Shown piece by piece: positions 1-26,082 of a stretch of 26,082 nt of DNA. The notes below the pieces were generated by a model. It had not been told where the DNA came from. It did not search any database and saw nothing but the letters and a program-made list of their open reading frames with translations. The stretch lies in IMG/VR virus record IMGVR_UViG_3300044619_001658, positions 1-26,082 of that record; one strand, given 5' to 3'. The translations under genes were made by a program, and so were the position numbers. Numbering within the stretch: the stretch's first letter is position 1; each line of letters starts with the position of its first letter. Source of the DNA: a virus.

Positions 1-127
1 CACGATCCGAGGACTCGGTGGTGAAGATTTCAGCATGCTGGTTTTCATACCGAGCATACTCCATGCCGAACAGAGCATTGAGACCGGGCTCAAGCTCTTT
101 CGCAAGTTGTGCGCGCGAAATTGCCAT
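1..127 (-). CDS. Major capsid protein, N-terminal fragment (cut by window edge)
   Basis: The first 42 residues of a protein that continues beyond the left edge. It begins MAISRAQLAKELEPGLNALF, followed by GMEYARYENQHAEIFTTESS, which I recognise as the N terminus of the major capsid protein found in many uncultured podovirus-like phages. The ATG at 127-125 is preceded by AAGGAG with nine bases of spacing. It lies downstream of the scaffold and two virion-associated genes, the expected place for the capsid gene. The fold (HK97) is inferred from family knowledge and is not visible in this fragment. Confidence 0.75.
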   Translation of the reverse strand, partial: MAISRAQLAKELEPGLNALFGMEYARYENQHAEIFTTESSDR

Positions 128-140
128 AGGTCAGGTCTCC

Positions 141-758
141 TTATGCCACCGTGCCTTCAGAATCAGCCTGAAGGAGTGCATGGTTGTTGAACATCACGAT
201 CATCTGAATGCCTGCAGCCGCGAAGTCTTGGCTGGTCGGATCATCATAGATGCCGAGAATCTTGAGCGGAAGCGACGCGTTCGAAGCATCGAGCGTAGCC
301 ACGTCCATCGATGCCGACGACTGACCCGTGGTGGTCGAACCGGAAGTGCCCGAGTCGAACTGGGTGTTTTCGAAGATCGCCGCACGGGCGGTAGCCCGGT
401 TGGTGAACGTCGCGTCGGTGGCAATGACGAAGCGCTGGGTGGGGTTGTCATAGACATACCCAACGATGTCGAAGTTGGTGTTCGCGCCGGAACCGGGCCA
501 GTAGTTCGACCAAGTTTTCTTTCCAGTCACGGACGAGACGTATTCGCAGCCTGCGAATGCGCCGACGTGCTTGTAGGTGTCGCCCGAGGCCGAGCCAGTG
601 ATGGCAATCGAGCCACCATTGGTCGCAATGACCGGGGAACCATTGTAGATCGCAGAAGCGTCCGAAGCGATAAAGTACGCGTTGGTACCTTGGCTGTTGG
701 GAGCGCCACCCGCGAGGTTGATCGGGCGAAGCCCGAACGCACCGGAAGAGTTAGGCAT
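141..758 (-). CDS. Putative virion structural protein upstream of capsid gene
   Basis: A 205-residue protein rich in Gly, Ser, Thr, Ala and Asn, with few charges and no membrane segment, a composition typical of surface-exposed virion proteins. It opens MPNSSGAFGLRPINLAGGAP, a pattern I associate with unnamed structural proteins next to capsid genes in marine and freshwater phages. An AAGGAG site lies seven bases before the ATG. It sits between a 151-residue virion-associated gene and the capsid start, 13 bases from the latter. A head decoration, fibre or minor capsid role is possible, but nothing in the sequence decides between them. Confidence 0.65.
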   Translation of the reverse strand: MPNSSGAFGLRPINLAGGAPNSQGTNAYFIASDASAIYNGSPVIATNGGSIAITGSASGDTYKHVGAFAGCEYVSSVTGKKTWSNYWPGSGANTNFDIVGYVYDNPTQRFVIATDATFTNRATARAAIFENTQFDSGTSGSTTTGQSSASMDVATLDASNASLPLKILGIYDDPTSQDFAAAGIQMIVMFNNHALLQADSEGTVA

Positions 759-772
759 TATGTTGCTCCTTG

Positions 773-1228
773 TCAGTCGGACTTTTTACGTCCGCCAAAA
801 GATACCCGACTTTGCCGTTGTTGATTGATCGGCATCGACGGATGTTGCTCTTTCATCAGGTCCTGATCAACAGCTTCCATTTGTTCGCGGGTCCGGCCCC
901 CGTAATACGCGGTTCTTTCTTGGGCTGTTTCGATAGGAACACGAGTGAGAATCAGACCACCGTTTCCAATGACCCCGGCATGCTTGCCGTCCTCAATCGT
1001 GGGTGCTTGGTATCCCGGATGCTCCTCCGCACGGACGGGCTCGTAGCCCTGACGCAAGCGGTTGAACACGTTTCCTTTGTCCTCTTCTCCCCGGATCGAG
1101 GAGCGGACCCAGCGATGCTTATACCCTTCGGGTGCAGGCGGGGCGTCAAGGACACTGGGCGGGGCCCAAGGTTTGCGGCGCGATTCGGCATCGCGGGTTG
1201 CGCTCTCGCGCGGGGTTCTGTCGGTCAT
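773..1228 (-). CDS. Conserved phage protein of the head module
   Basis: A 151-residue hydrophilic protein with a basic, Arg-rich N terminus. The recognisable core is GYKHRWVRSS, then NVFNRLRQGYEPVRAEEHPG, GVIGNGGLILTRVP and AYYGGRTREQM. I recall this arrangement from unnamed proteins beside scaffold and capsid genes of podovirus-like phages. AAGGAG stands seven bases before the ATG. It follows the scaffold gene by four bases and so belongs to the same transcript. No enzymatic motif is seen. A minor head role is inferred from position only. Confidence 0.65.
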   Translation of the reverse strand: MTDRTPRESATRDAESRRKPWAPPSVLDAPPAPEGYKHRWVRSSIRGEEDKGNVFNRLRQGYEPVRAEEHPGYQAPTIEDGKHAGVIGNGGLILTRVPIETAQERTAYYGGRTREQMEAVDQDLMKEQHPSMPINQQRQSRVSFGGRKKSD

Positions 1229-1232
1229 GATC

Positions 1233-2081
1233 TCACTCCTTCACGTATTTCGCGTATTCTTCCAGCGGAACGTTGAGACGTTTCGCCATGGCGACCTGAG
1301 AAGCGGAGAGCTTCACCGACCTGCGCCCCTGTACAGCGGCCTTAGATGCACTTGCCGCGGCAGAGGCGACCCGGGCTGGTGCAGCCGATTGAGTAGTCTT
1401 GAACTTGTGCGGGAACTCCCGACGAATCCGACTATCGATTTCACTATAGTACTCATCGGACGTTGGGTCAAACCCTTCATCTTCGACGAGAGTGCTGTGC
1501 AAAGCCATCGCCGCAGCGGTGAGCATCTTGTCCGATCCGAACCATTCGTTCTTCTCGGCCCAAGTCTGCGCCTTCTTGTCCACCTTGACTTCCTGCGGGC
1601 GCTGGGCCTGCGGAGCTGGGGTCTCGGCCCGCTCAGCCGATTGCGGCTGGGCCTCCGAGCGCTGCTTTGCGATCCGGAAACGCTCCTGATCGATGGCAAT
1701 CTTCGACATCTGCTCCTGAGCCGACGCCAAAGCGTCCGGATCACCGGACTCATAGGCCTTCTTGAAGGCGTCCTTGGCAGCGATAGCCTGAGCCTCGAGA
1801 CGGGTGCCGTACTCGCTCAGATAGCCGGTATCGAGACCCTTGACCCGCTGCTGCAGCCGCTGGTTCTCTTGGTAGAGCTGCTCAGCCAAGCGCTGAGCCT
1901 CTTCCTTGTCGCGTTCGGCAGCGCGGCTCTTGGCCGTGAGCTTGTTGATGCGCGACTGTACCTTAGTGCTGTACTGACCAAGCTCGTCATCATCGTCCTG
2001 CGCTGACGCAGGGGTCCCTTGACCCTCGGACTCAATCTCGACGGAGACGTCGTCGTCAAACTCTTCGTTGTTCTGGCTCAT
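1233..2081 (-). CDS. Capsid scaffolding protein
   Basis: A 282-residue protein. The N terminus is strongly acidic (about residues 5-40, rich in E and D). The middle is a long Glu/Gln/Arg-rich segment predicted to be helical or coiled-coil (about residues 40-160), and the C terminus is Ala/Lys-rich. This layout and its position directly before capsid genes are characteristic of phage scaffolding proteins, which template procapsid assembly and are then lost. I prefer the ATG at 2081, where GAGG is eight bases away, over the ATG at 2087, where the site is too close. No protease motif is visible. Confidence 0.8.
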   Translation of the reverse strand: MSQNNEEFDDDVSVEIESEGQGTPASAQDDDDELGQYSTKVQSRINKLTAKSRAAERDKEEAQRLAEQLYQENQRLQQRVKGLDTGYLSEYGTRLEAQAIAAKDAFKKAYESGDPDALASAQEQMSKIAIDQERFRIAKQRSEAQPQSAERAETPAPQAQRPQEVKVDKKAQTWAEKNEWFGSDKMLTAAAMALHSTLVEDEGFDPTSDEYYSEIDSRIRREFPHKFKTTQSAAPARVASAAASASKAAVQGRRSVKLSASQVAMAKRLNVPLEEYAKYVKE

Positions 2082-2091
2082 GTTCATGCCC

Positions 2092-2577
2092 TCAAATGTG
2101 TTGGATGTCGTCGGGGTCGGCCAGCGTGGCGATCACCTCATCGTCATTGATGATGCGGACTTCGCCGCCATCAATGCGAAACCGAGAGCCCGCATAACGG
2201 CCGATGCAAACCCATTGACCCTCCGCGCACCACGGTTCCGGGTTGTCCCCAAACTTGTTGGGGTCGCAGTAGGCCAACGGACCGATGCGAAGGACATAGG
2301 CGACAACCGTCGCCAAGGCCTCCCGTTCACGAACCTGATCCGGCAGGATCAGGCCGCCTTCGGTCTTTTCCTTGCCCTTGTACGGCATAACAAGAATGCG
2401 CCACCCGGTAGGTTGCGGGAGGCGGTCGAGAAGGCTTTTCTCCAAGAGGGAGGGGTCAAGAACTCGAGCGCTGGAGTCCACGTAGGCTGCGCCTACCCCG
2501 GACTGTTCTGCCTCTTTAGCTTTCTTGGCTGCGATGCGCTGAGCAATGTGCTCAGGAACGTAAAGTGTCTTCGACAT
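2092..2577 (-). CDS. GroES-like co-chaperonin
   Basis: A 161-residue protein whose second half (about residues 55-152) resembles the Cpn10/GroES fold. It shows PTGWRILVMPYKGKEKTEGG followed by LILPDQ, where a mobile loop would contact GroEL, then GPLAYCDPNKFG, a GxWVCIGRYAG core and a closing DDEVIATL. The first 50 residues are a helical extension not found in bacterial GroES. GroES homologues in phages (T4 gp31 is the classic case) adapt host GroEL to fold the capsid protein, and the gene here sits between portal and scaffold. It overlaps the preceding small gene by 26 bases. Confidence 0.75.
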   Translation of the reverse strand: MSKTLYVPEHIAQRIAAKKAKEAEQSGVGAAYVDSSARVLDPSLLEKSLLDRLPQPTGWRILVMPYKGKEKTEGGLILPDQVREREALATVVAYVLRIGPLAYCDPNKFGDNPEPWCAEGQWVCIGRYAGSRFRIDGGEVRIINDDEVIATLADPDDIQHI

Positions 2578-2764
2578 CGTCGTCAGATTTCTCCAGCAGG
2601 GATTTTAAGGTTTCCCGCGCGTAGTCGAGTCCCTGAATCTCTCCCACGACCTGCCGATAATGCTCAAAGCTATTAGCGGCACCGAGGACGAGCTGATCCG
2701 CGAGGGTTTCGCGGCGCTCGTCCAGTTGCTTATACATAGCTTTTGCAAAGACAACAACGTTCAT
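2552..2764 (-). CDS. Small helical protein between portal and GroES-like gene
   Basis: About 70 residues, largely helical, with the charged tail LEKSDDDVEDTLRS. I do not recognise a family. The ATG at 2764 has GGGGA eight bases upstream. A GTG at 2770 overlaps the portal stop but would leave only two bases to that site, so the ATG is preferred. It overlaps the GroES-like gene at its 3' end and is translationally linked to the portal gene. Co-expression with head genes is all that context supports. Confidence 0.65.
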   Translation of the reverse strand: MNVVVFAKAMYKQLDERRETLADQLVLGAANSFEHYRQVVGEIQGLDYARETLKSLLEKSDDDVEDTLRS

Positions 2765-2766
2765 GT

Positions 2767-5274
2767 TCACTGTCCCCGCTGACGGTTCAGGGCAGCCTGC
2801 TGCTGTTGGGCGGCAATGCGCTCACGAGCGATCTGAGTGCGGTCCTCGGACACCTGCTCTTGGACCTCGATCCGGGCCGCATCAGAGGTTGCGCGCTGCA
2901 GGATTTTCTTGCTCTCCAGAGCCAGCTTCTTCTGATCCACGTCCTGACGCTGGGTCAGCTCCTTGTCCTTCAGAGCCAGTTCCTGCATCCGGATCATGAC
3001 CAGCGGGTCTTGGTTCTGGCCCTGCGGAGGCGACAGCTGCGGCGCAATTTCGGCCATCAACTCGGCCAAGACCTGTGCCACGCGGGCCTCAACTTGGTCC
3101 GGGGTGAACTGCGGCGGCAGGGCGGCGATCTGGCCGATCTGCTGCATGGCGTCTGGCAGGGCGATCTGCCCGTTCTGGGCTGCCAAGCCGATCTGCGCGC
3201 CCAGTTGGGCTCCCTGCTGCTGCTTCAGCTGCGCCAGCTCAGCGTCCACCATCTCACGCGCCTTCAGCGACAGGTGCTGGAAGATGTGGGACGAAATGAC
3301 GCCAACCAACAGCGGGGTCATCGAGACGATGCCCATCTGCAGGAGCGCCAAGTGGTTCTGGACGTGCGCGTCGTGATCCTGCTGCGGGAAGGCCTGCGGC
3401 ACCTGACCTTGGATCAGCATGCCGGACTCCAAGGCGGGGTCCATCGGCTGGGGTTGGGGCGGCAGCGGCAGGATTTGGTCGATGTTCTCGACTTCCAGCG
3501 CTTGATACATGCGCCGATAGGCTTCCCGGAGGTTATGGATTTCGGGAGCGCTCTGAGCCAGCTGCAACTCGGTCTGGGCCAGCGTCACGCGCTGCGACAT
3601 CGAGAAGATGTTCGGGTCCGAGACCGGGATCACGTCCACGCGGTCGTCAAAGTCGGCCTGCTTGATCTCGGCCGGAGCCCCAGCGACGGCATACGGATAC
3701 ACCGGCGGCAGATTCTCGGCGATCACACGGGCCAGCAGGCGGAACTCGGCCTTCTGGGCGTAGTGCAGGCGCTTGTGAATCGCCGACATGACCTTCATGC
3801 CGCGCTCGAGCAGAGCGACGGTGGTGCCGACCGGGGCCTCGTTGTTGAGGTTGCTCATCTGCTGGTCGGCCAGCGCGATGAAGCGGCGGCCGTCGTTGAC
3901 CAGCGCGCCAAGCAGCTGCGCCAGCGTTGCCGACGGCTCCTTGTACGGCAGCGGGACCAGAGCGTTCCGCAGGTCCATGCCCGGAGCGTCGATCTCGCGC
4001 CATTCGCCGGGCTGGATCGGGCTGTCATTGTCGCGGACGCGGATGCCCTTGGCCTTGAAGCCTGCAGGCAGGTTCGCAAGAGTGCCTGCGTCGATGAGTT
4101 GGCGCAGGATGGACGTGGCCGACCGACCAAGGCCACCGATCATGTGCACAAGGCCGAAGCCGTAGAAGCCAAGGCCCGGCAGGAACTTGTAGTGCACGAA
4201 GTACTGACGCTTGCGCTTCAGCTGGTCGTTGGGATTGTAGTTGCGCTGGACCGACAGGACCTCGTTGGTGTCCTTGTCCACCGTGACGATGTACGGCAGC
4301 TTGAGGCCGGTCGGGGTGCCGATCATATCGACGTCCTCGAAGCCCTCGATTTCCAGCTCCGCGTGGAACTCCAAGAGGGTCCGAATGTCGTCCGAGAAGC
4401 TCTTCGAGCGGCCGTCGATCTCGTCAACCTTCTCCTTGACGAGGTCTGTGGCGTCCGTGGAGTTGCCTTCGCCCAGATCGATGTCGCGGTACGCCCCGGA
4501 GAGCTGCATCTTGCGGACGTCGTTGCCCTGCATCTTGAGGACGTGGGTCGCGCGCGGGGTCGTGTCCAAGTCCACTGCCGAATACGGCACAACCAAGTCC
4601 TGCGCCGGAACGAACTCGGACACCTCGCGGCCGCGCACCGGATCGTAGTAGACCTTCTTAAAGGTCGAGCCGGACAAGGGGAGATAGAACAGCATCTGGT
4701 CCATGCCCGGATCGTATTCCGTCATGACCTCGGTGATGCGGTAGTTCATGAAGTTCTTGACGCGGGCGGCCTGCGCCTCAGTCTCCGGGGTCTTCACCCC
4801 CATGATCTGGGTTTTGACGGGGCCCTGTGAGGGCAGAAGTTCCTTGTAGGCCTGCGCTTGGAACTGGGTCACCGACTCCGAGATCAGCGGGTGGGTGACG
4901 CCGGAGGCTCCCTCAAACGGCTCCATGCGCTCTTCGTACTTGATCCCCAGAAGGTCCAGACCCTTGGCATAGGATTCTTCCCACTCCTGACGGGACCGAA
5001 GGTCGTCTTCGTAGGCGGCCAAGAGTTCGCTGGCGAGGCTGCGTAGGGTGCTGGCGTCGATGTACTCGGCAAGGTTTGCGTTATGCTCGAGGGCCGGGTC
5101 CGGCATCCCCGCAACGACCGCGTCGTCGGCCAGCAAGGCTTGGACTGTTACCCCGCCGTCGGCGTCCTCGATGATCTCAGCGCCGCCCGGGAACTCCATG
5201 GGAGAATCGACCGAAATCTCCACGTCCGGAGCCAGCAGGTCGTCGGCCATCATGGCTCTGTCAACGATTGCCAT
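2767..5274 (-). CDS. Portal protein
   Basis: An 835-residue protein forming the ring at the unique capsid vertex through which DNA enters. It follows the large terminase with a TGATG overlap, the classic terminase-portal order. The acidic N terminus leads to a core containing YEERMEPFEGASGVTHPLIS, YYDPVRGREVSEFVPAQDLV and LGFYGFGLVHMIGG, patterns I recognise from large podovirus-type portals. The last 200 residues are Gln- and Ala-rich and probably form the long helical barrel. GGGAG lies eight bases before the ATG. Length fits long portals of short-tailed phages rather than the shorter siphovirus portals. Confidence 0.9.
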   Translation of the reverse strand: MAIVDRAMMADDLLAPDVEISVDSPMEFPGGAEIIEDADGGVTVQALLADDAVVAGMPDPALEHNANLAEYIDASTLRSLASELLAAYEDDLRSRQEWEESYAKGLDLLGIKYEERMEPFEGASGVTHPLISESVTQFQAQAYKELLPSQGPVKTQIMGVKTPETEAQAARVKNFMNYRITEVMTEYDPGMDQMLFYLPLSGSTFKKVYYDPVRGREVSEFVPAQDLVVPYSAVDLDTTPRATHVLKMQGNDVRKMQLSGAYRDIDLGEGNSTDATDLVKEKVDEIDGRSKSFSDDIRTLLEFHAELEIEGFEDVDMIGTPTGLKLPYIVTVDKDTNEVLSVQRNYNPNDQLKRKRQYFVHYKFLPGLGFYGFGLVHMIGGLGRSATSILRQLIDAGTLANLPAGFKAKGIRVRDNDSPIQPGEWREIDAPGMDLRNALVPLPYKEPSATLAQLLGALVNDGRRFIALADQQMSNLNNEAPVGTTVALLERGMKVMSAIHKRLHYAQKAEFRLLARVIAENLPPVYPYAVAGAPAEIKQADFDDRVDVIPVSDPNIFSMSQRVTLAQTELQLAQSAPEIHNLREAYRRMYQALEVENIDQILPLPPQPQPMDPALESGMLIQGQVPQAFPQQDHDAHVQNHLALLQMGIVSMTPLLVGVISSHIFQHLSLKAREMVDAELAQLKQQQGAQLGAQIGLAAQNGQIALPDAMQQIGQIAALPPQFTPDQVEARVAQVLAELMAEIAPQLSPPQGQNQDPLVMIRMQELALKDKELTQRQDVDQKKLALESKKILQRATSDAARIEVQEQVSEDRTQIARERIAAQQQQAALNRQRGQ

Positions 5275-6755
5275 CAGTAGTACTCCCGTTTCTTGTGGTG
5301 CTGGGGCTCAGACATGTCTTCTTCGCCGTTCAGGGTAACAAAGCCGCCTTGCCTGAAACGCATGAGGGCCAATGTCATGCTATCACAAAAGTCATCATGG
5401 TCGCCAGATGGGAATGATGTCACCTCTTCGACGACATCCTCGGCAAAGGATTTCTCCATCGGAGCCCAAACCCGCCCTGCCTCGAACAGCGGGGCAACCA
5501 AGTGCATCCGGGTGTTCTTGTCAAAACCGCCCTTTCCCCTCCGGCCGGGGCTGAAGGTCAAGGCAGGGATGCCCCGGGCTCGGAATTCGTCCGCCAGAGG
5601 CTGTCCGGTGGCCTTGGCTTCGACCAAGACCATGTCCGGCTCCCAGTATTCGTGCTCCTCCCACGCAACTTCCTTCAATTCGGGGAAGGACCATCGCCCG
5701 CGCTTGGCGTCGAGCAATATTATTGCGTCTGGCTCCCCTTCGACGGGTGTAAACACGCCCCAAGTCGTGATTGCGGAGTAGTCGGCCGTCTCTTTCTTGG
5801 AAAACGCCGTGTCGTAGGCCTGCAGGACGTACTGAAGGTTCGGAACCTTCTCTTTGTCCCAGTTTTTCCACCACTCCTTGCGGATAATGGCCGATTCCGA
5901 CGATGTCGGCAGCTGCTGCCACTGCGCGGACCATTTTGCGAGGGGCAGAGCCGCCTTAACGCGCAAAAGTTCCTCAGTTTTCCAGAATTCCGGCCACAAA
6001 GCGTTGCCAGAGGGCAAAATGGCAGGGAATTCGACCACTTCCCACTGGTCAGCGAGGATGTCGTTGCCTTGGGCAGCCAAAAGACGGCCCGTCAGGTCCT
6101 TTTTGCCCCACCGCGTCATGACGATGATGATCGCGCCACCCGGCTGGAGACGCTGGCGGGGGCCGGAGGTGTACCATTCGTAGGCGCTATCGAAGGCGGT
6201 CTCCGACAGGGCGTCCTGTTCCGAGTGCGGGTCGTCGATGATGAACAAATCGGCCCCGCGGCCGGTCACGGCAGCGCCCACACCGGCAGCAAAGTACTCC
6301 CCGCCCTTCTCCGTGGACCACCGGCCCGCCGATTTCGAATCTTCCTTGAGCACCGTCTTCGGAAAAATCTCCTTGAAGGTGTCGGAATCGATCAAATCTC
6401 GCACTTTGCGGCCGAACCGGACGGCAAGTTCGGTGTTGTGGGTGGCCTGAATGATCTTGAGCTTCGGATTCCGGCCCAAAAACCACGCTGGCATGAGGTA
6501 TGAGGCGAATTCGGACTTCGAATGACGCGGCGGCATGTTGATGATCAGCCGCTTGATCTCGCCCCGGGCCACTTTTTCGAGCTTTTCGGCGATGACCCGG
6601 TGGTGCTTGCCCTCGATGAAGTTCTCGTAGACGTGGTGCACGAAGGGCATGAACGTCTCTTGGGCCTTTTCCCGCACCTCTTGGGTGCGCCGGGCCTCGA
6701 TGAGCTCCAGATACTCCTTCAGGGCCTCGTCTGGCATCAGCTCGAGATTAGACAC
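5274..6755 (-). CDS. terL: Terminase large subunit (DNA packaging ATPase-nuclease)
   Basis: A 493-residue motor protein that pumps DNA into the procapsid and cuts the concatemer. A Walker A-like loop (MPPRHSKS, residues 74-81) and a Walker B segment (DLFIIDDP, 169-176) are followed by the coupling motif VMTRW (212-216). The C-terminal RNase H-like nuclease shows the acidic residues expected of its active site: YDTAF (D314), VEAK (E379) and HDDFCDSM (around 453-460). The start is GTG at 6755, overlapping the end of the acetyltransferase gene. The small subunit lies about 9.3 kb away at 16067-16639, which is unusual. Confidence 0.95.
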   Translation of the reverse strand: MSNLELMPDEALKEYLELIEARRTQEVREKAQETFMPFVHHVYENFIEGKHHRVIAEKLEKVARGEIKRLIINMPPRHSKSEFASYLMPAWFLGRNPKLKIIQATHNTELAVRFGRKVRDLIDSDTFKEIFPKTVLKEDSKSAGRWSTEKGGEYFAAGVGAAVTGRGADLFIIDDPHSEQDALSETAFDSAYEWYTSGPRQRLQPGGAIIIVMTRWGKKDLTGRLLAAQGNDILADQWEVVEFPAILPSGNALWPEFWKTEELLRVKAALPLAKWSAQWQQLPTSSESAIIRKEWWKNWDKEKVPNLQYVLQAYDTAFSKKETADYSAITTWGVFTPVEGEPDAIILLDAKRGRWSFPELKEVAWEEHEYWEPDMVLVEAKATGQPLADEFRARGIPALTFSPGRRGKGGFDKNTRMHLVAPLFEAGRVWAPMEKSFAEDVVEEVTSFPSGDHDDFCDSMTLALMRFRQGGFVTLNGEEDMSEPQHHKKREYY

Positions 6756-7209
6756 TGTCGATATCCTTGCGGTAGTAGCCTCCCAAGCGGCTATATCCGA
6801 GTCGTTCCACCAGCTTTCCGACGCGATCTTGGGACACGTCAGAGCCCAAAGTCACAAAAACAGCTTTTGCCCGGCAAAGTCTAGCCCATTCGGACAGGTG
6901 CTTGAGCAGGCGGGGGCCGACCATCGAACCTCGGGCCGCCTTCCCCACGAACCAGATGTGGTCGTAGACGACCGGATCGTCCGAGAAGAAGGGTGCGTCG
7001 AGGTAGGCAGCGATGATGCCGAGTATCTGACCTCGGTCCTCGGCCACCGCGACGAACATGTTCGGGTTCAGGATGCAGGAGACGATCTCCGTCGCCGACT
7101 TTGACTCGCTGAACGACAGCGTCCGGAACGAGGTCTCCGCATGCATCTCCTTGGCCAAAGCCATGATGCCCGGCAAGTCTTCCGGCAGCGCTCTGCGGTA
7201 GGTGACCAT
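6748..7209 (-). CDS. GNAT-family N-acetyltransferase
   Basis: A 153-residue protein with the GNAT layout. An N-terminal TYRRALPEDLPGIMALAKEM helix leads to a beta strand MFVAVAEDRGQILGIIAAYL. The acetyl-CoA loop is a diverged motif A (AARGSMVGPRLLKHL, about 91-105), followed by the LVERLGYSRLGGYYRKDI closing motif. I chose the ATG at 7209, which overlaps the lysozyme stop as TGATG. GNAT genes beside terminase are common in uncultured phages, but the substrate is unknown. Confidence 0.8.
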   Translation of the reverse strand: MVTYRRALPEDLPGIMALAKEMHAETSFRTLSFSESKSATEIVSCILNPNMFVAVAEDRGQILGIIAAYLDAPFFSDDPVVYDHIWFVGKAARGSMVGPRLLKHLSEWARLCRAKAVFVTLGSDVSQDRVGKLVERLGYSRLGGYYRKDIDSV

Positions 7210-7913
7210 CAAGCGATACTGGGCAAGCCAAAACGCTGCAGCGCAGCACCACGCTCTGGGGCGGCCCGGGGGCGAGGGCTGGAGCTGTAGGTTTCAATCG
7301 GGACGCAGCCCCTAGACACGATGTCGTAGACATAGCCTGCTGGGCAGTACTCCGGAGAGCCTTCGGTCATCATCTCAAAGCCGGACATGATCGCATCCAT
7401 GCGCTCACGTTCGGTGGCGGCCGGGTCTACAGCGACACCCGCGGAGCCGTAGCTCAGGGGAGCGGTGCCGCTCAGACGCGCCGTGAGATCACGGGCGGCG
7501 GTTTCACCGCTGTATTTGGCGACGCGCTTCTCAAGGTTTTCCGGGGCCGGGCGCAGGAAGTCTCGAGCAATCGCAATTGCCGCCGAGCGCGTGTCGGGGG
7601 CAGCGAAGATGGATTCGGCCGCAGCGCGCTCCGGACCCTCCAGCTCGTAGATCATGAAGTCGATCTGGGCCTCAGGGTCGTCCAACGCGGCCCCTCGCAT
7701 CTTTGCGAATTCTTCGTAAGCCCTACGACGCGGACCCGTTGCTTGATACAGGCCGTAACCACCGCGAGACCCCTCAACAATGGGGTCTATTTCGTTGATC
7801 CCCGGATCAAAGCCGCTCTCATCCTCGAAGTTCATCAGGAAGGCGTCTGCCACATAGTCGGGCAGACCTCGATCAAGCATCAGGCTTCTAAGGTAATTCG
7901 GGTCTGCGGCCAT
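7209..7913 (-). CDS. Phage lysozyme-like protein (tail lysozyme type)
   Basis: A 234-residue protein whose first 110 residues resemble the phage tail lysozyme group. It shows MNFEDESGFDPGINE (candidate catalytic E30), then SRGGYGLYQATGPRRRAYEE. Members degrade peptidoglycan either as virion enzymes during DNA entry or as endolysins. The second half is low-complexity and has no clear cell-wall domain. A strong AGGAGG-type site precedes the ATG. No signal peptide and no holin or spanin is adjacent, so a virion-associated role seems at least as likely as lysis. Confidence 0.7.
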   Translation of the reverse strand: MAADPNYLRSLMLDRGLPDYVADAFLMNFEDESGFDPGINEIDPIVEGSRGGYGLYQATGPRRRAYEEFAKMRGAALDDPEAQIDFMIYELEGPERAAAESIFAAPDTRSAAIAIARDFLRPAPENLEKRVAKYSGETAARDLTARLSGTAPLSYGSAGVAVDPAATERERMDAIMSGFEMMTEGSPEYCPAGYVYDIVSRGCVPIETYSSSPRPRAAPERGAALQRFGLPSIA

Positions 7914-7924
7914 GTCCTACCTCC

Positions 7925-8932
7925 TCAACGCTGCCCTAAGTACGGGTATTGCGAGAAGATATCCAGCTGGCTCACGTTTTGATAGGGGTTCATGGCAGGC
8001 ATGCCCATGTTCTGGGTAGGTTGCCCAAAGGCTGCGCCGTAGCTCAGGGCCGGGTTGATTGCACCAGTGGGGATGTTGGGGGCAGCGTAGACGGGAGAGT
8101 CTACGAACACCGGAGCCATAGGCGTGGTGGGTGCGCCAAGCATCGCCAGTTCTGCCGCCGTCATGGCAGGAACTTCTGGGTTGGCCGGAGGGGCCGGTTC
8201 TGCAGGGGCCAAGGATGCAATGCCGCTGCGGTCCGGCCCATCCCGGTCCATGGACCTCGGAGCTTGGGCAGCGCCGTCGCCCGCCCGCCCGGCGGAGGGC
8301 TTCAAGCCAAGAGCGTTTGCAAGTCCAGCGAGGCGACCCTCGAAGGTTGTGCCTGACTGGCCCGGACCTCCGCCGTCAAACATGTCGGCAAGGCTCGTAA
8401 ATCCGCCAAGAAACCCCCTACGTTCTGCAGGCCGAGCCTCAGGGCGAATGGATGTGGCTGGGGCCGCCGAGACGGGGGCGGATACGGGGGCTGCAGCTCT
8501 GGCGGCTGCAGACGCCGCGTTAAACGATTTTGGGTCAACCGCACTCGGTCCGCCCGGACCGGTGGGCTGAACGGCCGCCCGAGCCTGTGTCATCGCCGGA
8601 GCCGCAGCTCTCGGAGCGGTGGCCACGGACATAGCTGCAGGGGAAGCCTTTACGGAAGCCGCGGAAGATGTCGAAGATACCGACCGCATACCAGCAGGAG
8701 TTGCGACACTTTTTGTGCCTGAGGAGCCACTGCCACCACCTGCCGCCTTTGCAGGGGCGGAGGCCTTTGCGGGAGCCGCCGACTTAGACGCGCCCGCGTT
8801 TCCTTTGGCCGAGGCAGACGCGCTCACGCCTTTGCTGGGGGCGCTGCTCTTGTTCCCGGCTCCGGCATTAGCCGGGCCTTGGCGGTCGCGGTCTTTGCTC
8901 GACGCGCTCGGACGATCACCCTTCGGCGGCAT
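7925..8932 (-). CDS. Ala/Pro/Ser-rich low-complexity phage protein
   Basis: A 335-residue protein dominated by Ala, Pro, Ser and Gly for its first 250 residues, beginning MPPKGDRPSASSKDRDRQGP. Only the C-terminal 90 residues look ordered, ending NPYQNVSQLDIFSQYPYLGQ. The ATG at 8932 has GGGGAA upstream and follows the preceding stop by one base. A longer in-frame start at 8980 lies inside the upstream gene and is rejected. Function is unknown; such disordered proteins near lysozyme genes may be minor or ejected virion proteins, which is speculation. Confidence 0.7.
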   Translation of the reverse strand: MPPKGDRPSASSKDRDRQGPANAGAGNKSSAPSKGVSASASAKGNAGASKSAAPAKASAPAKAAGGGSGSSGTKSVATPAGMRSVSSTSSAASVKASPAAMSVATAPRAAAPAMTQARAAVQPTGPGGPSAVDPKSFNAASAAARAAAPVSAPVSAAPATSIRPEARPAERRGFLGGFTSLADMFDGGGPGQSGTTFEGRLAGLANALGLKPSAGRAGDGAAQAPRSMDRDGPDRSGIASLAPAEPAPPANPEVPAMTAAELAMLGAPTTPMAPVFVDSPVYAAPNIPTGAINPALSYGAAFGQPTQNMGMPAMNPYQNVSQLDIFSQYPYLGQR

Positions 8933-8933
8933 C

Positions 8934-9107
8934 TTACTTCCCCTTTTTCTTCTTCGGAACCCCTGCCTCGGACAAGGCAATGGCGATAGCCTGTGCTCGG
9001 CTCTTGGCCTTCGGAGCCTTCTTCGGGCCCTTCGGGTCTTTGCCGGAGTGCAACTTGCCCTCCTTGAACTCCCGCATGACCTTGGCGATCTTGGAGGGCT
9101 TGTTCAT
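8934..9107 (-). CDS. Small basic protein, DUF6496-like
   Basis: A 57-residue Lys-rich protein. It matches my recollection of DUF6496: SKIAKVMREFKEGKLHSGK, then a Lys-rich spacer and SRAQAIAIALSEAG, ending KKKKGK. These proteins occur widely in phages and Proteobacteria without known function; the charge suggests nucleic-acid contact. Start and stop overlap both neighbours (ATGA with the upstream gene, one base before the downstream ATG), placing it in a coupled string of mini-genes. Confidence 0.75.
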   Translation of the reverse strand: MNKPSKIAKVMREFKEGKLHSGKDPKGPKKAPKAKSRAQAIAIALSEAGVPKKKKGK

Positions 9108-9439
9108 CGAGACCTACCCATCATTGATGCAATGCCCTTGCCCATACCGCCCTGCGGCCGCGGCCGCGGGGGGCCCGCGAGACTGCCGCCCTGTGGCCGA
9201 GGAGCCATGAAACTGCCGCCCTGTGGCCGAGGGGGTTGAGGCATAGCCGAGGACTGTGGCAGGTTCGGTGCTTGCTGCTGAATGGCAGCGAACAGCGGGG
9301 ACTGCGAAGGTTGGGGCATCGGCCCGCCCATGCCCGGAGGCATCTGACCCATCAAAGACGCGACTCCGCCGGGTGGGACCATTCCGGCCGCCCCCGGCTG
9401 CTGCATGGGCTGTCCGCCCTGTCCCTGACCTGTACCCAT
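9104..9439 (-). CDS. Gly/Pro/Gln/Met-rich repeat protein
   Basis: A 111-residue low-complexity protein. It begins MGTGQGQGGQPMQQPGAAGM and ends with three near repeats of PRPQGGS/G (about residues 75-102). In the DNA these are visible as GC-rich repeats near 9145-9235. I chose the ATG at 9439, two bases after the upstream stop, because the longer reading extends into the upstream gene. It overlaps the DUF6496-like gene by four bases. No fold or function can be assigned. Confidence 0.65.
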   Translation of the reverse strand: MGTGQGQGGQPMQQPGAAGMVPPGGVASLMGQMPPGMGGPMPQPSQSPLFAAIQQQAPNLPQSSAMPQPPRPQGGSFMAPRPQGGSLAGPPRPRPQGGMGKGIASMMGRSR

Positions 9440-9440
9440 C

Positions 9441-9626
9441 TTAGTAGGTGCCCGAGAACTTGAAGCCGCTGACCTGCTGCTTGCCACCTTCCGGCAGGGC
9501 AACGCCCTTCGTGCCGGGATAGTCCAGCTCCGACATCTTGGCGTCGTACTTAGCCTCTGCGTTGGCAGTGGACTTCTTCGACTTCATGACCGGAGCAGTC
9601 TTCAGTTTTCCTGCGGTATTCATCAT
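9441..9626 (-). CDS. Small basic phage protein of unknown function
   Basis: A 61-residue protein beginning MMNTAGKLKTAPVMKSKKST and ending EGGKQQVSGFKFSGTY. The N terminus is Lys-rich and the C terminus is Gly-rich with aromatic residues. I do not recognise a family. The start overlaps the upstream stop as ATGATG, so translation is probably coupled. It is part of the run of mini-genes between the GapR-like and lysozyme-like genes. Confidence 0.6.
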   Translation of the reverse strand: MMNTAGKLKTAPVMKSKKSTANAEAKYDAKMSELDYPGTKGVALPEGGKQQVSGFKFSGTY

Positions 9627-9844
9627 TTTACCCCTATGAATCTGCTGCCACGGCCCGGCATCATGCAGCCACTGCGGCGAACCGCTCCGCCCTTGGCAAA
9701 GGTTTCCTCGACGGTGACTTTCTTCACCCGACGCTTCGGGGTCTTCTCGGATTCGTCTTCCGACTCGTCCTCGTCGTCCTCTTCGTCGTCCATCTCTTCG
9801 GACATGTTCTTACCCATGTCCATCTTGCGGGTCATCTTGGCCAT
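9623..9844 (-). CDS. Small acidic-then-basic protein with Gly-Cys C-terminal motif
   Basis: A 73-residue protein with an unbroken Asp/Glu stretch (about residues 15-35) followed by a KRRVKK basic patch. The C-terminal motif FAKGGAVRRSGCMMPGRGSR is followed by FIGVK. The end of the neighbouring upstream protein (GGGMVVGYKDGGCVMSGRGG) has the same pattern of GG, a hydrophobic, GC, xM, xGRG, so the two share a short tail. Function is unknown. It starts at the last base of the upstream gene (ATG-TGA overlap). Confidence 0.65.
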   Translation of the reverse strand: MAKMTRKMDMGKNMSEEMDDEEDDEDESEDESEKTPKRRVKKVTVEETFAKGGAVRRSGCMMPGRGSRFIGVK

Positions 9845-10191
9845 TACATCGAGCCCTTGTACTTGCCGCCGCGGCCCGACATGACGCAGCCGCCGTCCTT
9901 GTAGCCCACGACCATGCCGCCGCCAGCCTTCTTCGCCATCGGCTTCAGGTTGGCACCGGGGTTCTTGCCGCCGGAGCCGGTGACACGAATGCCCGACTTC
10001 TTCGGGGTCTGGCGGTCTTCGCTGGCAGCCTTCAGGTCCTGCGCGATGGCCTTGGATTCGGTGCCGCCGGTGATCTTGCCCTCAAGGCGGTTCATCTCGG
10101 CAGTCTCTTTAGCGCGTTCGCGCAGCACACCCATACGCCCTTCCGACGGGCGCGGCATGGGACGAGTCGACTTCGTAGGGGCAGTTTTCAT
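9844..10191 (-). CDS. Small basic protein with shared Gly-Cys C-terminal motif
   Basis: A 115-residue basic protein beginning MKTAPTKSTRPMPRPSEGRM, with a charged helical middle and the tail GGGMVVGYKDGGCVMSGRGG. The ATG at 10191 has AAGGAG six bases upstream and is preferred over an upstream in-frame start at 10254. The tail resembles that of the next gene in a short degenerate motif, suggesting a common target or assembly tag. No known domain is recognised. Confidence 0.65.
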   Translation of the reverse strand: MKTAPTKSTRPMPRPSEGRMGVLRERAKETAEMNRLEGKITGGTESKAIAQDLKAASEDRQTPKKSGIRVTGSGGKNPGANLKPMAKKAGGGMVVGYKDGGCVMSGRGGKYKGSM

Positions 10192-10258
10192 GATGGGCTC
10201 CTTGGCCAAGGTTGGGGCAACAATAGCAGAGGTTTCACCGGAGTGCAAAAACAACCGA

Positions 10259-10480
10259 TCAGAACGTCCCCTTGAAGACGTTGCCCTTCTGCATGATCCC
10301 GCTCAGGGCGCGGATGACCCGGCCGTCCTTGTCACGCTGCTTGTAGCCCTCGCCACCAACAGGCTTCGAGGGCACAGGGCCAAGGACATCGCGCATAGGC
10401 TTGTCAGGATAGAACGGAAACTTCTCCCGCAGCTGCTCCTGATAAACTGGGCGTTTCGAGGGGGTGCCTTTTTCGCGCAT
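10259..10480 (-). CDS. Small basic phage protein
   Basis: A 73-residue protein beginning MREKGTPSKRPVYQEQLREK and containing DKPMRDVLGPVPSKP, with a C-terminal GNVFKGTF. The ATG at 10480 is served by CGGAG eight bases upstream, and that site lies inside one of the RAGGWCC heptamer arrays (10488-10512). An upstream in-frame start at 10600 would read through a strong hairpin and is rejected. No known family is recognised. Confidence 0.6.
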   Translation of the reverse strand: MREKGTPSKRPVYQEQLREKFPFYPDKPMRDVLGPVPSKPVGGEGYKQRDKDGRVIRALSGIMQKGNVFKGTF

Positions 10481-10487
10481 GCTGGAG

Positions 10488-10512
10488 CTCCGAGGTCCGT
10501 GGTCCTCGGTAC
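10488..10512 (-). repeat. RAGGWCC heptamer array before a gene start
   Basis: Units GAGGTCC (10492-10498) and GTGGTCC (10499-10505), in register every seven bases, flanked by CGGAG/CTCCG. Read on the minus strand, the last unit carries the Shine-Dalgarno of the gene starting at 10480. It belongs to the dispersed heptamer family described in the findings. Confidence 0.6.
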
Positions 10513-10542
10513 AATAGCAGGGCAGCGATGGTTTCTCAATGA

Positions 10543-10575
10543 CGAAGGCCCGCCGACTGGCACGGCGGACCTTCG
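10543..10575. terminator. Strong intergenic hairpin without U tract
   Basis: Arms CGAAGG-C-CCGCCG and CGGCGG-A-CCTTCG pair over 12 of 13 positions around the loop ACTGGCA. It lies in the 163-base gap between the GapR-like gene and the gene starting at 10480. No T run follows on either strand, so it may be a processing or stability element rather than an intrinsic terminator. Confidence 0.5.
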
Positions 10576-10643
10576 GCCTCTCGTCGAAGAGGGAGAACAA
10601 TTCGACGGAGGCTATCCTGCGGAGGGAGGTACTCCCGCAGGAA

Positions 10644-10928
10644 TTACAGCAGAAGGCTCTTGTACTGCTCCATGACGTCTCGCATTTCTTGCTCCTCGCC
10701 CATGTCCTTCTTACGCTCCGCCAAAAGCCGCCGCAGCGCCTTCACATTGTAGCCCTTGGCCTTGATCATCGTAAAGCGGTCCTTCTTGTCCCGCTGGATG
10801 TCCGCGATCTGTGCGTCGTCAGACTCCACCTCCTCGATGAACTTTCGTAGCTCCTCGGCCGCCGAAACATGGGCCTTCTGGTTGTGCTTGCGGAAGTCCT
10901 CGTCATCTTTGAACGGCAGCTTGCCCAT
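10644..10928 (-). CDS. GapR-like / DUF2312 DNA-binding protein
   Basis: A 94-residue protein with a charged 20-residue N terminus, then SAAEELRKFIEEVESDDAQI, ADIQRDKKDRFTMIKAKGYN and VKALRRLLAERKKDMGEEQE, matching the layout of DUF2312/GapR. GapR of Caulobacter forms a clamp around overtwisted DNA and stimulates topoisomerases. A phage copy could aid replication or transcription of phage DNA, or compete with host GapR. The Shine-Dalgarno GGAG lies within the end of the Acb2-like gene. The family is almost confined to alphaproteobacteria and their phages, supporting the host inference. Confidence 0.8.
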   Translation of the reverse strand: MGKLPFKDDEDFRKHNQKAHVSAAEELRKFIEEVESDDAQIADIQRDKKDRFTMIKAKGYNVKALRRLLAERKKDMGEEQEMRDVMEQYKSLLL

Positions 10929-10929
10929 G

Positions 10930-11175
10930 TCAGTTCTCCATTGATGGTTTGGTTGCGGCCTTGACGGCCCACATGGCAGCGCTTTCGATGTCGGTCTGAG
11001 CCAGCGCCTTCAGGCGGCTGACCTCTCTCCCGTGGACATCATCCATGCGTGTCTGGACGCCGGGGATGCTGTCGATCAGGTCGATCAGGTCCGCCGCAGC
11101 GCGCTTGATCTTGGCAACCCTGTCGTCGTTCGACGGGTTGAAGTTGATGCCAACCCTGTACTCACCCTTGGTCAT
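10930..11175 (-). CDS. Acb2/Tad1-like protein (candidate anti-CBASS cyclic-nucleotide sponge)
   Basis: An 81-residue protein: MTKGEYRVGINFNPSNDDRV, then a helix AKIKRAAADLIDLIDSI, a short spacer and a second helix EVSRLKALAQTDIESAAMWA followed by VKAATK. Two long helices ending in the ALAxTxxExAxMWAVKAxTK signature match my memory of proteins annotated with the Acb2/Tad1 hairpin domain. Such proteins bind cyclic oligonucleotides and block CBASS or Thoeris signalling. This copy carries an N-terminal NFNPS segment seen in alphaproteobacterial phage members. Binding activity is inferred, not shown. GAGGAG precedes the ATG, and the stop is two bases before the GapR-like start. Confidence 0.6.
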   Translation of the reverse strand: MTKGEYRVGINFNPSNDDRVAKIKRAAADLIDLIDSIPGVQTRMDDVHGREVSRLKALAQTDIESAAMWAVKAATKPSMEN

Positions 11176-11185
11176 GTCTCTCTCC

Positions 11186-11521
11186 TCAGATTGCTACGCC
11201 CGTGACCTCGACATCCTGCTCGTCCACAGGGTCGTAGGTCATGGCAAAGATGTCAGGCTTGCAGGGGTAGATTTCCCCCTTCACGCCGCGGATGATCCAG
11301 TCGCCTTCGGCAACCTCCATCAGCCCCTCCAGCGTCTTGACGTAGACGAACTCAGTGTCCGTCGCAGCAAAAACAACCTCGTCCACCAAGGCGTCCCGCA
11401 GCCACTTGGGCAGCTGCTCCTTGGTGTCAAAATGAATGTTGTAGCAGCCAATGTCGGCTACATCGAGGCCGAAAAACTGCACAGCCTCGATCATGACAGG
11501 CTTCTTGCGAAACAGACCCAT
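11186..11521 (-). CDS. Conserved phage protein with GDWIIRGVKGEIYPCKPDIF motif
   Basis: A 111-residue protein. It opens MGLFRKKPVMIEAVQF and contains the widely distributed phage signature GDWIIRGVKGEIYPCKPDIF followed by AMTYDP (about residues 73-98). The family is common in phages of many hosts and has no established function. The start overlaps the upstream stop as TGATG. It resembles the next upstream protein in overall plan (KP...AVQ near the start, a GxW turn in the second half), so the two may be diverged paralogues. Confidence 0.75.
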   Translation of the reverse strand: MGLFRKKPVMIEAVQFFGLDVADIGCYNIHFDTKEQLPKWLRDALVDEVVFAATDTEFVYVKTLEGLMEVAEGDWIIRGVKGEIYPCKPDIFAMTYDPVDEQDVEVTGVAI

Positions 11522-11850
11522 CAGGCAGCGGCCTTGACAGCGCGGGGCTTGCGGGCAGCGGGCTTCTTGCGCGCCGGGCGGTACAGGGCAACGAAGTTGG
11601 CAAACAAAACACTCCGCATCCGGTCGCCCGCAACATCCCCATCCTCAACAACGAGCCAAGAACCGAGGTCCAAGCTCTTCCCACGGCAGTGCAAACCACC
11701 GTCAATCACCTGCAAATGGCCCTTGGCCAACGCTCCTACGACCCAGTTCGGAGCAGGTTCGTTGAACAACGGTACTCCGTTCTCCATTCCCGTGTACTGG
11801 ACAGCGTAAACAGTGGCAGGCTTCTGCGGAATTTCTATGTATTTGGACAT
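11521..11850 (-). CDS. Conserved phage protein with basic C-terminal tail
   Basis: A 109-residue protein beginning MSKYIEIPQKPATVYAVQYT, with LGSWLVVEDGDVAGDRM in the second half. It ends in a Lys/Arg/Ala/Pro-rich tail (about residues 91-109) like those of histone-like proteins. Its KP-x-AVQ opening and GSW turn parallel the downstream gene. A promoter (11878-11906) and AAGGAGG, eight bases before the ATG, precede it. The Shine-Dalgarno forms part of a heptamer repeat. Function is unknown. Confidence 0.65.
   Translation of the reverse strand: MSKYIEIPQKPATVYAVQYTGMENGVPLFNEPAPNWVVGALAKGHLQVIDGGLHCRGKSLDLGSWLVVEDGDVAGDRMRSVLFANFVALYRPARKKPAARKPRAVKAAA
11656..11674 (+). repeat. RAGGWCC heptamer array inside a gene
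   Basis: CCAAGAACCGAGGTCCAAG, with units AAGAACC and GAGGTCC. It differs at only two positions from the copy at 12222-12240, although the two lie in unrelated genes and encode LDLGSW and VHGSW respectively on the minus strand. Confidence 0.6.
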
Positions 11851-11860
11851 CTGTGGTTCC

Positions 11861-11880
11861 TCCTTGGTCCTTGGAGCTTT
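11861..11880 (-). repeat. RAGGWCC heptamer array supplying a ribosome binding site
   Basis: On the minus strand the units read AAGGACC then AAGGAGG; the second is the Shine-Dalgarno of the gene starting at 11850. The array lies just downstream of the -10 of the promoter at 11878-11906. Confidence 0.6.
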
Positions 11881-11906
11881 GTAGACGGTTGGTTGTTCAC
11901 TGTCAA
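11878..11906 (-). promoter_or_regulatory. Sigma-70-like promoter for 11850 leftward
   Basis: On the minus strand TTGACA (11906-11901), a 17-base spacer and TACAAA (11883-11878). It lies between the HNH gene and the gene starting at 11850. The -35 box is a perfect consensus match. Start of transcription is predicted near 11871. Confidence 0.6.
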
Positions 11907-11911
11907 CAAGC

Positions 11912-11924
11912 CCGAATGAAATTA
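11912..11924. repeat. 13-bp direct repeat, copy at the 3' end of the HNH gene
   Basis: CCGAATGAAATTA, identical to 12450-12462 upstream of the HNH start. This copy includes the HNH stop codon. Together the two bracket the gene and may mark its insertion. Confidence 0.55.
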
Positions 11925-12431
11925 CATTGGCGAAAATTTCTGAGGGAAATTGAGCGTAGCATTCTCCCCAAAAAGCCCGACAGCCATCCGATCTCTGGCC
12001 TTTGCGGCAGCCTTGGCAGACGAGAAAGTTCCAACCTGAATCTGTCGGCCGTCCTTCTTGATCCGGGCCTCATACTTCCCGCGCAAAAACCTAACGCCAA
12101 GATACGGGACCTCGCCTATCGGCTCCCGGTTCTGCTGGTTCACGCCGCCGGGCACATCCCGCAAGTTCTCGATCCGGTTGTTCGACGTGTCCCTGTCGAT
12201 GTGGTCGATCTGGTACTTGGGCCAAGAACCGTGGACCAAGGCCCATACGGCGCGGTGAACGAAAACGTACACCGGAGCCCTGTTGATCCGAAGGGTGAAG
12301 GTCCGGTGACCACCGCGCTTCTTGATCGAAACTCCGACCGGCCGACCTGTGGATAGGCGGATCACCTCTCCGCTCTCCGCGTCATACCGAACATAGGCCT
12401 TCAGTTCTTCTGGGGTTATCTTCTCTGTCAT
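11922..12431 (-). CDS. HNH endonuclease with AP2-like DNA-binding domain
   Basis: A 169-residue protein. An HNH core occupies about residues 57-93: HRAVWALVHG, then IDHIDRDTSNNRIENLRDV with H59, D76-H77, N85 and N89. It is followed by an AP2/integrase-type DNA-binding domain (about 109-162): YLGVRFLRGKYEARIKKDGR and GTFSSAKAAAKARD. This arrangement is typical of free-standing phage homing endonucleases. The ATG at 12431 has GGGTGGGA upstream and is preferred to a longer reading from 12524 that would overlap the promoter. Bracketing direct repeats and its own promoter suggest a mobile gene. Confidence 0.9.
   Translation of the reverse strand: MTEKITPEELKAYVRYDAESGEVIRLSTGRPVGVSIKKRGGHRTFTLRINRAPVYVFVHRAVWALVHGSWPKYQIDHIDRDTSNNRIENLRDVPGGVNQQNREPIGEVPYLGVRFLRGKYEARIKKDGRQIQVGTFSSAKAAAKARDRMAVGLFGENATLNFPQKFSPM
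12222..12240 (+). repeat. RAGGWCC heptamer array inside the HNH gene
   Basis: CCAAGAACCGTGGACCAAG, units AAGAACC and GTGGACC, sharing 17 of 19 bases with 11656-11674. Confidence 0.55.
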
Positions 12432-12449
12432 GTCCCACCCTGTATACAT

Positions 12450-12462
12450 CCGAATGAAATTA
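12450..12462. repeat. 13-bp direct repeat, copy upstream of the HNH gene
   Basis: CCGAATGAAATTA, identical to 11912-11924. A shorter related copy, CGAATGAAAAT, occurs at 12505-12515 inside the promoter spacer. Confidence 0.55.
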
Positions 12463-12495
12463 GGATGGTGATTATTTGACCACGCTCCTTGGACT

Positions 12496-12524
12496 TTTAT
12501 AGCGCGAATGAAAATGTGCTGCAA
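12496..12524 (-). promoter_or_regulatory. Sigma-70-like promoter for the HNH gene and late-side genes
   Basis: On the minus strand TTGCAG (12524-12519), 17 bases and TATAAA (12501-12496). It drives leftward from about 60 bases upstream of the HNH start. The CGAATGAAA element overlaps the spacer, so it could act as an operator. Confidence 0.6.
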
Positions 12525-12579
12525 TGACTTTATGGATACAGGGTGGGAGGGCGGGGCGCGCGCGACCGCCCCCGTGTCA

Positions 12580-12601
12580 AGGGGGGTGCCCCCCTATTTT
12601 T
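12580..12601 (+). terminator. Intrinsic terminator-like hairpin
   Basis: AGGGGG-GTGC-CCCCCT followed by ATTTTT, oriented to stop plus-strand transcription. No plus-strand gene precedes it, so it may insulate the divergent region. The neighbouring bases 12549-12571 hold another GC inverted repeat (GGGCGG/CCGCCC). Confidence 0.5.
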
Positions 12602-12638
12602 AGATATCCCGACCGATATCTTTTGGTCCTAAGGGACC
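12602..12638. promoter_or_regulatory. Two palindromic elements in the divergent region
   Basis: AGATATC-ccgacc-GATATCT (12602-12621) and GGTCC-taag-GGACC (12625-12638) stand side by side between the HNH gene and the plus-strand island. Both resemble operator half-site pairs. No binding protein can be named. Confidence 0.4.
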
Positions 12639-12662
12639 CATAGGGTATATACTAAAGATAGG

Positions 12663-12701
12663 TTGTCCCATGCTGTGCCATTGTGTATCGTGTAGATACA
12701 C
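12663..12701 (+). promoter_or_regulatory. Promoter with overlapping inverted repeat for the plus-strand island
   Basis: TTGTCC (12663-12668), 17 bases and TATCGT (12686-12691). The inverted repeat GTGTATC-gtgta-GATACAC (12683-12701) covers the -10 box and predicted start site, a classic repressor-site position. The promoter for the right-hand operon also carries GATAC/GTATC half-sites over its -10. Confidence 0.5.
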
Positions 12702-12739
12702 GAAGGCAGAGGGCCAGCGTGTCAACAATGGAGAAGGCA

Positions 12740-12982
12740 ATGGAATATCGGTTCATCAACACGGACAGCACGAAGATCACGGTTGATCTGACGCTGGGCG
12801 ATATCGCTGATCTGCGCGACATCCTGACCAAGGCGCTGGATGCCAAGCTCGAGGATGTCTCGCGCTGGACAATGCGCAAGCTGATCCGGTCAATGGCCGA
12901 GGCGCAAGCCAAGGCGGCCGAGACCATGGCCTATGAGGCCATGGGGCTGGCCGAAAAGGCCAAGCTGTCGGACAGCTTCTAA
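12740..12982 (+). CDS. Small helical protein, first gene of plus-strand island
   Basis: An 80-residue protein beginning MEYRFINTDSTKITVDLTLG, with two predicted amphipathic helices, the second rich in Ala and Glu (MAEAQAKAAETMAYEAMGLA). The ATG at 12740 has GGAG six bases upstream; in-frame starts at 12683 and 12728 are less well placed, the former overlapping the promoter. It is followed by a GCAA-capped hairpin. No family is recognised. Confidence 0.65.
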   Translation: MEYRFINTDSTKITVDLTLGDIADLRDILTKALDAKLEDVSRWTMRKLIRSMAEAQAKAAETMAYEAMGLAEKAKLSDSF

Positions 12983-12989
12983 GGCAATC

Positions 12990-13011
12990 GGGCAGGGCGC
13001 AAGCCCTGCCC
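12990..13011 (+). terminator. GCAA-capped intergenic hairpin 1
   Basis: GGGCAGGGC-GCAA-GCCCTGCCC, nine perfect pairs closed by a GNRA tetraloop, eight bases after the stop at 12982. There is no U tract. It could terminate, pause or protect the 3' end of the transcript. Confidence 0.65.
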
Positions 13012-13032
13012 CTCAACAAAGGATCAAGGACC

Positions 13033-13263
13033 ATGCATGCAATGCAAGTGAAGCACCTCAAGGTGAAGGATCGGATCAAGCGGCTTCAGACGCTGGCCGC
13101 GCAGATCGAGGCGGATGCAATCGAGGCCGGGCTTGCCGAACGGAAGCCCACGCTGATCGAGGAATTCCGCTGGCCAAAGGGCGACGTGATAGCCCGGTGG
13201 GGCGCGGATGTCTGGACGGCATACAAGCGGGAGCGGATCGAGGAACGGTTCAAGTGGAAGTGA
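13033..13263 (+). CDS. Small basic protein of plus-strand island
   Basis: A 76-residue protein beginning MHAMQVKHLKVKDRIKRLQT, with the helix LAAQIEADAIEAGLAERKP and a Trp- and Arg-rich C terminus (RWGADVWTAYKRERIEERFK). No family is recognised. AAGGA lies only two bases before this ATG, so the next in-frame ATG at 13042 may be the true start. It is followed at once by tandem hairpins. Confidence 0.6.
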   Translation: MHAMQVKHLKVKDRIKRLQTLAAQIEADAIEAGLAERKPTLIEEFRWPKGDVIARWGADVWTAYKRERIEERFKWK

Positions 13264-13267
13264 CGGG

Positions 13268-13305
13268 CAGGGGCCGCAAGGCCCCTGATCCACCTTCGGT
13301 GGATC
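13268..13305 (+). terminator. Tandem hairpins, first GCAA-capped
   Basis: CAGGGGCC-GCAA-GGCCCCTG (13268-13287) is followed, sharing one base, by GATCCACC-TTC-GGTGGATC (13287-13305). They stand four bases after the stop codon at 13263. No clear U tract follows. Confidence 0.65.
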
Positions 13306-13318
13306 GATTGTCTATGTT

Positions 13319-13343
13319 CTCTGTTCCTGTCCCAGTAACAGAG
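13319..13343. other. Small inverted repeat in 230-base intergenic region
   Basis: CTCTGTT and AACAGAG around an 11-base loop. It lies between the tandem hairpins and the CCCGA array in the non-coding stretch 13264-13493. Confidence 0.35.
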
Positions 13344-13375
13344 GCGCGCGGCGCGGGGGCCGCGAATGATAAGGC

Positions 13376-13414
13376 CCCGACCCGACCCGACCCGACCCGA
13401 GACGCCCGACCCGA
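13376..13414 (+). repeat. CCCGA pentamer array 1
   Basis: Five consecutive CCCGA units (13376-13400), a four-base break, then two more (13405-13414). The array ends eight bases before the -35 box of the next promoter. Confidence 0.8.
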
Positions 13415-13421
13415 AAGCCTA

Positions 13422-13473
13422 TTGCGTCTCATGTTGGTTCATGCTACTCTAGACCCACGGGCACGGTGCCCGT
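13422..13473 (+). promoter_or_regulatory. Promoter and leader hairpin following CCCGA array 1
   Basis: TTGCGT (13422-13427), 17 bases, TACTCT (13445-13450). The predicted 5' end falls in the hairpin ACGGGCA-CGG-TGCCCGT (13457-13473). The upstream word CCTATTGC and the spacing match the promoter at 14514-14542. Confidence 0.5.
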
Positions 13474-13493
13474 CACAACAAAGGAAAAGCACA

Positions 13494-13808
13494 ATGGCAA
13501 AGAATCCCTTCGGCAAGTCGCGCCCCCAGAACCAGCCCTACGCAATCTATGAATCCGCAGGCGGGCAGGGATGGACGTGGCACGTCTGCAAAACCTACAA
13601 GGCCCCGGACTCTGAGTCCAAGGACTATTACGCGCGCTGGTTTGTCTGGGCCAAGTCGCCGCATACCTTCGGCAGCTTCGAGGGCGGCGATACCTACGCG
13701 CGTGACGTCTGGTCGCTGGGCCGTCTGGTCGCATGCACCCCGGAATGGCTCGAGGCCCATGGGAGCAAGTCGCACTGGCAAGAGGGCACGATTGAACGTC
13801 TGGCCTGA
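13494..13808 (+). CDS. Conserved small phage protein of plus-strand island
   Basis: A 104-residue protein beginning MAKNPFGKSRPQNQPYAIYE, rich in Trp and Tyr. It carries GWTWHVCKTYKAPDSESKDY, then ARWFVWAKSPHTFG and the CTPEWLEAHGS segment. I have a general impression of similar unnamed actinophage and alphaproteobacterial phage proteins but cannot name a family. AAGGA lies eight bases before the ATG. It has its own promoter and is followed by a GCAA hairpin, so it may be an independently expressed cargo gene. Confidence 0.65.
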   Translation: MAKNPFGKSRPQNQPYAIYESAGGQGWTWHVCKTYKAPDSESKDYYARWFVWAKSPHTFGSFEGGDTYARDVWSLGRLVACTPEWLEAHGSKSHWQEGTIERLA

Positions 13809-13819
13809 TGCATCGGTGA

Positions 13820-13839
13820 CCCGCCCCGCAAGGGGCGGG
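13820..13839 (+). terminator. GCAA-capped intergenic hairpin 3
   Basis: CCCGCCCC-GCAA-GGGGCGGG, eight perfect GC pairs with a GNRA tetraloop, 11 bases after the stop at 13808. No U tract. Confidence 0.65.
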
Positions 13840-13879
13840 CATCCCGTGCACCAAGCGCGACAACGAAAAGGACAATGGC

Positions 13880-14107
13880 ATGTATACGATAGACAATCCC
13901 CGGCAGAATCCGCGGTTCATGGCGGCGACGTGCCGCGCGCACCTGCGCCTGATCAATGCGGGCATGACCCCGCCGCGCGGCGTTCGCAAGGCGGACGTGC
14001 TGAACAAGGCGGCGAACCTGACGGGCAAGCCCTATAAGCGCGGCGAATACAAGGCGGCGATTGCCGACCTGACGGCGCTACTCGAAACCATCGGCTGGGG
14101 AGCCTGA
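13880..14107 (+). CDS. Small basic protein of plus-strand island
   Basis: A 75-residue protein beginning MYTIDNPRQNPRFMAATCRA, then HLRLINAGMTPPRGVRKADV and GKPYKRGEYKAAIADLTALL. The composition suggests a compact helical, possibly nucleic-acid-binding, protein. AAAAGGA lies about seven bases before the ATG. The next gene starts three bases after its stop, so the pair is co-translated. No family is recognised. Confidence 0.6.
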   Translation: MYTIDNPRQNPRFMAATCRAHLRLINAGMTPPRGVRKADVLNKAANLTGKPYKRGEYKAAIADLTALLETIGWGA

Positions 14108-14110
14108 CCC

Positions 14111-14365
14111 ATGTTCTACATCTACGCGACCCGGCGCGATGACCTGACCAAGTATTATTGGAACCGCCGCAAGGCCGATTGGCAGCTGGACCTAGTGTCC
14201 AGCTGCTACTATCCGACGGCGGCGGGCGTGAACCGGGTTTACACGGGCATGTCCCGCGCGGGCCTAGTCTGGCGGCGGTTCCACGAATTAGGATTCAAGC
14301 GCGCCCCGGACGAGGCGGAGCGCATCCGCCTAAGCGCATGGGGCCACGGTGGCCAGACCACATGA
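14111..14365 (+). CDS. Small Tyr/Arg-rich protein of plus-strand island
   Basis: An 84-residue protein beginning MFYIYATRRDDLTKYYWNRR and containing a YPTAAGVNRVYTGMSRAGLV segment and a basic helix WRRFHELGFKRAPDEAERIR. It is closely spaced after the previous gene and followed three bases later by a GCAA hairpin. Function is unknown. Confidence 0.6.
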   Translation: MFYIYATRRDDLTKYYWNRRKADWQLDLVSSCYYPTAAGVNRVYTGMSRAGLVWRRFHELGFKRAPDEAERIRLSAWGHGGQTT

Positions 14366-14368
14366 CCC

Positions 14369-14388
14369 GGCGGGCCGCAAGGCCCGCC
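14369..14388 (+). terminator. GCAA-capped intergenic hairpin 4
   Basis: GGCGGGCC-GCAA-GGCCCGCC, eight pairs, three bases after the stop at 14365. The fourth GCAA-capped stem in 1.4 kb. Confidence 0.65.
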
Positions 14389-14400
14389 ACCCCCGGCCGC

Positions 14401-14428
14401 CTGTCCCTGTCCCTGTCCCTGTCCCTGT
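14401..14428 (+). repeat. CTGTCC hexamer tandem repeat
   Basis: Four perfect CTGTCC units followed by CTGT. A related shorter run (CCTGTCCC) occurs near 13326 at the equivalent place in the other long intergenic gap of the island. Confidence 0.75.
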
Positions 14429-14453
14429 AAGGCCCGCCCGCGCGCGGGCCTTT
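14429..14453 (+). terminator. Intrinsic terminator
   Basis: AAGGCCCGC, a six-base loop and GCGGGCCTT followed by T: nine pairs with a short U tract. It closes the transcript before CCCGA array 2. Confidence 0.7.
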
Positions 14454-14463
14454 AACATTGAAC

Positions 14464-14503
14464 CCCGACCCGACCCGACCCGACCCGACCCGACCCGACC
14501 CGA
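14464..14503 (+). repeat. CCCGA pentamer array 2
   Basis: Eight perfect, uninterrupted CCCGA units, ending ten bases before the -35 box of the next promoter. The run is long enough for copy-number slippage. Confidence 0.9.
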
Positions 14504-14513
14504 CTTTATCCTA

Positions 14514-14542
14514 TTGCATCCCGACCCGTTCCATGATATCCC
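14514..14542 (+). promoter_or_regulatory. Promoter following CCCGA array 2
   Basis: TTGCAT (14514-14519), 17 bases, TATCCC (14537-14542), preceded by CCTATTGC as in the promoter at 13422. It reads into the gene starting at 14586. Confidence 0.5.
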
Positions 14543-14585
14543 ATGCATACGGGCGGAGACCCGACACAATAAAGGAATGGCAAGA

Positions 14586-15314
14586 ATGGAAAACGGAATC
14601 ATCTACCGCGGGCCTAGCCTCTTGGATGGGTCGCCAATCGTGGCAATCGCCACATACTCGGCGCGCAACCGCAAGACGGGCGCAATGGTTCAGACCTACA
14701 TCATTCGGGACGATATGGACCCGGTCACGGCATCCCGCACGGGCGCTGATGCGGCAATCTGCGGCGCTTGCCCCTTGCGTGGCATTGCCAATCCCGCAAA
14801 GGCCCAAGGGCAGGCGGACAAGCGCACATGCTATGTCACCCTGATTCATGGCCCGGCGCTAGTGTATCGGTCGCACCTTCGCGGCGTCTATCCGGACGCA
14901 ACCCATCACGAGGATACCACGGCGCTAGGGTATGGCCGGATGGTGCGGATCGGCACTTATGGCGACCCGGCCGCCGTTCCCATGCACGTATGGGAAGCCC
15001 TGACAATGCGCGCCAAGGGATGGACCGCATACACGCACCAATTCCGCAACGTTCCCGAAGCCCTGTCCTATGCCATGGCATCGGTGGAAAGCCTTGCCGA
15101 TGCGAAGCACGTTTGGGCGCAAGAGGGCCGCACGTTCCGCATTATCCGCGACGTCGCAGAAATCGATCCGGCGCGGGAAGTCCTTTGCCCCGCATCCGCC
15201 GAAGCGGGCAAGCGCACCACCTGCGCCGATTGCCGCCTATGCGCCGGGCAAGCGACCCGCTCGCCTAAGTCCGTGGCCATTGTGGCCCATGGCAACGGGC
15301 GGGCTTATGCATGA
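14586..15314 (+). CDS. Cys-cluster phage protein, DUF7227-like
   Basis: A 242-residue protein. It shows ARNRKTGAMVQTYIIRDD, a first Cys group (C59-x2-C62, then C82), the signature GTYGDPAAVPMHVWEAL (about 123-139), GWTAYTHQFRN, and a second group (C201, C213-x2-C216-x2-C219), ending SVAIVAHGNGRAYA. This matches my memory of the phage DUF7227 family. The seven Cys could bind zinc or an iron-sulfur cluster, which is inference. The ATG at 14586 has better Shine-Dalgarno spacing than that at 14577. It has its own promoter and overlaps the next gene by four bases. Confidence 0.7.
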   Translation: MENGIIYRGPSLLDGSPIVAIATYSARNRKTGAMVQTYIIRDDMDPVTASRTGADAAICGACPLRGIANPAKAQGQADKRTCYVTLIHGPALVYRSHLRGVYPDATHHEDTTALGYGRMVRIGTYGDPAAVPMHVWEALTMRAKGWTAYTHQFRNVPEALSYAMASVESLADAKHVWAQEGRTFRIIRDVAEIDPAREVLCPASAEAGKRTTCADCRLCAGQATRSPKSVAIVAHGNGRAYA

Positions 15315-15490
15315 TCTCGCCAGAGGATTTCGCAAGGGATTTCGCAAGAGGGGGCCTCTGGAAAGAGGGCCCCTGCACTATCATCAAACGGGCATGGGAA
15401 AACCAATATGCGGTTTTTCTGGCCGGGCGGTGCGTCTACACCACCCACGACAAGGACGAAGCCCTGCGCTTTGCAGCGGCTCAGAAATGA
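15311..15490 (+). CDS. Small protein coupled to the Cys-cluster gene
   Basis: A 59-residue protein beginning MISPEDFARDFARGGLWKEG and ending DKDEALRFAAAQK. The start overlaps the preceding stop as ATGA, the usual sign of coupled translation. A middle segment, IIKRAWENQYAVFLAGRCVY, is amphipathic. No family is recognised. Two hairpins follow the stop codon. A partner role with the Cys-cluster protein is suggested only by the coupling. Confidence 0.55.
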   Translation: MISPEDFARDFARGGLWKEGPCTIIKRAWENQYAVFLAGRCVYTTHDKDEALRFAAAQK

Positions 15491-15498
15491 ATTGCCAT

Positions 15499-15553
15499 GC
15501 CGCGACCCATACCGCCGGTCGCGGCCACCTTGCCCCGGGCCTAGCGCCCGGGG
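15499..15553. terminator. Two hairpins between converging genes
   Basis: GCCGCGACC, a nine-base loop, GGTCGCGGC (15499-15525), then CCCCGGGC-ctagc-GCCCGGGG (15533-15553) followed on plus by TACTTTT. The second overlaps the stop codon of the minus-strand nuclease gene, so it could end transcription from both sides. Confidence 0.6.
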
Positions 15554-16113
15554 TACTTTTCCAACAGCGCCGCATGGTGCGCCCGGCACACCGCCAGCAT
15601 CACCTGCACCAAGTCCGACAGGCTGGACCCCGACGCCAAGGCCTCGGCCCGAAGCCCGACCCGACCAACGTCCACCGCGTCCCGACCGTGCCACAAATAG
15701 TACCGGTCCCGACCCGACCCGACCGAGGTCCGAGGTCCACGGCCCGACTGCCCCCGACCCCGACCCGACTGCCCCGACCCGACCGACCCCGACCCGAGCT
15801 CCTCGGACCCCGGACCTTGGTCCTCGAATAGGCTGACAATTTGAGACGGCTTAGGCCGACCGGGGTCCTCTGCCAAGATGAATGATAACCCATGCTTATG
15901 GGTCAGCAGTGTATTATAAGCTATCTGCATATCTGAGAGCCGGATAAAAATTTTTTCCGCTACTTTCAGTTCAATTTTGAACGAACCTGCGGGGGAAGAT
16001 ACGTCCACATCCGGCAAACCGCCGCCGTGTCGGTTCTCAATGCGTGTCGTCATGCACTTTTCGGCCTCAAGAAGAGGCTTCAGGGCCTTCCATAGCTTCG
16101 CTTCCGGCCCCAT
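15541..16113 (-). CDS. PD-(D/E)XK nuclease-like protein with repeat-derived insert
   Basis: A 190-residue protein. Residues 1-95 look like a small restriction-endonuclease-fold domain: MGPEAKLWKALKPLLEA, ENRHGGGLPDVDVSS with D35, then FKIELKVAEK with E48 and K50, and a closing HGLSFILAED strand. VRR-NUC and phage Holliday-junction nucleases share this plan. Residues 99-135 are a Gly/Ser/Arg-rich stretch translated from CCCGA and RAGGWCC repeats. The C-terminal helix LSDLVQVMLAVCRAHHAALL may be a separate element. AAGGAG stands seven bases before the ATG, inside the end of TerS, with a 47-base overlap. Confidence 0.65.
   Translation of the reverse strand: MGPEAKLWKALKPLLEAEKCMTTRIENRHGGGLPDVDVSSPAGSFKIELKVAEKIFIRLSDMQIAYNTLLTHKHGLSFILAEDPGRPKPSQIVSLFEDQGPGSEELGSGSVGSGQSGRGRGQSGRGPRTSVGSGRDRYYLWHGRDAVDVGRVGLRAEALASGSSLSDLVQVMLAVCRAHHAALLEKYPGR
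15654..15826 (+). repeat. Degenerate CCCGA arrays with RAGGWCC heptamers, inside the nuclease gene
   Basis: Many CCCGA units in short runs (around 15654-15664, 15710-15722, 15756-15797), intermixed with heptamers GAGGTCC-GAGGTCC (15725-15738) and GGACCCC-GGACCTT-GGTCCTC (15805-15825). Both families keep the CCCGA orientation on plus although the gene is on minus. Confidence 0.7.
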
Positions 16114-16639
16114 TGGCAGGCTCCTTCGGTGTGATATCGCGCAAGAAGGGGTACTTATGCTGGAGCTCCAGCAGACGATCCATGATCTGGTCGCGGCTCA
16201 TGTTCTCAATGCGGTTGAGCGTCTCGCGGCGATCTGTGGTCAGGCCACCAAGGGCGCTGCGGAGCTTCTCGGCGTTGATGGCAGCGGAGAATTGCTTGGC
16301 CTCTTCGGCACCGCGTGACAGGTTGTAGAGGCGCTCGAGCTGGCCAATGGTGGTCACGCCATACTTGCGCTCCTTGGCCTCGCGGAGCTCCTTGATGTAT
16401 TCCACCACGTGGGGGAAGTCATTGCCGTTGAGCAGCTTGGCAGAATAGATGTGCGCCACATCGTGGCTGAACCCAGCCTTTCGGGCGCACTCGGCGTTGC
16501 TGTAGACGCCTTCCACGAAGAGCTCGGCAAAGGTCTTCTGCCGCTCGGTGAGCACCCTGCCGTGCTCGTCCTCAATGCGGGATATGGTCCCACCCTTGAT
16601 GGCAGCGGCGGCGTCCCGGTTCTTGATGCCTCTGGTCAT
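16067..16639 (-). CDS. terS: Terminase small subunit
   Basis: A 190-residue protein that would recognise the packaging site and load TerL. The N-terminal domain carries LTERQKTFAELFVEGVYSNA followed by ECARKAGFS (about residues 30-58), the helix-turn-helix typical of Terminase_2-type small subunits. Helical segments for ring assembly follow, with an acidic, Pro-rich tail. The ATG at 16639 follows a GGGGG run; a TTG twelve bases earlier is less likely. It lies about 9.3 kb from TerL on the same strand, separated by a plus-strand island and other genes. Confidence 0.8.
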   Translation of the reverse strand: MTRGIKNRDAAAAIKGGTISRIEDEHGRVLTERQKTFAELFVEGVYSNAECARKAGFSHDVAHIYSAKLLNGNDFPHVVEYIKELREAKERKYGVTTIGQLERLYNLSRGAEEAKQFSAAINAEKLRSALGGLTTDRRETLNRIENMSRDQIMDRLLELQHKYPFLRDITPKEPANGAGSEAMEGPEASS

Positions 16640-16705
16640 GCTGGCCCCCAAAATAAGCTACCTTTATCGATGCCCCAAGGCAGGGCAGGTCGTCAAGACC
16701 CTCCA

Positions 16706-16729
16706 CCCATAGGAGGTTTTAGGGGTCTC
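16706..16729 (+). repeat. 24-bp inverted repeat, left arm
   Basis: Begins CCCATAGGAGG and ends AGGGGTCTC. Matches the reverse complement of 16898-16921 at 22 of 24 positions. A partial extra copy, GAGACCCCCAAAAAGG, lies at 16752-16767 and can also pair with this arm. Confidence 0.75.
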
Positions 16730-16772
16730 CCCAAACGGTTCAAAAAAAGAAGAGACCCCCAAAAAGGTTAGA

Positions 16773-17129
16773 TGTAATCACTTGTAATCACCTGTAATCA
16801 TAAAATCTTGTCTAAGTTCTTGTTTTTGCTCAACATACTTTTCCTGATTACAATGATTACGCTGTTTACCCCCATGTGAAGTCAAAAACCAAACATAGAG
16901 ACCCCTAAAAAGTCCTATGGGGGCCAGTTTTGCCCTGTTTTTGGGCCCTAAGTCTTTGAAAAACAAACAAAAAAGCTGATTACAAACTGATTACAAACGG
17001 CCCTTTTTCGGGGTCCATTTTGTAATCATTGTAATCAGCGGGTCGTCTTTTCTGCTGTGATTTCATACACTTAGCACCAAGGACCGAGGTCGTCAAGGCC
17101 TCCCTCATGATTACAGTTTTTTGTAATCA
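16773..17129. other. Iteron-like cluster of TGTAATCA sites (candidate origin or operator array)
   Basis: Eleven sites in 357 bases, ten perfect. TGTAATCA occurs at 16773, 16783, 16793, 17021, 17030 and 17122, and TGATTACA at 16845, 16977, 16988 and 17108, with a one-mismatch copy at 16854. The first three are exactly ten bases apart, on one face of the helix. The last pair forms TGATTACA-gttttt-TGTAATCA. The whole gap 16640-17260 is AT-rich against its surroundings and has no convincing gene. It lies between divergent transcription units. Repeats of this density are typical of replication origins or repressor arrays. Confidence 0.6.
16898..16921 (-). repeat. 24-bp inverted repeat, right arm
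   Basis: Begins GAGACCCCTAAAAAG and ends CTATGGG. Pairs with 16706-16729; the two enclose 168 bases that hold five of the TGTAATCA-type sites. Confidence 0.75.
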
Positions 17130-17185
17130 AGGTCCAAGGTCCGAGAACCGCGCCCCTCCAAACCCATATCCAAGGACCGAGGCCC
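17079..17185 (+). repeat. Three RAGGWCC heptamer arrays in the leader region
   Basis: AAGGACC-GAGGTCG (17079-17092), AAGGTCC-AAGGTCC-GAGAACC (17129-17149) and AAGGACC-GAGGCCC (17172-17185), each with units exactly seven bases apart. They alternate with the last TGTAATCA sites and end just before the operon promoter. Confidence 0.7.
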
Positions 17186-17195
17186 ACGAATCTAG

Positions 17196-17225
17196 TTGAC
17201 ACGCATCCCCAGATACTTGTATCCT
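17196..17225 (+). promoter_or_regulatory. Promoter of the rightward operon
   Basis: TTGACA (17196-17201), 18 bases, TATCCT (17220-17225). GATAC-tt-GTATC (17212-17223) covers the -10 box and may be an operator. The first gene of the operon starts 36 bases downstream of the -10. Confidence 0.65.
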
Positions 17226-17260
17226 TTGCACAATACCACACCACAAGAAAGGAGCTCACT

Positions 17261-17461
17261 ATGTCTTCGGCAAAAGCCGACATCCCCCATCCAGACTATG
17301 GCCTAGACCATTCGACGCGCCTGCTTGTTTTGCAGGATGCGGAGATCATGGGCGTGAAGGCCGCTGCCCTGACCCACAACGTCTGCGTTGCCAGCGTCTA
17401 TGCTTGGCGCAATCGCTACGACTTCACTGCCCACCATGAAACCAAACGCAAGGAGAGCTGA
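17261..17461 (+). CDS. Small helix-turn-helix protein, first gene of the operon
   Basis: A 66-residue protein with a helix-turn-helix at about residues 27-52: EIMGVKAAALTHNVCVASVY followed by AWRNRY. The recognition-helix end (VYAWRNRY) is like that of transposase-type and phage regulatory HTHs. AAAGGAG lies eight bases before the ATG. First position behind a promoter with an overlapping inverted repeat, next to the TGTAATCA array, makes it a candidate regulator of this control region; that link is inference. Confidence 0.65.
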   Translation: MSSAKADIPHPDYGLDHSTRLLVLQDAEIMGVKAAALTHNVCVASVYAWRNRYDFTAHHETKRKES

Positions 17462-17462
17462 C

Positions 17463-17690
17463 ATGTCAGACAAGCCGACCACCATCACCCTCACCCTGTC
17501 GCTCGACTACGCGCAGGTGATCATCGACTGCCTTAGCAACGACATCGAGCTGACCGACAGCGGCTACCCCAACTTCCGGGACGTGGGCGAGATGAAGTAT
17601 TACCTGCGCCGCGCTGAGTTGTTTGCCGATCTGCAACAGGCCGTGCAAGAGGCCGCTGCCGAAGACACCTCGGAAGAGGAGGCTGTGTGA
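17463..17690 (+). CDS. Small acidic phage protein
   Basis: A 75-residue protein beginning MSDKPTTITLTLSLDYAQVI, with an Asp/Glu-rich C terminus (EAAAEDTSEEEAV). The opening beta strand and following helix (QVIIDCLSNDIEL) recall unnamed small phage proteins. The ATG lies one base after the previous stop, and its own stop overlaps the next start as TGATG. An upstream in-frame start at 17388 lies within the HTH gene and is rejected. Confidence 0.65.
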   Translation: MSDKPTTITLTLSLDYAQVIIDCLSNDIELTDSGYPNFRDVGEMKYYLRRAELFADLQQAVQEAAAEDTSEEEAV

Positions 17691-18283
17691 TGAACCTGAA
17701 CAAGACCCACAAGGCCGAGATCGTCAAAAAGATCATGGCCGACATCCCCATGATCGACTACGCCGCGCAGGCGCAGGCTATTCTGCAAGCCAAGGCCATC
17801 GAGAAGATGCCTGCCGAGGTGCGGGCGGTCTATGACAACCCAGACCTGCGCCACTGGCTGGCCACGCGCTACGCCTCGCACCACACCCACCTTTCTGGCT
17901 CCTACATCTTCTGGCAGAACAGGAGAGGCGCGGGAGACTGGCTCTACGCCTCACGTTGCGGGCGCAACGGAGACCCGGAGGACCGAGAGCTTGTGGCCGA
18001 GGTCCACGATCAGATTTACGAGCTTGCCAAAGCCGCCGAAGAGCAGTGGAAGGCACGTCGCTCGATGGAGGACAAGCTCAGGATGATGTTCTACGACATC
18101 CGCACCTTGAAGCAGGCCAAGACTCTGCTTGAGCCGGAGCTTCACAAGTACCTACCGGAAGAGCCGCCCAAGGAACCCAAGCCTGCGCGGGCGTCGACGG
18201 CGCTGGTGCCATATGTCGTGGCTGGCTTGCGCGAGATGGGGTGGCCCAAGGACCAAGAACCGAAAACCGAAGGAGCCGCATAA
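17690..18283 (+). CDS. Nmad5-like protein (putative nucleotide-modification-associated)
   Basis: A 197-residue protein beginning MNLNKTHKAEIVKKIMADIP, followed by MIDYAAQAQAILQAKAIEKM and a VYDNPDLRHWLATRY segment. This opening resembles the Nmad5 domain, proposed from genome context to be associated with phage DNA modification. The middle has a charged helical region and the C terminus a QAKTLLEPELHKYLP segment. The end of the gene is a run of heptamer repeats encoding KDQEPKTEGA. No catalytic residues can be named. The start overlaps the previous stop. Confidence 0.55.
   Translation: MNLNKTHKAEIVKKIMADIPMIDYAAQAQAILQAKAIEKMPAEVRAVYDNPDLRHWLATRYASHHTHLSGSYIFWQNRRGAGDWLYASRCGRNGDPEDRELVAEVHDQIYELAKAAEEQWKARRSMEDKLRMMFYDIRTLKQAKTLLEPELHKYLPEEPPKEPKPARASTALVPYVVAGLREMGWPKDQEPKTEGAA
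18248..18273 (+). repeat. RAGGWCC heptamer array at a gene end and next ribosome binding site
   Basis: AAGGACC-AAGAACC-GAAAACC-GAAGG, in seven-base register through the last codons of the Nmad5-like gene. The final unit runs into AGGAG, the Shine-Dalgarno of the gene at 18285. Confidence 0.65.
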
Positions 18284-18284
18284 C

Positions 18285-18695
18285 ATGGGCATGTACACAG
18301 AGCTTTACCTGCGCTGCGACCTGAAGGAGGACACTCCGCAGGAGGTGATCGACCTGTTGCGGGTGATGGTCATGGGAGACGGAGAACCACCTGCCACCAC
18401 GCCATTCGGCGGCGGGCGCTGCCCTTGGATGCTTCGGTCGGCAAGCCACTACCACTTCCCGTTTGCCGTGAGCAGCATGCACCACATCGACTGTCTTGAC
18501 CGCTGGTATTTGTTCGTGCGCTGCGACCTGAAAAACTACGAGAGCGAGATCGAGGCATTTCTTAAGTGGCTGGCTCCGCACATCAACGCCTACGAGGGCG
18601 ACTACATCGGCCACACGCGCTACGAGGAAGACCCTCTGCCGACGCACCTGATCTACGGCGAGGGGCTGCTCAAGCTTGAAGGGGAGACCGCATAA
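18285..18695 (+). CDS. Conserved phage protein, MGMYTE type
   Basis: A 136-residue protein beginning MGMYTELYLRCDLKEDTPQE and rich in Tyr, His, Trp and Cys. The segment YLFVRCDLKNYESEIEAFLK mirrors the first strand-helix unit (LYLRCDLKEDTPQEVIDLLR), so the protein may have two related halves. It ends in a Leu- and Glu-rich strand. I have seen similar unnamed proteins in phages but cannot give a function. AGGAG precedes the ATG, and the stop overlaps the next start as TAATG. Confidence 0.65.
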   Translation: MGMYTELYLRCDLKEDTPQEVIDLLRVMVMGDGEPPATTPFGGGRCPWMLRSASHYHFPFAVSSMHHIDCLDRWYLFVRCDLKNYESEIEAFLKWLAPHINAYEGDYIGHTRYEEDPLPTHLIYGEGLLKLEGETA

Positions 18696-19108
18696 TGGAC
18701 AGGGATTCGAAAACCATCGTTGACGCTGGTGATGGGAGTTTGCGCCTTGAGGTCTCCATGCGGGAGGAGTCGGGTGGTTGGCCGGAGAGTGTCTCGCTTA
18801 CAGAAATCCAAGAGAATAATTGGACGGGCGATATTGTTCTCCTGCCGGGGGCTGTTGCCACGCGCAGGTTTATTCGTGCCCTACAGCGGAAGTCCAAGGC
18901 TTTCCGGGGGGCTCATGTTCCGCAAGTGACGAAAATCGGTCGAACTGATTCGTCTATCGGACTGGAGCTTTATGTGCAGTACGAGCCGACCATGATTTTT
19001 GTTCAGCAGGAAGGGGACATCATTGCGGTCGAAAGTGAGGCCCAGATGAAAATGCTGATCGAAGCGATCAAGGGCTACGCTGCCGTGCTGGGCTGGGAGG
19101 TGGGGTAA
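18695..19108 (+). CDS. Phage protein sharing a C-terminal motif with 19337-19564
   Basis: A 137-residue protein with no recognised domain. Its C-terminal half (TMIFVQQEGDIIAVESEAQM, then LIEAIKGYAAVLGWEV) parallels the gene at 19337-19564 (NAIILSTEDENG..., IVSAIRGIAVSQGWEV). Both look like a beta hairpin followed by a helix. Duplication within the operon is likely. The start overlaps the previous stop by one base, and the stop overlaps the next start. Confidence 0.65.
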   Translation: MDRDSKTIVDAGDGSLRLEVSMREESGGWPESVSLTEIQENNWTGDIVLLPGAVATRRFIRALQRKSKAFRGAHVPQVTKIGRTDSSIGLELYVQYEPTMIFVQQEGDIIAVESEAQMKMLIEAIKGYAAVLGWEVG

Positions 19109-19296
19109 TGGCGCTGACGCACAAGGACCTATTGGCGGCGAAGCATGCGGCTCTGGACTTTCTGGCTGCGGAAGAGAATCTGCGGGCGTGCCTCGAGGAG
19201 AATCTCGGCTTTAGCTACACGGCAACAAAACGCGTTGCCGACACGACGAAGGCGCTCAAGGCAGCGCTCAACGATCTGGAGGACACTAAGAGATGA
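19108..19296 (+). CDS. Small helical protein
   Basis: A 62-residue, almost wholly helical protein: MALTHKDLLAAKHAALDFLA, LEENLGFSYTATKRVADTTK and ALKAALNDLEDTKR. No family is recognised. It overlaps both neighbours (TAATG at the start, ATGA at the end), consistent with coupled translation. Confidence 0.6.
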   Translation: MALTHKDLLAAKHAALDFLAAEENLRACLEENLGFSYTATKRVADTTKALKAALNDLEDTKR

Positions 19297-19340
19297 TCAC
19301 CGAAAAAACTTGCCCAGACTGCCACGGAGACGAACCATGA
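19293..19340 (+). CDS. Possible 14-residue ORF with CPDCHG motif
   Basis: MITEKTCPDCHGDEP, less one residue at most, is encoded between two ATGA overlaps, exactly bridging the neighbouring genes. CxxCxG is half of a DnaJ-type zinc finger, and the complete version is encoded nearby at 19564-19740. It may be a remnant of a duplicated zinc-finger gene kept for translational coupling. Too short to be sure it is a functional protein. Confidence 0.3.
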   Translation: MITEKTCPDCHGDEP

Positions 19341-19564
19341 CCAAGACTTCAGCGCTAACGCTGCTCGGAGATGCTTTTGTGGACGAGGACCGCCTGTCTG
19401 GTAACAGCATCTCCATCATACGGGGAGGCAACGCGATCATCCTGAGCACGGAGGATGAGAACGGGTATGACACAGACATCGTCATCCACTCTGCCCATCA
19501 GGCGCAAGCTATCGTGAGTGCGATAAGGGGAATCGCCGTATCGCAGGGCTGGGAGGTGGTGTGA
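19337..19564 (+). CDS. Small phage protein, partial paralogue of 18695-19108
   Basis: A 75-residue protein beginning MTKTSALTLLGDAFVDEDRL and ending IVSAIRGIAVSQGWEVV, the same closing pattern as the larger gene two positions upstream. The core is predicted beta hairpin plus helix. An in-frame start at 19145 lies in the upstream gene and is rejected. Overlaps flank it on both sides. Function unknown. Confidence 0.6.
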   Translation: MTKTSALTLLGDAFVDEDRLSGNSISIIRGGNAIILSTEDENGYDTDIVIHSAHQAQAIVSAIRGIAVSQGWEVV

Positions 19565-19740
19565 TGACCTACTACAAACCGTGCCCAGAGTGCGGGGGCC
19601 GAGGAACGGTGCTCTATGAGCGCGTCTTCAGCCACAACTACGGCCGCGACGTGGGCTTCATCGAGGAATACGAGGACACCTGCGAAAACTGCGACGGCTT
19701 GGGCCAGATCGAGGACTACGACGACGAGGAGGACGAGTGA
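19564..19740 (+). CDS. DnaJ-type zinc-finger mini-protein
   Basis: A 58-residue protein with two CxxCxG repeats: CPECGGRG (C7, C10) and CENCDGLG (C40, C43), the signature of the DnaJ cysteine-rich zinc domain, and an acidic tail (DYDDEEDE). It would bind one zinc ion through the four Cys. Stand-alone zinc fingers of this type occur in many phages and may have chaperone-like or nucleic-acid roles. The start overlaps the previous stop by one base, and the stop overlaps the next start (TGATG). Confidence 0.75.
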   Translation: MTYYKPCPECGGRGTVLYERVFSHNYGRDVGFIEEYEDTCENCDGLGQIEDYDDEEDE

Positions 19741-19946
19741 TGGCCAAGTGGAACGTGCGCGGCACCCCAGAGAACCAAGGTCCGAGGCCCGGTGAAATCC
19801 GCATCATCAACTACATGGACGGAAGGGACGATCATGGCAACTGGATCGTCCGGGAGCGCATCGATCAGTTCTGGGACGGGCAGTGGTCACCTGTCAAAAT
19901 GTATCACATGAACGGGAACGGCTCGATGGTGGAGGTGAAGCAATGA
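19740..19946 (+). CDS. Small phage protein
   Basis: A 68-residue protein beginning MAKWNVRGTPENQGPRPGEI, with RIINYMDGRDDHGNWIVRER and a C-terminal KMYHMNGNGSMVEVKQ. The ENQGPRPGE stretch is encoded by a heptamer array (19777-19790). The sequence looks like a small beta-rich fold. No family is recognised. It overlaps both neighbours. Confidence 0.55.
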   Translation: MAKWNVRGTPENQGPRPGEIRIINYMDGRDDHGNWIVRERIDQFWDGQWSPVKMYHMNGNGSMVEVKQ

Positions 19947-19964
19947 CCAAGGTCCGAGAGCCAA
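19771..19964 (+). repeat. Two RAGGWCC heptamer arrays
   Basis: AGAACC-AAGGTCC-GAGGCCC (19771-19790) inside the gene at 19740, and AAGGTCC-GAGAGCC-AAG (19949-19965) directly after the start codon of the gene at 19943. Units are seven bases apart in both. The interval between them is ordinary coding sequence. Confidence 0.6.
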
Positions 19965-20800
19965 GCTCCGTTGTCGAGATGGCGGAGAGGTGTCGACAGG
20001 TAAAAGACCACATCAGATACATGCCTGAAGTGGACGCAGAAACGAGGAGGATGTCGGAGGAGATTGCAGGAACCTTTGCTGAGGCAGACTTCTACGAGCT
20101 CAACGCAGGCATCACCACTGCGGTGGATCAAATGTATGAGGCTCTCTTCCGGGGTAAAAACACGGAAAGCTTGGTCTTGGATCAAGACTGCCGCCTTCCG
20201 TCCAGCATCTGCGTATTTTGGGCCCACTCCACCCGGATCAAGGTTACCGACTTCGAGGAGCCTATTCCTTTTGCATACTATGCTGCGGAATTGGAGGGGA
20301 TAACCCATGTCTACCTCATCTCCCCGTATTTCACGCCGCTGATTCAGGGCGGATACGAGGTTGGGTCTGAGGGAGGCATTCTGGCCCACCGAATGGGGGA
20401 AGAGGATGACATGCATCAACGGGCAGCACATGTACTGACCGTCGCTGCGATGTGCTCGGTGCTGAACCAGCCCTCGTTCACCAAGCGTGATCCCGCAGGA
20501 TCGCGTCAGGAACGCCGCGCTGCCAACCGCAGCGGGGGCTACGCCACTGACGCATGGCACAAGATCACGTGGAACATTGGCGAAGAGGTCAAGGCCAAGC
20601 TCACCCGCGACGAGCCTGTGCGCTGCATGCCACTGCACTACACCCGTGGCCATTGGCGCAGGGCCGAGGAGGGCTGGAAGAACACCACCCAGCGCAAGGA
20701 CGGCCTCTGGTATCAGTGGATCGAGGGCTTCTGGTCGGGGCACCCGGCCTTTGGCATCAAGAAATCTTATCACGCACCGAAGATGGGAGACGCAGCGTGA
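19943..20800 (+). CDS. Large unknown protein with GHWR...WSGHPAFG C-terminal motif
   Basis: A 285-residue protein, the largest of the operon. The first 200 residues are a mixed fold (ELNAGITTAVDQMYEALF, FYYAAELEGITHVYLISPYF region) that I cannot name. The C terminus carries MPLHYTRGHWRRAEEGWKNT and WIEGFWSGHPAFGIKKSYHA, a module I have seen at the end of assorted phage proteins and which may be a nucleic-acid or virion-contact element. ATGA overlap with the preceding gene. A heptamer array immediately follows the start codon. Confidence 0.6.
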   Translation: MTKVREPSSVVEMAERCRQVKDHIRYMPEVDAETRRMSEEIAGTFAEADFYELNAGITTAVDQMYEALFRGKNTESLVLDQDCRLPSSICVFWAHSTRIKVTDFEEPIPFAYYAAELEGITHVYLISPYFTPLIQGGYEVGSEGGILAHRMGEEDDMHQRAAHVLTVAAMCSVLNQPSFTKRDPAGSRQERRAANRSGGYATDAWHKITWNIGEEVKAKLTRDEPVRCMPLHYTRGHWRRAEEGWKNTTQRKDGLWYQWIEGFWSGHPAFGIKKSYHAPKMGDAA

Positions 20801-20970
20801 CCGACCGCACCCTAACCCCGGAGGTCTACGGCGACTTCGGGCTGTTCCTCGAACAGATGGGCCTGCGGCCCAAGCACATCGAAAATACTAAGACAACCCC
20901 CCAGTCCAAGGAATATCCCAAGGCGGAGACCAGCGACTGGTACAAGCAAGGCAAGGAGTGCCCATTTTGA
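20797..20970 (+). CDS. Small protein starting with GTG
   Basis: A 57-residue protein: TDRTLTPEVYGDFGLFLEQM, GLRPKHIENTKTTPQS and a basic tail DWYKQGKECPF. The GTG start overlaps the previous TGA as GTGA, and the stop overlaps the TTG of the next gene. No family is recognised. It could bind a partner from the same transcript, but this is not shown. Confidence 0.6.
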   Translation: MTDRTLTPEVYGDFGLFLEQMGLRPKHIENTKTTPQSKEYPKAETSDWYKQGKECPF

Positions 20971-21227
20971 GCTACGCAGAACGCATCGAATCGCAGAACC
21001 AACAAGTCCTTGCCTACCTTCGCACGGGCAAGGTCATCACGCCCCTTGAAGCCCTCGAGCAGTTCGGCTGCTTCCGGCTGGCCGCGAGGATTTATGATCT
21101 CCGCAAGCGGGGCTGGCCTATCCACTGCGACCGCACCGCCATGGAAGGCGGCAAGATCGTCGGACACTACAGCATGGCACAGGACCAAGGTCTCTGGCCC
21201 GTCAACCTGAATGGACCCGCAGCATGA
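20967..21227 (+). CDS. HTH_39-like helix-turn-helix protein
   Basis: An 86-residue protein matching the HTH_39 layout: SQNQQVLAYLRTGKVITPLE, then ALEQFGCFRLAARIYDLRKR and GWPIHCD (about residues 9-53). These small winged-helix proteins are common in phages and may regulate transcription. The TTG start at 20967 is preferred because AAGGAG lies eight bases upstream; the GTG at 20958 overlaps that site. The C-terminal part SMAQDQGLWPVN is encoded by a heptamer array. It overlaps both neighbours. Confidence 0.7.
   Translation: MSYAERIESQNQQVLAYLRTGKVITPLEALEQFGCFRLAARIYDLRKRGWPIHCDRTAMEGGKIVGHYSMAQDQGLWPVNLNGPAA
21181..21200 (+). repeat. RAGGWCC heptamer array
   Basis: AGGACC-AAGGTCT-CTGGCCC, seven-base register, at the C terminus of the HTH_39-like gene. 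Confidence 0.5.
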
Positions 21228-21493
21228 CCCTATCACCCAACATGACCAAGGAAACCCTCGCTGCCATCATGGACGCGCTGCCGGAGGAGATGACCGCGGC
21301 GGAGCTCACAGCCCTGACGCTGCTGGTGCATGAGAGTTTTCTGAGTACGCCTCAGGAGGTCATCGCCAACCTGATCGCCACGATCTACAGCTACGGGCGG
21401 GCAAAAGGCATTTCTAACTCAGCCATATCAGCAGGCCTGAAGGTATCAGCCCTAGTCTATATGGAAACCCACGACGATGATCGGAAGCACTGA
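21224..21493 (+). CDS. Small helical phage protein
   Basis: An 89-residue helical protein beginning MTLSPNMTKETLAAIMDALP, with EEMTAAELTALTLLVHESFL and ANLIATIYSYGRAKGISN. No catalytic or metal motif. The stop overlaps the start of the next gene by one base. Unknown function; an adaptor or inhibitor is possible but unsupported. Confidence 0.6.
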   Translation: MTLSPNMTKETLAAIMDALPEEMTAAELTALTLLVHESFLSTPQEVIANLIATIYSYGRAKGISNSAISAGLKVSALVYMETHDDDRKH

Positions 21494-21696
21494 TGGAAAC
21501 CATCATCGCTGCCATCGCATTGGTCTGCGGGGAGCACGTTTGCTCGAGCATGGTCTATGAACCAAGGTTCAAGGACCAAGTAACGTGCGAAGCGTACCTC
21601 TTTACGGAGCGTCACCGTCGCTCCAAACTGAACCAGCAGGTCGTCTTAGACGACTGCATCACCACAACCGAAGAACGACTCAAGGAATTCCTATGA
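21493..21696 (+). CDS. Small Cys-containing protein with possible export signal
   Basis: A 67-residue protein. The N terminus METIIAAIALVCGEHVCSSM is short and hydrophobic and could be a weak signal peptide or membrane anchor. The remainder has four Cys in total, allowing disulfides if exported. A heptamer array (21564-21580) lies in the middle. The start overlaps the previous stop, and the stop overlaps the next ATG. Confidence 0.55.
   Translation: METIIAAIALVCGEHVCSSMVYEPRFKDQVTCEAYLFTERHRRSKLNQQVVLDDCITTTEERLKEFL
21561..21580 (+). repeat. RAGGWCC heptamer array inside a gene
   Basis: ACC-AAGGTTC-AAGGACC-AAG, units seven bases apart. Confidence 0.6.
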
Positions 21697-21938
21697 CACA
21701 GATCACACATACGCAGACGGCCGAGATACAAGCCTTTCGCAAGGTCCATGAGGACCTGAAGAAGTGCTTTATCACGTGGGAGGAGGGCGGCATTGCCCCC
21801 AACTTGGCTCTTTGGGCCACAGTCGCGCTGGTTACCGAAACACTGATGAACGCTCTGGGAGACAGAGGGCGGGTGGCCGAGTTTATGCTGGCCGCAATGA
21901 ACTCCTCGCTGTCGGACAACAAAGAAGGAATGAACTGA
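21693..21938 (+). CDS. Small helical phage protein
   Basis: An 81-residue protein beginning MTQITHTQTAEIQAFRKVHE, with helices DLKKCFITWEEG and NLALWATVALVTETLMNALG and FMLAAMNSSLS. The second helix is hydrophobic but interrupted by charges, so a membrane span is doubtful. ATGA overlap at the start. No family is recognised. Confidence 0.6.
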   Translation: MTQITHTQTAEIQAFRKVHEDLKKCFITWEEGGIAPNLALWATVALVTETLMNALGDRGRVAEFMLAAMNSSLSDNKEGMN

Positions 21939-21939
21939 A

Positions 21940-22554
21940 ATGGTTATGGGCTTGAATTACTCGCCGGAGGACGTGAAGGCGTCCGAGGTCTTGATCGCAT
22001 CGGTGGCTGGCTCTGGCGTGGCCTTTGGCCTGCTGCCGCACTATCCCGGCGAGGAGCCGGATGCCGTGGCCATCGCGCCGAAACTGGCGCGGATGAATGA
22101 CCTGCGGATCGGGGACACCGTCGAGGTGGGCTATGTGCCGAATTTCCCGGAGCATGCCGACCGGGTTAAGTATCGGGCCGTCGCGGTCTACCGCAAGACG
22201 GACGGGACCGAGAAGCAAGGACCGGGGACCAAGCCCGGAGAGGCGCGGCGCACCATCGAGCAGCAGGTGCAGGATCGGATCGCGGAGGGCGAGGTCTGGA
22301 ACCGGGCTGAGATGTACGTCGAGCTCTTCGGGGAGACCTTCACCTCGCTGACGGCCTCCGAGGTCGAGCGGGCGCGCTACGAGGCCATCGGCCACAGCAT
22401 GGCGCGGCTGCATGAGACGGGCAGCATTGCCTGCGCCAAGGTCTATGGGCCGGGGAAGAAGAACGCCACGGCGCTGTACTACGCCAAGAACACCTACGTC
22501 CTCGGACGGGCGCTCATGGGGCTGGAGTCGGTGAACGAGGAGGAGAGCGAATGA
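21940..22554 (+). CDS. Two-domain unknown protein (beta N-domain, winged-helix-like C-domain)
   Basis: A 204-residue protein. The first 80 residues look beta-rich (GVAFGLLPHYPGEEPDAVAI, RIGDTVEVGYVPNF, VKYRAVAVYRK) and could be an OB- or barrel-type fold. After a linker containing a heptamer array (22217-22230), the second half has a helical segment with SLTASEVERARYEAIGHSMA that recalls a winged helix. A nucleic-acid contact is plausible but inferred. The ATG follows the previous stop by one base. Confidence 0.6.
   Translation: MVMGLNYSPEDVKASEVLIASVAGSGVAFGLLPHYPGEEPDAVAIAPKLARMNDLRIGDTVEVGYVPNFPEHADRVKYRAVAVYRKTDGTEKQGPGTKPGEARRTIEQQVQDRIAEGEVWNRAEMYVELFGETFTSLTASEVERARYEAIGHSMARLHETGSIACAKVYGPGKKNATALYYAKNTYVLGRALMGLESVNEEESE
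22213..22233 (+). repeat. RAGGWCC heptamer array at an inter-domain linker
   Basis: AAGC-AAGGACC-GGGGACC-AAG, units seven bases apart. It is the rightmost clear copy of the family in the window. Confidence 0.6.
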
Positions 22555-22769
22555 TGTTCTGGCGCAAGAAAGAAGTGACCATGCCGCACCGTGACATCCA
22601 CGCAGAGGCTGCAAGGGGGATCAGCAACGCTGCGTCCGTCCTGCCGCCCAAGCGGTTCATGAACTTTGTCTACTATGCCATCCTTGAAAATCGGCAGGTG
22701 ACTGTCGAGGACATCGACGCGCTGGCCAATCGGCTGTCGCGGGCGGCTTGGGAACGGGGGCGGAGATGA
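22551..22769 (+). CDS. Small basic helical protein
   Basis: A 72-residue protein beginning MMFWRKKEVTMPHRDIHAEA, with ARGISNAASVLPPKRFMNFV and a helix VTVEDIDALANRLSRAAWER. The start overlaps the previous stop as ATGATG. An internal start at residue 11 is possible. No family is recognised. Confidence 0.6.
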   Translation: MMFWRKKEVTMPHRDIHAEAARGISNAASVLPPKRFMNFVYYAILENRQVTVEDIDALANRLSRAAWERGRR

Positions 22770-23104
22770 CCGGATGCAAGTGGCCAGAAGGGCATTGTGC
22801 TTGCTACGCGCAGGAGGCCGTGAAACCTGACTATGCGGGGCGAGTGTGGATGCACTGTGAGGAAGGGTTGTCGATGACAAAGGCAAGCATGTCGCGCTTC
22901 GTGATGTTCTGCCTTCGCAACCGCATCGAGATCGGCACGATCCATCCGTTCAACTCAAACTATGAGAGGAGCCAAGTGTCTGCATCGGTGAGACTGAAGC
23001 CTGAACAATTCACAGCTTTCGAGGCTGAAACGGGCGGAAAACTAAGAGAGCCACCACGCATCTCTCTGAACTCAAGCAGCCCTAGAGATACACTTGGAGA
23101 GTGA
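22766..23104 (+). CDS. Unknown protein with Cys-rich N terminus
   Basis: A 112-residue protein. The N terminus MTGCKWPEGHCACYAQEAVK holds three Cys and a His that might bind metal; the rest contains RFVMFCLRNRIEIGTIHPFN and a Ser/Pro-rich tail. ATGA overlap at the start. No known family. Confidence 0.55.
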   Translation: MTGCKWPEGHCACYAQEAVKPDYAGRVWMHCEEGLSMTKASMSRFVMFCLRNRIEIGTIHPFNSNYERSQVSASVRLKPEQFTAFEAETGGKLREPPRISLNSSSPRDTLGE

Positions 23105-23105
23105 A

Positions 23106-23525
23106 ATGACCATCGACATGACCAACAACCGTGTGACGTATGGCCTGCTGAGCGACGAGGAAAAGGCTGCGCTGCATGAGCATGAGAAGGCGGGTGGGGA
23201 GTTTTTGTTCACCTGCGGCTGCGACCAAGACTGGGAACCGTTGAGTTCGCCAAACTGGTTATGGTTAGACAACATAATCTACCGCACCGACCCTCTGCCC
23301 AAGACCCAAGACCTGATCGCATGGGAGAAGCTGCCTGATTGGGTTGAGTGGGTGGCAAGGGATGGGGACGGCACGGTTTTCGCCTACGACGAAGAACCTG
23401 AGTGCCGTGGCGATAAGTGGGTGTTTGGGGGTTCTGAATGCACACGCATCGACTACTGGCCCGGCATCGTGCAGGTCGGGACGTGTGATTGGAAAGACAG
23501 CAAGCAGCGGAGGCCGCAGAAATGA
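23106..23525 (+). CDS. Conserved phage protein with DWKDS tail motif
   Basis: A 139-residue Trp-rich protein. It resembles a widespread group of unnamed phage proteins: SDEEKAALHEHEKAGG, IIYRTDPLPKTQDLIAWEKL, PDWVEWVARDGDGTVFAYDE and the closing CDWKDSKQRRPQK, where the group usually shows DWKDSL. These occur in accessory regions of many phages without known function. The ATG at 23106 follows the preceding stop by one base. Confidence 0.7.
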   Translation: MTIDMTNNRVTYGLLSDEEKAALHEHEKAGGEFLFTCGCDQDWEPLSSPNWLWLDNIIYRTDPLPKTQDLIAWEKLPDWVEWVARDGDGTVFAYDEEPECRGDKWVFGGSECTRIDYWPGIVQVGTCDWKDSKQRRPQK

Positions 23526-23692
23526 GAGACTTTTGGGACAACATCGTGCCGCTGGCGGGCATCGCCTGCCTTGCGTTCTTCATCTACGGGCTGGGTCAGG
23601 TGATCTTCGACGACATGGAGAAAGGTCAATTGCGCTACGAGCAGTGCATCGCCGCCGACAAGCAGTGGGTGCAGGGGAGCTGTGTGAAATGA
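23522..23692 (+). CDS. Small single-pass membrane protein
   Basis: A 56-residue protein with one clear membrane segment (IVPLAGIACLAFFIYGLGQV, about residues 8-27) and a polar C terminus with two Cys (C42 and C54) that could form a disulfide if it faces the periplasm. ATGA overlaps at both ends. Superinfection exclusion or lysis-timing roles are possible for such proteins, but nothing here decides. Confidence 0.6.
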   Translation: MRDFWDNIVPLAGIACLAFFIYGLGQVIFDDMEKGQLRYEQCIAADKQWVQGSCVK

Positions 23693-23940
23693 GCAAACAG
23701 GTCAAGATCAAAAGCCTGATCTGGCGCGACGTGACCATCCCAGAAGGCGCAACTGGTGGCCTATGGCTTGTCGCATATAGCATCGTCGGCGCATACGAAC
23801 TGCACCGCTTTGACGACAAGGTTGGCGTGTATCTTGGGATGCCCGGCGGCATTGCGTTGGACCAATACGTTGACGTTCTGTCAGCCACCGATGCCGCTCA
23901 GGCGAACTTTGAGAAGAAGGTCAGGAGTGTTTTGAAATGA
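23689..23940 (+). CDS. Small unknown protein
   Basis: An 83-residue protein beginning MSKQVKIKSLIWRDVTIPEG, with beta-rich centre (GLWLVAYSIVGAYELHRFDD) and a C-terminal helix (AAQANFEKKVRSVLK). No family is recognised. Coupled to both neighbours by four-base overlaps. An earlier in-frame start lies inside the upstream gene and is rejected. Confidence 0.55.
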   Translation: MSKQVKIKSLIWRDVTIPEGATGGLWLVAYSIVGAYELHRFDDKVGVYLGMPGGIALDQYVDVLSATDAAQANFEKKVRSVLK

Positions 23941-24509
23941 CTGACGAAGAACTGGTGAAGCGGCTGCGAAGCTATGCCAAAGATCAGGGTGGCTGGCATA
24001 ACATTGACGACACCTGCGAAGAAGCCGCCGACCGCATCGAAGCCCTGACCGCCGAGTTAACTCTTGCCGAGCAACGGGGCTATGCCAACGCAATGGAAGC
24101 CGAGCGGAAACTGCATGAGGACCGCATCAAAGCCCTGACCGCCGAGCGTGATGAGCATTGGAAGTCGTTTGTGCATTGGCGGAAGGAGGCAGACGCCCTA
24201 ACCGAGCAACTCGAAGCCGCCCGTGCTGACGCCAAGGAGGCCGAGGCTTATGCGGAGGGGCTGGAGGCCAAGCTGGCGACCTGTGAGGAAATAGGCAGAG
24301 CCTTTGAGGAGGATGCTGGTCAACTTCGGGCCAAGCTGGAAAAGGCGGTGGAGTTGCTCAAGGAGGCGCGGCAAGACCTTGAGGAGTATGTCACCCACGA
24401 ATGGCCGAAGGACGAGCATCCAGTCTACGAGCGTAAGTGGGAGCGAGACATGGAACTGTGCCGCCGCATTGATGCCACGCTGGCCGAGATTAAGGGAGAA
24501 CAGCCATGA
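23937..24509 (+). CDS. Coiled-coil protein with internal repeat
   Basis: A 190-residue protein, mainly Glu/Ala/Leu/Lys heptads from about residue 25 to 150, predicted to be a long coiled coil. A 27-base repeat (24030-24056 and 24120-24146, 26 of 27 identical) encodes RIEALTAE and RIKALTAE thirty residues apart. The N terminus MTDEELVKRLRSYAKDQG and the DTCEEAADRIEAL helix are like those of many unnamed phage proteins. ATGA overlaps at both ends. Confidence 0.7.
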   Translation: MTDEELVKRLRSYAKDQGGWHNIDDTCEEAADRIEALTAELTLAEQRGYANAMEAERKLHEDRIKALTAERDEHWKSFVHWRKEADALTEQLEAARADAKEAEAYAEGLEAKLATCEEIGRAFEEDAGQLRAKLEKAVELLKEARQDLEEYVTHEWPKDEHPVYERKWERDMELCRRIDATLAEIKGEQP

Positions 24510-24652
24510 ACACCGCTGACCGCCTCATCCTGATCGTCGCGGCTGTGTGCGCCTTCATCGGGAACCTTAACGCCGTAGAGGCCCACCGCCACGCCCATGA
24601 GCTGGCCTGTCATGTCGGAGCTAAGGAGCTGTGCGAATACCATGCCCCGTGA
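24506..24652 (+). CDS. Small secreted or membrane-anchored protein
   Basis: A 48-residue protein. MNTADRLILIVAAVCAFIGN is a clear hydrophobic segment followed by LNAVEA, an AxA-like cleavage context. The remainder is His-rich with two Cys (HRHAHELACHVGAKELCEYH). If exported, it would leave a peptide of about 25 residues in the periplasm. It overlaps both neighbours. No known family. Confidence 0.5.
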   Translation: MNTADRLILIVAAVCAFIGNLNAVEAHRHAHELACHVGAKELCEYHAP

Positions 24653-24830
24653 AGTCAGCAACAGCCCCGGTGCGAGAGCGTTGAGGCTGGCGGGCTACGT
24701 GAAGTTGCCTGCGTGGTGGGTCACGCAGGAGCAGTTAGAGTTGATAGAGTACATGGCGAAACAGAACAAAGCCGACATAGACGCAATAAAGGAGAGAGCG
24801 AATGCGCCTTGGATCGAAACGGATTACTAG
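24642..24830 (+). CDS. Small unknown protein
   Basis: A 62-residue protein beginning MPREVSNSPGARALRLAGYV, with KLPAWWVTQEQLELIEYMAK and a C-terminal charged helix. It overlaps the preceding gene by 11 bases and the next by 29. The start at 24642 is preferred to an earlier in-frame codon at 24597 inside the exported mini-protein gene. AAGGAG lies 13 bases upstream, which is far. No family is recognised. Confidence 0.5.
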   Translation: MPREVSNSPGARALRLAGYVKLPAWWVTQEQLELIEYMAKQNKADIDAIKERANAPWIETDY

Positions 24831-25122
24831 AGATATGCTGGAAGCAGCACTGGCCAAGCAGTGGGATCCAACTACCACGTCGCGGCATTACGGGGTGCAT
24901 CGCACGTCGGTCACCGCAGCCTGCGAGCGGTTCGGCATCTCGCTGCCGATGCACAAGTTCTCACCGCAGGCGGTGTCGCGGCGCAGCCCCGAGTGGAAGG
25001 AAGCCGTTGACGCCTTGACGCTCCAGCCCAAGACCAGCCCGACCTGGTCGTGCAGCCCTCGGGCGATCGAACGTGCGCTTGAGAAGATCCAGAACGGAAA
25101 GCGATTGCAGGCCACAGAGTGA
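24802..25122 (+). CDS. Small helix-turn-helix protein, last gene of the operon
   Basis: A 106-residue protein with a likely helix-turn-helix at about residues 11-46: RDMLEAALAKQWDPTTTSRH, then YGVHRTSVTAACERFGISLP. The C-terminal part is basic and may add a DNA contact. AAGGAG lies seven bases before the ATG inside the previous gene. Being last in the operon, before the convergent stem, it may be a regulator acting late or in feedback; this is inference. Confidence 0.65.
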   Translation: MRLGSKRITRDMLEAALAKQWDPTTTSRHYGVHRTSVTAACERFGISLPMHKFSPQAVSRRSPEWKEAVDALTLQPKTSPTWSCSPRAIERALEKIQNGKRLQATE

Positions 25123-25136
25123 CCAGCTAAAACTAT

Positions 25137-25226
25137 CGTGAGGGGCGCAGACGGAACCTGCGGTTTTGTATTGGTCGACGGTCAGACTGCGCTACGGCTC
25201 ACCATCCACCATCAGCGCCCCTCGCG
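25137..25226. ncRNA. Long-range 12-bp stem between converging genes
   Basis: Bases 25137-25148 pair with 25215-25226 (CGTGAGGGGCGC with GCGCCCCTCGCG, one G-T wobble), enclosing 66 bases that include the small hairpin AACC-tgc-GGTT. It fills the gap between the operon end at 25122 and the minus-strand stop at 25230. It could be a bidirectional terminator or a structured RNA; no known RNA family is recognised. Confidence 0.45.
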
Positions 25227-25229
25227 ACT

Positions 25230-25361
25230 TCACTTCTTCTTGGCTTCTTCAGCCTTCTTGATCTTGTTCAAGGTGCCATACACATAGGCATCCTTGCGCT
25301 CGCCCTTCAGGCCCATCTCAGCGGCGCGGCTCATCAAGCTCTTCTCAATCTTTTTCGGCAT
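25230..25361 (-). CDS. Small basic phage protein, MPKKIEKSLMxxA type
   Basis: A 43-residue Lys-rich protein beginning MPKKIEKSLMSRAAEMGLKG, then RKDAYVYGTLNKIKKAEEAK. Similar mini-proteins occur near virion genes in many uncultured phages. CGGAG lies eight bases before the ATG, and the start overlaps the previous stop as TGATG. It is the last gene of the minus-strand unit before the convergent stem. Confidence 0.65.
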   Translation of the reverse strand: MPKKIEKSLMSRAAEMGLKGERKDAYVYGTLNKIKKAEEAKKK

Positions 25362-26068
25362 CACTGTGTCTCCGTAATTAGGATGCCTTCGATCGATGCA
25401 GACACCGCGTTTACCTGGCTCTTAGAGCAGAATCCCTTGGCTTCCACATCAGACTTCTCTGGCAGTGCGATCGGGAAATCAAACCAGAAGTCGATGAACT
25501 TGTTGTTCAGGTTCACGACCGCTGCGTTCTGGAATGGCAGGCCGAACAGCCGATACACCAGGCGAGCCGTGACAAACGCAGCGCTGTCAGATCCATGCGA
25601 GATGGTGCCGTGCGTGATGTAGAACGTCCGACCTGCCGGCACCGTATAGCGCACGCTCTCAGTGCGGTTGTGGCCGTTGTAGATCTGCTCGTACACCGTT
25701 GCCGGCACGCCAGACGTCACAGTGCCATCACCGATGTAGATGTTCTGCGTGGTCGGGTTGGCCATGACGTAGGCGTTCTGAATGCGCAGGTAGCTCTTGA
25801 CCGTGGTCACAGCCGTTTGCCCGGTCAGCGTGACGATCTCATTGATCGGGTTGTAATCCGCATCCAGCCCGTTGATCATCACCTGGCAGGTGGCTGTCGC
25901 ATCATCAGATGACACGCTCATCTGGATCGCGGATGCCGGATACTGGTAGATCCCGCCATGATACCAGATGCTCTCTTCGGACAACCGCACATCTGGGTTG
26001 TTGCCGTAGACAAAGACGGGCGTGCCATTCGACACATGCCCCATAGAGGCACGCAGGTTAAACGGCAT
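25361..26068 (-). CDS. Virion structural protein
   Basis: A 235-residue beta-rich protein. It contains SIWYHGGIYQYPAS, GLDADYNPINEIVTLTGQTA, NIYIGDGTVTSGVPA and YTVPAGRTFYITHGTISHGS, a pattern I recognise from unnamed virion proteins of marine and freshwater phages, probably tail- or fibre-associated. AAGGAA precedes the ATG at 26068. It is transcribed towards the operon, and a circular map would make it part of the same late unit as the capsid gene at the left edge. Confidence 0.7.
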   Translation of the reverse strand: MPFNLRASMGHVSNGTPVFVYGNNPDVRLSEESIWYHGGIYQYPASAIQMSVSSDDATATCQVMINGLDADYNPINEIVTLTGQTAVTTVKSYLRIQNAYVMANPTTQNIYIGDGTVTSGVPATVYEQIYNGHNRTESVRYTVPAGRTFYITHGTISHGSDSAAFVTARLVYRLFGLPFQNAAVVNLNNKFIDFWFDFPIALPEKSDVEAKGFCSKSQVNAVSASIEGILITETQ

Positions 26069-26082
26069 TTCCTTATGGAGCT

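Follow-up and report, generated by a model that had tools for sequence, protein, structure and literature searches.

A putative replication origin in aquatic phages: iterons that change in concert and vary with a residue of the phage primase

To our knowledge, replication origins have been described for few phages and for hardly any uncultured ones. One known case is satellite phage P4, whose alpha protein combines an AEP-type primase with a C-terminal origin-binding domain that recognises short repeats. Alpha carries its helicase domain in the same protein, whereas none was found in the primase discussed here and helicases are encoded by separate genes; moreover, we know of no switchable triplet in the P4 origin repeats.

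Other systems share individual features with the locus that we describe. In SaPI Rep and SCCmec Cch2, a C-terminal domain recognises an iteron origin and a primase is encoded nearby (PMC7581432), but the reader there is the helicase, while here the proposed reader is the primase and the array lies upstream of the operon. In geminiviruses, one variable base of the iteron core pairs with one variable residue of Rep, and mismatched strains are replication-incompatible (PMC2974675). Rep is, however, an unrelated rolling-circle initiator of plant ssDNA viruses, as opposed to the tailed dsDNA phages considered here. In the marine phage NrS-1, priming by PrimPol, an AEP-type enzyme, depends on an 8-nt recognition sequence (PMC7102993); this is a motif of the ssDNA template with two copies per genome, without array or covariation, and the C-terminal region of the enzyme differs from that of the present phage primase. 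What would be new here is the primase itself as the reader, with no detected helicase domain, in a large lineage of aquatic phages with many triplet types.

The window and its repeat array

The window, by which we mean the whole stretch of DNA that was analysed, is a 26,082-bp virus contig. Its large terminase is 52–59% identical to those of the Pelagibacter phages HTVC027P and HTVC023P, phage 023Pt_psg01 and phage DSL-LC04. As the genomes of these four are 57.6–61.5 kb long, the window would amount to about half a genome, and we take it to be a piece of an aquatic phage with a full genome of about 56–61 kb. An intergenic gap parts the leftward TerS and late genes from the rightward early genes, and a direct similarity search of the gap DNA against phage records returned no match. 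The features of the gap and its borders are as follows (start, end, strand).

16652–17260, no strand: intergenic gap with iteron array (putative replication origin); gene-free, 44.5% GC, from TerS to the early operon
16070–16651, minus: terminase small subunit (TerS), flanking the gap; PHROG 51, E 2e-11; Pfam Terminase_2, E 2e-6; start codon likely the ATG at 16639
17261–17461, plus: first early gene, a 66-aa weakly HTH_23-like protein (E 0.002, below the curated cut-off)
16706–16729, plus: left arm of a 24-bp inverted repeat that frames the first clusters; 22/24 complementary
16751–16766, plus: partial third copy of the repeat arm (AGAGACCCCCAAAAAG), 94% identical to 16897–16912
16773–16800, plus: three direct iterons TGTAATCA in 10-bp phase (16773, 16783, 16793), from the exact scan
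16845–16861, minus: iteron TGATTACA at 16845 and near-copy TGATTACG at 16854, 9-bp spacing
16898–16921, minus: right arm of the 24-bp inverted repeat
16977–16995, minus: two iterons TGATTACA at 16977 and 16988, 11-bp spacing, from the exact scan
17021–17037, plus: two iterons TGTAATCA at 17021 and 17030, 9-bp spacing, from the exact scan
17108–17129, no strand: convergent iteron pair TGATTACA-N6-TGTAATCA (hairpin)

An earlier note on this DNA had drawn attention to the gap as AT-rich, gene-free and lying between divergent transcription units, all of which is borne out (44.5% GC against 59.6% for the window). The "HTH gene" that it placed beside the gap exists, the HTH assignment itself being weak. 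Eleven sites in 357 bases had been counted; an exact scan finds ten perfect TGTAATCA/TGATTACA sites from 16773 to 17129, which is indeed 357 bp (16773+, 16783+, 16793+, 16845−, 16977−, 16988−, 17021+, 17030+, 17108− and 17122+), and the eleventh is a near-copy that matches at 7 of 8 positions. No exact site occurs in the rest of the 26,082-bp window, and when the 609-bp gap was shuffled 2000 times with its dinucleotides preserved, no 8-mer reached more than four copies, compared with the ten observed. The spacings had been given correctly (10 and 10 for the three phased sites, 9 and 11 for the pairs), with the iterons at 16845–16861 oriented oppositely to the first cluster, and the sites at 17108 and 17122 do make a perfect hairpin (8-bp stem, 6-nt loop).

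The inverted repeat and its partial third copy are likewise real. In relatives L020 and L021 the repeat is 21/23 complementary, with GGCCCCCC where the window has GGGGTCTC, and in L022 it is 17/17 complementary. Since complementarity is kept even though both arms change, the inverted repeat is probably under selection. Two hallmarks of iteron origins are thus present in the window itself: short direct and inverted repeats that are mostly helically phased (ten exact copies, 9–11 bp apart within clusters), and an AT-rich segment in or beside them. GC-skew analysis, which the earlier note had recommended, gave a mixed outcome: the cumulative minimum falls near the array in the window and in relatives G044, G045 and G046, away from it in G010, and about 4.6 kb from it in G001, the test being weakly informative and confounded by divergent transcription.

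Concerted change of the central triplet among relatives

Searching with TerS brought up 37 closely related contigs at first and over 550 more distant ones later, of which 80 were kept. Looking for the same gap in relatives, as had also been proposed, proved rewarding: among the dozens examined, most have a homologous gap with an array, and some (L015, L116 and others) have no clear array. Upstream of the small-terminase gene these gaps hold 4–10 sites in one frame, TGT-NNN-CA, the central triplet being AAA, AAT, ACT, TCT, ATC, CAT, CCT, ATG or CAA at loci with at least four copies. The triplet varies among phages and is uniform inside most of them; when it switches, it does so in every copy, leaving spacers and site positions unchanged.

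This pattern is seen at several levels of relatedness. No TGTAATCA site is lost in phages near-identical to the window, where the tandem copies number three or four (three in the window versus four in the close relatives L006, L007 and L012), and other relatives lack TGTAATCA and have another repeated word at the same place. L033, L037 and L042 carry AAA, ATG and AAT, respectively, in otherwise near-identical DNA with unchanged spacers. In the near-identical phages L087, L091, L097 and L082, the triplets are swapped (TCT, CCT, AAA and CAA) and the spacers align. The layout of one such group consists of three forward sites at steps of 9–10 bp, a stretch of about 35 bp with TATAAATA in it, three reverse sites at steps of 9 bp and a further site 65–75 bp on, and these positions are the same across its TCT, CCT, CAA, AAA, AAT and ACT phages. 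Spacers that remain alignable while all triplets differ are as expected of binding sites for a protein whose specificity is changing.

A few loci depart from uniformity. In L094, the gap upstream of TerS has a left triple with CCT and a right triple with CAT, and this phage is probably a recombinant of two specificity groups. ACT (five) and AAT (four) sites occur together in the G046 (L279) gap near 13.17–13.35 kb. Compared with L005 and L007, L009 is identical to the window on the TerS/VRR side and of the L007 type on the early side, which we read as recombination close to the array. G045 has the array at both contig ends (the first and last ~300 bases) with identical spacing, which suggests that its genome, of about 55.7 kb, is circular or has terminal redundancy. 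L004, a 12.9-kb contig of 41% GC, also has three TGTAATCA sites in 10-bp steps at 5602–5629, in a divergent intergenic region; this is apparently a different phage, with no match among the window proteins tested.

A primase residue that varies with the repeats

To qualify as the reader of the triplet, a protein must not be the same in two phages whose triplets differ. By this logic the HTH protein at 17261, which the earlier note had put forward as a binder, is discarded: the 66-aa proteins of L009 and L013 agree in their HTH region, although TGTAATCA occurs ten times in L009 and not at all in L013. TerS is also rejected, as it differs at one C-terminal residue among L033, L035 and L037 (AAA versus ATG), not at all between L091 and L094, is 100% identical in G022 and L087 (AAA versus TCT), and has an HTH common to L007 and L013 with TGTAATCA counts of 11 and 0. 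VRR-NUC, fam3 (230 aa) and fam12 are rejected as well, since they show zero to few differences among phages with different triplets. Identity or near-identity despite different triplets disposes of the XRE protein (L037/L042), the RHH protein (fam29; L063/L070) and several small early proteins; the variable 74-aa early protein was rejected, and HTH fam28 and wHTH fam27 were rejected or unsupported. An AlpA-type protein looked convincing on six phages and then turned out to be identical at 71/71 positions in ACT, TCT and AAA phages, and (near-)identical in L153, L139 and L145 with differing triplets; within the window, a search for an AlpA-like protein gave chance matches only. Two loci were found for the 187-aa HTH protein of L042, and the early region of about 8 kb in L063 (CAT) and L070 (ACT) is 97–100% identical save for two short stretches.

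In relatives, alpA adjoins a gene for a primase of about 508 aa (507–510), which is absent from the window contig. The product matches the AEP-TOTE family (Pfam PF22548, E 1e-14, 55 bits against a cut-off of 27) and the PHROG "primase" (E 5e-95), with Prim-Pol structures as top fold matches. AEP-TOTE was the sole domain detected in it; no helicase domain was found, helicase genes being separate, and thus it lacks the fused helicase of the P4 alpha/D5-type primase-helicases. Between the primases of G001 (ACT) and G020 (TCT) there are 16 residue differences, 12 of which fall in the last ~55 aligned columns.

One position in the winged-helix C-terminus, Asn470 in G001 and termed p0 hereafter, follows the third base of the triplet: Ala occurs with AAA, Asn with AAT, ACT, CAT and TCT, and His with ATC. 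In the main set the classes are therefore N with T, A or S with A, and H with C, most of them resting on few lineages and C on one phage in the main subfamily. The rule was first noted on 12–13 phages, and eight phages examined later conformed: L263 and L264 (AAA, Ser), L312, L288 and G027 (AAT, Asn), L279 and L311 (ACT, Asn) and G010 (TGTAAA, Ala). Ser at p0 was new beside Ala and is small like it.

A blind scan of all columns in 17 gene families of 19 phages returned a single perfect third-base column, one in which the base classes do not overlap, namely primase p0; codes for the first and second bases gave no perfect column in the same scan. When labels were shuffled, at least one perfect column arose in 9 of 5000 trials, a figure computed over the eight families that all 19 phages share and without regard to relatedness, these phages being related and not independent. 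Close pairs point the same way as the shuffle, since p0 switches within near-identical backgrounds (G001/G020/G022, and G002 versus G044); the minimal pair is G002 (AAA), with CHGHKAINK, versus G044 and L312 (AAT), with CHGHKNINK. Two residues before p0, Lys accompanies second-base C in all four ACT phages, and the TCT phages have Val or Arg; as Val is found with AAA too, the second-base code is not clean. The earlier idea of a phage initiator encoded outside the window was therefore a good one, with the primase as candidate by virtue of covariation in relatives, and it is from these that we predict Asn at p0, and probably His two residues before it, in the primase of the window phage.

AlphaFold2 models (pLDDT 82.5 for the whole primase and 80.5 for the last 117 residues) have a Prim-Pol-like N-terminus (top Foldseek match E 4e-10) and a winged-helix C-terminus, in which p0 and p-2 are alternate residues on the predicted wing strand, after the last helix. 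The best VIA-align match of the C-terminal domain is TcpK of pCW3 (Z 7.3, rmsd 2.7, 81 aligned), and the C-terminal winged helix of SCCmec Cch was also matched (Z 6.4, rmsd 2.7, 84 aligned), Z values under 8 indicating a shared fold class only. The P4 origin-binding domain is absent from the fold-match lists for the primase models. TcpK binds a nine-nucleotide tandem repeat mainly via its beta-wing in the major groove (PMC6137059), and so sets a precedent for the proposed mode of the primase, although it is a conjugation accessory protein and no primase, the likeness being in the winged helix and the short tandem repeats.

In divergent subfamilies the association is looser. L359 (AAT, Asn) fits the rule. 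L374 and L385 (TGTAAC/CGTAAC) have Arg at p0 and G012 and G013 (TGTAAC) have Lys, so basic residues accompany C in those phages, and G011 and G016 (TGTACT) have Gln, a misfit unless Gln is counted with Asn; the wider rule (H/K/R for C, N/Q for T) was framed after these data were seen. L383 and L391, relatives with 87% identity, have near-identical gaps with the repeated words TGTCT(G/T) and TGTCGA, respectively, and the 27/511 differences between their primases include Arg472/Ser472 at p0. Sites and p0 thus change together here too, but L383 departs from the simple code.

In the marine phages 8–11 kb separate the array from the primase gene, although the operon direction is the same. In cultured phages, Acinetobacter, Salmonella and Klebsiella isolates among them, iteron-like arrays immediately precede the primase gene; the repeated words are GGTTGCTC in the Acinetobacter phages SH-Ab 15497 and DMU1, GGTTACTC in Bhz20, CGTTCCA in Salmonella PMBT28, Pseudomonas PSA28 and Klebsiella VLCpiS6a, and GGTTCCA in Providencia Kokobel2. 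Barton and JeffCo have a weaker repeat only (TGTTACC, three copies). Two arrays are found in SH-Ab 15497 (L342; 20959–21060 and 43039–43236, about half a genome apart) and in PMBT28 (L343; 20885–20977 and 43642–43901). Both of these phages also have an adenylosuccinate synthetase-like gene, which is characteristic of 2-aminoadenine phages.

Origin, operator or packaging site

With clustered, phased sites in an AT-rich gap, covariation with the primase and a replication enzyme as the reader, the simplest account is an iteron origin. We consider it probable that the array consists of replication-origin iterons bound by the phage AEP-TOTE primase, and we infer both binding and origin activity from the comparative pattern. 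The third hallmark of such origins, an initiator matched to the repeats, is seen as covariation in relatives, the window's own primase gene lying beyond the contig.

The earlier note had left the choice between a replication origin and a master operator; of these, covariation of the sites with the phage primase favours the origin. If the array were an operator for the divergent TerS and early promoters, read by the primase wing or another regulator, replication would start elsewhere. Its place amid divergent transcription units would suit such a role, as would the promoter-like TATAAATA between two site triples in relatives L082–L110, which is followed by a TTGACC...TATAAC promoter, and the arrays immediately upstream of the primase gene in the isolates, which autoregulation predicts. 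However, the covarying protein is a primase and not a repressor; among the candidates found (XRE, RHH, AlpA) no recognition helix follows the sites, wHTH regulators do not covary either, and the second arrays of SH-Ab 15497 and PMBT28 are far from the primase gene. We therefore regard a purely operator function as unlikely. More doubtful still is that the triplet has a different reader, encoded by the host or by another phage gene, and that the primase column agrees with it through common descent: these phages are indeed related, and the comparison covered part of the genes of the genomes, with structural genes included for few phages, but a single perfect column emerged among 17 families, it switches inside near-identical backgrounds, and the G001/G020 differences concentrate in the C-terminal domain.

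In some phages the targets of TerS are repeated sites, and the array borders terS, so a packaging (pac/cos) site of the adjacent small terminase also deserves mention. Site specificity does not follow TerS, which is identical or near-identical in phages with different triplets, and we give this explanation a very slight chance, although the constant flanks may have a packaging role. That the array is a functionless neutral repeat kept by inheritance is scarcely credible; the tandem part does vary in copy number (three in the window, four in L007), but six or more scattered, variously oriented sites change together, between alignable spacers and at positions conserved across phages.

Under the origin model, each TGT-NNN-CA word would be bound by the primase through the winged-helix domain at its C-terminus. 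The wing strand would read the central triplet, with p0 setting the third base and p-2 having a share in the second. Assembled on phased direct and inverted sites, several primases would make up a nucleoprotein complex that surrounds the AT-rich centre. They would open this centre, start synthesis with their primers and bring in the helicases and the polymerase, which have genes of their own. As the array stands at the head of the early operon, to which the primase gene belongs, the same binding may also regulate that operon, likely as a secondary role. Once the primase wing had changed, all sites would have to follow, and groups with different triplets should be replication-incompatible.

On balance, we lean towards the view that this aquatic lineage possesses a readable code between primase wing and origin iterons, with many origin-specificity groups that are probably mutually incompatible, array and wing being exchanged or mutated together, much like iteron and Rep in geminiviruses. 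If this is true, origin and reader would be predictable from sequence alone for many abundant aquatic phages, replication-compatibility groups could be called from metagenomes, and the lineage would offer many naturally occurring pairs of wing strand and DNA site with which a protein–DNA recognition code could be tested. It would also raise the question of why the address of the origin keeps changing, with interference during coinfection, satellites and host defence as potential reasons.

A second dispersed motif, CCRAGGNCCRAG, is present in ten copies in the window, on both strands and in some cases within predicted genes (17077, 17134, 17170, 7032, 11663, 11863, 15723, 18246, 19775 and 19947). 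There are 12 copies in relative G010 and none in G001 or G044, and the gap of L013 contains a related word in a tandem array.
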